NCBI RefSeq assembly: GCF_017571475.1
Contig: NZ_JAGETW010000001.1
Location: 62,001-126,000, forward strand
Reading direction: 5' to 3'
DNA from: Thiomicrorhabdus sp. 6S3-12
GTDB taxonomy: Bacteria > Pseudomonadota > Gammaproteobacteria > Thiomicrospirales > Thiomicrospiraceae
DNA length: 64,000 bases
How positions within the stretch are numbered: the first letter of the stretch is position 1; the number at the start of each line of letters is the position of its first letter. Below are positions 1 to 64,000 of the stretch, piece by piece. The notes beneath the pieces were generated by a model. The model was not told where the DNA came from, made no database searches, and worked only from the letters and a program-made list of their open reading frames with translations. Position numbers and translations under genes: made by a program.

Positions 1-1
1 G

Positions 2-1279
2 CATAAAGCCAAACTGCGTTATCACGGCACCGAGCATGTTTATAAAATCTACGGACAAAAATCCAAAAAATATCAGCGCTATATCATCTCGCTGCTGGAC
101 ATTACCGAATTTGAAAAGATTAACCGCGATCTCCAGGAACAGAAAAACCGCGCGCTCGAAGCAACCCGTTCGAAAGGCGAATTTCTGGCCAATATGTCAC
201 ACGAAATTCGTACTCCATTGAATGCGATACTCGGTTTCATTGACCTGCTCAAAGAAAAGCCCTTGGACCAGGAAGGGAAAAAATACCTCGAAACGGTTAC
301 CCAATCGAGTCACACCCTGCTCGGCATTATCAATGACATTCTCGATCTGACCAAAATTGAAAGCGGTAAACTGGATATCGATATCAGCGAGTTTTCACCG
401 AAAGACGAACTGACCGGCGTTGCCGATCTGTTTAGAGCGCGTTGCAGCGAGAAAAACATCAATTTCGTCACCCACTTCTCGGAAAATCTTCCAAGCGGCA
501 TCAAATCCGACGCCCTGCGCATTAAGCAGGTTATCTCAAACCTGCTGTCCAATGCGGTCAAATTCACCGATTCCGGAAAAACCATCACCCTCGATATCAG
601 CTATAACCCCGGATGGCTGCGAATTTCGGTCGAGGACGAAGGGATCGGCATGACCCGGGAAGCGCAGGAGAAAATCTTCGAGGCTTTCTCCCAGGCGGAA
701 ACCTCGACAACCCGCAAATACGGCGGCACCGGTCTTGGCCTGACCATCAGCTCTCGCCTGATTAAAATGCTGGGCGGCAGCCTGAAGGTGACATCACGTC
801 TCGGCGAGGGCAGTAAATTCTATTTCAGCATTCCGGTTCAAGCGGTAGAACTCGCGCCTAAAACCCGAGCTCCTGCCGAAGGAAAAGAAATTGTCCGTTA
901 CCACGGCGATATTCTTCTGGTGGAAGACAATACAACCAATCAGATGCTGATGGTTGCGATTCTGAAAAAATTCGGCTTGAGCTGTCTGATTGCCAATGAC
1001 GGTCTGGAAGCGCTGGAACAAGCCAAAAGCCGTCGTTTTGACCTGATACTGATGGATGAAAACATGCCAAACCTCAACGGAATCGAGGCCACCAGACAGA
1101 TCCGCGAACACGAAAAACAAACCGGCGCGCACAGACAACACATTGTTGCCCTGACGGCAAACGCCATGACGGGAGACCGGGAACGCTTTATCGAAGCGGG
1201 TATGGACGAATACCTGACCAAACCGGTGAACATCGGCGAATTGACCAAGGTATTCGAGAAGTTTTTACCTAAAAAGTAA
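2..1279 (+). CDS. Hybrid sensor histidine kinase (5' truncated by window edge)
   Basis: The open frame runs in from the left edge, so the N-terminus lies outside the window and the first in-window ATG (194) sits inside the H-box. The 425 visible residues start with the tail of a PAS-type sensor (LLDITEFEK) and a short coiled coil. A HisKA H-box follows (NMSHEIRTPLN, phospho-acceptor His at about residue 67). The HATPase_c domain has an N-box (SNLLSNAVKFT), G1 (EDEGIGM) and G2 (GGTGLGL). A C-terminal receiver domain spans about residues 303-418, with ILLVEDN, phospho-acceptor Asp about 352 in LILMDENMP, and Lys about 407 in LTKPV. All catalytic residues are present. It should autophosphorylate and pass phosphate to its own receiver and then to an Hpt protein or regulator elsewhere. 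The signal sensed cannot be told from this fragment. It converges on xerD with 9 bases between them. Confidence 0.93.
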   Translation, partial: HKAKLRYHGTEHVYKIYGQKSKKYQRYIISLLDITEFEKINRDLQEQKNRALEATRSKGEFLANMSHEIRTPLNAILGFIDLLKEKPLDQEGKKYLETVTQSSHTLLGIINDILDLTKIESGKLDIDISEFSPKDELTGVADLFRARCSEKNINFVTHFSENLPSGIKSDALRIKQVISNLLSNAVKFTDSGKTITLDISYNPGWLRISVEDEGIGMTREAQEKIFEAFSQAETSTTRKYGGTGLGLTISSRLIKMLGGSLKVTSRLGEGSKFYFSIPVQAVELAPKTRAPAEGKEIVRYHGDILLVEDNTTNQMLMVAILKKFGLSCLIANDGLEALEQAKSRRFDLILMDENMPNLNGIEATRQIREHEKQTGAHRQHIVALTANAMTGDRERFIEAGMDEYLTKPVNIGELTKVFEKFLPKK

Positions 1280-1285
1280 TCGCCG

Positions 1286-1307
1286 CCATCACCCTCGAGG
1301 GTGATGG
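1286..1307. other. Perfect 22-bp palindrome at the kinase/xerD convergence
   Basis: Two 11-base arms meet at CTCGAG. The palindrome contains the xerD stop codon and its last codons (the HHPRG end of the protein) and lies 7 bases after the kinase stop codon. Either transcript could fold it into a strong hairpin. Neither strand has a convincing U-tract after it, so a role as a bidirectional terminator is only inferred. Confidence 0.5.
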
Positions 1308-2176
1308 TGCTGATGCAGGCTTTGCAGACGCTGCTTAGCGACATGCGTATAAATCTGCGTGGTCGACAGATCACTATGTCCGAGCAAAAGCTGGACACTG
1401 CGCAGATCCGCGCCATGATTGATCAGGTGGGTGGCAAAAGCGTGCCTTAAGCCGTGCGGCGACAACTTATTGAAGATTCCGACCGATTCCGCCAGCTTGC
1501 GCACCCGATGCCAAAGCGTCTGACGCGTCATTGGACGACCGAGACGGGAAACAAACAGCGTCGACACTCTTTTCTTTCCGACCAGTTCGCCACGCGCGCC
1601 CTGCAAATAACGTTGCAACCATTCAGAGGCAACTTCACCAATTGGCACGATGCGCTCCTTGGCCCCCTTACCGGTTACCTGAACCACTCCGGCGGATAAA
1701 TTGAGCTGCTCGAACGGCAGGCCAACCACTTCGGAAACCCGTAGTCCCGATGCATACATCAACTCCAGAATTGCCCGATCTCGGATTCCCAATGCCGTAG
1801 TCAGATCCGGTGCCTCAAGCAGCGCTTCTATCTGCACTTCACTCAACACCTTGGGAATCTTACGCTCGGCTTTCGGCGCCTTAAGCTGCTGAACAGGATT
1901 GTTTTCAATCGGGTACTGCTGATTGGCCCACTGATAGAAACGCTTGATACTGCTTAGCATACGCGCGTTCGAACTCGCTTTACGCTGTGCCATCAGCTGC
2001 AATACAAAGTCCTGCAGATTTTCAGAGCTCAGCGTTTCCCACGACTGGCGCCCTTCCAGCAACCAGTCGCGGAATTTCTGCAGGTCGGTCCGATAAGCCG
2101 CAACCGTATTGGCGCTCAAACCCTGATTAAATTGCAGATATTCCAAAAACTCTAGCAGCGGCATCGCGGCGGACAT
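1289..2176 (-). CDS. xerD: Site-specific tyrosine recombinase XerD
   Basis: XerD works with XerC at dif sites to resolve chromosome dimers at division. The 295-residue length is typical. An N-terminal SAM-like core-binding domain (LEFLEYLQFNQGLSANT) precedes the catalytic domain. Catalytic residues are visible: Arg in ASGLRVSE, Lys in VTGKGAKER, His and Arg in SPHGLRHAFATHL, His in LLGHSDLSTTQ and the nucleophile Tyr in QIYTHV. The C-terminal LHQHHHPRG ending is characteristic of XerD rather than XerC. The gene lies downstream of rplS beyond a terminator and probably has its own promoter. Nothing nearby suggests a phage or integron integrase. Confidence 0.93.
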   Translation of the reverse strand: MSAAMPLLEFLEYLQFNQGLSANTVAAYRTDLQKFRDWLLEGRQSWETLSSENLQDFVLQLMAQRKASSNARMLSSIKRFYQWANQQYPIENNPVQQLKAPKAERKIPKVLSEVQIEALLEAPDLTTALGIRDRAILELMYASGLRVSEVVGLPFEQLNLSAGVVQVTGKGAKERIVPIGEVASEWLQRYLQGARGELVGKKRVSTLFVSRLGRPMTRQTLWHRVRKLAESVGIFNKLSPHGLRHAFATHLINHGADLRSVQLLLGHSDLSTTQIYTHVAKQRLQSLHQHHHPRG

Positions 2177-2244
2177 AAATCACTCCGAATTCAACTCTTG
2201 AGCCAAAGTATAGCGGAAAGCGTTTGTTAAAAAACAGTAGGCAA

Positions 2245-2284
2245 TAAAAAAACCCCGCCAGTAGACCTGACGGGGTTTTTCTTA
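2245..2284 (-). terminator. Rho-independent terminator of the rpsP-rimM-trmD-rplS operon
   Basis: A strong GC stem has arms AACCCCG and CGGGGTT, with further pairing through CCAG/CTGA. On the minus strand it is followed by a run of T residues. It lies about 30 bases past the rplS stop codon. The A-rich far side means it could also act on the plus strand, but no plus-strand gene enters here. Confidence 0.85.
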
Positions 2285-2316
2285 AAGAAAAGTTTTCAGC
2301 CCACGCGGGGCGGAAA

Positions 2317-2661
2317 TTATACTTTTTCTTTGATACGAGCCGCTTTACCGGATAGGTTACGCAGATAGTAAAGTTTCGCACGACGAACGTCACCGCGACG
2401 CTTAACAGTAATGCTGTCAACTAGCGGGCTGAAAGTCTGGAAAGTACGCTCAACACCTACACCGTGAGAGATTTTACGAACGATGAAGTTAGAGTTGATA
2501 CCACGGTTTTTCTTCGCGATAACAACACCTTCATACGCCTGTAGACGTTCGTTTTTACCTTCAACAACTTTAACTTGAACAACAACTGTATCACCTGGCG
2601 CGAAAGCCGGGATTTCTTTAGTCATTTGTTCTGCTTCAATCTTTTTAATGATATCGCTCAT
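2317..2661 (-). CDS. rplS: 50S ribosomal protein L19
   Basis: L19 lies at the 30S-50S interface of the ribosome. The 114-residue product beginning [13 protein letters not shown] matches the usual L19 start and length. The start at 2661 has a GGAGAAG ribosome binding site just upstream, whereas the ATG 15 bases further upstream would overlap that site. Family blocks visible include [47 protein letters not shown] and [16 protein letters not shown]. It is the last gene of the conserved rpsP-rimM-trmD-rplS operon and is followed by a terminator. Confidence 0.97.
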
Positions 2662-2704
2662 TTTAAGCTTCTCCATTAGTGGCTCTTTAATTTATAGCGA
2701 GCCT

Positions 2705-2794
2705 CAGGGGTTTTGCCCCTGTGAACTTTATCCAACAATACACGCGACAAGGCGTCAGAGGTTGAATCCTAATTGTAGACTCCGGTATCGGAGT
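2705..2794 (-). other. Two small hairpins between trmD and rplS
   Basis: Perfect 6-bp stems occur at 2705-2721 (CAGGGG / CCCCTG) and 2779-2794 (ACTCCG / CGGAGT). Neither is followed by a T-run on the minus strand, so they are not canonical terminators. They may be RNA processing or stability elements that set rplS level against trmD. This is inferred from position only. Confidence 0.35.
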
Positions 2795-2799
2795 GTAAC

Positions 2800-3495
2800 C
2801 TACTCGCCGTCCTGATATCGGGCCAGTAGATCCGGGCGTCGCTGCTCAGTGCGCAGCAACTTTTGTTGGTGACGCCAAGCGTCGATTTTGGCGTGATTCC
2901 CTTGCAACAGAACCTCCGGCACCTGCATTCCATTAACCTCTTCCGGTCGTGTGTAATGCGGACAGTCCAGAAGACCGTCGGAAAAAGAGTCCTGCTCCGC
3001 CGACTGATCATGCCCCAAGGCACCCGGCAGCAAGCGAATCAAGGAGTCCATCAGCATCATAGCCGGCAGCTCCCCGCCACTGACGACAAAGTCGCCAATA
3101 CAAATTTCTTCATCCACCTCGGTTTGCAGCAGGCGCTCGTCAATGCCTTCATATCGACCGCAAAGAAGCGTAATCGAATCCAGCTGAGCGAGCTGTGCCA
3201 CCTTCTCTTGAGTCAGCGGCTGCCCCTGCGGGGAAAGATAGATGACATGAGGTTTTGCTGTCTGCGCCTGGCGAATCGCATCAACGCTGTCTTTAAGCGG
3301 TTGATACATCATCACCATGCCCGGCCCCCCGCCATAAGGACGATCATCGACCGTTTTATGGCGATCATGGGTAAACTCGCGGGGATTCCAGGTGTTCAGG
3401 CTATATAGCTGCTTTTGCAGAGCCCGACGACTGACGCCGGATTCCGTTAAAGCCCCGAACATCTCCGGAAAGAGGGTGATGACATCAAATCTCAC
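2800..3495 (-). CDS. trmD: tRNA (guanine(37)-N1)-methyltransferase TrmD
   Basis: TrmD methylates G37 of tRNAs carrying G36 and so prevents +1 frameshifting. It is a SPOUT-family, SAM-dependent enzyme acting as a dimer. Visible motifs are [11 protein letters not shown] near the N-terminus, [34 protein letters not shown] (SAM knot) and [14 protein letters not shown], with [10 protein letters not shown] later. I place the start at GTG 3495, giving [10 protein letters not shown]. This GTG overlaps the rimM TGA as GTGA, a typical coupled start. A frame-open ATG 21 bases upstream would add MAGGRDR, which the family lacks. The product of about 231 residues is slightly shorter than the E. coli enzyme at the C-terminus. 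Confidence 0.95.
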
Positions 3496-4013
3496 TCGGT
3501 CTCTTCCGCCTGCCAATCCACCTTGATTCGTTTGCCCTGGACATCGATCTCGATAATGAACTCATCCATTACAAACGGAATCAGCTCCTCGGTCTCGCCC
3601 TTGACACGCAAAACATCATGCGCACCGGTTTCGATCAAATCGGCCACTTCGCCGAGGTTTTCACCCTGCAGGTTTACCACCTGACAGCCGATCAGATCGA
3701 TCCAGTAAAATTCGTTCTCATCCTGTTTCAGTTGCGCGCGATCGATTGCGATCTCGCACCCCATATATTCACGCGCCAAATCGCGATCACCAATGAGATC
3801 AAGTTTGGCAACCAGCGCTTTACCGCCCTGCTGCCCTTTGAAGTCTTCAACTTTGACTTCCAACCATTCGCCTTTGTGTTTAATCCACCAAGGCGAATAG
3901 CTAAAAATATTTTCGCGGGGTTCGGTATCGGAGAAAATCTTCACCCATCCATGAACCCCGAAAACGCCGTTAATCTGGCCGACAGGCAAAAGATTTTCGG
4001 GTAATTCCGCCAT
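3492..4013 (-). CDS. rimM: Ribosome maturation factor RimM
   Basis: RimM binds S19 and assists maturation of the 30S head. The 173-residue protein has the N-terminal RimM beta-barrel ([20 protein letters not shown]) and a C-terminal PRC-barrel ([17 protein letters not shown], then [12 protein letters not shown]). It sits between rpsP and trmD as in most gammaproteobacteria. Its TGA stop overlaps the GTG start proposed for trmD, which suggests translational coupling. Confidence 0.95.
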
Positions 4014-4041
4014 AAAACTTACCTGCTAGCCAAAGAGTCGA

Positions 4042-4278
4042 TTAAGCGTTTTTAAGGATGCTCTTAACGCGGTCGCTCATTTGCGCACCTTCAGCAACCC
4101 AGTGGTCAACACGCGCCTGATCAACACGTAGTTTTTCTTCTTGACCACGTGCGATAGGGTTGTAGAAACCTACCTGCTCAATGAAACGGCCGGTCGCGCT
4201 GAAACGCTGATCAGCAACAACTAGCTTGTAAAAAGGACGCTTTTTAGAACCACCACGGGCCAAACGAATAACTACCAT
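4042..4278 (-). CDS. rpsP: 30S ribosomal protein S16
   Basis: The 78-residue product starts [17 protein letters not shown] and contains [16 protein letters not shown] and GFYNPIA, the hallmark blocks of S16. The length is normal for the family. A purine-rich AAGGAAAA site lies upstream of the ATG. This is the first gene of the rpsP-rimM-trmD-rplS operon. A small leader hairpin precedes it. Confidence 0.97.
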
Positions 4279-4306
4279 AACATTTTCCTTTATGTTGTCA
4301 GGCGAT

Positions 4307-4322
4307 GAGAGGAAACCCTCTC
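4307..4322 (-). other. Leader hairpin upstream of rpsP
   Basis: A perfect 6-bp stem (GAGAGG / CCTCTC) with a 4-base loop lies about 30 bases upstream of the rpsP ATG. It is on the minus-strand transcript between the likely promoter and the ribosome binding site. It could be an operon leader structure of the kind used in ribosomal-protein feedback, but no known S16 binding motif is recognised. Confidence 0.35.
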
Positions 4323-4383
4323 AACAATTTCTTCTAGTTTAGAACTATCTGTATTTCCGCTTTCGATAAGCCAAAAACAGGAA

Positions 4384-4410
4384 AGCCGCGATTATAAAGA
4401 AACCGCGGCC
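4384..4410 (-). terminator. Possible terminator downstream of ffh
   Basis: GCCGCG and CGCGGC arms are separated by about 13 bases, with a T-rich stretch interrupted by CC and G on the minus strand after the stem. It lies about 70 bases beyond the ffh stop and ahead of rpsP. The long loop and broken T-run make it a weak candidate. A second stem (4420-4440, GCCTTT / AAAGGC) has its T-run on the plus strand only. Confidence 0.4.
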
Positions 4411-4479
4411 TATTATCAAGCCTTTATTCGAGCAAAAGGCATTTTATTTATACTGCAAAAACAACTGCTTAGATCAGGG

Positions 4480-5859
4480 TCAACGCATTCCCGGCGGCAT
4501 CCCGCCCCCCATACCCGGAGGAAGCTTGCCGGCCAGACCGCGCATCATGTTTTTCATGCCGCCGCCTTTCATCTTCTTCATCATTTTCTGCATCTGCGTA
4601 AACTGCTTAAGCAATTTGTTGACGTCCTGCACGGAAGTACCGGAACCGGTGGCAATACGGCGCTTGCGCGAGCCTTTAATAACGGCCGGAAAACGTCGTT
4701 CCTGCGGCGTCATGGAATGGATAATGGCCGCCAGACGACGGAACTCTTTTTCCGCCATGTCATTATCGACCTGACCTTTCAGCTGACCCATGCCCGGCAA
4801 CTTGCCAAGCATACCGCCGATACCGCCCATTTTGTTGATCTGTTGCAGCTGCTCCAGAAAGTCCTCCAGGTCGAACTGACCGGACTTCTGAATTTTCTGA
4901 GCAAATTTTTCCGCCTTCTTTTTATCGATTTTGCTTTCGGCTTCTTCGATCAGACTCAGAACATCGCCCATCCCGAGAATTCGACCGGCCATACGTTCCG
5001 GATGGAACGGTTCCAGCGCATCGGTCTTCTCACCTGCCCCCAGGAACTTAATCGGCTTCCCGGTAATTTCGCGGATCGACAGAGCCGCACCGCCGCGAGC
5101 ATCACCGTCGGTCTTGGTCAAAATGACCCCGGTAAGCGGCAAAGCATCGTTAAACGCTTTGGCGGTATTAGCCGCATCCTGACCGGTCATGGCGTCGACC
5201 ACAAACAGTGTTTCCGCCGGTGTAATCGAATCATGCAGACGCTTGATCTCGCCCATCATATCTTCGTCGATATGCAGACGGCCGGCGGTATCCAGAATCA
5301 GGACGTCGGCAAACTTCTTACGCGCCTCGGCATGCGCGTTACGCGCGATCTCGACAGGATCCTGATCGGCCGTAGACGGGAAAAAATCAACTCCGACCTG
5401 CTCGGCCAGAGTCTCAAGCTGTTTAATCGCGGCAGGACGGTAAACATCGGCCGAAACCACCATTACCTTTTTCTTTTCCCGCTCGGTCAACCACTTGGCC
5501 AGCTTCCCGACCGAGGTCGTTTTACCCGCCCCCTGAAGACCGGCCATCATAATGACCGCCGGCGGCTCCACATTAAAGTTAAGCGGGCTCGCCTCTTCCC
5601 CCATAACCGTGGTCAGCTCGTCTTTAACGATCTTGATAAACGCCTGCCCCGGATTCAGGCTGGTTGAAACCTCCTGACCGACGGCGCGCTCCTGCACCTT
5701 GGTGATAAACGATTTAACAACCGGCAGCGCGACATCGGCTTCAAGCAGTGCTCGACGCACATCACGCAAGGCGTCTTTAATATTCGATTCGGTTAGACGC
5801 CCCTGACCTTTCAGGGTTTTTAATGTTCGGTTTAAGCGATCGGATAAATTATCAAACAT
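4480..5859 (-). CDS. ffh: Signal recognition particle protein Ffh (SRP54)
   Basis: Ffh is the GTPase subunit of the SRP. With 4.5S RNA it delivers nascent inner-membrane proteins to FtsY. The 459-residue product starts MFDNLSDRLNRTL at ATG 5859, which has a GGAGAAAGAG ribosome binding site. The longer frame (start 5880) would include that site. Visible parts are the N domain, GTP-binding G1 (GLQGAGKTTSVGKLA), DTAGRLHID, TKTDGDARGGAALS and, from about residue 330, the methionine-rich M domain, ending in a Met/Gly-rich tail (KKMKGGGMKNMM). It is divergent from the ypjD-like gene, as its neighbours are in related genomes. Confidence 0.97.
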   Translation of the reverse strand: MFDNLSDRLNRTLKTLKGQGRLTESNIKDALRDVRRALLEADVALPVVKSFITKVQERAVGQEVSTSLNPGQAFIKIVKDELTTVMGEEASPLNFNVEPPAVIMMAGLQGAGKTTSVGKLAKWLTEREKKKVMVVSADVYRPAAIKQLETLAEQVGVDFFPSTADQDPVEIARNAHAEARKKFADVLILDTAGRLHIDEDMMGEIKRLHDSITPAETLFVVDAMTGQDAANTAKAFNDALPLTGVILTKTDGDARGGAALSIREITGKPIKFLGAGEKTDALEPFHPERMAGRILGMGDVLSLIEEAESKIDKKKAEKFAQKIQKSGQFDLEDFLEQLQQINKMGGIGGMLGKLPGMGQLKGQVDNDMAEKEFRRLAAIIHSMTPQERRFPAVIKGSRKRRIATGSGTSVQDVNKLLKQFTQMQKMMKKMKGGGMKNMMRGLAGKLPPGMGGGMPPGMR

Positions 5860-6079
5860 CTCTTTCTCCACTTTGCGCAAAGGCCTTAGTACTCACACCC
5901 GACAAGGCGATGCTTTACGCTCTAGCGCTCTTCTATTCAAAAATTAATTCCGCTATTATAAACAATTCATTCACTAATTTATGTACCGATCAGAACAAGC
6001 GGTGCAGATTTCGTTCACAAGACAACACGTTCGGACTCGTAATAGAGCCAGGCCGAGCAACTTTCAGCAAAGGACATCT

Positions 6080-6877
6080 ATGATACTCAGTGGATTCAGC
6101 GCACTTATCGCTAGCATTCTTTATTTGTTTGTTAGTCTGTTGATCTGGCGAAAAATCCGGTTTGTTGAAAAAGTCGATCCCGGCTACCAGCGCAAGCACA
6201 TTCTGCTTTCCGCCTCTTTAGCCGCTGTTCTGCATCTGTTCTCGCTAAGCCAGACCCTGTGGCAGGGTTATTTCGTCTTCAACTTTGCCAATGCGCTCTC
6301 CATGATCACTCTGCTGGCGACCTTGATTCTGCTGTACCTTAACCGCAAGATGGTCGTTGAAACCCTGGGGATTTTCGTCTTCCCTCTGGCCGCGCTGAGC
6401 ACTTTGCTTCCGATCGGGTTTAACGAACACACACGTCTGCCGCTCGAACTCGGCAGCCATGTACTGATCTCAATCGCGGCATACAGTACGCTCGGCATCG
6501 CGACCGCTCAAGCGATTCTGTATTCCATTCAAGAGAAACGCTTCCGCAAGAAGCAACTTTCCAACCTGATGCGTGCACTGCCGCCGTTACAGGAAATGGA
6601 AAACCTGATGCTAAAACTGCTTCTCATCGGTTTTACCATGCTCAGTTTCGCGCTCTTAAGCGGCATCTTCTTTGTTGAAGACCTTTTTGCGCAGCATCTG
6701 ATTCACAAAACCTTTTTCGCCATTCTCTCCTGGCTGGTATACGGTTGGTTCATTATCGGTCATTACCGCTATGGCTGGCGTGGTCAGAAAGCGGTTCGTT
6801 ACGTAATCTGGGCCTATCTTCTGTTGATCGTAAGCTTTATCGGTACCGAACTGATTCTGCACGCCCTGTACGACTAA
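6080..6877 (+). CDS. YpjD-like inner membrane protein (cytochrome c assembly / CcsA-HemX family)
   Basis: The 265-residue polytopic membrane protein starts MILSGFSALIASILYLF at ATG 6080, preceded by AAAGGA. A longer frame from 5981 adds a charged N-terminal stretch without membrane character and is rejected. About eight hydrophobic segments are visible. The conserved-type stretch SHVLISIAAYSTLGIA resembles the heme-handling CcmC/CcsA/HemX fold. Its position next to ffh and ahead of a CorB/YfjD-like gene matches E. coli ypjD. The function in E. coli is not settled; links to cytochrome assembly and to CorA/CorC-type metal resistance have been suggested by homology. No cytochrome maturation genes are adjacent. 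Confidence 0.85.
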   Translation: MILSGFSALIASILYLFVSLLIWRKIRFVEKVDPGYQRKHILLSASLAAVLHLFSLSQTLWQGYFVFNFANALSMITLLATLILLYLNRKMVVETLGIFVFPLAALSTLLPIGFNEHTRLPLELGSHVLISIAAYSTLGIATAQAILYSIQEKRFRKKQLSNLMRALPPLQEMENLMLKLLLIGFTMLSFALLSGIFFVEDLFAQHLIHKTFFAILSWLVYGWFIIGHYRYGWRGQKAVRYVIWAYLLLIVSFIGTELILHALYD

Positions 6878-7002
6878 GCTCGTTCCTTACCACAGTTCTG
6901 TGCCGACATTCTGGAAAAGAGGAAACTCTTTTCCCAAAGTCTTTTTATAAGCCGAATAAAAAAGTATAATTGAGCTCCGATTCATAACCTGTTTGAAAGA
7001 CT

Positions 7003-8301
7003 TTGAACTCACTTGATGTCTCAATCCTGTTTGGGATTCTTATACTGCTGATTATTCTCTCAGCTCTGTTTTCCAGTTCAGAAACCAGCATGATGGCTTT
7101 GAACCGCTATCGCTTGAAGCACAAGGTCAAATCCGGCCATAAAGGTGCCATTCTTGCACAGCGCCTGCTGGAAAAGCCGGACCGTCTTCTGGGCGTAATT
7201 CTGCTTGGAAACAATTTCGTCAATATTTTCGCCTCCTCGATCGCGACCATTATCGCCATGAAGCTGATCGGAGAAGCGGGCATCGCTCTGGCCGCCGGTC
7301 TGCTGACACTGGTAATCCTGGTCTTCGCCGAAGTCGCACCAAAAACCGTTGCCGCCCTTTATCCGGAAAAAATCGCCTATCCGGCAGCTTACGTCTTAAC
7401 GCCGTTACTTAAACTTCTGTCGCCTCTGGTATGGTTGGTTAACTTTTTCGCCAACGGTTTTTTACGCAGCCTCGGCATCAAGGTAAAACATCATGACGAC
7501 GATCACGCTCTGACCCATGAAGAGTTACAGACCTTAATCAACGAAGCGACCAGTCAGCTTCCGGCACATTACCGCTCCATGCTTAGTAGCGTTCTGCAGC
7601 TGGAGAGCGTTACGGTTGAAGATGTGATGATTCCTAAACAGGATGTGTATGCAATCGATGTCGATCAGCCGATCGAAGAGATTCTTAAGGATCTGCAAAA
7701 GTCGCCTTACACCCGAGTACCCATCTATCGCGGCTCTCTCGACGAAGACCTGATCGGTATTCTTAATCTGCGCCGAGCGCTGCCGGTACTGATGCGCGGA
7801 GATGTTACTTTAAAAGATCTGATCAAAATAAGTCGCCAGGCGTATTTCATCCCGGAAACCACTTCCTTGAGCGTGCAACTGGGTAAATTCAATCAGAAAA
7901 AACGCCGCATGGCGCTGATTGTCGATGAATACGGTGACCTGCAGGGACTATTGACCGTCGAAGACCTTCTGGAAGAGATCGTCGGCAAATTGTCTACAGA
8001 CGCCAAAGCGAAACCGAACACCGATACCGTGGAAATGAACGAAGACGGCAGCATGGCAATCGATGCTTCCGAATTTATCCGCGACCTTAACAAGGATTAT
8101 GAACTGGATCTTCCGACCGACGGGCCAAAAACCATTAACGGCCTGATTCAGGAAACCATGGAATCAATCCCGCCAGTCGGCACCTGTATCAAGGTGGACG
8201 ACTATGTATTTGAGGTCACGAAAATTTCCCAAAACGCGATTGAGACGGTCAAACTCTCTTTCTATACCAATCAGAGAACAAGACACAGTACCCATGACTA
8301 G
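7003..8301 (+). CDS. HlyC/CorC-family transporter (CorB/YfjD-like, CNNM domain)
   Basis: The 432-residue protein begins at TTG 7003 (read as Met). The frame is closed by a stop codon 9 bases upstream and no ATG lies close by. An N-terminal DUF21/CNNM membrane domain with about four helices includes SSSETSMMALNRYRL, LGNNFVNIFAS and VFAEVAPKTVAALYPEK. A tandem CBS pair follows (VEDVMIPKQDVYAIDV to about VDEYGDLQGLLTVEDLLEEIVG). A C-terminal CorC_HlyC domain has the INGLIQETMESIPPVGT block. By family it is a magnesium/cobalt efflux or Mg-homeostasis protein. It matches E. coli YfjD along its whole length. The stop overlaps the next gene by 8 bases, so the two are likely co-transcribed. Confidence 0.9.
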   Translation: MNSLDVSILFGILILLIILSALFSSSETSMMALNRYRLKHKVKSGHKGAILAQRLLEKPDRLLGVILLGNNFVNIFASSIATIIAMKLIGEAGIALAAGLLTLVILVFAEVAPKTVAALYPEKIAYPAAYVLTPLLKLLSPLVWLVNFFANGFLRSLGIKVKHHDDDHALTHEELQTLINEATSQLPAHYRSMLSSVLQLESVTVEDVMIPKQDVYAIDVDQPIEEILKDLQKSPYTRVPIYRGSLDEDLIGILNLRRALPVLMRGDVTLKDLIKISRQAYFIPETTSLSVQLGKFNQKKRRMALIVDEYGDLQGLLTVEDLLEEIVGKLSTDAKAKPNTDTVEMNEDGSMAIDASEFIRDLNKDYELDLPTDGPKTINGLIQETMESIPPVGTCIKVDDYVFEVTKISQNAIETVKLSFYTNQRTRHSTHD

Positions 8302-9100
8302 ACATCCATTCAACGCCGCGGAAGAGTGGCAGAAGCTTAAAAACGGCATCCGCCAGCTGGCCAAACAAGAAATTTTGCCGCGCTTTGAAAAAGTCGGATT
8401 TGAAGAAAAACAGGACGGCTCTCTGCTGACCGAAGCCGATCTCGAGATGCAGAAAGCAACACAGAGTTTTCTGCTTAAGAACTGGCCGCAGTTCGCATTT
8501 CTTGGCGAAGAGATGTCGCAACAGGAACAGGAAGACGCGTTGAAAAGTGCGCAAGGGTGCTGGATTCTGGATCCGATCGACGGCACCAGCAATTTTGCCA
8601 GCGGCATTCCGGTCTACGCCGTCTCTCTGGCACTGATGATCGAAGGCCGACTGGTCGCCGGCCTGGTTTACGATCCGGATCGTGATGAAATGTTTGCCGC
8701 GCGCCACACCCAGGGAGCAGAACTGAACGATAAGCCGCTGCTAGCCAAAACCGCTAAAACCGAGCTGAAACAGACCAGCGGCATTATCGACTTTAAACGC
8801 CTGACCCCGGAACTGGCGTGTCGCATTATTCACGACAATCCATATTCATCGCAGCGCAGCTTCGGCTCGGTCGCTCTGGACTGGTGCTGGATCGCCGCCG
8901 GGCGCGGCCACATCTATCTGCACGGCGCGCAGAACATCTGGGATTACGCAGCCGGCTACCTGATCCTGCACGAAGCCGGAGGCCAAAGCTGTACTCTGGA
9001 TGGCGAAGACGTATTACTGCCTAAGGTGCAAAAACGCGCTGCCGTCGCCGCAACCACTCCGGAACTTTTCCAGCAGTGGCATGACTACCTGCAGATATAA
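8294..9100 (+). CDS. Inositol monophosphatase family protein
   Basis: This 268-residue member of the Mg-dependent, Li-sensitive phosphatase superfamily (IMPase/CysQ/FBPase) starts MTRHPFNAAEEWQ at ATG 8294, overlapping the end of the CorB-like gene. The longer frame from 8204 lies inside that gene and is unlikely. Metal and phosphate motifs are the acidic pair in FLGEEM, DPIDGTSNFASG (signature 1, about residues 96-107) and WDYAAGYLILHEAGG (signature 2). The substrate is not clear from sequence and could be inositol phosphate, histidinol phosphate or 3'-phosphoadenosine-5'-phosphate. The operon continues from the CorB-like gene and stops at the following bidirectional hairpin. Confidence 0.88.
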   Translation: MTRHPFNAAEEWQKLKNGIRQLAKQEILPRFEKVGFEEKQDGSLLTEADLEMQKATQSFLLKNWPQFAFLGEEMSQQEQEDALKSAQGCWILDPIDGTSNFASGIPVYAVSLALMIEGRLVAGLVYDPDRDEMFAARHTQGAELNDKPLLAKTAKTELKQTSGIIDFKRLTPELACRIIHDNPYSSQRSFGSVALDWCWIAAGRGHIYLHGAQNIWDYAAGYLILHEAGGQSCTLDGEDVLLPKVQKRAAVAATTPELFQQWHDYLQI

Positions 9101-9123
9101 GCACTTCAGGAATACTTCTAAAA

Positions 9124-9156
9124 AACAAAACCCCGGCATTCAACCGGGGTTTTGTT
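9124..9156. terminator. Bidirectional rho-independent terminator
   Basis: Perfect arms ACAAAACCCCGG and CCGGGGTTTTGT flank a 7-base loop. T-runs form on both strands. The site lies between the convergent inositol-phosphatase-like and FadL-like genes and serves both. Confidence 0.88.
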
Positions 9157-9182
9157 CATTTCGCTAAAGATAAGGCGGCGAA

Positions 9183-10451
9183 TTAGAAATTCCACACCAA
9201 CTGCGCACTCAAGATATCGACAGCGGATTCATAATAACCGCGCAAGTCATATGACCCGAGCGAAGTCGTTACGTTGTAATCAACATCCGAACGATCGGCA
9301 AACAGGTGGCTGTAGCCGACATCCAGGTTCATACTTTTACTGAACTGATAACCCAGGCCGACAGAAACCCATTTACGATCCGAATCCGGCGTGCGTGGAG
9401 AGCGGCTGTATTTATCTGGCACCGGCGTATAGTCAATAGCCAGACCGCCTCTCAGACGCAGCTGTCGATTAATCTGATGAATCATCCCGACTGCATAGCG
9501 CATACTGTCTTCAAAATTCTGATTAGACTCCGAACTCGAACCGTCCTCTAGCTCGATTATCAGCTCGTCATAGCCGGACCAGCCGGTCCAGGTCGCACTC
9601 GCCAATAACTGGGTTTGAGCAGAAAAACGATAGTTGACAGCCAGACTTGCAGATGCCGGCAAAACCACATCCGAGGAGGCGTCCATATCATACAAAACAC
9701 CCCCCAATGCAGCATTGATATCGGAATAATCAATCTTGCCTTCTACGTCATGCTGCATTTTAGAACGATAAGACAGGCCGATATCCAAATCACTATTCGC
9801 TTGATAGAGCAAACCAAGATTATAGCCAAACGCCCAGCTGTTACCGGTCACCTTGGCGTTTCCATCAGGTGCACCTTCAATCAGTACTGACTGTTCGACT
9901 TTCTGCTCCAAAATGACATCCACATACTGGGCATTCAGGCCGAAACCGAAGCTCAGTTTGTCGTTGAGCTTTCGTGCAATTGCCGGATTGAGATTCAGCG
10001 TCTTTAGATCCGTTTCCGTCGCATGATAGCGACCGACCCAATCTTCGTCATAAGAAATATGTTGACCGAAAGGGACATTAACCCCAAAACCAACGTCATA
10101 CTCCCCCAAACGACTTTTCCAATAGACATTGGGAACAAAACCGACGGTAGCCCCATTATCACCTTCACCGCCAATCGGCGTTGCGCCGTTCTTGACGGAT
10201 GCCTGCTCGGTAAAATCCGCCTTAGGCGAAATAATGTGCCCGCCGACAATGAATTGATCGCCTTCAAGTCGCGTCAGACCAGCCGGATTAAACCACATCA
10301 CACTGGCATCTTCGACACTCGCTGCAGCCCCGGCGTAGGACAATCCCTGTCCGCTTGCGCTCTGCTCGATCAATGCAAATCCCGATGCCATCGCCGATAC
10401 CGGGGCAAGCCCCATGGCGACCAACAACGCTCTGCTTGAAAAAACGTTCAT
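9183..10451 (-). CDS. OmpP1/FadL-family outer membrane transporter
   Basis: The 422-residue beta-barrel of the FadL family carries long-chain fatty acids or other hydrophobic compounds across the outer membrane. A signal peptide is visible, ending around SAMASGFALIEQ, and the mature N-terminus has the family's FALIEQSASGQGLSYAGAA and VMWFNPAGLTRL blocks. The C-terminus ends LSAQLVWNF with a terminal Phe, as barrel proteins do. I choose ATG 10451 over GTG 10457 because GAGGAG is correctly spaced for the ATG. It is monocistronic, between radA and a terminator. The actual substrate is unknown; in chemolithotrophs this family may take up other hydrophobic molecules. Confidence 0.92.
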   Translation of the reverse strand: MNVFSSRALLVAMGLAPVSAMASGFALIEQSASGQGLSYAGAAASVEDASVMWFNPAGLTRLEGDQFIVGGHIISPKADFTEQASVKNGATPIGGEGDNGATVGFVPNVYWKSRLGEYDVGFGVNVPFGQHISYDEDWVGRYHATETDLKTLNLNPAIARKLNDKLSFGFGLNAQYVDVILEQKVEQSVLIEGAPDGNAKVTGNSWAFGYNLGLLYQANSDLDIGLSYRSKMQHDVEGKIDYSDINAALGGVLYDMDASSDVVLPASASLAVNYRFSAQTQLLASATWTGWSGYDELIIELEDGSSSESNQNFEDSMRYAVGMIHQINRQLRLRGGLAIDYTPVPDKYSRSPRTPDSDRKWVSVGLGYQFSKSMNLDVGYSHLFADRSDVDYNVTTSLGSYDLRGYYESAVDILSAQLVWNF

Positions 10452-10609
10452 ATTCACTCCTCAGCTAGTTCACAGTGCCGTTCACGCCGACGGCGTGTCG
10501 TCGCGAAAGCATCTGCATTCAAATTATCGATGCCGCTTATTCCATTTGCTGCGGCTATTCTTCGCTTCTAAAACTCGATTCTTCTGTCCGCGTCGGGACA
10601 GACACAACT

Positions 10610-11974
10610 CTACAACGCATCCAAAGCCTGCTGCAAGGTTTTCACTCCGATAATCTCCATATCCGGAATTCCGCCCTTGGGCACATTACTGAACGGCACG
10701 ATTGCCCGGGTAAAACCGTGCTTGGCCGCCTCAAACAGACGTTCCTGCCCGCTTGGAACCGGACGGATTTCTCCGGCCAGCCCGACTTCACCAAAAATAA
10801 TCATCTCCTGCGGCAAGGCGCGATTGCGCATACTGGAAAGAATCGCGCACAGCAGAGCCAGATCGGCACTGGTTTCGAACACCTTAACCCCGCCGACGAC
10901 ATTCACATACACGTCCTGATCTCCGGCCTGCACACCGCCATGGCGATGCATCACCGCCAACAGCATGGCCAGCCGGTTCTGCTCCAGACCGACCGTCACC
11001 CGCTTCGGCGCCCCATAAGGCGACTCGTCAACCAGCGCCTGTATTTCCACCAGCAAAGGACGTGACCCTTCCCAGATAACCATCACCACCGAGCCCGGTG
11101 CCGACTCTTCCCCGCGGCTTAAGAAAATTGCCGACGGATTCTTAATCTGGCGCATCCCCTTCTCGGTCATGGCAAAGACCCCGAGTTCATTAACAGCCCC
11201 GAAACGGTTTTTTATCGCGCGCAAAGTACGGAAACGGCTGTCCGACTGACCCTCAAGAAACAACACAGTATCGACGATATGTTCCAAAACACGCGGCCCG
11301 GCGACTTCACCGGACTTGGTGACATGACCGACCAGAAAAATCGCAACATTATTCTGTTTGGCAAAACGGGTTAAGTAAGCAGCACTCTCCCTGACCTGGG
11401 AAACGCCACCGGCCGCACTGCCGATCTCCGCCAGTTGCATGGTCTGAATCGAATCGACAACCATTACCTTTGGCGATTCTTTCTGCGCCGCGACACTGAT
11501 CTCTTCGACATCGGTCTGAGTCAACAGACGCAGATTATCGTCCGGTAACTCCATGCGTTTAGCACGCGAAGCGACCTGCTGCAAAGACTCTTCCCCGGTC
11601 ACATAGAGCACCGACATGCGCGTACTCAGCGCACACATGACCTGCAATAGAATCGAGGATTTACCGACACCGGGATCGCCGCCGATTAAAACAACCGAAC
11701 CGGGGACAATCCCTCCGCCGAGAACGCGATCCAGCTCGGACATGTCGCTGCTGATTCGCGGCACTTCGCTCAGGTCGACATCCTTGATTGACTGAACCGA
11801 ACTGGCGGATGCCCCCGAATAGCTTGCACTCCCGCTTTTGGTCGTTTTTTTGCCGCTACCGAGCTTGATCTCTTTGAGAGTATTCCAAGCCTTACAGGCC
11901 TGACATTGACCGGCCCATTGGGCATATTCCGCACCGCACTCGGTGCATACATAAGCTGTCTTCGCTTTTGCCAT
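10610..11974 (-). CDS. radA: DNA repair protein RadA
   Basis: RadA (Sms) is a DnaB-like, RecA-related ATPase that drives branch migration during recombinational repair. The 454-residue protein has the four-Cys zinc finger at the N-terminus (CTECGAEYAQWAGQCQAC), Walker A GGDPGVGKSS, Walker B in VMVVDSIQTMQ, and the RadA signature KNRFGAVNELGVF. The C-terminal Lon-like domain is also visible (VNVVGGVKVFETSADLALL to GEVGLAGEIRPV). The length is normal. A purine-rich AGAGAAAA stretch precedes the ATG. It stands alone between the FadL-like gene and the glutamate-synthase-like gene. Confidence 0.96.
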   Translation of the reverse strand: MAKAKTAYVCTECGAEYAQWAGQCQACKAWNTLKEIKLGSGKKTTKSGSASYSGASASSVQSIKDVDLSEVPRISSDMSELDRVLGGGIVPGSVVLIGGDPGVGKSSILLQVMCALSTRMSVLYVTGEESLQQVASRAKRMELPDDNLRLLTQTDVEEISVAAQKESPKVMVVDSIQTMQLAEIGSAAGGVSQVRESAAYLTRFAKQNNVAIFLVGHVTKSGEVAGPRVLEHIVDTVLFLEGQSDSRFRTLRAIKNRFGAVNELGVFAMTEKGMRQIKNPSAIFLSRGEESAPGSVVMVIWEGSRPLLVEIQALVDESPYGAPKRVTVGLEQNRLAMLLAVMHRHGGVQAGDQDVYVNVVGGVKVFETSADLALLCAILSSMRNRALPQEMIIFGEVGLAGEIRPVPSGQERLFEAAKHGFTRAIVPFSNVPKGGIPDMEIIGVKTLQQALDAL

Positions 11975-11994
11975 TTTTCTCTATCGATTAATTT

Positions 11995-13545
11995 TCAAGA
12001 AGGGTCATTATAACGGTGTTGCACTGCAATCCCTTTAAATGTGCCATCACCGTCGGCGACAACATCCGGATACAGCTCGGCGAAACTTTCCGAGACGCCA
12101 TGCCGCATCATTTTTCTTACATGAGCCCGACTTAAGAGCCGAGGTTCGGCGACGCCGCAGGAGTGTGCGATCGATTCCACTTCGCGCATAAGATTGCGGT
12201 GGTAATGGGCAACTCTTTGCGACTTTTTCTGCGGCACCAGTCCGCGCTGCAAACGAGGATTATGCGTGGTTATGCCCGTAGGACAACTATCCAGATGACA
12301 CTGCATCGACTGAATACACCCCAAAGAGAACATAAAACCGCGCGCCGAATTAACAAAATCCGCGCCCACCGCAATCGCCCAGGCAACCATTGTCGGATTA
12401 ATCAACTTGCCGGAAGCGATCACTTTAATCCGTGAACGCAAACCGTAGCGGTTCAAAGTGTCAATCAACAGCGGCAGTGATTCGTTAATCGACATACCGA
12501 CGTCATCCATCAGAGCCACCGGCGCCGAACCGGTTCCTCCCTCGGCACCGTCCAAAGTAATAAAGTCCGGTGCAAACACCTCACCCTCGATCAGGATATC
12601 CCGGCATAAAGCGTCAATCCAATCCTGAGAACCCATCACAAATTTGAAGCCGACCGGCTTTCCGGTGACCTCGCGAATATGCTGAATCATTTGCAACAGA
12701 TCCGCATTGCTGGCAATATCCGGATGACGATTGGGGCTGATCGAATCTTCGCCGATGCGGATGCCGCGGATGTCCGCAACTTCATCCGTCACCTTAGCCG
12801 CCGGAAGAATCCCCCCTTTTCCCGGCTTGGCCCCTTGGGAGAGTTTGATTTCAAACATTCTGACCTGCTCATAAGCGGCCACTTCCCTGAGCTTTTCATT
12901 ACTCAGATTGCCGTTTTTGTCGCGGAAACCGTACTTCGCCGTGCCGATCTGCGCCACCAGATCACAACCGCTCTCCAAATGATAGGGCGAAACGCCACCC
13001 TCACCGGTATTGAGCCAGCAGCAGGCCAGTTTAGCCCCCTGACTCAAGGCTCTGACCGCCGGACGGGAAAGCGCGCCATAGCTCATTCCGGAGATATTGA
13101 ACAGCGATTCCGCCCGGTATGGCATTTTGCAGCCTTCACCGATCACCATCGGCGGAGAGGTGACGGCATCTTTCTCCAACATCGGAAAAGCACAATTAAC
13201 AAAAGCGATCTTACCCGGATGGGCAACATCACGGGTCGAACCGAAACTCTGTACCGTAGACAATCCTTTGGCGGCACGGTAGACCCAGGAACGCTGTGCA
13301 CGATTGAAAGGTTTTTCATCCTGATCGGCCGCAAACATATACTGGCGGAAAAATTTCCCCAGAGACTCCAGTAAATAGCGAAAACGCCCGATTAGAGGAT
13401 AATTGCGGCGGATGGCGTGCTCCGTCTGCAGACGATCCTGCAGATACATGGTCAGCAACCAAAGAACAATGACCCCGATAACCAGAATAAACAGCAACGA
13501 CATCCAATGCAGTACCTGCTGCACTGCGTCCATAAGCGCACTCAT
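11995..13545 (-). CDS. FMN-binding glutamate synthase family protein
   Basis: The 516-residue product has an N-terminal membrane anchor (about residues 15-40, LLFILVIGVIVLWLL) followed by the FMN/3Fe-4S domain of the glutamate synthase large subunit. Family blocks seen are FNISGMSYGALSRPAVRAL, LNTGEGGVSPYH, LSQGAKPGKGGILPAAKVT, ITLDGAEGGTGSAP, SGKLINP, GADFVNSARGFMFSLGC and CHLDSCPTGITTHNP. The last two hold Cys residues typical of the 3Fe-4S site. There is no glutaminase domain, so it is not a full GOGAT and its substrate is unknown. The start is ATG 13545 with AGGAGA upstream; the frame extends to 13581 but that start lacks a site. Confidence 0.88.
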   Translation of the reverse strand: MSALMDAVQQVLHWMSLLFILVIGVIVLWLLTMYLQDRLQTEHAIRRNYPLIGRFRYLLESLGKFFRQYMFAADQDEKPFNRAQRSWVYRAAKGLSTVQSFGSTRDVAHPGKIAFVNCAFPMLEKDAVTSPPMVIGEGCKMPYRAESLFNISGMSYGALSRPAVRALSQGAKLACCWLNTGEGGVSPYHLESGCDLVAQIGTAKYGFRDKNGNLSNEKLREVAAYEQVRMFEIKLSQGAKPGKGGILPAAKVTDEVADIRGIRIGEDSISPNRHPDIASNADLLQMIQHIREVTGKPVGFKFVMGSQDWIDALCRDILIEGEVFAPDFITLDGAEGGTGSAPVALMDDVGMSINESLPLLIDTLNRYGLRSRIKVIASGKLINPTMVAWAIAVGADFVNSARGFMFSLGCIQSMQCHLDSCPTGITTHNPRLQRGLVPQKKSQRVAHYHRNLMREVESIAHSCGVAEPRLLSRAHVRKMMRHGVSESFAELYPDVVADGDGTFKGIAVQHRYNDPS

Positions 13546-13603
13546 AAAACTCTCCTCAAAATGGGAAATCTTGGGCTCCACGCTAGAATGCCATCTTTTC
13601 AGA

Positions 13604-13642
13604 TATAAAAAAAGCCCGCAATAAATCGATTATTGCGGGCTT
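13604..13642 (-). terminator. Terminator of the petABC operon
   Basis: Arms AAGCCCGCAATA and TATTGCGGGCTT form a 12-bp stem, with a run of seven T on the minus strand. It lies just after the petC stop codon and separates the bc1 operon from the downstream FMN glutamate-synthase-like gene. Confidence 0.88.
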
Positions 13643-13663
13643 ATGCGCTAAAGCGTGTTGTGC

Positions 13664-14323
13664 TTAGTGCTTGATATCGCGCCAGTACTCACGCTTCAAC
13701 AGATAGGTAAGAAGCAGTAGAACCAGCAGGAAAGCGATCACTTTCCAACCAAGATCGAATCGATCAAGCTTGCCCGGCTCTCCGGCATACTCAAGGAAGT
13801 TGGTGATATCACGAGCGGCCTGCTCATAATCTTCCGGAGCATAATGACGCTGCATTCCTTCCAGAACATTCGGCATGGACGTTCCTTTCAGTGCACTATT
13901 ATCCCAATTGCCGTTCTCATCCAGATGATACGCTCGCAGGAAAGTATAGATATAATCCGGCCCTTTTAAACGCGCCATCAAAGACAGATCCGGCGGTTCG
14001 GTTCCCAATACATCCATCGCGACACCCTCAAGCATACGCGTTTGAACATCATCAACGACCTTGGCCTGGTTATAAGCCATCTTCGCTACGACTTCATCAT
14101 CGCTCCAACCGATATCGCGGGCAATACGGTTATAACGCATGTATTTGACCGAGTGACACGCCATACAGTAGTTGCTGAACAAAATCGCACCACGTTGCAA
14201 TGAGTCCTGATCACGCAGATTATTATTGGCTTTTTCCAGTTCGATAGCCGGCCCCCCTGCCGCCTGTGCGACAGAAGAAACGCTCAAAATCAGAAAGCTG
14301 ATTAGTAGAAATACGTTTTTCAT
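13664..14323 (-). CDS. petC: Cytochrome c1 of the bc1 complex
   Basis: Membrane-anchored c-type cytochrome that passes electrons from the Rieske protein to soluble cytochrome c. The 219-residue precursor has a signal peptide (ISFLILSVSSVAQA), one heme site CMACH followed by SVKYMRYNR, a PPDLSLMARLKGPDYIYTFL block, and a C-terminal membrane anchor (VIAFLLVLLLLTYLLKREY). It is the last gene of petABC and is directly adjacent to petB. A terminator follows. Confidence 0.96.
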   Translation of the reverse strand: MKNVFLLISFLILSVSSVAQAAGGPAIELEKANNNLRDQDSLQRGAILFSNYCMACHSVKYMRYNRIARDIGWSDDEVVAKMAYNQAKVVDDVQTRMLEGVAMDVLGTEPPDLSLMARLKGPDYIYTFLRAYHLDENGNWDNSALKGTSMPNVLEGMQRHYAPEDYEQAARDITNFLEYAGEPGKLDRFDLGWKVIAFLLVLLLLTYLLKREYWRDIKH

Positions 14324-15568
14324 CTATTTCACCCTCTCCGGTACTGGTTTAGTCTTTTCCCGGGCCGATGTGTACGGCAGAATCAGGAAGAACAGGAAGT
14401 AAGTCGTAGTAAAGATCTGCGCCAATACTGTCAGAGTCGGCGTTGCCGGCTGAGTCCCGAGATACCCCAGAATAATGAATGAGATGACAAACATCGCCAG
14501 CAGCAGCTTGAAAGACAAACCACGGTAACGAATCGATTTCACCTTACAACGGTCCAGCCAAGGCATGGCGAACAGGAACATAATCGCGGCACCCATCGCT
14601 ACAACCCCCAGGAATTTATCCGGTACCGCACGCAGAACCGCATAGAAAGGCGTAAAGTACCATACAGGTGCGATATGCTCCGGCGTCTTCAGCGGGTTAG
14701 CCGGCTCGAAGTTAGGCGGCTCGATAAAGAAGCCACCGCCTTCCGGCCAGTAGAAGACCACAAAGGCAAATAGAATCGCAAAGAAGACCGCACCCATTGA
14801 ATCTTTCACCGAGTAGTAAGGGTGGAAAGGAATTCCGTCGAGAGGAAGTCCCTGCTCGTTCTTGACCTTTTTGATTTCAATGCCGTCAGGGTTGTTCGAA
14901 CCGACACGGTGCAGAGCAACAATGTGCATAAAGACCAGAATCAATAGAACCAGCGGCAAGGCAATAACATGTAGAGCGAAGAAACGGTTCAAGGTTGCAT
15001 CGGAGATAATGAAGTCACCACGTACCCATAGCGCCAGATCCGGTCCGATCAAAGGGATAGCACCGAACAGCGAGATAATAACCTGAGCACCCCAGTAAGA
15101 CATCTGTCCCCATGGCAGCAGATAACCCATAAAGGCTTCGGCCATCAATACCAGGAACAACATCATACCGATCAGCCACACCAGTTCACGCGGCTCTTTA
15201 TAGGAGCCGTACAGCAGGCCACGCATCATGTGCAGGTAGATGACAATAAAGAAAGCCGATGCACCCGTTGAATGCATATAACGAATCAGCCAGCCCCACT
15301 CGACATCGCGCATGATGTACTCGACGGAGTTAAAGGCTTCAGCCGCACTCGGCTTGTAGCTCATTGTCAGCCAGATACCGGTAACGAACTGGTTGACCAG
15401 CACCAATAGCGCCAGCGAACCGAAGAAGTACCAGAAGTTGAAATTTTTCGGCGCATAGTACTCGCCAACATGCTCATTCCAGGTACTGACCAGCGGATAA
15501 CGCTTATCCAGCCATCCCAGGACAGTTCCCTGCTTTGCTTCAAATTTAGTATTTTGGTTATCAGCCAT
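14324..15568 (-). CDS. petB: Cytochrome b of the bc1 complex
   Basis: Full-length mitochondrial-type cytochrome b (414 residues, eight membrane helices expected) carrying both b hemes and the two quinone sites. Heme-ligand histidines are in HSTGASAFFIVIYLHMMRG and HVIALPLVLLILVFMHIVALH. The Qo loop reads PVWYFTPFYAVLRAVP, that is PVWY where mitochondria have PEWY; this variant is known in proteobacteria. The start ATG shares a base with the petA TAA stop (TAATG), so translation is coupled. The complex pumps charge during quinol oxidation. Confidence 0.97.
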   Translation of the reverse strand: MADNQNTKFEAKQGTVLGWLDKRYPLVSTWNEHVGEYYAPKNFNFWYFFGSLALLVLVNQFVTGIWLTMSYKPSAAEAFNSVEYIMRDVEWGWLIRYMHSTGASAFFIVIYLHMMRGLLYGSYKEPRELVWLIGMMLFLVLMAEAFMGYLLPWGQMSYWGAQVIISLFGAIPLIGPDLALWVRGDFIISDATLNRFFALHVIALPLVLLILVFMHIVALHRVGSNNPDGIEIKKVKNEQGLPLDGIPFHPYYSVKDSMGAVFFAILFAFVVFYWPEGGGFFIEPPNFEPANPLKTPEHIAPVWYFTPFYAVLRAVPDKFLGVVAMGAAIMFLFAMPWLDRCKVKSIRYRGLSFKLLLAMFVISFIILGYLGTQPATPTLTVLAQIFTTTYFLFFLILPYTSAREKTKPVPERVK

Positions 15569-16185
15569 TATGCCGTCCCTCCTTCGGTTGGACCTTCACC
15601 GATGCGCACAATGCTGTCGCTGACAAAGCGGTATGGCGGAATCTCCAGATTCGTTGGTGCCGGTACCGCTTTGAATACACGTCCTGCCAGATCGAATCGT
15701 GAACCGTGGCACGGACAGAAGAAACCACCCTGCCAATCGTCGCCGACATCCGGCGAACCGATTGCCGGACGATACAGTGGTGCGCACCCAAGGTGCGTAC
15801 AGACACCGACCACAACCAAGAATTCATCTTTAACAGCACGGGTTGGATTTTTACAGTATTCCGGCTGATCCGATTCATTTGAAGCAGGATCACGCAACTC
15901 GCCATCCATATTCGGCAAATTGGCCAACATATCCGGAGTACGTCTGACAATCCAAACAGGTTTCCCACGCCAAGCGACGGTCAACATCTGACCCGGCTGC
16001 AATTTGCTGATATCAGCATTTACCGGAGCACCGGCGGCTTTGGCCTTTTCACTAGGTTGCCATGAGCTAACAAACGGAACCGCCAAGAAGGTGGCTCCCG
16101 CAGCCCCGACAACACCCGTTGCGCCTGTAAGGATTCTACGGCGCTGTAGGTTTACACTAGAATCATTATTGTTTTTTATCGACAT
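15568..16185 (-). CDS. petA: Rieske iron-sulfur subunit of the bc1 complex
   Basis: The 205-residue protein carries the 2Fe-2S cluster that accepts the first electron from quinol. Near the N-terminus a Tat-like RRRILTGATG stretch runs into a membrane segment. The two cluster-binding boxes are CTHLGCAP and CPCHGSRFD. It is the first gene of petABC. The AT-rich stretch upstream (16186-16381) should hold the operon promoter. Confidence 0.96.
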   Translation of the reverse strand: MSIKNNNDSSVNLQRRRILTGATGVVGAAGATFLAVPFVSSWQPSEKAKAAGAPVNADISKLQPGQMLTVAWRGKPVWIVRRTPDMLANLPNMDGELRDPASNESDQPEYCKNPTRAVKDEFLVVVGVCTHLGCAPLYRPAIGSPDVGDDWQGGFFCPCHGSRFDLAGRVFKAVPAPTNLEIPPYRFVSDSIVRIGEGPTEGGTA

Positions 16186-16381
16186 AGCTGTCTTCCTAGT
16201 TAGGGAACTCGCAAAATAAACGCTTGCGAACTCCTTTTGTCTACAAGCAAATCGGCCCTATTCTACAGAAGGGCTTGCTAAACTTAAATCAGTATCTACT
16301 TATAGAGTTATTAATAAATTTTTTCTATAGCACAAAATAAATTTATCGAATAATTTTGCATTTGTCCAAAAATCAGGCACT
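16186..16381 (-). promoter_or_regulatory. Upstream region of petABC
   Basis: The gap of 196 bases is very AT-rich at its distal end (16280-16370) and has two imperfect inverted repeats near petA (16209-16229, TCGCAA / TTGCGA; 16254-16272, GCCC / GGGC). It must contain the petABC promoter on the minus strand. Several TATA-like hexamers are present, but I cannot pick one with a good -35 box. The repeats could be operator or leader structures. Confidence 0.35.
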
Positions 16382-17119
16382 CTACACCGGATTAGGGATA
16401 TCAATAAAAGTCACATCCAGGCCAAATTTATCCTGCAAATGTTCGCCCAAAACCTGAATTCCCAGGCGCTCGGTTGCATGATGACCGGCGGCAAAATAAT
16501 GAATTCCGCACTCTGCTGCCAGATGAGTCGTCTGCTCGGACACTTCGCCGCTGATAAACAGATCCGCTCCCATGGCGATCGCTTTATCAATATAGTTTTG
16601 CGCTCCGCCGCTGCACCAGGCAATCGTTTGCAGCTGCTCTGGGCCGCCTTTTAGCCATAAAGGTTCACGGCCCAGAGTCTGTTTAACGGTCTGATAAAAG
16701 GCTTCTACCGCGATCGGAGTCTCAAGCCGCGAACAGAAAACCAATCCGTCCTGATCCGTGACCGGCAAATCCCATAATTGACCCAGCTGCGCGTTATTGC
16801 CCAATTCAATATGCCCATCTAACGGCAAATGATAACCAAAGAGATTGATATCATGGGTGAGCAGCGACTTGATCCGTTTCTGTTTGAAACCGACGATCTG
16901 CTGCGGCTCGCTTTTCCAGAAATAGCCATGATGTACCATTATCGTATCCGCGCCACATTCAATCGCCCTGTCAATCAAAGCCTGACAGGCGGTCACACCG
17001 GTAACGATCTTTTTGACCTCTTTCTGCCCTTCAACCTGCAAACCGTTAGGCGCATAATCTTTATACAAACTCACTTCCAAGAGTTCGTCCAAATAAGACG
17101 CCAATTCATCTCTATGCAT
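16382..17119 (-). CDS. Nif3-like dinuclear metal center hexameric protein
   Basis: YbgI/NIF3 family protein of 245 residues. Metal-binding and family blocks are DYAPNGLQVEG near the N-terminus, IMVHHGYFWK, INLFGYHLPLDGHIELGNNAQLG, FISGEVSEQTTH and YFAAGHHATERLG at the C-terminus, ending VTFIDIPNP. It matches E. coli YbgI throughout. I choose ATG 17119 (MHRDELASYL) because GGAGAGAG lies upstream; the frame is open to 17167 but the added part would overlap the hisD terminator. The biochemical role is unsettled; a GTP cyclohydrolase I type 2 name is common in databases but weakly supported. Confidence 0.9.
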   Translation of the reverse strand: MHRDELASYLDELLEVSLYKDYAPNGLQVEGQKEVKKIVTGVTACQALIDRAIECGADTIMVHHGYFWKSEPQQIVGFKQKRIKSLLTHDINLFGYHLPLDGHIELGNNAQLGQLWDLPVTDQDGLVFCSRLETPIAVEAFYQTVKQTLGREPLWLKGGPEQLQTIAWCSGGAQNYIDKAIAMGADLFISGEVSEQTTHLAAECGIHYFAAGHHATERLGIQVLGEHLQDKFGLDVTFIDIPNPV

Positions 17120-17144
17120 AGCTCTCTCCCTGTTTTCAGACATT

Positions 17145-17180
17145 AAAAAAGCCACATGGTGCAACACCAGTGGCTTTCTT
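17145..17180 (-). terminator. Terminator downstream of hisD
   Basis: Arms AAGCCAC and GTGGCTT (with a partial inner stem) are followed by a T-run on the minus strand. It lies about 25 bases past the hisD stop and ahead of the Nif3-like gene. Confidence 0.78.
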
Positions 17181-17204
17181 TAGCAAGCAGACAATCTTAA
17201 AAGA

Positions 17205-18506
17205 TTAATCTTTTACTCGGTAACGCGCCGAAGCAGCGTGCGCTTGCAGACCTTCACCGTCGGCCAACTCACCGGCGATCTTACCAAGGGTATTGGCACC
17301 GTCTTCAGAAACCATAATCAAACTTGAACGTTTCTGGAAGTCGTACACACCCAAAGGTGACGAGAAACGCGCAGTACGCGAAGTCGGCAGAACGTGGTTC
17401 GGACCGGCACAGTAGTCACCCAGCGCTTCAGCAGTATAACGACCCATAAAGATCGCACCCGCGTGACGGATCTTAGGCAACAACGCCTTCGGATCGTCAA
17501 CCGACAACTCCAAGTGCTCAGGCGCGATGATATTAATCATCTCGATCGCCTGATCTTCGTTGTCGACAACGATAATCGCACCACGGTCATCCAACGCTTT
17601 CTGAATAATTTCTTTACGCGGCATGGTCGGCAACAGCTTGTTCATGCTGTCGTAAACCTGAGCAGCGAAGTCGGCATCCTGAGTCACCAGAATCGCCTGC
17701 GCATCTTCATCGTGCTCGGCTTGTGAGAACAGATCAACCGCGATCCAGTCAGGATTGGTTTTACCATCGCAGTACACAAGAATTTCCGAAGGCCCGGCGA
17801 TCATATCGATACCGACGGTACCGAATACCAGACGCTTGGCCGTTGCAACGAAGATGTTCCCCGGACCAACGATTTTATCTACCGCAGGAACCGTCTCGGT
17901 TCCGTATGCCAGAGCCGCAACCGCTTGTGCGCCACCCAGCGTGAAGACGGCATCGACTTCGCAGATTGCCGCAGCCGCCAGCACCATTTCATTCACTTCA
18001 CCGTCCGGAGTCGGTACAACCATAATCAGTTTTTCAACACCGGCCACTTTGGCCGGAATCGCATTCATGATTACCGAAGACGGATACGCCGCCTTCCCGC
18101 CCGGAACATACAAACCTACGGAATCAAGCGGAGTAACCTGCTGACCCAACATAGTGCCGTCGGCTTCTTCGTAAGTCCAGGAATCCTGAACCTGACGCTC
18201 ATGATAGTCGCGAACACGCTTCGCGGAAATTTCCAACGCTTCACGCTGTGCTGCCGGGATGTTCTGCAACGCTTGCTGCAGACGATCCTTGGAGATTTCC
18301 AACTCGGCACCGCTTTGCAGTTCAAGACGGTCAAATTTAGCGGTATATTCCAACAACGCCGCATCACCTTCCTGACGTACGCGGGCACAAACTTCGTTAA
18401 CGATATCATTGACCGATTGGTTCGATACCGTTTCCCACGCCAATAGTTGATCTAACTCTTCTCTAAATCCTGCCGCATTGGCAGATAAACGACGAATATT
18501 TAACAT
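17205..18506 (-). CDS. hisD: Histidinol dehydrogenase
   Basis: HisD carries out the last two steps of histidine synthesis, oxidising L-histidinol to histidine with two NAD and a Zn ion. The length of 433 residues is standard. Visible blocks include [74 protein letters not shown] and [26 protein letters not shown]. It follows hisG with a 1-base gap. No other his genes are in the window, so the pathway is dispersed. Confidence 0.97.
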
Positions 18507-18507
18507 C

Positions 18508-19140
18508 TTACTTCTCGATCACTGATTTAAACTGTTGAACAATGTGGTTAATCTGGTTGAATTTGGTTTTGTAAGCGTGCTGATTTACGATCAGACGCGA
18601 ACTGATATCGGCAATATGCTCCATCGGCACCAGACCGTTGGCACGCAATGTATTCCCGGTATCCACTAAATCCACAATACGGTCGGCAAGATCGATCAGA
18701 GGTGCGATCTCCATGGAACCGTAAAGTTTAATCAGATCAACCTGCTCACCTTTTTGCGCATAATAAGCCTGCGCAGATTTAATATATTTTGTCGCAATTT
18801 TAAGACGATGACCATGAGGCTTCTCAACTTCCGGACCGGCCACCATCAATTTACATTTGGCAATCTGCAAATCCAGCAGTTCGTAGATATTATCCGTAGG
18901 CGCTTCCATCAGAACATCTTTACCCGCGACGCCGATATCGGCGGCGCCGTGCGCAACATAAGTCGGCGCATCGGTCGCACGGACAATCAACAGACGGATA
19001 TTGTCGTGATTGGTCGGGATAATCAGTTTACGGCTTTTGCTCGGATCTTCCAGCGGCTCAATCCCAGCCGCTTCCAGCAACGGCAAGGTATCCTTATAAA
19101 TACGCCCTTTGGACAAGGCGATCGTCAATTGTTCACTCAT
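18508..19140 (-). CDS. hisG: ATP phosphoribosyltransferase, short form
   Basis: HisG makes phosphoribosyl-ATP, the first committed step of histidine synthesis. At 210 residues it lacks the C-terminal regulatory domain of the long (about 300 residue) enzymes, so it is the HisG(S) type that needs HisZ for activity and feedback control. Blocks seen are [49 protein letters not shown]. HisZ is not in this window and should be encoded elsewhere. It is coupled to hisD. Confidence 0.95.
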
Positions 19141-19197
19141 AATTATCTAATCTGTAAATCGTTTTAAATTGGTTGCAAGACCGGCAATTCCGTCGAA

Positions 19198-20463
<1,266 letters not shown>

Positions 20464-20527
20464 TTAATTCCGCCCTAAAAGAAGACGCCCTGTTATTTGT
20501 TTTAAAGGTTTGTTTTTAGGCGTAAAT

Positions 20528-20749
20528 TTACGCCGGCGTTTGGGTTTTGATCGACAAAGCGTGCAGAGCACCGCTCTCGATATCCGCCTTAAAGATCTCG
20601 TTGACAATTCTATGACGTTGCAGCGGGCTCTTGCCCTCAAACGCATCGCTGGTAACCACGACAGCAAAATTGCAGTCTGCACCGCTGGTTTCAACCTGGC
20701 TTCCTGGCAGAACTTCTTGAATTTTCTGACGAATCGTTTCCGGTGACAT
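20528..20749 (-). CDS. BolA/IbaG family protein
   Basis: The 73-residue BolA-fold protein lies next to murA, the position of ibaG (yrbA) in E. coli. Visible are the helix-turn region LQRHRIVNEIF and the C-terminal HALSIKTQTP, which contains the His that can ligand a 2Fe-2S cluster shared with a monothiol glutaredoxin. The role in E. coli is linked to acid stress and iron-sulfur trafficking. It ends 70 bases before murA and follows the ABC-2 permease by about 18 bases, consistent with co-transcription. Confidence 0.9.
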   Translation of the reverse strand: MSPETIRQKIQEVLPGSQVETSGADCNFAVVVTSDAFEGKSPLQRHRIVNEIFKADIESGALHALSIKTQTPA

Positions 20750-20767
20750 AGTGACTCCTGAATAAAA

Positions 20768-21532
20768 TTATTGGCGTATTTTAACGCCTTTGTTTAATAA
20801 AATCAGATTTATCACCGAAACCGCCAGCAGGAACAGCAGCGTAACCGAAAGGCTCAACCAGATCGAAACATCCGCCTTTTCAAAAAAGCCGTAGCGGAAC
20901 CCATCGACCATATAGAAAAACGGATTGAAATGTGACAGCTGTTGCCAGAAATCCGGCAATGCCTTAATCGAATAGAAAACACCGCTTAAAAAGGTGAGCG
21001 GCATGATAATGAAGTTTTGAAATGCCGCCAGGTGATCGTACTTATCGGAAACGATCCCCGCCAGCATACCTAGTCCGCCCATCATCGCAGCGCTGAGTAT
21101 CGCAAAGATCAAAATCCAGTGCGGCGCCTGCCAGCTCAAATCGAACCCGATCGCACCGACAACCAGAATCCCGGCTCCGACAGCCAAACCACGAACAATC
21201 GCCGCCGCGGTAAAGGCAATATAAAACTCCAGAGGCGAAATCGGACTCAACAGAACAAAGGTCAGATTTCCGTGCATCTTGGACTGTATCAAACTCGAAG
21301 AACTGTTGGAGAAGGCGTTCTGCAAAATCGCCATCATAACCAAACCGGGAATCAGAAACTGGCTGTAAGCCAAGCCGCTGAATACATCCAGCTGCGAATC
21401 GATGACCTGACCGAATACCAGCAAATACAACAGCGTCGCGACAACCGGTGCAAAAATCGTCTGCACGGCCACCGAATAGAAACGACGTACTTCTTTAACA
21501 AAAAGCGCCCAGCACCCTGCCCAGTTCAACAT
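20768..21532 (-). CDS. ABC-2 type transporter permease (YadH-like)
   Basis: The 254-residue membrane protein has about six hydrophobic segments and the ABC-2 exporter signature region (FNPFFYMVDGFRYGF) near the C-terminus. The length and N-terminal WALFVKEVRRF block resemble E. coli YadH. Its start overlaps the ATPase gene, so the two form one exporter. It sits between the Mla operon and ibaG-murA, which suggests an envelope role, but the substrate is unknown. Confidence 0.88.
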   Translation of the reverse strand: MLNWAGCWALFVKEVRRFYSVAVQTIFAPVVATLLYLLVFGQVIDSQLDVFSGLAYSQFLIPGLVMMAILQNAFSNSSSSLIQSKMHGNLTFVLLSPISPLEFYIAFTAAAIVRGLAVGAGILVVGAIGFDLSWQAPHWILIFAILSAAMMGGLGMLAGIVSDKYDHLAAFQNFIIMPLTFLSGVFYSIKALPDFWQQLSHFNPFFYMVDGFRYGFFEKADVSIWLSLSVTLLFLLAVSVINLILLNKGVKIRQ

Positions 21533-22473
21533 GCCGCTTCTCCTGTTTCAGCAGAATGATCCGCCGTTAAATCGATAAACACCTCTTCCAGAGTTGCGTC
21601 GCGGCTGATAATGTCTTCAACCGGCACGCCTGCCTGGCTCAAATGCCCCAAAACATCCGCCAAAGCGACATCTTTATCAACACGGAAAACCAGTGCATTG
21701 GCTTCCGTTTCCACAAGAATTTCCTGTAACGGCTGCGGCAGTTGCGGAGTTTGCTGTAAATAGGATTTAGGAACGACGACTTTCAGGTAACGATAGGCAT
21801 GTTTCGACAACAGAGCCGAAGTCTGATCCAACGCTTTGATCTGCCCCTTCTGCATAATCGCGACGCGGTCGCAAAGCGTTTCCGCCTCTTCCAAATAGTG
21901 GGTGGTCAGAATGATGGTATGCCCTTTTTTGTGCAATTCGCGGGTAAAGTCCCACAAAGTACGACGCAGATCGACATCAACCCCGGCCGTCGGCTCATCC
22001 AGAACCAGTACCTGCGGTTTATGCACCAGAGCCATCGCAATCAGCGCACGACGCTTCATGCCGCCGGAAAGCTGGTGCGTCAGAGAATCCGCCTTATCGG
22101 CCAGCGCCAGACGCTCCAGCAGTTCATCGACCCAGGCCCGCTGCTCGCGCCCTTTAAGACCGAAGTAGCCGGATTGCAGCAGAAGCATTTCACGGATATT
22201 GAAAAATGGGTCGGCAATCAACTCCTGCGGCACCAGTCCCAAAGCGCGACGGGTCTGGCGATAATCGGCAACGACATCCTGCCCCATGACGCGAATCGTT
22301 CCCGACGAAGGAACGACCAAGCCGGACATGGCATTGATAAGCGTCGATTTACCGGCACCATTTGGCCCGAGAAGACCGAAAAACGCCCCCTCTTCGACAT
22401 TGAAACTTACGCCCTTAAGAGCCTGTAAGTCCCCATACTGTTTTTTTACATTGCAAAATTCAACGGCAGACAT
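21526..22473 (-). CDS. ABC transporter ATP-binding protein (YadG-like)
   Basis: This 315-residue ATPase partners the ABC-2 permease encoded immediately downstream with a 7-base overlap. Walker A is GPNGAGKSTLINAMSG, the signature LSGGMKRR, Walker B VLVLDEPTAGVD and the switch His in TTHYLEEAE. The C-terminal extension of about 90 residues is typical of YadG/DrrA-type exporter ATPases. The likely product is a two-gene exporter acting at the envelope. Confidence 0.92.
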   Translation of the reverse strand: MSAVEFCNVKKQYGDLQALKGVSFNVEEGAFFGLLGPNGAGKSTLINAMSGLVVPSSGTIRVMGQDVVADYRQTRRALGLVPQELIADPFFNIREMLLLQSGYFGLKGREQRAWVDELLERLALADKADSLTHQLSGGMKRRALIAMALVHKPQVLVLDEPTAGVDVDLRRTLWDFTRELHKKGHTIILTTHYLEEAETLCDRVAIMQKGQIKALDQTSALLSKHAYRYLKVVVPKSYLQQTPQLPQPLQEILVETEANALVFRVDKDVALADVLGHLSQAGVPVEDIISRDATLEEVFIDLTADHSAETGEAAC

Positions 22474-22512
22474 AAATAAAAAATAATCGAGTTATATTGA
22501 AAGAAGAGACAA

Positions 22513-22806
22513 TTAAGAGAGAACGACAACCAACTCTTCAAGGTCATAAAGATCAAGCAGTGTTTCCACCTGATCACCGGCATTAATCAGCTCAATCGGC
22601 TGTTCAGCCTTAACCGCCCAGTACGCGATCAACGCCAAAACCGAGCTGTCCACCTTGCGGCTGGAGGTAAAATCCACTTTACGTACCGGCAAAGTAAGGA
22701 CGCGGTTTTTTTTCAACCACTTATCCAGATTGGAAACAGTCAGATCTTCCGGGAGGATCAAGGTCGCCTGATCCTGTTGCCAATTCATTTCTAAGGGCTT
22801 TGCCAT
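22513..22806 (-). CDS. mlaB: STAS-domain protein MlaB
   Basis: The 97-residue STAS domain protein binds MlaF and stabilises the MlaFEDB complex at the inner membrane. Seen are VTLP-type beta strands and the conserved STAS loop RKVDSSVLALIAYW with Asp-Ser. Its place directly after mlaC fits the canonical mlaFEDCB order. Sequence similarity alone is weak, as usual for MlaB; context is decisive. Confidence 0.88.
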   Translation of the reverse strand: MAKPLEMNWQQDQATLILPEDLTVSNLDKWLKKNRVLTLPVRKVDFTSSRKVDSSVLALIAYWAVKAEQPIELINAGDQVETLLDLYDLEELVVVLS

Positions 22807-22815
22807 AAAATTCGC

Positions 22816-23472
22816 CTAATTTACAGCCGGTTCGGACTGGATCGGCGCAGAGTCGTTCTTTTTCAACTCGTCAATTACCGCATCTACCCCTTTCTGGTCG
22901 ATCATCGCACCGTAAACGTTACGGAAGCTGACCAGAGTACTGATATTGTTGAAAGTAAAATCGTACAACAGCCACTTCTGGCTTTCCTTATCCTGGAAAG
23001 CGCGATAAATGACTTCGACAACCTGACCGTCTTTCATGGTAATCGTCGAGGTAATTTCCGCACGACGCGGTTTCGGTTCCTTAACCTGATTGACCGAAGC
23101 GGAAACCACTTCCAGTTTCAGAAAGTTGCTGGAATAGCTGCGAATCAGATTCTTGGTAAAAGCCTCGATAAATTCCTGGCGTTGCTTATCGCTCGCAGAA
23201 CGCCAGTGAATTCCCATAACAAAACGGGCCATTTTCTCCTGAGCAACATATGGCAATACATACTCTTCTGCGAACTTAACCACTTCTTCGGTACTGCTCT
23301 GCAGCTTCTCGCGGTTTTCATCAACTTTGACAATCAGCAACTCGGAAAGTTCCTGAACCATTTTCCCCGGATCGTCCTGAGTTACCGCCTGTGCTTTCAG
23401 GCTCATCATGCCCAGGATAAATACCAATCCTAATGACAACCAGAATCCGACAGTGCGAACATTTGCGTTCAT
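22816..23472 (-). CDS. mlaC: Periplasmic phospholipid-binding protein MlaC
   Basis: MlaC ferries phospholipid between the MlaA-porin complex and MlaFEDB. The 218-residue precursor has a signal peptide (FWLSLGLVFILGMMSLKAQA). Tol-tol-Ttg2 family blocks follow: YVLPYVAQEKMARFVMG, ASDKQRQEFIEAFTKNLIRSYS and WLLYDFTFNNISTLVSFRN. The gap to mlaD is 1 base. Confidence 0.93.
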   Translation of the reverse strand: MNANVRTVGFWLSLGLVFILGMMSLKAQAVTQDDPGKMVQELSELLIVKVDENREKLQSSTEEVVKFAEEYVLPYVAQEKMARFVMGIHWRSASDKQRQEFIEAFTKNLIRSYSSNFLKLEVVSASVNQVKEPKPRRAEITSTITMKDGQVVEVIYRAFQDKESQKWLLYDFTFNNISTLVSFRNVYGAMIDQKGVDAVIDELKKNDSAPIQSEPAVN

Positions 23473-23473
23473 A

Positions 23474-23941
23474 TTAGTCTCCGCTTTCCGTAAACTTAAC
23501 TAAAAATTGCCCAATCAGCTCTTCCAGAACCAACGCCGATTGGGTGTATTCAATCTCGGAGCCGTCTTCCAGATACTCCATATCACCGCCCGGCGTAATA
23601 CCGATATACTGATCCCCCAGAAGCCCGGAAGTCAAAATTGAAGCAGAAGAATCAAGCGACAGTTCATTATACTGGCGATCAACATCCATCCACACACGCG
23701 CCTTAAAGGTCTTCTGATCAATGGTAATATTGGTCACGCGACCGATGACGACACCACTGAGTTTGACCGGCGCACGAACCTTAAGGCCGCCGATATTGTT
23801 GAACAGTGCGCTGATCTGATAGCTTGGCGTCTCTTTCAAAGCCGAAAAATTACTGACCTGCAAAGCGATCATCAGCAAGGCACCGAAGGTCATTACAACC
23901 AGAGCACCCACCCACATTTCAAATTTTGTCTTTTGTTTCAT
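23474..23941 (-). CDS. mlaD: Phospholipid trafficking protein MlaD (MCE domain)
   Basis: The 155-residue protein has one N-terminal membrane helix (about residues 10-32) and one MCE domain (SYQISALFNNIGGLKVRAPVKLSGVVIGRV, then LTSGLLGDQYIGITPGG). MlaD hexamers form the hydrophobic channel on the periplasmic face of the MlaFEDB transporter. The length is slightly under the E. coli protein at the C-terminus. Confidence 0.95.
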   Translation of the reverse strand: MKQKTKFEMWVGALVVMTFGALLMIALQVSNFSALKETPSYQISALFNNIGGLKVRAPVKLSGVVIGRVTNITIDQKTFKARVWMDVDRQYNELSLDSSASILTSGLLGDQYIGITPGGDMEYLEDGSEIEYTQSALVLEELIGQFLVKFTESGD

Positions 23942-23984
23942 CCTGACTCCTGATCAGCTCAAACGCTGTCAAACAACTGTTGCG

Positions 23985-24779
23985 CTAATCAAACATGATT
24001 GCGGTTAAGATAAAGTCCAGCCCGAGCACCCCTAAGGAAGCATGCACGACTGTTCGGGTCGTCGCCAGACTGACGCCTTCCGAAGTCGGCACGGCATTGA
24101 CCCCTTGAAAAAGAGACACGATCGCGATTAATACCGCGAAGGCGACCGATTTAATAATTCCGTTGATCACATCATCGTTCCAGTCGACCGAGGTGTTCAT
24201 CTGCGACCAAAAGGCCCCATTATCGACACCAAGCCAACCGACCGCAACCAGATAACCGCCGATAATCCCCATAGCGGTGAATAGCAACGCCAGCATCGGC
24301 AGCGCCAGAATCGCCGCCATAAAACGCGGCGCATAGATATATTTGAGCGGATCGACGGCCATCATTTCCAACGCCGAAACCTGCTCGGTAGAACGCATAA
24401 GACCGATCTCCGCCGTCAGTGCAGAACCGGCTCTACCGGCAAAAAGCAATGCCGCTACGACCGGCCCTAGTTCGCGTAACAGCGACAAAGCGGTCATAGT
24501 TCCGACCGCCTCTTCGGAGTTGTAGTCAACCAGCACATTATACCCCTGCAGACTCAACACCATGCCGACGAAAAGCCCGGCGGTCAGAATGATCGGTAAT
24601 GACAGTACGCCGGCGATATAGACCTGTTTAACCCACAGGTCAAAGCGCAGAAACGCTGCCGGCATTGCCGGCAGCATCGACAGGACAAACAGAGCGCCCC
24701 GCCCGATCAAAGCCAAGCCGGAAAGAAAGCTGGCTCCGATCGATCCCAGAAATTCACTGATTGAAAAACGACCCTGCAT
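23985..24779 (-). CDS. mlaE: Phospholipid ABC transporter permease MlaE
   Basis: The 264-residue permease has about five hydrophobic helices and the MlaE/YrbE blocks LTAGLFVGMVLSLQGYN, LRELGPVVAALLFAGRAGSA and GLMRSTEQVSALEMMAVDP. It lies between mlaF and mlaD. It forms the membrane dimer of the complex that moves phospholipids between the inner and outer membranes to keep outer-leaflet asymmetry. Confidence 0.96.
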   Translation of the reverse strand: MQGRFSISEFLGSIGASFLSGLALIGRGALFVLSMLPAMPAAFLRFDLWVKQVYIAGVLSLPIILTAGLFVGMVLSLQGYNVLVDYNSEEAVGTMTALSLLRELGPVVAALLFAGRAGSALTAEIGLMRSTEQVSALEMMAVDPLKYIYAPRFMAAILALPMLALLFTAMGIIGGYLVAVGWLGVDNGAFWSQMNTSVDWNDDVINGIIKSVAFAVLIAIVSLFQGVNAVPTSEGVSLATTRTVVHASLGVLGLDFILTAIMFD

Positions 24780-24830
24780 TTAAGTGCCCTAAATTAGTTA
24801 ACTAAACCTGATAAACAGTAATTCAAAAAT

Positions 24831-25640
24831 TTATTTTGCATCCCGCAAAGCGTTCAGGCTTTGCTGATAGGAATCTTTACTGAAATGGAATGGAACCGGT
24901 CCGTCGGCCAAACCATGCACAAACTGATTCACGAAAGGATTCGATTCCGACAAGATCGTCTCCTTATCGCCCTGCGCAATGATTTTTCCTTCCGAAATAA
25001 CGCAAACGTAATCGGCGATCGAAAGCACTTCATCCACATCGTGCGATACGACAACCGAGGTTAATCCCAAGGCCCCGTTCAGCTTGCCGATCAGTTCGAT
25101 CAGCACGCCCATGGTGATGGGATCCTGTCCGACAAACGGTTCGTCGTAAAAGATCATGTCCGGATCGAGCGTAATCGCTCTCGCCAGAGCTACGCGGCGA
25201 GACATACCGCCGGAAAGTTGTGCCGGCATCAGATGACGGGCGCCTCTAAGACCGACAGCCTGAAGCTTCATCTGCACCAAAGGCTCGATAATGTCATCCG
25301 GCAATTTGGTATGCTCGCGTAATGGAAAAGCAACATTTTCGAACACGTTTAAATCACCAAGAAGCGCTCCGCTCTGGAATAACATGCCCATTCGGCGGCG
25401 CAGTGAATACAATTTTGACCGCGACAGTTTATGCACATCCTGCCCGTCGACCAGAATCCGTCCTTTATCAGGCTGCAACTGACCCGCGATCAATTTCAGC
25501 AAGGTTGTCTTACCGGTTCCGCTCGGCCCCATAATCGCGGTCACCTTCCCTCGGGGAATCTGCAAACTGATGTCATCAAAAATGATCCGTTCGTCGCGCG
25601 AAAAACTGACACCTTCAATCTGAATTAAACTATCCGCCAT
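24831..25640 (-). CDS. mlaF: Phospholipid ABC transporter ATP-binding protein MlaF
   Basis: The first gene of mlaFEDCB encodes a 269-residue ATPase with Walker A GPSGTGKTTLLKLIAG, signature LSGGMSRRVALARA, Walker B MIFYDEPFVGQDP and the H-loop in VVSHDVDE. The C-terminal tail seen in MlaF, used for dimer swapping, is present. The likely operon promoter lies in 25641-25790, where no clear hexamer pair is seen. Confidence 0.95.
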   Translation of the reverse strand: MADSLIQIEGVSFSRDERIIFDDISLQIPRGKVTAIMGPSGTGKTTLLKLIAGQLQPDKGRILVDGQDVHKLSRSKLYSLRRRMGMLFQSGALLGDLNVFENVAFPLREHTKLPDDIIEPLVQMKLQAVGLRGARHLMPAQLSGGMSRRVALARAITLDPDMIFYDEPFVGQDPITMGVLIELIGKLNGALGLTSVVVSHDVDEVLSIADYVCVISEGKIIAQGDKETILSESNPFVNQFVHGLADGPVPFHFSKDSYQQSLNALRDAK

Positions 25641-25790
25641 GGCTCTCTACATTTATTTTTAGTTTTTCCAACTTGGGAAAGACGCAGTTTTAAGTACCGC
25701 GTTTAGTTTAACGTTTCCTAATAAGCACGCAAATAATTAAATTGTGAATATATTATTGCTGCCAAAGAACAGGGATCATGCCCGTTTAAA

Positions 25791-26429
25791 TCAATACCCC
25801 AACAGTTCCGCCACTGTTTTAAGGTTCTGCACCGAGCTGATCGACATTTCAGGATTGGCTACGCAGACAGGCACCGCCGAATCCTGTTGCGGAATAGAGG
25901 AGACAAGATCTTTCAGCAGATCGGCCTGCTGCTTGCCGTCCTGCGGCAAATCATTAATCCACGCCATCGGCTGGCCGGAGACAACAATACCGTCATTGCG
26001 CCATGACCAACCCGGAAACGTCAAACGGGACGAAACAAGCGTTACAGGTAGCCCCCGTATTTCGCTTGGCGGCAACAGCGTTTCCGCTAAAACCGCACAA
26101 CCGATCAAACGTTCGGCAAAGTCGCTCCCCTGCGTCAACTCAAGCAATTTTTCCAGATGCGCCAATTGCTCTTCGGCCACAATTAACAGCAGCAGTGTAT
26201 TCTCGTTCAGGCAATCGACAAAATCGTCAAACGGTTCTTCGTCCAAGCCGTCTTCAAGCAACCAAGCCAGCCATACATGCTGCGGAACTGCCGCCAGACG
26301 GAAGTGATTCAGGTAAAAATCCAAACGCCACTCTTCCGGCAAATCATCCGGATAAAAAGTATCCTGCCATTGCGAATACTGCCACCCTAGAGTGGTCACT
26401 TCCAAATTATCCAGTTTAAGATTTTCCAT
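25791..26429 (-). CDS. DUF72-like hypothetical protein
   Basis: The 212-residue soluble acidic protein has no signal peptide. Its N-terminus carries a pattern like that of the DUF72/YecE family, LGWQYSQWQDTFYPDDLPEEW followed by a Tyr/His-Phe pair. The rest (LLLLIVAEEQLAHLEKLLEL, GIVVSGQPMAWINDLP) is hard to place, and the C-terminus is shorter than typical DUF72 proteins. It may be a diverged or shortened member. It lies upstream of mlaF in the same direction, separated by 150 bases, so it may be transcribed on its own. The function is unknown; the family assignment is a visual judgement. Confidence 0.7.
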   Translation of the reverse strand: MENLKLDNLEVTTLGWQYSQWQDTFYPDDLPEEWRLDFYLNHFRLAAVPQHVWLAWLLEDGLDEEPFDDFVDCLNENTLLLLIVAEEQLAHLEKLLELTQGSDFAERLIGCAVLAETLLPPSEIRGLPVTLVSSRLTFPGWSWRNDGIVVSGQPMAWINDLPQDGKQQADLLKDLVSSIPQQDSAVPVCVANPEMSISSVQNLKTVAELLGY

Positions 26430-26758
26430 AAGGTCCCGTCACCCGCGATCACTCATATAACTCGAGCTAAAATGGTTACTCAAAATAAAAAGCCCGCCTA
26501 TTTTAGGAGCTAATGCACAGAATTGCCAAAATATCTAAACACAGAAACCGTACTGAGATTGTGACAAACTGTTGCAAAGCCTGCCAGAGTCTTTGCAAAC
26601 GGAGACTGCACGGACATCATGGGCGAAAAAACAAGCGACACCCAAACCGCCAACACCATAGATTGAATAGCATGAGTTATAAATATGTTTTATATTGTTA
26701 AACAATTTCCGCTATAATCTCAGCCCGAAAAAAGATAACTTACTGAATTCATACGCCT
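26430..26758. promoter_or_regulatory. Divergent intergenic region with a -10 box upstream of yrbG
   Basis: This 329-base gap separates the leftward DUF72-like gene from the rightward yrbG. A perfect TATAAT at 26713-26718 lies about 40 bases before the yrbG ATG; the -35 position is AT-rich but not a good match. A 62-codon plus-strand frame (26513-26701) has no ribosome binding site, is rich in His/Arg/Lys and is probably not a gene. No tRNA or clear terminator is seen. Confidence 0.4.
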
Positions 26759-27751
26759 ATGACAACAACACTTATCCTCCCAAGCTTGCTGCTCATAATC
26801 GGCCTGGCGCTTCTGGTTTGGAGTTCCGATGTCTTTATTGACGGCGCAGCCAGTACCGCGACGCATATGAAGATATCCCCCCTGATTATCGGTGTCGTCG
26901 TTCTTGGCTTTGGTACCTCTATGCCGGAAATCATTGTGGCGATTCTGGCAGCCTTGGAAGGCAGCCCTAGCTTGGCAATCGGTAACGCCATAGGCTCTAA
27001 CATCGCCAATATCGGCCTGGTTCTCGGGATTACCGCACTAATCACCCCCGTCATCGTAAAATCATCCATCCTCAAGCGTGAACTTCCGGTTCTTCTGGCG
27101 ATTTCGATCGGCGTTTACCTATTGGTTCTGGACGGAACCTTAGGTATCTGGGACGGCGTAATTCTGCTGATTGTTCTGGTAACCGTCATGACCTGGATGA
27201 TTAAAAGCAATAAAGCGCTTGATCCATCCGATCCTCTGGCGCAGGAAACCGCTCATGAGATGGAAGAAATCGCAGACCTCTCGCAGAAAAAAGCCCTGAT
27301 TTATCTGATCGGCGGCCTGATCATTCTGATGATCAGTGCGCGCATGATGGTCTCCGGCGCCGTGGAAATCGCCCAGTTTTTCGAAGTACCCGAAGTGGTG
27401 ATCGGTCTGACCATCATCGCTATCGGTACCAGCCTGCCTGAACTGGCCGCCGCCATTGCCGCCGCTCGAAAAAACGAAGCCGACCTGATTATCGGTAATA
27501 TCGTCGGCTCCAACCTATTCAACATTCTCGCGGTTCTCGCGGTGCCGGCCCTCCTGGCACCCTCGATTCTGGAACCGGAAATTCTGAATATCGACATGCC
27601 GTTCATGCTTGTCTTAACGGTCGCCATGTTGTTGCTGGCTCTATCCAGAGACGGCAAAGCAAAAATCAACCGTCTACGCGGCTTTTTGCTAAGCCTTGCC
27701 TTCTTGAGTTATTTGTATATGCTTTATCTGCGTTCCACCGGTTCGCTGTAA
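26759..27751 (+). CDS. yrbG: Calcium/sodium antiporter family protein (YrbG-like)
   Basis: The 330-residue membrane protein has two inverted repeats of the NCX/CaCA fold. The alpha-1 repeat reads VLGFGTSMPEIIVAILAALEGSPSLAIGNAIGSNIANI and alpha-2 reads IAIGTSLPELAAAIAAARKNEADLIIGNIVGSNLFNI, with acidic cation-binding Glu in each. About ten helices are visible. It heads the LPS-transport cluster, as yrbG does in E. coli, although its link to LPS is only positional. Confidence 0.93.
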   Translation: MTTTLILPSLLLIIGLALLVWSSDVFIDGAASTATHMKISPLIIGVVVLGFGTSMPEIIVAILAALEGSPSLAIGNAIGSNIANIGLVLGITALITPVIVKSSILKRELPVLLAISIGVYLLVLDGTLGIWDGVILLIVLVTVMTWMIKSNKALDPSDPLAQETAHEMEEIADLSQKKALIYLIGGLIILMISARMMVSGAVEIAQFFEVPEVVIGLTIIAIGTSLPELAAAIAAARKNEADLIIGNIVGSNLFNILAVLAVPALLAPSILEPEILNIDMPFMLVLTVAMLLLALSRDGKAKINRLRGFLLSLAFLSYLYMLYLRSTGSL

Positions 27752-27786
27752 AACCGACCAACATAAACCTGGGAAACTGAACGATT

Positions 27787-28332
27787 ATGCAGATCGCCGC
27801 TGACATTGCCGCCAAAGCCCAAAAGATCAAATTTCTGATTTTGGACGTTGACGGCGTCATGACCGATAACCGCCTGTACTACACCGACGACGGGCAGGAA
27901 ATAAAATCCTTTTATACTCGTGACGGACACGGCATGGTGCTTTTGAAAAAAAGCGGTGTGGATATCGGCATAATCACCGGACGCAAATCCAACTTGGTCG
28001 CCAAGCGGTGCCAGGACCTGAAAATCGAGCATCTTTATCAAGGCGTGCCGGACAAGTTGCCGAGCTTCCTTGAACTGGTTGAAAAGCTTGGTCTCGAACT
28101 GGAACAAATCGCCTACATCGGTGACGACATTCTCGACCTGCCGATTCTGATGCGCGTCGGTTTGAGCGTCACGCCGGCAGACGGCGAAGAGGAAGTTAAA
28201 ACGCGCGTCGACTACACCTCCCGCTACATCGGCGGAAAAGGCGTTGTCCGCGAAGTGTGTGAAATCATTATGCGCTCCCAGGACAGCTGGCAGCAGCACA
28301 TGGACTTCTATATGCGAGGCCTTACAGAATAA
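27787..28332 (+). CDS. kdsC: 3-deoxy-D-manno-octulosonate 8-phosphate phosphatase KdsC
   Basis: KdsC removes phosphate from Kdo-8-phosphate to give Kdo. The 181-residue capless HAD protein (C0 type, acts as a tetramer) has the nucleophile motif LILDVDGVMTDNRLYY, motif II in IITGRKS and the Mg-binding AYIGDDILDLPIL. The family's ending is MDFYMRG. It follows yrbG directly; the kdsD gene usually found between them is absent here. Confidence 0.94.
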   Translation: MQIAADIAAKAQKIKFLILDVDGVMTDNRLYYTDDGQEIKSFYTRDGHGMVLLKKSGVDIGIITGRKSNLVAKRCQDLKIEHLYQGVPDKLPSFLELVEKLGLELEQIAYIGDDILDLPILMRVGLSVTPADGEEEVKTRVDYTSRYIGGKGVVREVCEIIMRSQDSWQQHMDFYMRGLTE

Positions 28333-28401
28333 GCTCACCATAAACTTCCTGCATTTTATGTTTTATAATAGGCGCTTCAAAATGGTTAAACAAAAACACC
28401 T

Positions 28402-29019
28402 ATGCGCCTGACTCCTTCAAAACTGCTGATTTCCACACTTACTCTGGCCGCTGTCGCGATCTGGACCAACGTATGGCTTGAATCCAACCAGAAAGAGCAG
28501 ACCAGTGGCGTTGCCGCAACCTTGAAGGAAGCAACCTGGCAGTTCAGCGGGACGCAAATCTGGCGTCCGGGCATAGAAAACGAGAGCAACGCCCTCAACT
28601 TTACCGCCGGACAGATACGTTATCAGCAAAACCGGCAGCTTAGTCATATCGAACAGCTGCTTCTGGTCGACTTCAGACAAAACAATCTCAACCTGATCAG
28701 CAGTCAAATCGCCGTTCTTGACCCTCAATTCAATATCACTCTTTCGCAGAATGTTCGTTTCAGCCACTATCAACAACAGGACGACCTTCCCGTATGGCAG
28801 CAACAAATTCAGCTCACCGGGGAACAATTTACCTATAATAATCCGCAGCGCCGCCTGACAAGTTCTCAGTCCGTCACGATTACCCAGCCGAATGCCGTCA
28901 CCGAAGCCGGAAGCCTTAGCGCCGACTTAACCAATGGCGAATGGTTGTTTTCCGACGGCGTCAGAGGAACTATACAGCCACAGACAATGGCGCAAGACGA
29001 CAGAAAAAGCCAGGAATAA
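28402..29019 (+). CDS. lptC: LPS export system protein LptC
   Basis: LptC links the LptBFG transporter to the periplasmic LptA bridge. The 205-residue protein has one N-terminal membrane anchor (LLISTLTLAAVAIWTNVWLES) and a beta-jellyroll of low conservation. Position between kdsC and lptA supports the call. A TATAAT hexamer at 28364-28369, upstream of this gene, might add an internal promoter, as lptA has in E. coli, but the -35 match is poor. Confidence 0.9.
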   Translation: MRLTPSKLLISTLTLAAVAIWTNVWLESNQKEQTSGVAATLKEATWQFSGTQIWRPGIENESNALNFTAGQIRYQQNRQLSHIEQLLLVDFRQNNLNLISSQIAVLDPQFNITLSQNVRFSHYQQQDDLPVWQQQIQLTGEQFTYNNPQRRLTSSQSVTITQPNAVTEAGSLSADLTNGEWLFSDGVRGTIQPQTMAQDDRKSQE

Positions 29020-29021
29020 TC

Positions 29022-29561
29022 ATGTCAAATGCTTCTCATACTATTCGGCACACATTGAACAAGCTTCTCTTTGGTGGCGTTCTATGCCTCTTTACTCTAG
29101 CGCCCCTGCATGCCGAAGAACGTCCGTCTGAAAGTCAGGAGCCGATTAAAATCAGCGCCGATCGCTTGATGGTCAACGAAAAGCAAGGCGTCAGCCGTTA
29201 CCAGGGGAATGTTCTGGTAAACCAAGGTTCCCTTCAACTTCAAGGCGAGCAGATCGAAATCGTTCATCCGGGCAATCAACTGAAGAAGATCGAAATTCTC
29301 GGTAAGCCGGCACGTTTTCAGCGCATGGACATCAGCACGCAAAGCCTGACTCGAGGTGAAGCCGATAAAATCATCTATCAGGCGGAAAAAGACATCCTGA
29401 CCTTTATCGGCAATGCTCGGGTCGAAGAAAACGGCAAACACCAGATTAGCGGCTCCAAACTGGTTTACGATCTGCAGAAGCAGACCTTGCAAGCTCAGAG
29501 CGATAGTCAAAAACAGAACCGGGTCGAAGTCATTCTGGTTCCCGAGCAGAAAAAACAATAA
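29022..29561 (+). CDS. lptA: LPS transport periplasmic protein LptA
   Basis: The 179-residue precursor starts MSNASHTIRHTLNKLLFGG at ATG 29022, two bases after the lptC stop; the longer frame from 28941 lies inside lptC. A signal peptide ends around PLHAEERPSE. The OstA/LptA domain is evident in ISADRLMVNEKQG and YQGNVLVNQGSLQLQGEQIE. LptA polymerises in the periplasm to carry LPS to LptDE. Confidence 0.94.
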   Translation: MSNASHTIRHTLNKLLFGGVLCLFTLAPLHAEERPSESQEPIKISADRLMVNEKQGVSRYQGNVLVNQGSLQLQGEQIEIVHPGNQLKKIEILGKPARFQRMDISTQSLTRGEADKIIYQAEKDILTFIGNARVEENGKHQISGSKLVYDLQKQTLQAQSDSQKQNRVEVILVPEQKKQ

Positions 29562-29591
29562 CCCATCAACCCAAAAGACTGAATCAAACCC

Positions 29592-30314
29592 ATGGCTCAT
29601 TTCTACGCGCGCAATCTGGCAAAAAGTTATAAAAAACGACAAGTCGTGACCCAGGTCGATCTGGACGTACACAGTGGTGAGGTCGTCGGCCTTCTCGGGC
29701 CGAATGGTGCCGGTAAGACCACAACCTTCTATATGATGACCGGGCTGATCAAAAACGATGGCGGGCAGATCTTTCTCGACAACCACGACTTAACGAATAT
29801 GCCGATTCACGAACGTGCCCATTTGGGAATCGGTTATCTCCCGCAGGAAAGCTCCATCTTTCGCCAACTGAGCGTTGCCGACAACATTAAGGCGATACTG
29901 GAAATGCGCAAGGAACTCGATCGAGACCAAAGAGCGCAGCTTTTCGAGAACCTGGTTGACGACCTGCAAATCGGCCATATCCTTGAGCAACCCGGCCAGG
30001 CGCTTTCCGGCGGCGAACGCCGCCGTGTTGAAATTGCCCGCGCTCTGGCGATGGAGCCGAAATTCATTCTGCTCGACGAACCCTTTGCAGGGGTTGACCC
30101 GATCTCCGTCAAGGATATTCAGAATATTGTGATTCACCTTAAAGAACGCGACATCGGCGTCCTGATCACCGATCACAATGTCCGCGAAACCCTTGGTGTC
30201 TGCGACCACGCCTATATCCTGCACGCAGGAACGATTCTTGCCAAAGGGCCTCCGCAAGAAGTACTCGAACACCCGGAAGTCAGAAGAGTCTATCTCGGTG
30301 AAAACTTCGCATAA
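29592..30314 (+). CDS. lptB: LPS export ABC transporter ATP-binding protein LptB
   Basis: This 240-residue ATPase powers LPS extraction with LptF/LptG. Walker A is [17 protein letters not shown], the signature [15 protein letters not shown], Walker [14 protein letters not shown] and the H-loop [10 protein letters not shown]. Length and sequence are as in E. coli LptB. It is the last gene of yrbG-kdsC-lptCAB. In most gammaproteobacteria rpoN follows, but here the next gene is hpf after 227 bases. Confidence 0.97.
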
Positions 30315-30399
30315 AGAAAGAAAATTTATCAAAAATTCAGCATTTCTTGAGCAGAGTCATATTAAATTTTTCTTGTAAAAATTTGCACCGATTCTGATC

Positions 30400-30427
30400 T
30401 TTCATTTAAGAAAACAACTGCTATACT
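30400..30427 (+). promoter_or_regulatory. Candidate sigma-70 promoter for hpf
   Basis: A TTTCAT at 30400-30405 and a TATACT at 30422-30427 are separated by 16 bases. The pair lies about 115 bases before the hpf ATG, which would give a long A-rich leader. It was chosen by eye and has no experimental support. Confidence 0.4.
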
Positions 30428-30541
30428 GAAATTGAAGACAGGAAAAAGAGCCTAAAAAAATAAAAGAGAGTTTATAATCCCTTCTTTTTAAAATGACTCT
30501 CACTTGTCAAATCGCAATCAGATAACTAAAGGAGCGATTGT

Positions 30542-30871
30542 ATGCAAATCAACATCACAGGCCACCACATCGACGTAACCGATGCCCTTCGTAGCTATGT
30601 TTCTGAAAAACTAGAAAAACTAGAGCGCCACTTTGATCACGTAACCAATGTTCACGTCATCCTGACTGTAAACAAGCAGGCTCAGATTGCTGAAGCGACG
30701 GTACATGTTTCAGGTGCAGATCTTTTCGCTCAAGAAGAAACAGAAAATATGTACGCATCAATTGACGGCTTGGTTGACAAACTTGATCGCCAAATCATCA
30801 AACACAAAGAAAAAATCGGCAGCCACAAGCAGAAGTCCGGCGGCGTTAAAAACATGGCAGCAGAAGCCTAA
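30542..30871 (+). CDS. hpf: Ribosome hibernation-promoting factor (short HPF/RaiA type)
   Basis: The 109-residue protein starts MQINITGHHIDVTDALRSYV and contains KLEKLERHFDHVTNVHVILTV and MYASIDGLVDKLDRQIIKHKEK, the conserved S30AE fold. It has no C-terminal dimerisation domain, so it is the short form that acts at 100S ribosome formation in stationary phase with RMF where that is present. AAAGGAG sits at correct spacing before the ATG. In most relatives it lies between rpoN and ptsN, both absent here. Confidence 0.94.
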   Translation: MQINITGHHIDVTDALRSYVSEKLEKLERHFDHVTNVHVILTVNKQAQIAEATVHVSGADLFAQEETENMYASIDGLVDKLDRQIIKHKEKIGSHKQKSGGVKNMAAEA

Positions 30872-30918
30872 GAGTTTAACGCTGAAGCTGGTTACCCAAA
30901 AAACCGGCACAAAACGTC

Positions 30919-30950
30919 AAAACGCCTCGAAGTATCGGGGCGTTTTTTTA
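30919..30950 (+). terminator. Rho-independent terminator of hpf
   Basis: Arms AAACGCCTCGA and TCGGGGCGTTT (one G.U-type mismatch) with a 4-base loop are followed by seven T on the plus strand. It lies 48 bases past the hpf stop and separates hpf from mgtE. Confidence 0.87.
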
Positions 30951-31170
30951 TGTTTATGAAACTTTCTTGATACAGATATAAAAACCCCAGCCCGGCATTC
31001 TCACAGCCTGTTAGAATAACGCTTACAAGGCGCGCCAAACGGGTCTTTCCAAGCGAATTATCCCTGTCTGCGCATCCTGACGACCATACGGTGCAAAAAA
31101 GCCAAAAACCAACCTGGCTTAAAATTTGTTTGCCCAAAAAGCATAATCGACCAAATATCAAAGGCCGCCC

Positions 31171-32523
31171 GTGAGTAATAGCAATATCGACAAAAAGACC
31201 ATTACCGATCAGCTTCTCAATGCCGTCAAGGACCAAAACCTTGAATTGATCTCCTCTTTGAGCAACCAGTTTGTTGCCGAAGAACTCGCTGAACTGTTGG
31301 AATCCACACCACCGAAAGAACGTTCTGTCCTTTGGAGTGCCATAGCGGCAGAAATTCAGGGGGAAATTCTTACCCACCTGAACGAAGAGGTGCGAGCCAA
31401 CCTGCTCGGCGAACTGGAAACGCATGAAATTGTCGAAATCACCGAAGAGCTGGCTGTCGACGATATCGTGGATATCGCCCAGTCTCTGGAGCAAAAAGAG
31501 CAGATCGAGTTTGTCGAATCCCTTGGCGAAGAAAACCGCGAAGCAGTGCAGATGGTACTGGCCTTCGAGGAGAATACCGCCGGTGGTTTAATGAGTACGG
31601 ATTTCATCTCGGTTCGTGCCGACGTAACCCTCGGAGTCGTACTACGTTACCTTCGTCAGCTTGGAGACCTGCCACCGTCAACAACCGCCCTGCTGGTTCG
31701 AGACCGCGATGACCACTATGTCGGCTCTTTACAGCTGCGTTACCTGCTGACTCATGATGAGGACAGCGAAGTACATGAATTCGTTGATCAATTGGTACCG
31801 GCAATCAACGTTTATACCTCGGCCAAAGAAGTCGCACACCTGTTCGAAAAACAGGATTTGATTTTCGCACCAGTGGTCGACGACCAGAACCGAATTCTCG
31901 GCCGTATTACCATCGATGACGTGGTCGATATCATCCGTGACGAAGCGGAACACGAACGTATGGCCAGCGCGGGTCTGGACGAGGACGAAGATATCTTCTC
32001 GCCGCCGAGCCGTTCGGCCAAACGCCGCACTTTCTGGCTTGGTATCAATCTGCTGACGGCGATTTTCGCCTCGATCGTGATCGGTCTGTTTGACGCTTCA
32101 ATTGAAAAAGTCGTTGCGCTGGCGGTGCTGATGCCGATTATTGCCAGTATGGGGGGAATTGCCGGAACTCAGACGGCGACGATTGTCATTCGCGCTCTGG
32201 CGACCGGAAAGCTCGGGAAATCTAACAGCCGTTCATTGCTGATTAAAGAATCGACGGTCGGTCTGTATAACGGTTTAATCTGGGCGGTTCTGACTGGCGC
32301 GGCGGTGATGCTCTGGTTCCAGGACTGGCAACTAAGCGCTATTTTCGCTACCGCCATGATGGTCAACCTGCTGGCTGCGGCCTTTGCCGGCGCAATGATT
32401 CCGCTGATTTTGCAGCGCATGCGTATCGACCCGGCTCTGGCTTCCGGCCTCATGCTGACAACCGTTACCGATTCGCTGGGGTTCTTCGTATTCCTCGGTT
32501 TGGCGACGATCGTCCTGCTGTAA
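31171..32523 (+). CDS. mgtE: Magnesium transporter MgtE
   Basis: MgtE is a Mg-gated Mg channel. The 450-residue protein has an N-terminal superhelical MgtE_N domain (about residues 30-130), tandem CBS domains (FEENTAGGLMSTDFISV and APVVDDQNRILGRITIDDVVDII), and five C-terminal helices from about residue 285 with the pore-type segment AGTQTATIVIRALATG. I use GTG 31171 as start; the frame has no better-placed ATG. It runs convergently into the HAD gene of the DprE-like cassette with 7 bases between stops. The leader (30951-31170) has no recognised Mg riboswitch. Confidence 0.92.
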   Translation: MSNSNIDKKTITDQLLNAVKDQNLELISSLSNQFVAEELAELLESTPPKERSVLWSAIAAEIQGEILTHLNEEVRANLLGELETHEIVEITEELAVDDIVDIAQSLEQKEQIEFVESLGEENREAVQMVLAFEENTAGGLMSTDFISVRADVTLGVVLRYLRQLGDLPPSTTALLVRDRDDHYVGSLQLRYLLTHDEDSEVHEFVDQLVPAINVYTSAKEVAHLFEKQDLIFAPVVDDQNRILGRITIDDVVDIIRDEAEHERMASAGLDEDEDIFSPPSRSAKRRTFWLGINLLTAIFASIVIGLFDASIEKVVALAVLMPIIASMGGIAGTQTATIVIRALATGKLGKSNSRSLLIKESTVGLYNGLIWAVLTGAAVMLWFQDWQLSAIFATAMMVNLLAAAFAGAMIPLILQRMRIDPALASGLMLTTVTDSLGFFVFLGLATIVLL

Positions 32524-32530
32524 GCGGAAA

Positions 32531-33166
32531 TTATTCGAAAACGCGATAATAACTTTTATCGGCCAGCGCCAACATCGGTTTATCACCGGACGAGTCGCCA
32601 TAGGCATGGACAAAATCAAACTGATCAAGGGCATAACGCTGCTTGATGCGGCGTACCTTCTCTTGTCCATAACAGTTATTGCCGTCAAATTTACCGCTCA
32701 AGACACCATTGTCGGCAGCAAATTCTGTTGCGATCAGCTCGAAACCTTTTTGCTCGCACCAAGGCTCGAGCCAATTGCGCAGGGAAGCTGAAATAACAAC
32801 GATTGTCGCGCCCTGCTGCTGATAGTTTTCAATCGCCTGTTGCGCTTTCGGGCGCAACAGCAGCTCAATCCGGCTTAAAGAATACTCCCTGGCAAGCGTA
32901 TTAAAACGCGCCACATCCCAGCCTCGAAAAAAATGGCCGAGAAGCTTTTCTTTCGCCTTATCGTTCGGCATCAGCTTCATGACATACAAGCTTAACCAGG
33001 GTGACAGACACAGAAGCCCCCAATAATAGCGCCAGCGCCCGCAGGCGAACTGAATAAAATCCGGAAGGCTGTCTTTTTTGGTCAGAGTACCGTCAAAATC
33101 GAACAGCACCAAGCCCTTGCAGCCCTTGGAAAGGTCGGCAGCCGACGGAGAGATTTCTTGCGGCAT
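32531..33166 (-). CDS. HAD-IB family phosphatase (possible polyprenyl-phosphoryl phosphoribose phosphatase)
   Basis: The 211-residue HAD enzyme has motif I LVLFDFDGTLTKKDSL, motif II in IVVISASL and motif III Lys plus the Asp pair in YGDSSGDKPMLALAD. A cap region with SPWLSLYVMKLM, hydrophobic and perhaps membrane-facing, lies between. It is the last gene of a five-gene cassette with DprE2-, DprE1-, GtrA- and UbiA-like proteins. In the mycobacterial pathway a phosphatase acts between the UbiA-type transferase and the DprE1/DprE2 epimerase, and this protein is the obvious candidate for that role by context only. Alone, it could equally be a SerB-like or lipid phosphatase. Confidence 0.8.
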   Translation of the reverse strand: MPQEISPSAADLSKGCKGLVLFDFDGTLTKKDSLPDFIQFACGRWRYYWGLLCLSPWLSLYVMKLMPNDKAKEKLLGHFFRGWDVARFNTLAREYSLSRIELLLRPKAQQAIENYQQQGATIVVISASLRNWLEPWCEQKGFELIATEFAADNGVLSGKFDGNNCYGQEKVRRIKQRYALDQFDFVHAYGDSSGDKPMLALADKSYYRVFE

Positions 33167-33168
33167 GC

Positions 33169-33909
33169 TCAGATGCTCATCTTTTTAAAAATCACTTCTG
33201 GAATATGGCGAATAATCAGCATCACCAGCCACCAGATCGGTTTGACATAAATAACATTGCGCCCTTTCTGCTGAGCTTTTACAACCATTTTGGCAACCTG
33301 TTCCGGCTGCGCGGTCAGTTTCTCCGGCAGATCCATACCGGCAGTCATCTTGGTGGCGACAAATCCCGGTTTTACCGTCAATACCTGAACATCTGCTTCC
33401 GCAAGACGATTGCGCAGTCCGGACAGATAGGCACTAAACCCGGCTTTGGCAGAACCGTAGATATAGTTCGCCTTACGCCCGCGATCGCCGGCCACCGAAC
33501 TGATTCCGACAATAAATCCGCTCTGCTTTTGTTCGAAATCGGCTGCAATCGGCTCCAGGACCGCCACCAGCGCATTAAAATTGCTCTGCAAAATCTTTTG
33601 TGCCAAAGCGGCATCCTGCTGCGCCTGAGTTTGATCGCCCAGAAATCCTAAAGCCGTCACCACTCCGACCGGCGCCGGAGCAAGACCTTGATAAAAATTC
33701 GACTGCTCTTCCAGCTTTAGGGCATCCCATTCCAACAGGCGCACCTCGACTTGATGACGAATCTGCAGATCGCTTTGCAGACTTTCCAGGTCGGCTACAT
33801 TGCGTGCAGCCAGATACAGATTAAATCCCAAACCGGCATATTCGCGGGCAATTGACTGGGCCATATCGCTTTTGGCGCCCAGAATCAGAACAAACCCTTT
33901 ATCACTCAT
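33169..33909 (-). CDS. DprE2-like short-chain dehydrogenase
   Basis: The 246-residue SDR protein has a nucleotide-binding loop GAKSDMAQSIA in place of GxxxGxG and the catalytic Ser-Tyr-Lys as SSVAGDRGRKANYIYGSAKAG. That active-site block and the C-terminal VIYVKPIWWLVMLIIRHIPEVIF closely resemble DprE2, the NAD(P)H-dependent reductase that completes epimerisation of decaprenyl-phosphoribose at C2'. The adjacent DprE1-like oxidase supports this. The start at 33909 has AAGGA ahead of it; an ATG two codons upstream is possible. The real substrate is inferred, not shown. Confidence 0.83.
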   Translation of the reverse strand: MSDKGFVLILGAKSDMAQSIAREYAGLGFNLYLAARNVADLESLQSDLQIRHQVEVRLLEWDALKLEEQSNFYQGLAPAPVGVVTALGFLGDQTQAQQDAALAQKILQSNFNALVAVLEPIAADFEQKQSGFIVGISSVAGDRGRKANYIYGSAKAGFSAYLSGLRNRLAEADVQVLTVKPGFVATKMTAGMDLPEKLTAQPEQVAKMVVKAQQKGRNVIYVKPIWWLVMLIIRHIPEVIFKKMSI

Positions 33910-33924
33910 AATCATCCTTAAATT

Positions 33925-35241
33925 TTATAACCCCAATCGTACAGACTGCCGGGAATTCAATGTCTTATCCAGTCCATGCTGTCTGCGAAAAGCCCGGAAC
34001 TGTTCGATCTGCGGATAGCCTTGCTCGAAAACCGCTTTCGGCACGCGCGCATCCTTGGCCAGATAGAAACGTCCACCACACTTCACAACCACTTCATCGA
34101 GACGTTCCAAAAGCCCCCAAAGAGAAGGCTCAACCTTAAAGTCCAGCGCCAGGCTATAGCCTTCCATCGGAAAAGAGAGCCAGTTGGCATTATGCTTTCC
34201 ATACAACTTCAGCACTGCCAGAAAAGAGCCTTTCCCGCTTGCGGCTATGATCTGCAAGATTTCCTGCAAGCCTTGATAACTGTGCTCTTTCGGCAGGATA
34301 AACTGATATTGAACAAAACCGTCTTTACCGTAAATACGGTTCCAATTGGATAACGCATCCAGCGGATAGAAAAACTGATCGATCGACACCATCTGCTGAG
34401 AGATTTTCTTGCGGACCTTGTGATAGTACAGCCAGTTAAACGCGGACAGGGTCAAGCGGTTAAGCGCAAATTTCGGAAAGTTAAAAGGGATTGCAGGCCC
34501 GCGCGGAGAACGATAGTCCAGATCGCCATCAGTGGCAAAATCTCCGACCATCAGCAGACTGCGCCCGAGGTTTTTGCCTTTGGCCAGACAATCGATCCAG
34601 GCAACCGAATACGGCGATGCCTGATAGTCTTCAAACGCCGCGAAAGTCTCTTGCAGACTGGCCGACTTAATGGTCGTTTGTTCGATATTCTGCGATTTGA
34701 TCGGTTTTAACTGCAACCTTGCCTCAAGAATCACCCCAGTTAACCCCTGCCCGCCACAGGTTGAATGAAACCAGTCGCGGTTTTCATTCTCGGAGCAATC
34801 GATGATTTCGCCGTTCGGCAGCATCAGTTTCAGATCCAAAACGCTTTGACTAAAACTGCCGAAATGATGATGGTTTTTACCGTGCACATCGGAGGCAATG
34901 GCACCACCGACGGTAATCAGTTTCGTCCCCGGGGTTACCGCCAGAAACCAGCCGTGCGGAACCGCGACTTGCAATATTTCGGACAACAGAATACCGGACT
35001 GCGCCCGGAGTATGCCACTTTCCTTATCAAACTGTAAAAAGTGATTCAGTTTCCGGGTCACTATCTGCTTATCGGCAATTGCGCTGTCGCCGTAGCTGCG
35101 CCCGTTACCGTAGGCAATGACGTCACCCTCTTCATCCAGAAAGCCGGCAATTTCCTGGGCACTCTGTACCGAACACGCCTTACTTGTGCTGCGCGGAAAA
35201 CGCCCCCAGCCAGCAAGATTCTTTTGCGGACAAGACATCAT
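33925..35241 (-). CDS. DprE1-like FAD-binding oxidoreductase
   Basis: The 438-residue VAO-family flavoprotein has a FAD-binding loop AYGNGRSYGDSAIAD (about residues 43-57), a second FAD region GGAIASDVHGKNHHHFGSFS and the C-terminal KDARVPKAVFEQGYPQIEQF block. These are hallmarks of DprE1, which oxidises the 2'-OH of polyprenyl-phosphoryl-ribose before DprE2 reduces it to the arabino form. The DprE2-like gene follows immediately. The 5' end overlaps the GtrA-like stop codon. In other Gram-negative bacteria similar genes are linked to D-arabinofuranose on pilins or Nod factors. Confidence 0.85.
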   Translation of the reverse strand: MMSCPQKNLAGWGRFPRSTSKACSVQSAQEIAGFLDEEGDVIAYGNGRSYGDSAIADKQIVTRKLNHFLQFDKESGILRAQSGILLSEILQVAVPHGWFLAVTPGTKLITVGGAIASDVHGKNHHHFGSFSQSVLDLKLMLPNGEIIDCSENENRDWFHSTCGGQGLTGVILEARLQLKPIKSQNIEQTTIKSASLQETFAAFEDYQASPYSVAWIDCLAKGKNLGRSLLMVGDFATDGDLDYRSPRGPAIPFNFPKFALNRLTLSAFNWLYYHKVRKKISQQMVSIDQFFYPLDALSNWNRIYGKDGFVQYQFILPKEHSYQGLQEILQIIAASGKGSFLAVLKLYGKHNANWLSFPMEGYSLALDFKVEPSLWGLLERLDEVVVKCGGRFYLAKDARVPKAVFEQGYPQIEQFRAFRRQHGLDKTLNSRQSVRLGL

Positions 35242-35660
35242 CAGTGCGAATCCTGAAACTGGATAGCAGCGGAATTAAAAACAAAACGCCGGTCGAGAAA
35301 ATATTTAATCACATAACCGATCGCCAAGCCGACGACTGCGCCGACGTAGAGCGCGCCCGGCCATGCAAAGAGCCAGTCGAACAGCCACTCGGTACCCCAA
35401 AAAATAAAGGTTGTACCGACACCGGTCAGAGTGTATTTGGCGAATTTCTTACCGTGATCGCGAATATGTTCCGACTTGTCGTAAAAAATAAACCATTTAT
35501 CAAGCAGATATTTCATGATCAGACCGGCAGCGGTCCCCCAGAACATAGCGACAAACAGGTAACCGACGCCCTGATACAAAGCAAGACTCGCGGCTTGAAA
35601 CATCAGGTTCAACAAGGTCGCAATCACAGCAAACAGAATATAGCGTTGCGCCAGCTTCAT
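35241..35660 (-). CDS. GtrA family membrane protein
   Basis: The small 139-residue protein has four hydrophobic helices and the GtrA pattern (RYILFAVIATLLNLMFQAASL, then LDKWFIFYDKS and the C-terminal YVIKYFLDRRFVF). GtrA proteins are proposed to flip polyprenyl-phosphate sugars across the inner membrane. Here, between the UbiA-like transferase and DprE1-like oxidase, it is a good candidate to flip a polyprenyl-phosphoryl pentose. The GTG/ATG choice does not change the reading. The stop shares bases with the next start. Confidence 0.87.
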   Translation of the reverse strand: MKLAQRYILFAVIATLLNLMFQAASLALYQGVGYLFVAMFWGTAAGLIMKYLLDKWFIFYDKSEHIRDHGKKFAKYTLTGVGTTFIFWGTEWLFDWLFAWPGALYVGAVVGLAIGYVIKYFLDRRFVFNSAAIQFQDSH

Positions 35661-35669
35661 AAGCGATCC

Positions 35670-36539
35670 TTAGTAGAGAATCCAGACAAAAGTTAAAATC
35701 CATCCCAGAAGGCTCAACTGAACAAAACGGTCATGCTGAACCACTTTAGTCGGCGAACCGCTGTCCTGATAAACAAACGCAATTTGCAGATAGCGCAGAA
35801 CACCAAGAATAACGAAAAATGCCGTTAAATAAAGATATTCGCTGTGCAAGCGGGCGATGACTTCCGCGGAGGTGGTATAGAGGATATAGGCCATAATCAC
35901 CACCGAAGCCATAATCGCCATGGCGATATCGAGCAGTTGCAGGTTATAACCGTCAATCACCTTGCGCATTTTCTGCCCGGTTTCCATAAAGGTCAGTACG
36001 TCATCACGCCGTTTTGCCAGCGCAAGAAACAACGCCAGCAGGAATGTCATCACAACAATCCACATTGAAAGCGCCATGCCCGAAGCCAAAGCCCCAATAA
36101 ACAGGCGCAGAACAAAACCGATGGCAATCGTTGTCACATCCAGCAAAGCGATATGCTTGAGTTTAAAACTGTAGGCAATATTCAAGACAAGGTAGAGCAA
36201 TAGAACCCATAGAGCCTCAAGCGACAGACTCCCCATAATCGCGATGGCAATAACAGCCAGCCCTATCATCAGAGCAAAACCCTGTTGCGGTTTTACAGCA
36301 CCTGATGCCAGCGGGCGAGTACATTTTTTAGGGTGCTGGCGATCATCTGCAATATCGCGATAATCGTTAAGAATATAGATTGCGCTGGCACCCAGAGAGA
36401 AAGCGATAAAAGCCCAAAACACCTGAATCAGCAATTCCAGATTAGTAATCTGCAACCCAAAAAACAGCGGCAGAAACAGAAACAGGTTTTTAACATATTG
36501 ATGCGGGCGCATCAGGGCTATTAACGCTTTAATCGGCAT
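35670..36539 (-). CDS. UbiA-family prenyltransferase, polyprenyl-phosphate phosphoribosyltransferase type
   Basis: The 289-residue membrane protein has about eight helices and two Asp-rich motifs. The first reads ILNDYRDIADDRQHPKKCTRP followed by LASG, which is the signature of the decaprenyl-phosphate 5-phosphoribosyltransferase (mycobacterial Rv3806c) subfamily, rather than of 4-hydroxybenzoate transferases. The N-terminal MRPHQYVKNLFLF also fits. It is the first gene of the cassette and would attach ribose-5-phosphate from PRPP to a polyprenyl phosphate. The promoter lies in the gap shared with the divergent ompA-like gene. Confidence 0.85.
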   Translation of the reverse strand: MPIKALIALMRPHQYVKNLFLFLPLFFGLQITNLELLIQVFWAFIAFSLGASAIYILNDYRDIADDRQHPKKCTRPLASGAVKPQQGFALMIGLAVIAIAIMGSLSLEALWVLLLYLVLNIAYSFKLKHIALLDVTTIAIGFVLRLFIGALASGMALSMWIVVMTFLLALFLALAKRRDDVLTFMETGQKMRKVIDGYNLQLLDIAMAIMASVVIMAYILYTTSAEVIARLHSEYLYLTAFFVILGVLRYLQIAFVYQDSGSPTKVVQHDRFVQLSLLGWILTFVWILY

Positions 36540-36798
36540 AGTTCAATCGCAACAGTGATAAAAAATTCCCGCCTTCTGAGCAGACAAGATAGATAATTTC
36601 AAGAAGGCTAATATTAACGGATTTAAAGGTTAAATGCGCCCCCACTGCTAACCTTTTCAAAAAATCGCCTGAATTATTGAGCGCAGAAAGGATTTCGCCA
36701 CACTTTTCTGTTCAAATTTCATTAAAATGAAAAACATTCATACTCTCCAAGAGAGCCAAAAAACCTTTCTATATCAAGAAAAACCTGAGGAGTTTTCA

Positions 36799-37443
36799 AT
36801 GAAAAAACAGATCTTTACCAGCCTCGCACTTGTCGCAGCAGTCGGCTTAAGTGGTTGTAGCCAAAACCCGAATAAAACTAAAGAAGAAAAAGAGACTGAA
36901 GCCAATGTTGCGACAGTACTAGGGGCAATCGGCGGCGCCGTTCTGGCACGACAAATGGGCGTAGATAGCCGTACCGGTACCGTCATTGGCGGCGTTATCG
37001 GTGGTGTCACCGCGCGTAAAATTTACCAGGACGTCAATAAAGACACGGCCAACGATCCAAACACAAATGTAGAAGCGGTTAATATTGATGGGCAGGAATA
37101 CATCAAAGTCGATGTACGAGACGTTAACTTCCGCTCCGGATCTGCGCACCTTGACCCTGAAATGCTGGACCGTTTAGGGCCTGTATTGAATGCTCTGCGC
37201 AACTACCCTAATACCCGCGTTCATATCGAAGGGCATACGGACAGTGACGGCAGCCGAGCTTTCAATCAGCAGCTTTCAGAAAACCGTTCTAAAAACGTCG
37301 CTTTCTACCTGATGGATAACGGTATCAGCCGCGATCGCATTATCACTTACGGTTACGGTGAAGATCGTCCGATTGCCAGCAACGATACACCACAAGGCAA
37401 GCGTATGAACCGTCGTGTCACCTTCCTGATCAGCGAGTACTAA
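36799..37443 (+). CDS. OmpA-family peptidoglycan-binding lipoprotein
   Basis: The 214-residue protein begins MKKQIFTSLALVAAVGLSGC at ATG 36799, preceded by GAGGAG; the longer frame from 36727 lacks a signal. The lipobox LSGC marks a lipoprotein. A glycine-zipper stretch (VLGAIGGAVLARQMG, VIGGVIGGVTARK) is followed by an OmpA_C domain with the peptidoglycan-contact residues in VHIEGHTDSDGSRAFNQQLSENRSKNVAF and the final GKRMNRRVTFLI. This layout resembles YfiB/YiaD-like lipoproteins. It is monocistronic and divergent from the DprE-like cassette. Confidence 0.9.
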   Translation: MKKQIFTSLALVAAVGLSGCSQNPNKTKEEKETEANVATVLGAIGGAVLARQMGVDSRTGTVIGGVIGGVTARKIYQDVNKDTANDPNTNVEAVNIDGQEYIKVDVRDVNFRSGSAHLDPEMLDRLGPVLNALRNYPNTRVHIEGHTDSDGSRAFNQQLSENRSKNVAFYLMDNGISRDRIITYGYGEDRPIASNDTPQGKRMNRRVTFLISEY

Positions 37444-37470
37444 ACTTAGAAACCTAGAAACCTTTTTAGC

Positions 37471-37502
37471 CCTTTCATTCCAAAGTTATTTGGAGTGAAA
37501 GG
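37471..37502 (+). other. Long hairpin downstream of the OmpA-like gene
   Basis: Arms of 14 bases (CCTTTCATTCCAAA and TTTGGAGTGAAAGG) pair with one G.U and a GTTA loop. It lies 27 bases past the stop codon. No T-run follows on either strand, so it is not a classical intrinsic terminator; it could be a 3' stability or Rho-protecting structure. Confidence 0.5.
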
Positions 37503-37584
37503 CAAATCCCTCGGATTCCAAGCCTAATCTAATATCTCGCACCCGTTTAGCAACGCACGAAACAATCTGAAAGCAACTGTATCT

Positions 37585-38541
37585 CTAATCGACTGATTCG
37601 ATATTAAACAGCTCCGCAGCGTTCTGATAGGCGATCTTATGCGCCACTTCCGGCGGCAGATCCCCCAGCCAATCGCGTATATTGCTCACAACCTTATCGA
37701 AATTTTCCCAACGTTGTACACTGTATGTGTCCACCGCCGCCATAAAGCGGTCCTGATGGGTAATAAACAGGTCTCGCCACTCTTTGTTCAGCTTGCCGTT
37801 ACTCAATAGCATGCCGTCTCGAACGGACGTATCGATATAAAGCCCTTGCGGGTACTTCTGTAACATCGCATTCAAAAAATCCACTTCTGGCCGCGTTCCC
37901 AGATGCGCCCATAACACAGTCGCCTGCGGATAAAGTTCGAATACCTTATCAACGACTTCGGCATCACCATGCACCTGAAGCGGTAACCGGTGTTGTTTCG
38001 CCAGCAGTACGACCTGCTGGAAAACGGGGCTATTAACCTTATCCTTAAACAGGTGCAACTCGCCGACACCTCGGTAAAATCCGCTCTTTAAAGCTTTCTC
38101 GGTTGCCGGAACAACAGCTGGATCGTCCATCCATTTAGCCTTGTCATGGAATCCGTGATAGAAACTGTAGAAAGGTATGATTCGCTGCGGCATGGCACGA
38201 TAAAGAATTTCCGTGCCGTCGGTCGGCGCGCTGGAAACCTGCGCAAACGCAACCTGATTACGGTCAAAAATCGCTTCAATTTGCTGTGGAGAAAAGTTCT
38301 GCACATCTTCCGCCGCATAGTGCAAATGAGCGTCAAACAGCTTGCCTTGGTAGACACTGCTGTCACTTTGCATGTTTGAATGGTTTGTCGCAGCAGAAGA
38401 TTCACTTGCCAACAAAACTTCGGGCTCATGCGCCTGAACGGAAGAAATTGATAGAGAGCCCGCAATAGAAATAAACAGGCCGCAATGCAGCCCTTTGACA
38501 ATACGTTTAAAAAACGAGATGGAAAACGCTTGGTTGACCAT
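37585..38541 (-). CDS. Exported amidohydrolase-family (TIM barrel) protein
   Basis: The 318-residue protein starting MVNQAFSISFFK has a long signal-like N-terminus (CGLFISIAGSLSISSVQA) and then an Amidohydrolase_2 barrel. Metal ligands appear as FDAHLHY, VGELHLF, LQVHGDA, LWAHLGTRP and AAVDTYS. I choose ATG 38541, which overlaps the wzz end; an in-frame ATG at 38583 is possible. It is the last gene of the polysaccharide locus. Members of this family hydrolyse or decarboxylate many substrates. A periplasmic one next to polysaccharide export genes could deacetylate or trim the polymer, but that is a guess. Confidence 0.78.
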   Translation of the reverse strand: MVNQAFSISFFKRIVKGLHCGLFISIAGSLSISSVQAHEPEVLLASESSAATNHSNMQSDSSVYQGKLFDAHLHYAAEDVQNFSPQQIEAIFDRNQVAFAQVSSAPTDGTEILYRAMPQRIIPFYSFYHGFHDKAKWMDDPAVVPATEKALKSGFYRGVGELHLFKDKVNSPVFQQVVLLAKQHRLPLQVHGDAEVVDKVFELYPQATVLWAHLGTRPEVDFLNAMLQKYPQGLYIDTSVRDGMLLSNGKLNKEWRDLFITHQDRFMAAVDTYSVQRWENFDKVVSNIRDWLGDLPPEVAHKIAYQNAAELFNIESVD

Positions 38542-38548
38542 AGTGCTC

Positions 38549-39574
38549 TTATTCAGACTCTTTTTTACCGCTTGCCATAGCATTACGGATTAATGCCCAA
38601 AAGATGCCTAAAAGGACACCTATAATCATGGAGGCGACCATAATTAAAGAGCGTTTGGGCTTGGACTTTTCCTCTGGAACAACTGCCGGGTCGATGGTTC
38701 TAAAAACAACATCCTCCGAAGTATTTGCCAGCATCATGGTTTTGATATTGGCTTCCATCATCTGGTAGATCGACTGCCTGACCTCTGCCAGAGAAGTCTT
38801 TTTAAGCTGCTGTTCAAGATAGGCATTCGAACGCTGCGCTTCGGCAAGCGACTGCGTTTTCATCAGCAGATTAATATCCTGCACCATTTTGGTCGCCCAC
38901 TGCGCTGCTAATACCGGGTCGGTAAACTCAACAAACAAGGTGACAAAGCCCGAATTTTTATCTGTTGATATAGAAAGCATGCTGCTGAATACCTTATAGG
39001 ATTGCCATAAACTCGGCTCCCCTGGCACTAACTGTTCTCTTTGAGAACCACTCTGAACGCCATTAGAGGCAGGCACAATCAATTCCTTGATAGATGCCAA
39101 AACTCCGGGAGACGGTTCAATCCAAGTTTCTTTATCATCATCCCAATTCTTAGGAAAAAGATAAGGTTTTAAATTATTTTCTTGAATAAAACGCTCACCA
39201 AATTTACGAGATTTCAAAATCGCGATCGCCGTATCGGTATCAGAGGCACCTCCGCCACCGAGATTGATTCCAGCCAGCGATGCCAAGCCGCCAAATTGTG
39301 CTGCCAGTCCCGCACTCTTCCCCTCTGCATGGATCGGTGCCAAAACGACATGAGCTTTATAATAGTTTTTAGCATTTAATACATAAATAAGAGCAATCGA
39401 AGTAACAATCATTGTAATCAGAGCAATACTCCACTTGCGTGACCAGACAGCATGCCACAGTTCACGCAAATCAATTTCATCATCCGCGTAAGCCTGCGGA
39501 TAATTAGGGGGATAGCCCGGTGGACAGTTTTGCAGGTTCTTTTCCGGCGTATTCATATGGTTTTTCTGGCTCAT
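38549..39574 (-). CDS. Wzz-type polysaccharide chain-length regulator
   Basis: This 341-residue polysaccharide co-polymerase spans the inner membrane twice. It has an N-terminal Wzz domain (IDLRELWHAVWSRKWSIALITM) and a C-terminal helix (RSLIMVASMIIGVLLGIFWALI) preceded by a Pro-rich VPEEKSKPKRS. No kinase domain or tyrosine cluster follows, so it is the kinase-free type. The start is ATG 39574, coupled to the TGA of the export gene (TGATG) with AGGAG upstream; the frame open to 39649 is inside that gene. Confidence 0.88.
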   Translation of the reverse strand: MSQKNHMNTPEKNLQNCPPGYPPNYPQAYADDEIDLRELWHAVWSRKWSIALITMIVTSIALIYVLNAKNYYKAHVVLAPIHAEGKSAGLAAQFGGLASLAGINLGGGGASDTDTAIAILKSRKFGERFIQENNLKPYLFPKNWDDDKETWIEPSPGVLASIKELIVPASNGVQSGSQREQLVPGEPSLWQSYKVFSSMLSISTDKNSGFVTLFVEFTDPVLAAQWATKMVQDINLLMKTQSLAEAQRSNAYLEQQLKKTSLAEVRQSIYQMMEANIKTMMLANTSEDVVFRTIDPAVVPEEKSKPKRSLIMVASMIIGVLLGIFWALIRNAMASGKKESE

Positions 39575-42489
39575 CAGAAAACTCCTACTGCATTGAAGCT
39601 GGCCAGTGCCAAACCGACCTGACCGGCTATCGTTGCGACCTCTTTCCACAACTCAAGCGGCTGCAGTTTCTCGACATCCATTGGTATTACTATGACGTCA
39701 CCCTGATCGATTTCAGCCCTCGCCGAAGCGTAGAAGAAACCGCTTTGTTGCAGAGGCACGACTCGTCCGGAAGCCTTAACGATATAGGCGCGATCCATAT
39801 CCGCCAGACTATTTGGTCCGCCGGCCATCTGAATATAATCCGAAGCATCCATATTGCTGTCAAAATTGAAGGTCTGCGTCGCAAAGACTTCTCCGATAAC
39901 CGATACCGTTCTAGGTTCTTCCGGCACATGCACCTTATCCAGATCCTGCAACAGCACAGAAGAGAAAGCGGCATAGTAATTCTCATCACGATTCACCAAA
40001 CTCAAACGCCCAGTTGCCTTGGCTTGATTCGCTTGTTGTAAGATTTTGGATAACTGCTCAGTTGCCTCCGATGAAGTCATGGACGTCTTCTTGGAAGCAC
40101 TCTGTGCCAAAATGGATTCCAACTGATAACGCATTTTTTCAAGTTCCTGATTCTGTTTATCCAGCAGTGCCTGTCTCTGCAAGATAGTTCCGCGAATAAA
40201 GGCTTGATTGGTAAACCCGCCGGCGCGCTGAATCAGATCGGCCAAAGTTTCCTGCTCCTTGAGAACATAGGTTCCGGGAAATTTGACTTCACCCGACAGA
40301 GTAACAACCCGTCTTTCCGTCCAGTCCGGTTTACGCTTAACTACCAGACTATCCATTGACTGCAATTTCAGCGACGCAAGCGACTGTTCGTCCAGAGAGA
40401 CGATTTGGTTCTCGACCCTTAACTGCTGATCCTGCTGGCTGATATTGCGACTGACGACCTCTCCTTTCAAGGTATAGGCGGACTCGGCAAACCCACCCGC
40501 CAGTTCAATCAGCTCCTGAGCGCTCATCCCTTCGGTCAGAGGATACTCACCGGGAAATCTAACAAAACCTTCCACCGAAACAATTTGTGCCGGCAATTCA
40601 GATGTTGACTGCTCTCGCAAGCGTTTTACCAGAGCTTGTACCCTTTGATGTGAATCCTTAACCGGGCTAAGCTTGGAAGGAGTTCCTTCTTCGTCCGCCT
40701 GAATTTGCGACAGTTCACGCTTCTCGCTCTCAATCTCTTCGATACCGTTGACATCCAAAACAATCAACTCATCCATTGCCTGAGCTTTAAGCGACATCTC
40801 GGAGTTCAAGCCGATCAACAATGCAGAGACCTGACGGTTATAGGCATTTTCTCGTTTCAGAAGCGCTTTTTCCATTGATGTCAAAGACGCTCCACCGGCA
40901 ACAGAAAGCAGTTCCTGAATGCTCATCCCCTGTACATAAGGATACTCTCCCGGATAGTTGACGCTTCCGGAAACAGAAACAACCTGCGCCAGTTGATTTT
41001 GATTTGCCTGACGTTTTAAGTCCGCCACCCAAGGCTGCAATACTTCGACCCGATTATCATCGAAATTCAACACAAGTAACTCGTCACGCGCCTGCAGGGA
41101 AATATTCTCGGCATTTTGCGGGGTCTGCAACGCCTCTTTTAAGTTCACCATCAGGATCTGAATATTGCGTTCAATACCGACTTCTCGTTTGATAAAAACA
41201 TGCTCCAGATCGGTTCTGGCTAAAAACTCGTCGGCCGATTGGCCACGAAACAGGTCGGCAATTCGTAAGCCGTCGCGCCATTGATACTCTCCAGGACGGC
41301 TAACGCTACCGTTCACCAGAACAATATCCTTATATTCATCAACGGAAGCCAATACGCGGATCGAATCACCGTTCTGAATGCGCTGCTGCAAAACCTTTTT
41401 CGCACGGAGATTGACGTCTTTCACCTCACGGAAACCATCCTCACGGATACGCTCCAGCTTGGAGTGCGCTGGACTGGCATTCTGGGTAAATCCACCCGCC
41501 AATTGGATAATTTCACCCAGCGTACGCTCTTTTTTTAGCTCATACACAGCCGGACGTTTAACTTCGCCGGCAACGGTAACGGTCTTCTTAAGGGTCGGCA
41601 CAAACAAAACGTCACCATCCAGAAGACTGACATCCTTGGACATATCGCCCTTTAACAGAAAATCATACAGATCCAGAGTGGAGATCACCTTGCCATTACG
41701 CTTAAGCTGGATATTACGCAAAGAACCGATGGTTTTGATCCCGCCACTGGAAAGCAACGCGTTGGACATAGTAGACAGGCCGCTGACAACATAAGCCCCC
41801 GGTTTATAGACATCACCGAGAACAAAGACACGAATCGAACGTAAAGCCCCAGCCGTCACACTGACTTCCACTCCGATCACTGCACGGGTAATTTCCGATT
41901 CAATCATTTTTGACGCTTCGTTGAAACGCATACCGGCAATCTGAAGCGGTCCGGCATTCGGCAACTGAATATTACCCTCGCGATCGATCTGCAAGACGTA
42001 AGAATCATTCTCCGCACCGTAAATCTGTACATTTAAGGTATCGCCCGGCCCCATGACGTAATCCGCCGGAACCGGTGCATTGGCCAGAGGTGCAAAGGTT
42101 GAAGGGGTACCGGCAAACAGGTCGTAACCGAAAGGCTTGATCTCTTCTTCAATTGCCGTTGTTACTTGGCGCTCCTGCAAATCGGCGGCATCAATGGATT
42201 TTTTTGCCTCCTTGGCCTGCATTGAACGGCTAAGGTCTTCATCAACGTCACGGCTTTCAATTACCGGCTCTGCGGTGGTTTCTAAGGTTGACTCTACAGG
42301 CATCTGCGCGGAACTATTCTGGATCAGGTCAGGAGCATACTGTTTGATCAACTCCTCCTGCTGCGATTTAGGCAGAGACTTAAGCATTTCCAGTTGCGCG
42401 GCACTCGGCTGCACGGCAAATCCGGCACTTCCCCACAAGCCGGTACAAAGTGCGCTACCGATAATCAACGCCTTGGAAAACATGCGCAT
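39574..42489 (-). CDS. Polysaccharide export protein with seven SLBB domains
   Basis: This large outer-membrane export protein has about 971 residues if read from ATG 42489 (MRMFSKALIIG, with AGGAAAG nine bases before). Another ATG ten codons upstream (42519) is possible. A signal peptide ends near GFAVQ; no lipobox is seen. A Poly_export (Wza-type) domain lies at about residues 150-225 of the longer frame. Then come seven SLBB-like repeats starting near 230, 314, 398, 513, 646, 738 and 871, each with a pattern like SGSVxxPGEYxxxxGMSIQELLxxAGG. Typical Wza has two or three. The first part contains an acidic, Gln-rich linker. It pairs with the adjacent Wzz. Confidence 0.88.
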   Translation of the reverse strand: MRMFSKALIIGSALCTGLWGSAGFAVQPSAAQLEMLKSLPKSQQEELIKQYAPDLIQNSSAQMPVESTLETTAEPVIESRDVDEDLSRSMQAKEAKKSIDAADLQERQVTTAIEEEIKPFGYDLFAGTPSTFAPLANAPVPADYVMGPGDTLNVQIYGAENDSYVLQIDREGNIQLPNAGPLQIAGMRFNEASKMIESEITRAVIGVEVSVTAGALRSIRVFVLGDVYKPGAYVVSGLSTMSNALLSSGGIKTIGSLRNIQLKRNGKVISTLDLYDFLLKGDMSKDVSLLDGDVLFVPTLKKTVTVAGEVKRPAVYELKKERTLGEIIQLAGGFTQNASPAHSKLERIREDGFREVKDVNLRAKKVLQQRIQNGDSIRVLASVDEYKDIVLVNGSVSRPGEYQWRDGLRIADLFRGQSADEFLARTDLEHVFIKREVGIERNIQILMVNLKEALQTPQNAENISLQARDELLVLNFDDNRVEVLQPWVADLKRQANQNQLAQVVSVSGSVNYPGEYPYVQGMSIQELLSVAGGASLTSMEKALLKRENAYNRQVSALLIGLNSEMSLKAQAMDELIVLDVNGIEEIESEKRELSQIQADEEGTPSKLSPVKDSHQRVQALVKRLREQSTSELPAQIVSVEGFVRFPGEYPLTEGMSAQELIELAGGFAESAYTLKGEVVSRNISQQDQQLRVENQIVSLDEQSLASLKLQSMDSLVVKRKPDWTERRVVTLSGEVKFPGTYVLKEQETLADLIQRAGGFTNQAFIRGTILQRQALLDKQNQELEKMRYQLESILAQSASKKTSMTSSEATEQLSKILQQANQAKATGRLSLVNRDENYYAAFSSVLLQDLDKVHVPEEPRTVSVIGEVFATQTFNFDSNMDASDYIQMAGGPNSLADMDRAYIVKASGRVVPLQQSGFFYASARAEIDQGDVIVIPMDVEKLQPLELWKEVATIAGQVGLALASFNAVGVF

Positions 42490-42610
42490 TTTGTAAATCT
42501 TTCCTAATCCAATATTCATTAAAATCAGACCTAAACTTTAACTTTTAAAATTCAATACAGAGACGACCCTTGCCGTCAACCAGTATTCCTTGCAACGCCT
42601 TTAGTAATCT

Positions 42611-44053
42611 CTAATACAGATAACTGAGGCTCAACCCCAAACCGGCATTATTATCCATCAACTCCGACGGATGGTTAAACTTTTGATAAAACAGCGTCGG
42701 TTCAATTTTAAAGTGCTTATTCCAATAAAATTCGCCGGTCAGCGTCATACCCAAAAACTCGATATCCTCTCCCTGTACACTTTCGGGAAACAAAGACACG
42801 ACTGTTCCGCTGTGATCACTTGCTTGCCATTCTGCATATTTAACGGAAGACTTCACCGCCCATCCGGATTGGGCAGACCATATACCGCCAAGAGTTAGGC
42901 TGCGCCCGCCATATCCGATATTACTGGCAAAACTCTGATCATTATGACGAAAACCGGCTGAAGAATCACTTATATCCACGCCCTGTTCAAAGATCCCTTC
43001 GGTTGCATCCAAGGCTTCAAGATACCAGTGCAATTGGCCTCGTAATGAAGGGAAATCCGCATAAGAACCGATGCCTAAAAGCGTGTTCCATCCCTGGTCA
43101 GCCACAGAATCGACCTCTTTAGCCGCTTGCCCGTAAAGTGAAAATGACTTATCTAGCAAAGAAAATCCATAACGAAAATCCACTCCCATCAGGCTTTGCT
43201 TGACCGGTTCATCGGCGACCACATTGACCTCGTCAAATGTCAGGCCGGAAACACCTATCTGCAATCCCTCAAATGGTCGGGCTTCGATTCGTGCAGAATA
43301 AAAGTTGATCGACTTATCATCCGGATTTGGCGTTGACGAGTCCTGCAAAGAACCGATAAAAGCCTGATAATTCAGCGAACCCAGTGCATTTAAAAGGGGA
43401 AGAGAAGAAGGCTCGGAGCTTACGCGCTGAAAATGAACACCGAATACCGGACGCGACTGTGTCGACCATAACAGACTACTGTCCTGACCCGGCCCCCACC
43501 AACGGTTTTGCGAGCCGACTGTCACCACAGTATCCGCGAAAGTTGTCGCAATATAACTCCCATCCAGGCGATTATCACCCTCGGCACGAGACAGATTCAC
43601 TTGAAAAGCAACTGATTTATAAACCTGACGAGTCACTGCACTGGCCGAAGAACCTTGGCCATAAACGTTACGGCTTTCAAAGCCTGAAAACAGAAGCGGT
43701 TCGGAAACAGTGGAGATGCGCAACAGCTTTTCCGGTTTCAGATCCAACTGTTTGGAACGCACTCTCGACACGCGACTTTTCAGACGGTAATAAGCCGCTT
43801 TTTCAACTTTGTTCAATGAATCCAAGTTCGGTACAGAAGTTAAAGCGCGATCCAAATCCGGTGCATATATCGGCCAGCTTCCCGAGGTTACCGGCAAAAT
43901 ACCACGATCACTGAGAAGTTCGATATCCAGTTTCAGACGGATATCCGACGGCTCAAACCAGACGCTGGCGCGAGCGGAAAAAGATAAAAGAGCCAGAAAG
44001 AAAAAAAACCACAGCGGTTTTCCAACAAATGTAAATCTAGGCATTCTTAACAT
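42611..44053 (-). CDS. Wzi-like capsule assembly outer membrane protein
   Basis: The 480-residue barrel protein has a signal sequence (LWFFFFLALLSFSARA) and the Wzi/capsule assembly family pattern after it (VWFEPSDIRLKLDIELLSDRGILPV). Later blocks include WWGPGQDSSLLWSTQSRPVFG and the C-terminal LGLSLSYLY ending with an aromatic. Wzi binds capsule to the cell surface. ATG 44053 overlaps the end of the dehydratase gene; ATG 44044 is an alternative. The gene is separated by 91-120 bases from the export gene. Confidence 0.85.
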   Translation of the reverse strand: MLRMPRFTFVGKPLWFFFFLALLSFSARASVWFEPSDIRLKLDIELLSDRGILPVTSGSWPIYAPDLDRALTSVPNLDSLNKVEKAAYYRLKSRVSRVRSKQLDLKPEKLLRISTVSEPLLFSGFESRNVYGQGSSASAVTRQVYKSVAFQVNLSRAEGDNRLDGSYIATTFADTVVTVGSQNRWWGPGQDSSLLWSTQSRPVFGVHFQRVSSEPSSLPLLNALGSLNYQAFIGSLQDSSTPNPDDKSINFYSARIEARPFEGLQIGVSGLTFDEVNVVADEPVKQSLMGVDFRYGFSLLDKSFSLYGQAAKEVDSVADQGWNTLLGIGSYADFPSLRGQLHWYLEALDATEGIFEQGVDISDSSAGFRHNDQSFASNIGYGGRSLTLGGIWSAQSGWAVKSSVKYAEWQASDHSGTVVSLFPESVQGEDIEFLGMTLTGEFYWNKHFKIEPTLFYQKFNHPSELMDNNAGLGLSLSYLY

Positions 44054-45998
44054 TTACCACACCCAATTTCGGTTTTGAATCCAGATCCATTTTGTTGGAT
44101 GAAACCTGCTCAGAAGAAATCTTAAAGTAATCAACAATCCCGGATGTATGATTAAATCCGGAAACAACCTGACCAACCAATTGCGATAGTTTCTCATAAT
44201 CTGAATTGCTGATCGCAGCCTTCATCTGAACAAAAGCCGTTTCAAGTTCTTCAAGCAGAACAAAATATTCATGCGCTTTCATAATCTTCGGATGGCTCGT
44301 GCCATCAACATTTTCACCAATCAATAATTCCTCGTATAGTTTCTCCCCAGGACGCAAGCCGGTAAACTGAATTTCAATGTCGCCATTGCCCTCTTCATCC
44401 ATGACTTCCAAACCTGACAGACGAATCATTCGTTGTGCCAAATCGACTATTTTTACCGATTTTCCCATATCCAAGACAAAAACATCGCCACCGGTTCCCA
44501 TAGAACCCGCCTGAATGACCAGCGATGCCGCTTCCGGAATAGTCATAAAAAAACGGGTAATCTCAGGGTGAGTTACCGTTAGCGGGCCACCGGCTTTAAT
44601 TTGCTGACGGAATAAGGGAATAACCGAACCGGATGAACCAAGCACATTTCCAAAACGCACCATCACAAAGCGCGTACCAGAAAATTTCTGCTGCAAAGCC
44701 TGTAAAGCCAACTCCGCCATGCGCTTGCTAGCCCCCATAAAGTTCGTCGGACGCACCGCTTTATCCGTCGAGATCAAGACAAAGTTTTTGACGCCATTCT
44801 CCGCCGATTTCATGGCAATCGTCATAGTGCCGAAGCTGTTGTTCTGAATCCCTTCTGCAATATTATGCTCAACCAAAGGGACATGTTTATAGGCTGCCGC
44901 GTGGTAAACCGTATCAACCGCATACTGCTTCAAAACCCTATCGAGCTTAACGCCATTCTGAACAGAGCCTAATATTGAAATAATCTCAATCCCCGATCCT
45001 TGTAGCTCCTTATCGATTTGATAAAGAGCAAACTCGCTCAGTTCATACAAAATTAATGATTTAGGCTTCAGTTTGACTACCTGGCGACAGAGCTCGGAAC
45101 CAATAGAGCCACCCGCACCAGATACCATGACCACCTGATCTTTGATACAGTGCTCCAGTAACTCCGCTTTAGGAGGCACAATATCTCGACCAAGCAAATC
45201 TTCAATACCGACCTCACGCACATCGGAAACCTGAACCTGACCGTCAACAATCTGATCCATCGGAGGCAGAATCGACACTTTGACGCGTTTCTTTTCCAGC
45301 CAACTCAAAATGGATTTTTTCTTTGCCGGAGACAGCGAGGGAATAGCTAAAAACAGATCCGTGACAGACTGCTGCTCGATAAGCTCATCCAGGTCTTCCG
45401 GCTTAAAAACCCTGACGGCATGAATATCATAATTCTGTAATTGAGGACAGTCATCAATGAAGCCAACAACCCTGACGAACGGCATCTTAACCGTTGCATT
45501 AAATAACTGCTGACCGGCACTACCCGCGCCATAAATGACGACTCGCTTCTTATCAGAATATAGTTTCCGACTCACACCATCATTTAGCAAAGAGCGCGCA
45601 ATCAGTCTGCTGCCGGATATAGCCAGTAAAGCCAGGAGCCAGGCAATAATCATAGCCGAACGAGGAAACTCAAGATTGAGCATAAACAGAACGGCAGTCC
45701 ATAAAACAAAAGCGACTGAAACCGCCAAAAAGACCGTATAAGCGAAACGCACACCTATATAGCGCACAACAGCCCGGTAAAGACCTAAACGAATAAATAC
45801 AGGAATTGCCACCAGCGGCAGGATAGGGATACCGATCCATTGAACGGGAGTCGGCCAATACAACTCGCCGAATCGAAGCGTCAAAGCTAGATAAGCAATG
45901 ACCATGAGTGTAAAAGTATCAATCACCAAAGAAAGCAACCGCTTCTGCCAGCGCGGTAAATTTAACAACGGTAAAAAAAGTTTCGTCACTCTAACCAT
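44037..45998 (-). CDS. UDP-GlcNAc 4,6-dehydratase-like membrane protein (PglF/WbpM type)
   Basis: The long-form nucleotide-sugar dehydratase of 653 residues has four N-terminal membrane helices and a CoA_binding-type domain. An extended SDR domain from about residue 290 shows GAGGSIGSELCRQVV and an active site LISTDKAVRPTNFMGASKRM, where Met replaces the usual catalytic Tyr, as in WbpM and PglF. It should make UDP-4-keto-6-deoxy-GlcNAc, the precursor of bacillosamine. The N-terminus overlaps the aminotransferase gene. Together with the next three genes it forms a PglF-E-D-C set. Confidence 0.9.
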   Translation of the reverse strand: MVRVTKLFLPLLNLPRWQKRLLSLVIDTFTLMVIAYLALTLRFGELYWPTPVQWIGIPILPLVAIPVFIRLGLYRAVVRYIGVRFAYTVFLAVSVAFVLWTAVLFMLNLEFPRSAMIIAWLLALLAISGSRLIARSLLNDGVSRKLYSDKKRVVIYGAGSAGQQLFNATVKMPFVRVVGFIDDCPQLQNYDIHAVRVFKPEDLDELIEQQSVTDLFLAIPSLSPAKKKSILSWLEKKRVKVSILPPMDQIVDGQVQVSDVREVGIEDLLGRDIVPPKAELLEHCIKDQVVMVSGAGGSIGSELCRQVVKLKPKSLILYELSEFALYQIDKELQGSGIEIISILGSVQNGVKLDRVLKQYAVDTVYHAAAYKHVPLVEHNIAEGIQNNSFGTMTIAMKSAENGVKNFVLISTDKAVRPTNFMGASKRMAELALQALQQKFSGTRFVMVRFGNVLGSSGSVIPLFRQQIKAGGPLTVTHPEITRFFMTIPEAASLVIQAGSMGTGGDVFVLDMGKSVKIVDLAQRMIRLSGLEVMDEEGNGDIEIQFTGLRPGEKLYEELLIGENVDGTSHPKIMKAHEYFVLLEELETAFVQMKAAISNSDYEKLSQLVGQVVSGFNHTSGIVDYFKISSEQVSSNKMDLDSKPKLGVVNVKNA

Positions 45999-47169
45999 TT
46001 ACTGCCTGCTCAAGAATAATTTGAATGACTTCACAAGTTTTATCGATTTCTTCTTGTGTCAATGTTGGATGAACAAGGAACATTAATGATGTTTCACCCA
46101 GTTCTTTAGCGACAGGTAACGGCTTTTCCGGACGTAACCCGGTATTATCAAACGCTTTTTCCAAATAAACCTCGGAACAAGATCCCGAAAAGCATGGAAC
46201 CCCACACTCAGAAATCGCATTCATAATCCGGTCACGATCCCAGCCTTCAGCAAGATCCGCAGGCTCGACAAACACATAGCACTTGTAGGCCGCATGCTTA
46301 ATATAAGACGGTACCTCCGGCACACGCAAACCATCCAAACGCCTAGCTACTTGCCAGATTTGACTAGCATAGTCTAAGCGTCTTTGATGCCATTCAGGCA
46401 TTCTTTGTAGCTGAATACGACCAATTGCGGCCTGCATTTCCGTCATACGCCAGTTGGTACCAAAAGACTCATGCAGCCAACGGAATCCAGGAGGGTGTTC
46501 AGTATTATAAACGGCATCCCAGGATTTTCCATGATCCTTATAAGCCCACATTTTTTTCCATAAGAGTTCATCACTGGTGGTAACCATTCCCCCTTCACCA
46601 CCTGTGGTCATAATCTTATCCTGACAAAAACTCCAAGCACCAATATGTCCGATTGACCCCGCGGGCCTACCCTTATATTTTGCGCCATGAGCCTGAGCAC
46701 AATCTTCAATTACATACAGATCATGCGCATCAGCCAACGTCATAATTTCATCCATTTCGCATGGCCAACCCGCCAAATGCACGCAGACAATCGCTCTAGT
46801 CTTATCAGATAATACGGCAGATATGGTGTCAGCTGTAATATTCTGTGAATTACGATCAACATCAGCAAAAACAGGTTTCGCCCCTGCATTAACAATGGAA
46901 GACACCGAGGCTAAAAAAGTTCGTGAAGTAACAATTACTTCATCGCCGGCCCCAACCCCTAATGCTTTTAGTGCAGCATCTAAGGCCAAGGTTCCATTGG
47001 CCAAAGCGACGGCATATTTTGTTTCGCACCAAGATGCAAACTCTTTCTCGAATTCACGCCCTTCCTGTCCGGTCCAATAATTAACTTGGTTAGATAAAAG
47101 AACCTTAGATACAGCATTAACTTCACTTTCTGTATACGATGGCCAAGGAGAAAACTGAGTATTTAACAT
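45991..47169 (-). CDS. DegT/DnrJ/EryC1/StrS aminotransferase (PglE-like)
   Basis: The 392-residue PLP enzyme aminates the 4-keto sugar of the preceding dehydratase, using glutamate. Seen are LANGTLALDAALKALGVGAGDEVIVTS, the PLP-Asp VIEDCAQAHGA, and the PLP-lysine in FCQDKIMTTGGEGGM. It overlaps the dehydratase by 8 bases and the PglD-like gene precedes it by 4 bases. The product would be UDP-4-amino-4,6-dideoxy-GlcNAc. Confidence 0.92.
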   Translation of the reverse strand: MLNTQFSPWPSYTESEVNAVSKVLLSNQVNYWTGQEGREFEKEFASWCETKYAVALANGTLALDAALKALGVGAGDEVIVTSRTFLASVSSIVNAGAKPVFADVDRNSQNITADTISAVLSDKTRAIVCVHLAGWPCEMDEIMTLADAHDLYVIEDCAQAHGAKYKGRPAGSIGHIGAWSFCQDKIMTTGGEGGMVTTSDELLWKKMWAYKDHGKSWDAVYNTEHPPGFRWLHESFGTNWRMTEMQAAIGRIQLQRMPEWHQRRLDYASQIWQVARRLDGLRVPEVPSYIKHAAYKCYVFVEPADLAEGWDRDRIMNAISECGVPCFSGSCSEVYLEKAFDNTGLRPEKPLPVAKELGETSLMFLVHPTLTQEEIDKTCEVIQIILEQAVNG

Positions 47170-47173
47170 ATAA

Positions 47174-47794
47174 TTAACTGCCTAAAGGTTTTGCCGGTAT
47201 TCCGACAATAGTTTTATCATCTGAAACATTAGAAACAACGGCTGCATTGGCTCCAACAGTCACATTCTCACCTATCGTAACGCATTGTTTGACACTGGCT
47301 CCAATACCCACCCAAGAGCAAGTTCCAACATGAACTGACCCAGCTAAATTAGCTCCCGGACTGATATGAACACCATCAGCCAGTACGCAGTCGTGATCTA
47401 CTGTTGACGAGGTGTTTAGAATATTAGCTCTGCCTACACGGGTAAAAGGATTAACAACGGCATTAGCCATAACCACAGTGCCATCTTGTAATGTCGCCAT
47501 TCGACTGACAACCGAATTAGGATGAATTAGGACCGGAAAGTGAGCTCCAAATGAGAACAGTTGTAACTGTTTCTGCAAACGAATTCGATTATTACCAATA
47601 GCAATAAAACATCCTTGAAAACTCGATAACGTATTTATTAACTGTTCCGTTCCCCCTACAACCGGCCAATGCTCGAGGTCGCTAACGCCGGGATAGGCAT
47701 CATCGAAAAAAAAGACTTTCCAACCATTTAGCTCGGCAATTTCGGCAATGACCTTGCCATGACCGCTGGCACCTAATACAGCGAGCCTCTTCAT
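47174..47794 (-). CDS. UDP-4-amino-sugar acetyltransferase (PglD-like)
   Basis: This 206-residue NeuD/PglD-family protein has an N-terminal Rossmann-like domain (RLAVLGASGHGKVIAEIAE and FIAIGNNRIR) followed by a left-handed beta-helix with hexapeptide repeats. The catalytic-type His is in NTSSTVDHDCVLADGVHISPG. It would N-acetylate the 4-amino group to give UDP-di-N-acetylbacillosamine. ATG overlaps the PglC-like stop as ATGA. The C-terminus VGIPAKPLGS is typical. Confidence 0.9.
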   Translation of the reverse strand: MKRLAVLGASGHGKVIAEIAELNGWKVFFFDDAYPGVSDLEHWPVVGGTEQLINTLSSFQGCFIAIGNNRIRLQKQLQLFSFGAHFPVLIHPNSVVSRMATLQDGTVVMANAVVNPFTRVGRANILNTSSTVDHDCVLADGVHISPGANLAGSVHVGTCSWVGIGASVKQCVTIGENVTVGANAAVVSNVSDDKTIVGIPAKPLGS

Positions 47795-48384
47795 TCTTTT
47801 GAGCCCGTAAATTTAGGCATAGTCGCTTCACCTTCCGCAGAAATCCCTTCGCGAACAACCACCTTTTTGAGGGTTAAATAGATAATCTTAATATCCAACC
47901 AAAGTGAGCGATTATCTACATACCAGACATCGAGCTTAAACTTATCATCCCAGTCAATTGCATTACGCCCATTAACCTGGGCCCAACCTGAAATACCTGG
48001 TCGGACTTCATGACGCCTATACTGCTCTTGTGAATACAACGGAACATATTCCACTAACAATGGACGTGGTCCGACCAAACTCATCTCTCCTTTGACGACG
48101 TTCCAAAGTTCAGGTAATTCATCCAAACTCGTCGAACGCAAAAAACGACCAAATTTCGTCAACCGAATTTCATCTGATAATAATTCACCATCTGCGTCGC
48201 GATCATCAGTCATAGTTCGGAACTTAATCATTTTGAACGGCTTAGCATCCTTACCTGGACGAATCTGAGTAAAAAGGATTGGTGTACCAAGCTTAAAACG
48301 CACTAAAATTGCCACCACGATAAAAACTGGAAGCAATAATGGAAAGCTGATAAAGATTAAAAATAAATCAAATATACGTTTCAT
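47791..48384 (-). CDS. Undecaprenyl-phosphate sugar transferase (PglC-like, small form)
   Basis: This monotopic phosphoglycosyl transferase of 197 residues starts at MKRIFDLFLIF (48384). An N-terminal re-entrant helix runs into KMIKFRTMTDDRDADGELLSDE, and the catalytic Asp-Glu pair is in STSLDELPELWNVVKGEMSLVGPRP. The PglC-like VRPGISGWAQVNGRNAIDWDDKF follows. The size and ELLSDEIRL stretch match Campylobacter PglC more than the larger WbaP/WcaJ enzymes. It would load bacillosamine phosphate onto the lipid carrier. A longer frame to 48414 has no ribosome binding site. Confidence 0.9.
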   Translation of the reverse strand: MKRIFDLFLIFISFPLLLPVFIVVAILVRFKLGTPILFTQIRPGKDAKPFKMIKFRTMTDDRDADGELLSDEIRLTKFGRFLRSTSLDELPELWNVVKGEMSLVGPRPLLVEYVPLYSQEQYRRHEVRPGISGWAQVNGRNAIDWDDKFKLDVWYVDNRSLWLDIKIIYLTLKKVVVREGISAEGEATMPKFTGSKE

Positions 48385-48433
48385 AAAACCATTTTTTACA
48401 AAACAAAAAAACACAGAAATTTAACATTTGAAA

Positions 48434-49555
48434 TCAGTTCAACTCCATTATTTCCAGCATTCGTAAATTTATCTTATGCACGTCAAAATTTTCTTCTGCC
48501 ATTTTGCGAGAAACTCTTCCCATTGATTCAAGTTGTTCGGGATGCTCTATAGACCAAATCATTTTTTCGACAAGTGCATCGCTGTTCTGAACGGGAACTA
48601 ACCAACCATTTTCCCCTTCAACAATAGGTTCACGACAACCTACATTATCAGTTGTAATAATAGGACGCCCTGTAGCCATTGCTTCCAAGATAGTTCGAGG
48701 CAAGCCTTCACGATAGTAAGAAGGCAAAACAAACACATGAGATTCAGAAAAAAAAGGCCGTACATCAGTAGTTTCACCTAAATATTCTATACAACCGTCA
48801 GCAACCCATTCATCAATTTGGCTTTGATCAATTCCTCCCGGAGAAGGATCAAACCCTCCTAACAGATGAAAACGAACCCGAGGAAATCTTTTTTTAACCT
48901 TGCACGCAGCATCAACATACTGATAGACCCCTTTTTCTTTTAATAAGCGCGCAACCATTAAAAAGGTAATATCTGATTTAGGTAAGGGCTGGAATTGAAA
49001 GCTGTCTAAAGGTATACCTGAACCGGCTACCACAAAAGCCTTGGCTTTTTCAATTAAGCCATGAGAGACAAAGTAGCTCAGGTCATCTGAATTTTGAAAA
49101 ATAACCCTACCTGCACGCTTCAACGCAAACTTGTATAAACGAGAAACAATCGTTCTCAGTACTTTACGCTTAAACCCATCACCTTCGAAAGCATAGCCTA
49201 ATCCAGTCACTAACGCGGTAAAATCAGACTTTGGCAAGGATCGCAAAGCGATACCGCCCCAAATCACTGGCTTAATGGTGTAGCTCAAAACAAAATCAGG
49301 CTTCTCTTGCTCAAATATCGAACGATAAAAAAGCATTGTTTTTAAGTCCGTAAAAGGATTCATTGAAGTACGTTCAACAGGAACATCTATATAACGAACG
49401 CCCAAAGATTCGATGGCAGAAACTTCTTCAGCACTCGCACCTCCAGCCATAGCTATCACTTTATAACCACTGGAAAGAATTTTCTTAATCAACTCTCCTC
49501 GAAAGTTAATTAAAGAACGTGGTAAAGCACCTATAATACAAACAGTTTTTGACAT
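48434..49555 (-). CDS. Glycosyltransferase family 4 (PglA-like)
   Basis: The 373-residue GT-B enzyme has an N-terminal Rossmann domain (IIGALPRSLINFRGELIKKIL) and a C-terminal nucleotide-sugar domain with FLMVARLLKEKGVYQYVDAA and the family's EX7E as REGLPRTILEAMATGRPII. The DFVLSYTIKPVIWGGIALR block resembles PglA-type enzymes that add a HexNAc to lipid-linked bacillosamine. It lies directly upstream of the PglC-like gene, consistent with the second sugar step. Donor specificity cannot be read. Confidence 0.82.
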   Translation of the reverse strand: MSKTVCIIGALPRSLINFRGELIKKILSSGYKVIAMAGGASAEEVSAIESLGVRYIDVPVERTSMNPFTDLKTMLFYRSIFEQEKPDFVLSYTIKPVIWGGIALRSLPKSDFTALVTGLGYAFEGDGFKRKVLRTIVSRLYKFALKRAGRVIFQNSDDLSYFVSHGLIEKAKAFVVAGSGIPLDSFQFQPLPKSDITFLMVARLLKEKGVYQYVDAACKVKKRFPRVRFHLLGGFDPSPGGIDQSQIDEWVADGCIEYLGETTDVRPFFSESHVFVLPSYYREGLPRTILEAMATGRPIITTDNVGCREPIVEGENGWLVPVQNSDALVEKMIWSIEHPEQLESMGRVSRKMAEENFDVHKINLRMLEIMELN

Positions 49556-49561
49556 ATATAT

Positions 49562-50098
49562 TTACTTATTTTTCAAATAAGTAGAAACCTTTTTCTGTAT
49601 AAAAAGAGTATTAGCAGGGATATCTTTGCTAACGATTGAACCAGCTGCAACTATTGTTCTGTCGCCAATAGTAACGCCTTTTAAAATGACTGAATTAGCT
49701 CCAATCCATACATTGTCCCCAATCACTACAGGAGCTTGCACATAATCACGTTTTTTTACAACTCCATCGACGATCGAATGATCGTGATCATAAATAAGCA
49801 CATTCGGACCAATAAAACTATCTTCCCCTATTTCAACAGAGAGCTGCGAATTAAGAAAAACGCCGCGATTAAATGTTACACCATTCTTAATACAAACCTG
49901 TCCACCATAAATATTGATTGTACAACCAGAGCGACTGACGAAACTCCCTTCACAAGTGAGCTTTCCTTTTTTAGCGATCATAAGAATTCCGTTGAAAAAC
50001 ACTTTGAACGGAACAATATGGAATGCAAATGGGTAAATGCACTTGTAAACCATCGTCAGAAGAAAGGCATAAATTCTGCCAAGAACTTTAATAAGCAT
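49562..50098 (-). CDS. Hexapeptide acyltransferase
   Basis: The 178-residue left-handed beta-helix protein has an N-terminal hydrophobic stretch (VYKCIYPFAFHIVPFKVFF) and a CysE/LacA/NodL-like O-acetyltransferase fold. Catalytic His-type loop VLIYDHDHSIVDG is followed by VVIGDNVWIGANSVILKGVTIGDRTIVAAGSIV. It probably O-acetylates a repeat-unit sugar. The start overlaps the ligase/polymerase gene by 11 bases. Confidence 0.85.
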   Translation of the reverse strand: MLIKVLGRIYAFLLTMVYKCIYPFAFHIVPFKVFFNGILMIAKKGKLTCEGSFVSRSGCTINIYGGQVCIKNGVTFNRGVFLNSQLSVEIGEDSFIGPNVLIYDHDHSIVDGVVKKRDYVQAPVVIGDNVWIGANSVILKGVTIGDRTIVAAGSIVSKDIPANTLFIQKKVSTYLKNK

Positions 50099-51203
50099 TT
50101 TTTTCTGCCTTTAAATTATAAAAAGCCCAAACAACCAAAATAAAAACCCAAAAAAGAGTAGTACGAAGTCCCATATGGGTTATCGAATAAAGAAGAGGCG
50201 CAGACATCACAAACCAAACTTCAAGAGGGGAGCGGATAATACTCTGTAATATTAAAATAAGAAACAAACCTAATCCAATAACGCCATAAGCAAATAACAT
50301 ATTACCAAAACTAGAATGTATCTCATTTTCGTTATAAGGATAAAAACGTTCTAAATGCGCTTCACCAGCACCTAAAACTGTATACTCAGGGAAAGCAAAA
50401 ATACGATCATAATTACGTTCTTCGGAAATCCCGGAAAACTTATCTCTCTGCTCTGCATGTTCGAAACGATATTGAACGATTGAAGAAATTTCTGATATAT
50501 AAGGAAGATTGGTTGTCATCAATAATAATGTTACAACGCCAATTCCTAAAAAACTTTTGAACATTAATATAAAATTTCTACTAGCAATTAAATGAGCAAG
50601 AAGAAGTGCAAAAAAACCGGCTATAGCCGCCATAGAAGCCGCTGCAAAAATACCTATCGCCCCTCCTACAAAAGCTACAAAACTAATCGGTTTAAAAGAG
50701 ATATAGCCTCTATTCAATACCTGATTAATGGAAAGGGCACATAAAGAATAAAATGCTAACTGATTAGGATTATTGAAAAAACCGGTAGTTCTAACAGAGA
50801 CTCCAATTGAAAGAATTACACCAATACCGGAAATAATCAAAGCAATTTGAATGTATTTCTTAATCTCATCAAAGCTAATAATATCAGCGACAATTGCATA
50901 AAGAAGAGCACTAGCAATTATATAATTGTAAATCCAAAATAAAGCATCCCTTAAAAAATGCTCTGAGAAAAGCCATATAGACCAAAACAAAACCACAAGA
51001 GATACCCAAAGAACCATTAAAGACCAGGAAATAGGCATAAGTTTTCCAGGAAAAATATTATATCTACCTAATGCATGCAAATAAGTTAAAAGAGCAAAAC
51101 CTAATAGAACAAAGTCTGCCGGCTGTGGCAATCCACTATTAAAGAGATACACTGAACTTGACGCAACACCCACAAAAAATAAAAGTCTTATAATAGTCCT
51201 CAA
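50088..51203 (-). CDS. O-antigen ligase / polymerase family membrane protein
   Basis: The 371-residue protein has about ten hydrophobic helices. It carries the O-antigen ligase-type pattern GVSVRTTGFFNNPNQLAFYS in the middle. A large loop followed by ENEIHSSFGNMLFAYGVIGLG resembles WaaL/Wzy proteins. I use TTG 51203 because AGAGG lies at good spacing. It could be the Wzy polymerase or a ligase; context with Wzz favours a polymerase. Base composition is AT-rich. Confidence 0.75.
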   Translation of the reverse strand: MRTIIRLLFFVGVASSSVYLFNSGLPQPADFVLLGFALLTYLHALGRYNIFPGKLMPISWSLMVLWVSLVVLFWSIWLFSEHFLRDALFWIYNYIIASALLYAIVADIISFDEIKKYIQIALIISGIGVILSIGVSVRTTGFFNNPNQLAFYSLCALSINQVLNRGYISFKPISFVAFVGGAIGIFAAASMAAIAGFFALLLAHLIASRNFILMFKSFLGIGVVTLLLMTTNLPYISEISSIVQYRFEHAEQRDKFSGISEERNYDRIFAFPEYTVLGAGEAHLERFYPYNENEIHSSFGNMLFAYGVIGLGLFLILILQSIIRSPLEVWFVMSAPLLYSITHMGLRTTLFWVFILVVWAFYNLKAEKNAY

Positions 51204-51240
51204 AATATAACCTCTTGTCCGCCTTTAAATCCCGGGCAAA

Positions 51241-52377
51241 TCACTGCTTCAAAAAACCTTCCATGAAACACTTCCATTCATTGACAAGAAGATCTGAGTC
51301 AAAGCGTTTTGAGACTGCAATATTATCGCGAGAACTATTAACAAATTCATTTTGATCGTTTGCTAATATCATTATTTTTTGAGCAAGGCTCTTATAGTCA
51401 CCTGCATTAATCAAATATTGTTGTGGCAGCAATTCGGGAATTCCAGCTATCCCCGACCCTATAGAAGGACACCCTCTAGACATCGCTTCAACGAGAGCTC
51501 TAGGTAGACCTTCTTGTCTAGAAGGCTGTAGATAAACATCTATATTATCTAACCATTGAAAAACTTTTTCAGCGGGCATCGAACCATCAAGAAACACTTT
51601 GTCCAGTAAGTTAGAACTAGAAATTAATGCTTTTAACTTTGCAGAGTCACCAGAACCGATTATTCTTAGCTCATAATCAATATTAGGATCTGTGCTGAGA
51701 ATTGTTTTCAAGGCATCAAAAGCCACATCAAAGCCCTTATAAAAGCTTGTATAACCAGCAATCATTCCTAAAACACACTTATGCTTGTTGTGAAGCCCAT
51801 TCCTGATACTTGCTGCGTTCTTAGGTAACTCGACATCCGAAGAACCCAAAGTAATACCTTTTTTATTTGGGTATCTTGTTTGCAGAAATTTTTTTGTAAC
51901 ATAAATAACAGCATCTGAATTTGCAACAACCATCCGAGTAGAAAGATACATTTTCACTGCCATAAACTTCGGTAAAACGCCTCCATAATTCCACAAAGAA
52001 TCAAATGGACAACCTACCATCTCAATCAAAATTTTTTTATTATGTTTTTTTGCCAACTTAAATGCGGATTTCTGGTATATACAGGGAACTCGTATACAAA
52101 CCACATCAGAACTTGCGATTAACCCATTCAGTTTCTGTGCCACATTATTTTTTAGAGGATGCTTTACAGGATCATCAACTAGCTGGAAGCTCAAACTACT
52201 ACGTTCATTTTTGTATAAGACATCTGACATATCAGCACCAGATTGTCGACCAACGATATTTACATTTTCAAAAAAAGAAAGATAACGCTTAAACTTATTT
52301 TCATTCAAATGAGTCTTTGAAAAAACCTTACCGTTTTCGTGATAAAATTTGTGATCGGTTACATACAAAACATTCAT
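51241..52377 (-). CDS. Glycosyltransferase family 4
   Basis: The 378-residue GT-B enzyme has a C-terminal domain with LGMIAGYTSFYKGFDVAFDALKTI, LRIIGSGDSAKLKALI and the acceptor EX7E motif within SRQEGLPRALVEAMSRGCPSIGS. The N-terminal LYVTDHKFYHENGKVFSKTH is typical of the family. It overlaps the upstream GT2 gene by 4 bases. The donor sugar is unknown. The gene is markedly AT-rich, like its neighbours. Confidence 0.88.
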   Translation of the reverse strand: MNVLYVTDHKFYHENGKVFSKTHLNENKFKRYLSFFENVNIVGRQSGADMSDVLYKNERSSLSFQLVDDPVKHPLKNNVAQKLNGLIASSDVVCIRVPCIYQKSAFKLAKKHNKKILIEMVGCPFDSLWNYGGVLPKFMAVKMYLSTRMVVANSDAVIYVTKKFLQTRYPNKKGITLGSSDVELPKNAASIRNGLHNKHKCVLGMIAGYTSFYKGFDVAFDALKTILSTDPNIDYELRIIGSGDSAKLKALISSSNLLDKVFLDGSMPAEKVFQWLDNIDVYLQPSRQEGLPRALVEAMSRGCPSIGSGIAGIPELLPQQYLINAGDYKSLAQKIMILANDQNEFVNSSRDNIAVSKRFDSDLLVNEWKCFMEGFLKQ

Positions 52378-53306
52378 TTAAACTTCCAAATTACATAACT
52401 TTTTAATAGAAAAAAGAAAACTTTCTTTTTAAAACCAGATACTTGATCAAATCTAAGATTTTTGACAGCCTCTCTAAACAAATAAGACGATTCATCATTC
52501 AAGCGTAAAAAAATATCTTTATAAAGAAAATATCCAAGCATAGTCCTGAAAATAAACTGGTTTATGATCTCATCATTTACCTTTAAATCAGTAACAGACA
52601 CAGTAACATCACTAACTACCAAAGAAATTTGCCTTAGCTTATCTCTATCTAAAAATCTTCCCGTAATACCATCCGAATCTTTATCATAAATATACAAACT
52701 TTTATTCAAAAAATAAAAACATTTAACACAAGCCAAGTATGAAGAGAGAAATAAGAGATCTTCTCCTATTGAAATACCTTCATCAAACTTTATTGAGCCA
52801 ATCAAATCTCTTTTAAAAACTTTGTCACAAGGAGAATTAGTGAGTTTTCCATCAAGCAATAACCTGTAAACGAGCTCTTTACCTTTATAGCCCCCATCAG
52901 AAAGCGGTGATACGCCAAGTGAGACTATAGAGCCTGATTTCAAATAAGAGTAATTAAAAACAATCAAATCAACATCTTCAGACTTAATAATTCTTGAAAG
53001 ATCATCAAAATAGTTTTCAACAACAAAATCATCACTGTCTACAAATGTTACCCACTTTCCATTCGCTATACTCAGCCCCTTATTTCTCGCTGAAGAAACA
53101 CCTTTATTACACTGATCAACAACTTTTAATTTATCGAATGATGTTGCTATTGACCGGGCTATTTCTCCAGTGTGATCCATGGACCCGTCATTTACCAAAA
53201 TTATCTCGTATACAAAGTCAGTTGACTGATTTAATATACTCATCAGGCATCTTCCAATGGTTTCAGATGCATTATAAGCAGGTATAATTATTGACAGATT
53301 AACCAT
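52374..53306 (-). CDS. Glycosyltransferase family 2
   Basis: The 310-residue GT-A enzyme starts at MVNLSIIIPAYNASETIGRC (ATG 53306; a GTG-initiated extension of five codons is possible). The nucleotide-binding ILVNDGSMDHTGEI and metal-binding DxD as WVTFVDSDDFVVE are present. A long C-terminal part (DKVFKRDLIGS and onward) is rich in Lys, Phe and Tyr. It is followed downstream by the GT4 gene with 4-base overlap. Confidence 0.88.
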   Translation of the reverse strand: MVNLSIIIPAYNASETIGRCLMSILNQSTDFVYEIILVNDGSMDHTGEIARSIATSFDKLKVVDQCNKGVSSARNKGLSIANGKWVTFVDSDDFVVENYFDDLSRIIKSEDVDLIVFNYSYLKSGSIVSLGVSPLSDGGYKGKELVYRLLLDGKLTNSPCDKVFKRDLIGSIKFDEGISIGEDLLFLSSYLACVKCFYFLNKSLYIYDKDSDGITGRFLDRDKLRQISLVVSDVTVSVTDLKVNDEIINQFIFRTMLGYFLYKDIFLRLNDESSYLFREAVKNLRFDQVSGFKKKVFFFLLKSYVIWKFK

Positions 53307-53385
53307 ATATGATAAATTCACTAATTTTCAAAGGACTCAAACTTAACTTTCAACTATCTACATCACAAGACAGCCTTAAATAAAT

Positions 53386-54378
53386 CTAACCCCATACATC
53401 CCTGAGAAACCGTACAAAAGTGTAATCACCATACTTCCTATTTAAAAGAATATTTCCTGCAAAGAAAAACCTGAATAGAATAAACTTTTTTCTCAAAGAA
53501 ATTCTTTTCTGCAACAGATCCAATTCTTTTTCTTTTTCAAAGAGATAGCTTTCAAAACGCTTTTCAATATTTTCTGGAAGATTGGATTTTACTGTTAAAA
53601 GTGCCTTTAAAAAATCTTTTTTTGATTTTAAAACTGATTCATCAGAAAGATTATTATTTCTAGCCAGAATCCTTTTAAAGGCTTTTAAAAAAAATGTAAC
53701 TCTTGTATTTGATACCGTACTGTTACTTATGCAGTCTGAAACATTCCCCCCATACCGTCTATAGAGTTGCAACGGTTTTTTTTCTATATAACGCAAACCT
53801 ATTCCATAAGAAATTTCTACCAACCAATTATCATGAGATTTGAGCCCCATCGGTATTGGCAGAACAAAATCCAAATATTCCCTTGTCAACAAGCAACAAC
53901 ATCCCAGAACAAAGTATTTATCATCGACCCCTGATTTTTTCAATTGTTCATAACTTGTAAATCCAAACTGATTCAAATCTTTATCAGTTAGAAGAGCGTC
54001 GTTCATATAAACAAAATAACCTGGCTTTGATTCTGCCAAGTTAACCATATACTCTATTTTATTTGGAAACCACACATCATCTTGGTCGCACAGGAATACA
54101 AAATCTCCTACCGTATTAACAAGAGCGTTATTAAAATTCTGTGCATAACCAACATTATTCCTATTCTTTATAACTTTAATAACATTTGGATACATCGATT
54201 GATACTCATTCAATATACCAATAGTGCTGTCACTAGAGTTATCATCAGAAATTACAATCTCATCCGGTAAAACAGTTTGCTCTAGCAAGCTTTGGATCTG
54301 TTTCGAGAGAAACTCAGCACCGTTATATGTAGCTAGTGCGACAGATATTTTTTTTTGATTAGGAGTCATTTTATTCAT
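53386..54378 (-). CDS. Glycosyltransferase family 2, rhamnosyltransferase-like
   Basis: The 330-residue GT-A enzyme has ISVALATYNGAEFLSKQIQSLL, IVISDDNSSDSTIGIL and the metal site FVFLCDQDDVWFPNKIE. The CDQDDVW box and SHDNWLVEISYGIG region are common in bacterial rhamnosyltransferases (RfbN/WbbL-like). That fits the dTDP-L-rhamnose genes at the right end of the locus, but linkage is inferred. It overlaps the upstream acyltransferase by 8 bases. AT-rich. Confidence 0.85.
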   Translation of the reverse strand: MNKMTPNQKKISVALATYNGAEFLSKQIQSLLEQTVLPDEIVISDDNSSDSTIGILNEYQSMYPNVIKVIKNRNNVGYAQNFNNALVNTVGDFVFLCDQDDVWFPNKIEYMVNLAESKPGYFVYMNDALLTDKDLNQFGFTSYEQLKKSGVDDKYFVLGCCCLLTREYLDFVLPIPMGLKSHDNWLVEISYGIGLRYIEKKPLQLYRRYGGNVSDCISNSTVSNTRVTFFLKAFKRILARNNNLSDESVLKSKKDFLKALLTVKSNLPENIEKRFESYLFEKEKELDLLQKRISLRKKFILFRFFFAGNILLNRKYGDYTFVRFLRDVWG

Positions 54379-55009
54379 TCAGGCCTAAATTCTTTATTAC
54401 TTGAGCTGGTGTACCAACTGCAACACAATTTTCCGGAATGCTTTTTGTTACTACAGAATTAGCACCAATAATGGAATTTTTTCCAATTGTGACATTAGCA
54501 AAAATAGAAACACCATCACCAATCCAAACATTATCCTCTATGATAACGGCTCCTTTGCTGACCAACGCTCTATCTTTTGGAGGCTTTTCAAGATCTGCTT
54601 CATTAATAGAACCATGTGAATGGTCAGTAATAAACACGTTACTTGCGATAAGAACATTATTTCCAATGAGTATTTTATTGACACAACCTATATGACAATT
54701 AAAATTAATGCTAACGTTATCACCAATCTGCATTACGGGAGTAAAAACTTGATTTCTATATTCTCTCAATATTTCAATTCTCAAGTTTGATTCCGAATAA
54801 AATCCTACACCCAATTTTAAAAACTCTAATCCCGCAGTATAACAAGGTGACTTCACATAAACACTACTTGCTGACTCTCCTACCTTTAACGAAAAACAGT
54901 GGCTCGTAATCTTATTTTTAAAGCCACTTACGACTTTAAAAAAAAAGCAGGCAATCTTATTTTCAAACAAAAGTTTAAAAAACAATAAAAAAAACCTCTT
55001 AACCAACAA
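54371..55009 (-). CDS. Hexapeptide acyltransferase (WbbJ/maltose O-acetyltransferase-like)
   Basis: The 212-residue left-handed beta-helix acetyltransferase starts at a TTG (55009) with GAGG at good spacing; a second TTG follows at once, and no ATG is near. The N-terminal 40 residues are hydrophobic and basic. The catalytic loop NVFITDHSHGSINEADL has the usual DHSHG, and VIIEDNVWIGDGVSIFANVTIGKNSIIGANSVVTKSIPENCVAVGTPAQ is the family's C-terminal helix repeat in three segments. It likely O-acetylates a sugar of the repeat unit. Confidence 0.82.
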   Translation of the reverse strand: MLVKRFFLLFFKLLFENKIACFFFKVVSGFKNKITSHCFSLKVGESASSVYVKSPCYTAGLEFLKLGVGFYSESNLRIEILREYRNQVFTPVMQIGDNVSINFNCHIGCVNKILIGNNVLIASNVFITDHSHGSINEADLEKPPKDRALVSKGAVIIEDNVWIGDGVSIFANVTIGKNSIIGANSVVTKSIPENCVAVGTPAQVIKNLGLNE

Positions 55010-55011
55010 CC

Positions 55012-56217
55012 TTAAACCTCATAAGTTATACAAGAATCGAAATAATATTTTTCCTCAAGAGGCTTAAACTCCTCAGTTGCCAAAAAGCTCGCAAGTTCAT
55101 TGCAACTTGAAAATTGATGAAAACCCACATCTAAAAATTCATCATTTCCCGTGATAAATTGTCCTACGTCCAGCCCATACCAGGCGCATTCAAACAACAC
55201 AGTTGTATTAAATCCAATGCAATATCTAGGGACATAATGATTTATTAAATCTTTTATAGCCATTTTAGACTCTAAGAAAAATAAATTAGATTTTCCATAT
55301 TCCTCTCTGAGAGAATCGACCTCAGTAAACGGGTGTGATTTTATTAAAAAATCATATGAATTAAATCGCTCTGACATTAATATTTTCAGCAAAGAATTAT
55401 ATTCTTTGCTATAAAGGTCACGAGGCATAGAAACCAAAACCACATTTCCACTACCTTTATTTATAATATTTTCAGTCTCACAATATCTTGGATTCCCTAT
55501 AATCTCAACCTTTACATCTACTGGCTTTTTATTTTCAATCTGATTTTCGGTAAAGCGTCCCCACGCAAAAAAAACGTCACACGCCAAATTTTCATAGTTG
55601 ATAACATCAAATGGTATTGAGTTTTTGTATTCAAAATACATCCCATGCTGCAATGAATATACTTTTCTATTTAATATTTTAAAAAGCCATGAAATAGAAT
55701 TCTCATAACCATAGCCGGAGTTATAACTTAGAAGCTTTTTATAACTTTTAACAAATTCTTCATTTTCTAAAAAAAAAGAAATCTGGTGATAGATCCATGC
55801 CACCGCAAACAGTCTATCCTGAGAAGCAAGTTTTAATTTAGCCGTTAACAAATATGACTTCAAAACCAGCACAATTGAAAACCGTAATTTCTTTATTACT
55901 TTCGAAGAACCCAAAAAAGCCTCATCTGCACCTAAATTCAACTGTTTTAAGTACAGTTCACCAAGCTCAACATGATCTTTTCGATCTACAGAATAGACAT
56001 ATAAAACATCACTTCTCTTACCATCTGCTTTTAACGAGGGTATCAGAAAAAACATTCTTATAAGATACTTAACTTTTCTCCACACATTAAACGAAGGCTT
56101 AACGTTATACACATAATCGGCTATAAAAAATCCAACAAGATCTCCGAGAGGCTTTCCTTTATACTCATTAAAGTTTAATTTTTTTTTCAGCAATCTATAT
56201 TTGCAATATGCACTCAT
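55012..56217 (-). CDS. Putative GT-B transferase with HG and HP motifs (KpsS/polysialyltransferase-like)
   Basis: The 401-residue protein is not recognised with certainty. The visible motifs are SLQHGMYFEYK (about residue 190) and FLIKSHPFTEVDSL (about residue 300). This is a His-Gly then His-Pro arrangement like that of capsule Kdo transferases, polysialyltransferases and CDP-glycerol transferases. C-terminal CIGFNTTVLFECAWYGLDV fits a GT-B nucleotide domain. It overlaps the HAD gene by an ATGA start/stop, and HAD, cytidylyltransferase and aldolase genes precede it, so a CMP-linked keto-acid sugar is the natural donor guess. No membrane helix is evident. AT-rich. Confidence 0.6.
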   Translation of the reverse strand: MSAYCKYRLLKKKLNFNEYKGKPLGDLVGFFIADYVYNVKPSFNVWRKVKYLIRMFFLIPSLKADGKRSDVLYVYSVDRKDHVELGELYLKQLNLGADEAFLGSSKVIKKLRFSIVLVLKSYLLTAKLKLASQDRLFAVAWIYHQISFFLENEEFVKSYKKLLSYNSGYGYENSISWLFKILNRKVYSLQHGMYFEYKNSIPFDVINYENLACDVFFAWGRFTENQIENKKPVDVKVEIIGNPRYCETENIINKGSGNVVLVSMPRDLYSKEYNSLLKILMSERFNSYDFLIKSHPFTEVDSLREEYGKSNLFFLESKMAIKDLINHYVPRYCIGFNTTVLFECAWYGLDVGQFITGNDEFLDVGFHQFSSCNELASFLATEEFKPLEEKYYFDSCITYEV

Positions 56218-56867
56218 AGCAACAATTCTTTTAAACTTTTAATTTTTGTCAAACCATTAAGATTACAATAATTTTCATAGCCTTCAAACTCACTCCAACC
56301 AGAAACAAATAAAAAATCTAAATTAGCCTCTCTTGCTGCAATGTGGTCATATTTACTATCACCTATAAATAGTGCGGGCATGACAATATTCGCGCTATTC
56401 ATCTCTCTAGAAAGAATCTCATCCTTGGTATCAGGACTCCCAAAAATCCCCCCATTAAAATAACAGCCCAACCCTCTTGCAGCAAAAACTTCCCGCAATT
56501 CCGATTGATCACCTCCTGAGACGATAAACCATTTGGCATCCTTAGTCCTTTCACGTAACTCAGAAAGACCTTCAGCAACTTGACACGTCATTAACGCTTT
56601 TTTAACTTCTAAGGCAAAATGATCCAACAAAGCTTTCAACTCAATCTCATCCATTGGTTTCTTTAAAATTTCCGTAATCAAATATGTAAATTTCCTATAA
56701 CGAGAAACCCCACCATTTTGAACATGGTAGTCAACTAAAGCGTTTGCAGCTTCGTGACCGTATACTTTTGCCACATTGTAAAATGCTTCAGTTTTGATTT
56801 TATTTGAATTCAAAACGACTCCATCACAATCAAAAATAAGATTCTGGTATTTTTCGATAGAATTCAT
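56214..56867 (-). CDS. HAD-family phosphatase
   Basis: The 217-residue HAD hydrolase of the beta-phosphoglucomutase-like group has motif I LIFDCDGVVLNSNKIK, motif II FIVSGGDQSE, motif III in SPDTKDEIL and motif IV LFIGDSKYDHIAARE. A helical cap is present (VDYHVQNGGVSRYRKF). ATGA overlaps couple it to the cytidylyltransferase upstream and the GT-B gene downstream. In Kdo synthesis a HAD phosphatase acts between the condensation and CMP-activation steps; by analogy this could do the same for the aldolase product. The real substrate is unknown. Confidence 0.85.
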   Translation of the reverse strand: MNSIEKYQNLIFDCDGVVLNSNKIKTEAFYNVAKVYGHEAANALVDYHVQNGGVSRYRKFTYLITEILKKPMDEIELKALLDHFALEVKKALMTCQVAEGLSELRERTKDAKWFIVSGGDQSELREVFAARGLGCYFNGGIFGSPDTKDEILSREMNSANIVMPALFIGDSKYDHIAAREANLDFLFVSGWSEFEGYENYCNLNGLTKIKSLKELLL

Positions 56868-57565
56868 TTCAAATCCATTGTACTCGCAATTTTTACGGCT
56901 AATTCAAAGTCATCAGGCCAATCAATATCTATTTTTTTTACGGAAGTTGTTTCAAATAAACATGGGTTCTGACCAATTCGATCATTAAATTGAAGATAAT
57001 TATCTCTACTAGAAATATAGAAAGCATGATTAATTTCGAACAAAGGCTCTAAATCTTGAGTATTAGGCCAAGGATTAATAGACCTATCAACATTAATAAC
57101 TCTTTTTTCCTGGTCACTCCAAATAAACTGCTGAAGCTTATTCACACTCATTAATGAGTCATGATTTCCATTCAATACTTTTTCAGAATAAAGCTTAATT
57201 GCGCTCAAATAGTCTTCTGCATCGACAAATGGAGCCGTCGCATGCAACCAAAAAACATGATCACTGGCTATCACTGTCGGCACATAATTAATTAGATCAA
57301 CAACCTTAGTTGTACTCAAGCATAGATACTCAGGACGCTCAATTAATTTGACTTTGCTATTCAAAAACTCTTGAGCTTGTTGAATAACATCTGAATCATT
57401 TGTAGAAATGATTATTTCATCAATGTAATCTGTCAACTCAATGAGTTGACACATTTTTAATTGAAAAATACTTTTTCCATTTTGTAAAAATGGACGGGTA
57501 TTTTTATTTTTCACCCTCTGACTACCACTACGAAGAGGTAAAAAAACTGATATTTTTTTATTCAT
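56864..57565 (-). CDS. Acylneuraminate-type cytidylyltransferase (CMP-sugar synthetase family)
   Basis: The 233-residue NeuA/KdsB-family enzyme begins ISVFLPLRSGSQRVKNKNTRPF, the nucleotide-binding loop of the family. It also has IDEIIISTNDSDVI, FWLHATAPFVDAEDYLSAI (metal/CTP region) and the C-terminal IDIDWPDDFELAVKIA with the Asp pair. It should form a CMP-activated 2-keto acid sugar. No NeuB-type PEP synthase or KdsA is nearby; instead an aldolase-fusion gene lies directly upstream, overlapping by TAATG. AT-rich. Confidence 0.88.
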   Translation of the reverse strand: MNKKISVFLPLRSGSQRVKNKNTRPFLQNGKSIFQLKMCQLIELTDYIDEIIISTNDSDVIQQAQEFLNSKVKLIERPEYLCLSTTKVVDLINYVPTVIASDHVFWLHATAPFVDAEDYLSAIKLYSEKVLNGNHDSLMSVNKLQQFIWSDQEKRVINVDRSINPWPNTQDLEPLFEINHAFYISSRDNYLQFNDRIGQNPCLFETTSVKKIDIDWPDDFELAVKIASTMDLK

Positions 57566-59178
57566 TAAATCATTCCATAAACTGACTGCTGAGTAAGCTG
57601 TTCATAACTGGTTGGAGTCAAACTTATTAACTTTTTGCTCTCTGTATGCCATTGATACTGTCGAAATGTTTGTGCTATCTCGTTATTTCGGGAATCACCG
57701 GCTGGATAACCATCAAAACCTGCTAAAAAAACCCTTTCAGCCCTGCCACTGGTAACAACAGCCAAAACATAAGCAATAACTAAAGAGCTTGGCAACTCAG
57801 CATCATAAGCATGGAATTCAAATCCCTTTTCATTTAAAGCAATTCCAAAATCAAGAAGCTTTTTATTTTGAAATGCTTGCTTGACATCTATTGGCAACAT
57901 TGAAGCAGGGGTAATCAAAGGCTGTGGCAACTTCAAGTGTTCCTGACAATCCGCAAGTAGGCGAACAGGATGGCAAGCAGCTCGCGCATCAATCAGGTCT
58001 TCACAAATGTTTTTCTGTGTATTTAACGCAATAACATAAGGCTTATATCTTTTAATAAACTCTTCAATTGCTTGTTGATACTTACCAACGCCGGGACCAG
58101 TTCCAATAATCAACACATCACGATCCTGCATGATATCCGCAGGCTTCCACTTACCTCGCGGCTCACCATAATAGAAGTGCCTTGCAGACTCAAGGGTATT
58201 CAGACTAAATTTTTTACCCCCTTCTATTTTAAGGTGCTCAATGACAGCAAGTATGTCTTCATCACTGTAACGAGAATCTTGTAGCATTTCTTGGATATAC
58301 GTTGGATGAATACCAAATCTCCCCGCCATATAATAATAAGGATTGGTCCCCCAACCATAATTGGCCTGCATAGGTTTAAAATATTTCCTGATCAACTCAA
58401 ATAATTTTGTCGGATTTCCTTTATCTTTTCGATAAGGCTCGAGAGCCATTGACAAATATTCAGTTTGGGCATTCCCCGAACCTCGCCCCATTCCGGTCAC
58501 AGTGCTGTCAACCCAAGTAACCCCTGCTTCCACTGCTCTTATACTGTTAGAGATAGCTTGCCCCATATTGTCATGAGTATGGATGCCTAAATCACCTGCC
58601 CAACCTTTTTTAAACGCATTTGTGATTTCAGATATTTGATTCGGGTTAAGGCTCCCCATTGAATCGGCAAAGTACAGTGCATCAATTGGAAATTCATTAG
58701 CCTTATTTGCCAACTGAGTAATCTCTTCAAGCGTTTGCTCTGCGACTTGCATAAGATTAAACCCAACTAAATATCCTTGATTTTTTAACCAAGAAGCTGC
58801 AGGCAAACATGTTTCAAACTCATGCACATGACAAGCTATTCGAACCAGAGAAACTGGAGATTTGTCTTTGGATGAAAACAGCTTCGCTAAGGAACTCTCT
58901 TGAGCTGAAACCAATTCAGAACCGTTAACCATCACACCGACTTTATTAACCAAGCCAGATGGAATAGCGAGGCTGTTTAAAAACGCATCTGTACTATAGG
59001 CACATCCACCCTTAAAACCATTGTTGTTTAAGCTACGAAAACCGATTTCAACAAAATCAACGTTCAGAGCATCCATCGCCAGCAAATAATCTTGCACAAG
59101 CTTTGTGTCAAAATCCCAGCTGTTGTAATAGCCACCATCACGCAAAGTACAATCGAGCAACTTAATAGAATCACGCAT
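57565..59178 (-). CDS. DRE-TIM aldolase fused to a C-terminal Rossmann-like domain
   Basis: The 537-residue protein starts at MRDSIKLLDCTLRDGG (ATG 59178; the frame opens nine codons earlier at 59205). Residues about 1-310 form an HMGL-like barrel: LLDCTLRDGGYYNSW (Arg-Asp catalytic pair), VEIGFRSLNN, LYFADSMGSLNPNQI, the metal-binding HTHDN, STVTGMGRGSGNAQTE. The C-terminal 190 residues hold IIGTGPGVGKYQQAIEEF and VFLAGFDGYPAGDSRNNEI, which resemble the DUF115/GT42 Rossmann topology. It overlaps the flippase gene by 8 bases. The barrel fold is typical of pyruvate aldolases and acyl-CoA lyases; here it may build a 2-keto-3-deoxy acid. The function is not known to me. Confidence 0.78.
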   Translation of the reverse strand: MRDSIKLLDCTLRDGGYYNSWDFDTKLVQDYLLAMDALNVDFVEIGFRSLNNNGFKGGCAYSTDAFLNSLAIPSGLVNKVGVMVNGSELVSAQESSLAKLFSSKDKSPVSLVRIACHVHEFETCLPAASWLKNQGYLVGFNLMQVAEQTLEEITQLANKANEFPIDALYFADSMGSLNPNQISEITNAFKKGWAGDLGIHTHDNMGQAISNSIRAVEAGVTWVDSTVTGMGRGSGNAQTEYLSMALEPYRKDKGNPTKLFELIRKYFKPMQANYGWGTNPYYYMAGRFGIHPTYIQEMLQDSRYSDEDILAVIEHLKIEGGKKFSLNTLESARHFYYGEPRGKWKPADIMQDRDVLIIGTGPGVGKYQQAIEEFIKRYKPYVIALNTQKNICEDLIDARAACHPVRLLADCQEHLKLPQPLITPASMLPIDVKQAFQNKKLLDFGIALNEKGFEFHAYDAELPSSLVIAYVLAVVTSGRAERVFLAGFDGYPAGDSRNNEIAQTFRQYQWHTESKKLISLTPTSYEQLTQQSVYGMI

Positions 59179-60982
59179 GACTTGCCATTTTCTTGAAGAG
59201 TTCATTGGAGTTTAAAAGCTGTTCATACGAACCTTGTGCAGACACTTTTCCCTGCTCAATCATATAGATCTGGTCACACTTTTGAACCGTTTTTAACCGA
59301 TGAGCGATCATAATAATAGTTTTACGACCACCAAAATCGTGGATAGCGTCCATAATCATTTTCTCAGTAATACCATCCAATGCACTAGTTGCTTCATCAA
59401 AGACTAAAACATCGGCTTCATGATAGAGCGCTCTCGCAATGCCTATACGCTGACGCTGCCCACCTGATAACTGAACCCCTCGTTCACCTACCTTGGTATG
59501 AACTCCATTTTCAAGTGTTTGCACAAGTTCATCTAAATGTGCCAGCTTTAACGCTTCACCAACTTGCTTTAAATCAATCTCTTTTTCGGGTATTCCAAAA
59601 GCGACATTCTCGGCAATCGAGCCTTCACTTAAAAAAATACTCTGGGGAACAAAGCCAATAATATTTTGCCAAGCTCGTCGGTTTTCTTTAGTAATTGGCA
59701 CATCATCAACTAATAACAACCCTTTTTGCGGATCAATTAACCCTAGTAATATATCGATTACAGTGGATTTTCCTGAACCGGATGGCCCTACTACTCCCAC
59801 TATACTGTTGGCAGCTATATCTAATGTCAGCGCATCTACAGCAGGTCGATGCTTTCCAGGATAGGTAAAGGTTACTTTTTCTAAAGAAATTCGTTGATTA
59901 ACTGATAAGCGCTCCTGTGGCGTACTATTGCAAATCAATTTATTTGTAGATTCATATTGCTTTTGACTTGCTTGCAAATCTTCTCGAATCGACTCGAAAG
60001 ACGAAATATTCCCTTTAACGAGAGAGAGGCTTGAATATATTTGCTGAAGAGCGGGTAACAATTTAAAACCTGCTAGCGCATAAACAGAAAGTATAGGAAG
60101 AACTACTGAAATATCTTGTGAATTGAACGTTAATAAAGATAGAACTAATCCGATAATACTACCAAAAGCAATTAATTCAATCAGGTATCGGGGAACTTGT
60201 GAAATTGCCAAATTACTCCCCCTAGCCAACGCGAATGTTTGCCCACTTTTTTCAAAGCGGTTGATAAAATCGCTATTACGCCCTAGTAAAAGAACATCCT
60301 TTATACCACCAAAACCTTCATTCATAAGCCTATAACGATGCGTCATTACACTAGAAATTAAGGAGCCATTTTTTTGTAGCTTTTTTCTTACAATTTTAAA
60401 CAACAGGACATAAGCTATAGCAAAGATAACCAACCCTGTCAGAGCAACAATAGGATTGTAAAGAATGATGGCTGCCGAAATCATTATGGAGAGGATGATT
60501 TTGGCATTCATTTGCACCAGAGGCTGAATCACCCCTTCTGTGACCCTGACTGCTTCTGTCGCTACTTGCTTTGTAAGTTGAGCACTACTTCCACTGGCGT
60601 GAAACAGCCAGTCTTGGTGTAAATAGTGAGCATAAAGCCTATCCGCAATCTCCGTACCCACTTTTGTCCCAAACAACGACAACCGCCAAATAGTAAACAT
60701 GGACACAAAGGCAGCTAAAATCAATGTACTTAAAACCAATACACCTATAAAGAACAAGAACTCAGAATATTCGGTAAAACCAGTCAAAAAATACAGTTGA
60801 TTCAAAAAATGATTTGATTCAATCACTGCAGGATCAGAAACTATAGCCATGAAAGGCGCGATCGACGCAATGCCTACAAGCTCAAATATAGCCATTAAGA
60901 CTACAAGAATTTGCAAAACATAAAACCTTCGTCTTTGACCCGGTGTTAAAAGGCTAAAAAGTTCTTTAATCAGCTTTATCAT
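59171..60982 (-). CDS. ABC transporter, fused permease-ATPase (PglK/MsbA-like flippase)
   Basis: The 603-residue half transporter has six N-terminal membrane helices (IFELVGIASIAPFMAIVSDP in helix 1) and a C-terminal ATPase: Walker A GPSGSGKSTVIDILLGL, signature LSGGQRQRIGIARAL, Walker B VLVFDEATSALD and the H-loop IMIAHRLKTV. The N-terminus and overall pattern resemble Campylobacter PglK, which flips lipid-linked oligosaccharides. With PglA/C/D/E/F-like genes and no Wzx in the window, it is the best candidate for the repeat-unit flippase. It overlaps rfbD by 17 bases. Confidence 0.88.
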   Translation of the reverse strand: MIKLIKELFSLLTPGQRRRFYVLQILVVLMAIFELVGIASIAPFMAIVSDPAVIESNHFLNQLYFLTGFTEYSEFLFFIGVLVLSTLILAAFVSMFTIWRLSLFGTKVGTEIADRLYAHYLHQDWLFHASGSSAQLTKQVATEAVRVTEGVIQPLVQMNAKIILSIMISAAIILYNPIVALTGLVIFAIAYVLLFKIVRKKLQKNGSLISSVMTHRYRLMNEGFGGIKDVLLLGRNSDFINRFEKSGQTFALARGSNLAISQVPRYLIELIAFGSIIGLVLSLLTFNSQDISVVLPILSVYALAGFKLLPALQQIYSSLSLVKGNISSFESIREDLQASQKQYESTNKLICNSTPQERLSVNQRISLEKVTFTYPGKHRPAVDALTLDIAANSIVGVVGPSGSGKSTVIDILLGLIDPQKGLLLVDDVPITKENRRAWQNIIGFVPQSIFLSEGSIAENVAFGIPEKEIDLKQVGEALKLAHLDELVQTLENGVHTKVGERGVQLSGGQRQRIGIARALYHEADVLVFDEATSALDGITEKMIMDAIHDFGGRKTIIMIAHRLKTVQKCDQIYMIEQGKVSAQGSYEQLLNSNELFKKMASHA

Positions 60983-61898
60983 AATTATCGTTTTGTTCTA
61001 TTTGATTTAAACAAGAGCGGAGCGAATCCCTCCAATAAGGGATATCTAACGCAAAAGCTTGTTTGATTTTAGCTTTATTCATTACGCTGTAGTGCGGCCG
61101 TGTTGCAGGTACTGGATAATCCTTAGTTTCAATTGGCATAACGCTACATTGAGTACCTGAAAGTTCAAAAATCGCTTTAGCAAAATCATACCAAGAACAA
61201 ACACCTTCATTACTAAAGTGGTAAACATCTACTAAACGCTGATTGCAGCTATCGTCTTCTAATTGAATAGATTGCCTTGCCTCTACAACAATGACGTGTG
61301 CAACCCTCAAGATCATTCTCGCCAAATCCTCGGCATAAGTGGGGCTACCTACCTGATCAAATATCACATCCAGACTGTCTCGAGCTTGGCCTAACCGCAA
61401 CATGGTTTTGACAAAGTTATTGCCGAATTCCGAATAAAGCCAGCTAGTACGAATAATACACCCATGAGGATTTACCGCCTGCACAGCCCTCTCGCCTTTC
61501 AATTTAGAATGACCATAAACCCCTAGTGGATCGACAGGGTTATTTTCGATATAAGGTTTAAAGTTTTGACCATTAAATACATAATCCGTACTAACATGAA
61601 TTAAAAAAGCACATTGTGCCTTAGCTAACTCGGCCAACTTTTTTACCGCTAGATGGTTAACCTGATCTGCTAACGCTGGGTCGGACTCAGCTTGATCAAC
61701 TGATGTATAGGCGATACAGTTAATAATGACATCAAAATGCTTATCTCTAAAAAACGTCGTCATTGATTCAGCGCTAGAAAAATCCAATTCCTCACGACCA
61801 GTAAAGATAAACTCGAACTGTGGATAAGCTGAAGCGATTTTGTGAATGGATTGACCCAATTGGCCGCTCTTACCGGCTACTAGCACCGACTTAAGCAT
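60966..61898 (-). CDS. rfbD: dTDP-4-dehydrorhamnose reductase RfbD
   Basis: RfbD reduces dTDP-4-keto-L-rhamnose to dTDP-L-rhamnose. The 310-residue product starts at MLKSVLVAGKSGQLGQSIH (ATG 61898), which overlaps the rfbC stop; five earlier codons are possible. Blocks seen are VDQAESDPALADQVNH, VSTDYVFNG, YGHSKLKGERAV (catalytic Tyr replaced by the family's YxxxK) and RTSWLYSEFGNNF. It is last of the rfbBACD set. Confidence 0.95.
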   Translation of the reverse strand: MLKSVLVAGKSGQLGQSIHKIASAYPQFEFIFTGREELDFSSAESMTTFFRDKHFDVIINCIAYTSVDQAESDPALADQVNHLAVKKLAELAKAQCAFLIHVSTDYVFNGQNFKPYIENNPVDPLGVYGHSKLKGERAVQAVNPHGCIIRTSWLYSEFGNNFVKTMLRLGQARDSLDVIFDQVGSPTYAEDLARMILRVAHVIVVEARQSIQLEDDSCNQRLVDVYHFSNEGVCSWYDFAKAIFELSGTQCSVMPIETKDYPVPATRPHYSVMNKAKIKQAFALDIPYWRDSLRSCLNQIEQNDNYDKAD

Positions 61899-62466
61899 AG
61901 TAGTTGACCCCATATTTAAAGCCGCTATCCAACATTTCTAAAACTGGTTGCTTCTTATCCTTATCGGAAAGCTTTAAATATTCTACTGGCAGTTTCCAAT
62001 CTATATTCAAACTTGGGTCATCAAATGCCAGTCCACGATCATGATCCGGCGAGTAATAATTATCTACCTTATATGCAAAAATTGCTGTATCACTCAATAC
62101 AACAAAACCATGCGCAAAACCTCTAGGCACAAACAACTGATGCTTATTTTCAGCACTGAGTTCATACGCTACATATTGACCAAAGGTCGGACTGCCTTGT
62201 CGGATATCTACAGCCACATCCATTACTCTGCCGTCAATCACTCGAACTAACTTGCTTTGCGCGTAAGGAGGTAACTGGAAATGCAACCCCCTTACAACCC
62301 CTTTAGAAGATTTGGATTCATTGTCCTGGCAAAAATCAACCTTATAACCGATCGCTTCTTCAAATTCATCCTGGCGAAAGGTTTCCAAGAAATAGCCTCG
62401 ATCATCCCCAAAGACTCTAGGTTTAATCAAAAACACTTCAGGAATGTACTGTCTAAGAAACTCCAT
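61891..62466 (-). CDS. rfbC: dTDP-4-dehydrorhamnose 3,5-epimerase RfbC
   Basis: The 191-residue cupin epimerase has VFGDDRGYFLETFRQDEF, DNESKSSKGVVRGLHFQ (catalytic His), VDIRQGSPTFGQ and FVPRGFAHGFVVLSD. It converts dTDP-4-keto-6-deoxy-glucose to the L-lyxo form. The ATG abuts the rfbA stop, and the stop overlaps rfbD. Sequence and length are normal for the family. Confidence 0.96.
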   Translation of the reverse strand: MEFLRQYIPEVFLIKPRVFGDDRGYFLETFRQDEFEEAIGYKVDFCQDNESKSSKGVVRGLHFQLPPYAQSKLVRVIDGRVMDVAVDIRQGSPTFGQYVAYELSAENKHQLFVPRGFAHGFVVLSDTAIFAYKVDNYYSPDHDRGLAFDDPSLNIDWKLPVEYLKLSDKDKKQPVLEMLDSGFKYGVNYYA

Positions 62467-63353
62467 TAACCAATAACCCCCTCTTCAGCACGTTTTAACA
62501 AATACTGTCCGTATTGGTTTTTCTTGAGTGGTTCGGCCAATTTAACCAGTTGCTCTTGGCTAATGTAACCCATTTCAAAAGCGATCTCTTCCAGGCAAGC
62601 AACTTTCAAACCCTGACGTTTTTCGATGGTTTCAATAAAAGTTGAAGCCTCAAGTAAACTTTCATGGGTACCGGTATCCAACCAAGCATAACCCCGTCCC
62701 ATGGTTTCCAGTTTTAAGCGCTCCTCTTCAAGATACATTTGATTAATAGTCGTAATTTCCAACTCACCCCGATCAGAAGGCTTGACTTCCTCCGCTTTAC
62801 TAACGACATCATTTGGATAAAAATATAGACCTGTAACAGCATAGTTGGATTTTGGAATTTTTGGTTTTTCCTCAAGAGAAACCACATTACCTTGATCATC
62901 AAACCCTGCCACCCCATAGCGCTCAGGATCATGGACGTGATAACCGAAAACAGTCGCCTTACCTTCATCTTTCGCATTCGCCACTGCGGATTTCAGTAAA
63001 CCGGTCAAGTTATGCCCATAATAAATGTTATCCCCCAAAATTAAGCAAACATCATCATTACCGACAAATTCTTTACCCAGAATAAAAGCTTGAGCCAAAC
63101 CATCGGGTGAGGGCTGAATAACATATTCAAATACCAACCCCAGCTCCGAGCCGTCCCCCAACAAACGTTGAAAACTGGATTGATCTTCCGGCGTGGTAAT
63201 AATCAAAATCTCACGTATCCCTGCAAGCATCAATACTGAGAGCGGGTAATAGATCATAGGCTTGTCATACAGTGGAACCAGTTGCTTTGAAACTCCACGT
63301 GTCAAAGGGTACAAACGCGTGCCCGATCCGCCTGCTAAAATAATGCCTTTCAT
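62466..63353 (-). CDS. rfbA: Glucose-1-phosphate thymidylyltransferase RfbA
   Basis: The 295-residue enzyme makes dTDP-glucose. Visible are the nucleotide loop [44 protein letters not shown] (metal), [24 protein letters not shown] and [16 protein letters not shown]. It lies 9 bases after rfbB and overlaps rfbC at TAATG-type spacing. It belongs to the leftward rhamnose set. Confidence 0.97.
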
Positions 63354-63362
63354 AACTTTCTC

Positions 63363-64000
63363 TTACTTTTGGGTTCCTAATCGCTCGCGCTGATAACTAC
63401 CGTCCTGTACACGCCGACACCAAGCCACATTATCCAAATACCACTGTACAGTTTTACGAATACCCGATTCAAAGGTCTCCTGAGGCTTCCAGCCCAATTC
63501 ACGTTCGATCTTTCCGGCATCAATGGCATAGCGCATGTCATGGCCAGGACGATCCTGTACATATTTGATCAATGCTACATAGCTGTCGGCATTACCCGGC
63601 TCACAGGAGTAGGTATCGATATTTGGATTATTTTCCGATGGAGACAATTCCTCCAACACGGAACAAATGGTTTTCACGACTTCAATATTTTGTTTTTCGT
63701 TATGCCCACCGATATTGTAGGTTTCACCAATTCTACCTTGAGTCGCAACCACAACCAGAGCTCTAGCATGATCTTCGACAAATAACCAGTCTCGGATTTG
63801 ATTACCTTTACCATACACCGGTAACGGCTTACCTTCCAAGGCGTTCAAGATAACCAAAGGAATCAATTTTTCCGGAAAGTGATAAGGCCCGTAGTTATTC
63901 GAACAATTGGTCACCAATGTCGGTAAGCCATAAGTTCTCTGCCATGCACGAACCAAGTGGTCGGAACCGGCCTTGGAGGCAGAATAAGGCGAACTTGGCG
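63363..64000 (-). CDS. rfbB: dTDP-glucose 4,6-dehydratase RfbB (partial, 5' end beyond window)
   Basis: The frame runs off the right edge, so only the C-terminal about 212 residues are seen. The catalytic Tyr and Lys appear as [13 protein letters not shown] just inside the edge. Then come [70 protein letters not shown] and [15 protein letters not shown], all typical of RfbB. It converts dTDP-glucose to the 4-keto-6-deoxy sugar. The first in-window start codon (63956) is not the true start. Confidence 0.94.

Follow-up and report, generated by a model that had tools for sequence, protein, structure and literature searches.

D-Arabinofuranose (D-Araf) has mostly been treated as a mycobacterial speciality and a drug target. 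A run of five genes in the gammaproteobacterium Thiomicrorhabdus sp. 6S3-12, coding for homologues of mycobacterial enzymes for lipid-linked arabinose, raises the questions of which sugar donor these genes make, how they reached their present site and which transferase uses their product. We analysed the 64,000-nucleotide stretch of DNA that carries them (the window), its genome of origin (G000; 2.55 Mb, 19 contigs), the sister genome G031 and the remainder of a genus set of 32 genomes, including those of Thiomicrorhabdus arctica (G002), T. chilensis (G004) and Thiomicrorhabdus sp. Milos-T2 (G013). We consider it probable that an imported cassette makes and flips polyprenyl-phosphate D-Araf, and that a retained native glycosyltransferase (GT-C) transfers it.

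The window operon

The leftward run of five genes described in the initial annotation, encoding UbiA, GtrA, DprE1, DprE2 and HAD homologues, was confirmed with its key residues intact (Table 1). The junctions, in transcription order, are a 9-base gap, a 1-base overlap, a 9-base gap and a 2-base gap, and from this spacing the five ORFs almost surely form one operon, in which the DprE1 and DprE2 homologues are an adjacent pair. A divergent OmpA-like lipoprotein gene lies 187 bases from the start of the operon, and at the other end 7 bases separate it from the stop codon of a convergent mgtE. Further to the right, positions 37585–63956 hold a large exopolysaccharide/capsule locus, with Wzz, an SLBB export protein, Wzi, PglF/C/D-like enzymes, several glycosyltransferases and an ABC exporter.

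Table 1. The operon at 32531–36539 and the genes that border it (window positions)
Feature	Position	Strand	Length and family match
UbiA-superfamily polyprenyl-phosphate phosphoribosyltransferase (DPPR synthase homologue), first gene of the operon	35670–36539	-	289 aa; NF008977 222 bits
GtrA-family membrane protein, presumed helper/flippase for lipid-linked sugar (role inferred)	35241–35660	-	139 aa; NF037976 148 bits
DprE1-like FAD oxidase	33925–35241	-	438 aa; NF053785 399 bits
DprE2-like SDR reductase, Tyr153/Lys157	33169–33915	-	248 aa; PRK07102 341 bits, NF053786 184 bits
HAD-IB phosphatase, presumed pathway 5'-phosphate phosphatase	32531–33166	-	211 aa; TIGR01490 143 bits
mgtE, left border of insertion site	31171–32523	+	OmpA-like gene its neighbour in 28/28 other genus loci
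OmpA-like lipoprotein gene, right border of insertion site	36727–37443	+	Pfam OmpA

Family scores and best PDB matches place the three enzymes with DprE1, DprE2 and DPPR synthase, as opposed to lactone oxidases, FabG and ubiquinone-type UbiA, in support of the original proposal of a polyprenyl-phosphate D-Araf-type donor cassette in a gammaproteobacterium. The runner-up family for DprE1 scores 58 bits, and the ubiquinone-type UbiA model 36 bits against the UbiA protein, for which the leading model is that of decaprenyl-phosphate phosphoribosyltransferase; the leading scores themselves lie under the NCBI equivalog cut-offs (399/500 for DprE1, 184/250 for DprE2 and 222/234 for the phosphoribosyltransferase). 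The best PDB matches are Mycobacterium smegmatis DprE1 (4aut, E 7e-76), DPPR synthase (8j8j, E 1.5e-36) and the DprE2 in 21gq (E 4e-31). The GtrA protein has three predicted membrane spans.

The residues of Rv3806c that bind PRPP and Mg2+ are K28, N73, D77, Q135, K143 and K208 (PMC10994848). Five of these six are kept in the UbiA protein, where K17, N58, D62, K128 and K193 correspond to K28, N73, D77, K143 and K208, and Q135 is replaced by N120. DprE1 retains the HGKNHH and KDxR motifs, including H120 and K396. The position of mycobacterial Cys387 is occupied by Ala365, which is invariant across eight aligned genus sequences; in M. avium an alanine at 387 accompanies natural benzothiazinone resistance (PMC6015584). 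Benzothiazinones form a covalent adduct with the cysteine, which an alanine does not allow. Sensitivity to covalent DprE1 inhibitors would therefore be a misleading test of the D-Araf idea. From its gene content, the window operon should make polyprenyl-phosphate D-Araf.

The phosphatase and the distribution of related loci

Phosphatases of differing families perform the dephosphorylation step in pentofuranose systems (PMC11127046). Of 63 loci in which UbiA and DprE1 both occur, a separate HAD protein is present in 26, a DUF212 protein in 11 and a long UbiA protein in six; none has two of the three, and the remaining 20, many of them on short contigs, show none. The HAD motifs DFDGT, SAS and GDSxGD are intact in the window protein and near-invariant in 29 relatives. 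By context and exclusion, the HAD protein is the best candidate for the 5'-phosphatase. A close kinship with a fused HAD-UbiA protein (L126) was considered and rejected, the match being a short one at the DxDGT motif (E 0.011); a distant kinship is possible.

The initial annotation placed related genes in a few Gram-negatives, which proved too narrow: a scan of genome contigs gave at least 574 confirmed DprE1 loci, the best 80 of which are from Campylobacterota, Thermodesulfobacteriota, Myxococcota, Bacteroidota, Chlorobiota, Vibrio, Pseudomonas and others. Such donor cassettes are not rare, but common among environmental Gram-negatives. DprE1 and DprE2 are paired in nearly all loci, and DprE1 is present in 24 of the 32 genus genomes. 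A literature search found no paper that connects arabinofuranose to Thiomicrorhabdus or DprE1 to Sulfurimonas.

Insertion site and origin of the donor genes

Most genus members carry their donor genes at another site, between EF-P/EpmA/EpmB and a DTW-type gene (names read from the sequences) and beside an MSHA-type pilus assembly cluster. This genus-type locus comprises genes for a GT-C, a PAP2 protein of the divergent DUF212 family and UbiA, with GtrA, DprE1 and DprE2 transcribed divergently from them; a second GT-C, an acyltransferase and a GT2-GtrA fusion are often present as well. At the EpmB site G000 and G031 have the first GT-C alone, ~50% identical to the other genus copies. Genus-type donor genes are missing from both genomes, including the DUF212 protein, for which a search found no homologue in either; their only donor genes are those of the HAD-type window cassette.

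Several other genomes vary at these sites. The genus-type set of G025 adjoins mgtE-ompA (L031), G022 has kept only a ManC-like gene of the larger locus between EpmB and DTW (L189:4763-6139), and in G030 and G005 all that is left there is the second GT-C and two further genes. The GT-C of G001 is split into two ORFs (L028, G001:C1:498872-500508), perhaps by a frameshift or a sequencing error.

mgtE and the OmpA-like gene are adjacent in all other genus loci examined (Table 1); G000 and G031 alone have the cassette between them. By MgtE their nearest relatives are G009, G011 and G021 (83–86% identity), which have neither the cassette nor the GT-C, and no GT-C was found at the EpmB site of G009, G011, G007 or G014. 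In the DprE1 tree G000, G031 and G030 fall inside a clade of 50 rows dominated by HAD-type cassettes (SH-aLRT 96), and 14 other genus DprE1s form a separate clade (SH-aLRT 96). A single origin for the window and G030 cassettes is conceivable, but they occupy different genomic sites and join at an SH-aLRT of 86 only. Forcing G000/G031 with the genus rows costs 112 log-likelihood units for DprE1 (p-AU 1e-70), 130 for DprE2 (p-AU 2e-43) and 254 for UbiA (p-AU 8e-38); these trees were quick and the constrained group was picked after the first of them, so that the p-AU values are not literal, yet the losses are large. The GT-C of G000/G031 is nested within the genus (100/99), and its grouping with Campylobacterota is rejected (54 units, p-AU 3e-4). 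The conflict between the donor-gene trees and the GT-C tree suggests that the donor genes are foreign to the genus and the transferase native. G+C content gives no sign of a recent import (cassette 49.4%, backbone 49.7%). Another sign of part exchange is the mosaic locus L077, where DprE1 and DprE2 are nearest to the window type and UbiA and PAP2 to the genus type.

A candidate partner transferase

In line with the initial annotation, the window holds no recognisable arabinosyltransferase or pilin gene: searches gave neither an N-methyl pilin nor any GT-C belonging to PMT_2, Emb or GT87. The genome search for an EmbC-like transferase that it advised had a negative outcome, the Emb family (PF04602) giving no match in the window genome but a positive control in C. 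glutamicum; no GT87 member was found either, in a search whose control passed the cut-off in one genome only. The likely arabinosyltransferase for the cassette is instead an ArnT-like GT-C outside the window (G000:C12:278112-279629; Pfam PMT_2), the one retained at the EpmB site. Two further PMT_2 GT-Cs in G000 flank their own GT2, and this pairing leaves the candidate as the orphan. Those two and their GT2 (G000:C13:6669-11480, L051) lie next to an LPG_synthase_TM protein, an arrangement suggestive of a second system for transferring lipid-linked sugars.

Across the 32 genus genomes DprE1 and the candidate GT-C occur together in 23, are both missing from seven and are discordant in two (Fisher p 2e-5, ignoring relatedness). 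The discordant genomes are G030, which has a HAD-type cassette without the candidate GT-C, and G020 (79% complete), which has the GT-C without DprE1. Because cassette and GT-C are adjacent in most genomes, the co-occurrence is informative mainly in G000 and G031; in G031 the two lie 1.3 Mb apart (2.017 and 0.714 Mb) on a contig of 2.595 Mb. GT-C homologues also occur within cassettes: Sulfurimonas and other HAD-type cassettes contain one that is 33–43% identical (a fragment in L100), which in L065, L068, L072, L073, L076, L079, L087, L093 and L094 sits between DprE2 and HAD.

The GT-C profile found no chain among PDB sequences, and only fold comparison gave a match. The structure predicted for the orthologue in T. 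chilensis, at a mean pLDDT of 84, is nearest to ArnT bound to undecaprenyl phosphate (Z 27, 419 residues, 14% identity), with weaker matches to protein O-mannosyltransferases (Z 24) and AftD/EmbB (Z 15.6). An ArnT-like predicted fold does not by itself prove the donor of the GT-C.

The G030 cassette lies among LPS-type genes (MsbA-like, HldD-like and three heptosyltransferase-like proteins; L016:1-12686) and is followed by a gene for a 358-aa seven-span protein with no Pfam match, a candidate new GT-C. As a partner for the window cassette this protein was set aside, a search without a positive control having given no homologue in the window genome.

Proposed pathway, acceptor and alternatives

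We propose that the UbiA protein would transfer 5-phosphoribose from PRPP onto polyprenyl phosphate and the HAD protein would strip the 5'-phosphate, after which DprE1 would oxidise C2 and DprE2 reduce it with inversion; GtrA may then aid the flipping of polyprenyl-phosphate D-Araf across the membrane, and in the periplasm the unlinked ArnT-like GT-C would hand D-Araf to a surface acceptor. The cassette probably entered the mgtE-ompA junction from outside the genus and would stand in for the PAP2-type donor genes of the genus, whose own GT-C was kept; we infer that this loss and gain, which may have come in one step or in succession, amount to a replacement. Candidate acceptors may be lipid A/core, exopolysaccharide (EPS)/capsule or an MSHA-like pilin, the first because of the ArnT-like fold and the LPS-type neighbours of the G030 cassette. 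The other two are suggested by neighbouring genes, the pilin by those of the GT-C and EPS by those of the cassette. Because the pilus cluster also occurs where the GT-C is missing, and the base composition of the EPS locus is different, neither neighbourhood is strong evidence.

The same donor and GT-C might serve a type IV (MSHA-like) pilin, as TfpW does in Pseudomonas. The GT-C adjoins MSHA-type assembly genes throughout the genus (the MshL match is above cut-off), and D-Araf glycosylation of pilin is documented in P. paraeruginosa (PMC12369383). However, the pilin genes of G000 are elsewhere, at C13:159-167 kb as opposed to C12:278-280 kb for the GT-C, and the variable presence of the GT-C beside the pilus cluster, a predicted fold closest to that of ArnT, which is a lipid A enzyme, and the LPS-type setting of the G030 cassette all count against a pilin acceptor, which we regard as unlikely although worth keeping in view. 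The C13 set itself (L193:3321-11402), in which two pilins resembling each other are accompanied by several proteins like minor pilins, is apparently the pilin half of an MSHA-like system, with the assembly half located on C12.

More improbable is a role for the cassette in the adjacent EPS locus (37585-64000) through an unrecognised transferase, with the distant GT-C unrelated. That locus (Wzz, Wza-type SLBB, Wzi, sugar transferases) starts ~1 kb from the operon, and published pentofuranose systems are often located at glycan loci (PMC11127046), but the window lacks a GT-C of the families sought, the G+C content of the locus is 40.8% against the values of the cassette and backbone given above, and in G009 the Wzz and Wza genes occupy this position although the cassette is missing. 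That the operon yields another pentofuranose, for example the ribose form only, with the epimerase half inactive or altered, we hold to be very improbable: the sub-cut-off family scores and the substitutions at Cys387 and Q135 could be read in this way, but M. avium shares the alanine, the DprE1/DprE2 pair is kept in nearly all loci, the catalytic motifs of the window proteins are intact, and DprE1/E2 homologues accompany Araf glycans (PMC11127046).

Comparison with known systems

The mycobacterial decaprenylphosphoryl-arabinose pathway (Rv3806c, Rv3807c, DprE1, DprE2 and Rv3789) has, by homology, the same order of chemistry, and shares the DPPR-synthase PRPP-site residues and DprE1 motifs with the window operon. 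The likeness drawn in the initial annotation thus stands for the steps but not for the phosphatase, which is of HAD-IB and not PAP2 type; the Thiomicrorhabdus system further differs in having no Emb-family transferase and an alanine at Cys387.

Three-component pentofuranose systems have been defined, and their DprE1/E2 versions are predicted to be for Araf (Kelly et al. 2024, PMC11127046). Common to these and the proposed pathway are a polyprenyl-phosphate phosphoribosyltransferase, a HAD-type phosphatase (presumed here), on-lipid epimerisation, a flippase and a GT-C (here a candidate). In contrast to their fused PRP domain and MATE flippase, the window operon has a separate HAD-IB protein and GtrA, and its candidate GT-C is unlinked. 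ArnT (GT83) has a fold like that predicted for the partner GT-C, whereas the donor here is predicted to be D-Araf.

In P. paraeruginosa the D-Araf cluster (PSPA7_6245-6251) is unlinked to TfpW, and pilin cassettes are swapped (PMC12369383). Both cases would have a donor cluster unlinked to the transferase and one half horizontally swapped, although in Thiomicrorhabdus it would be the donor half that changed, and TfpW sits with a pilin gene whereas the GT-C is beside pilus assembly genes only. The kind of cassette is thus already known; the present analysis adds that an apparently foreign donor set is paired with a native transferase that was kept, and it assigns a candidate GT-C. It is quite conceivable, if somewhat short of probable, that the GT-C common to the genus and to Sulfurimonas-type Campylobacterota is an unassigned D-arabinofuranosyltransferase family with a conserved envelope acceptor, and that donor cassettes (HAD-IB, DUF212 PAP2 or fused) are exchanged as plug-in modules while the transferase is kept. 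The putatively foreign cassette with its native transferase would serve as an experiment of nature, linking an orphan GT-C with the donor that it probably uses and singling out the GT-C as the gene whose loss would expose the acceptor.
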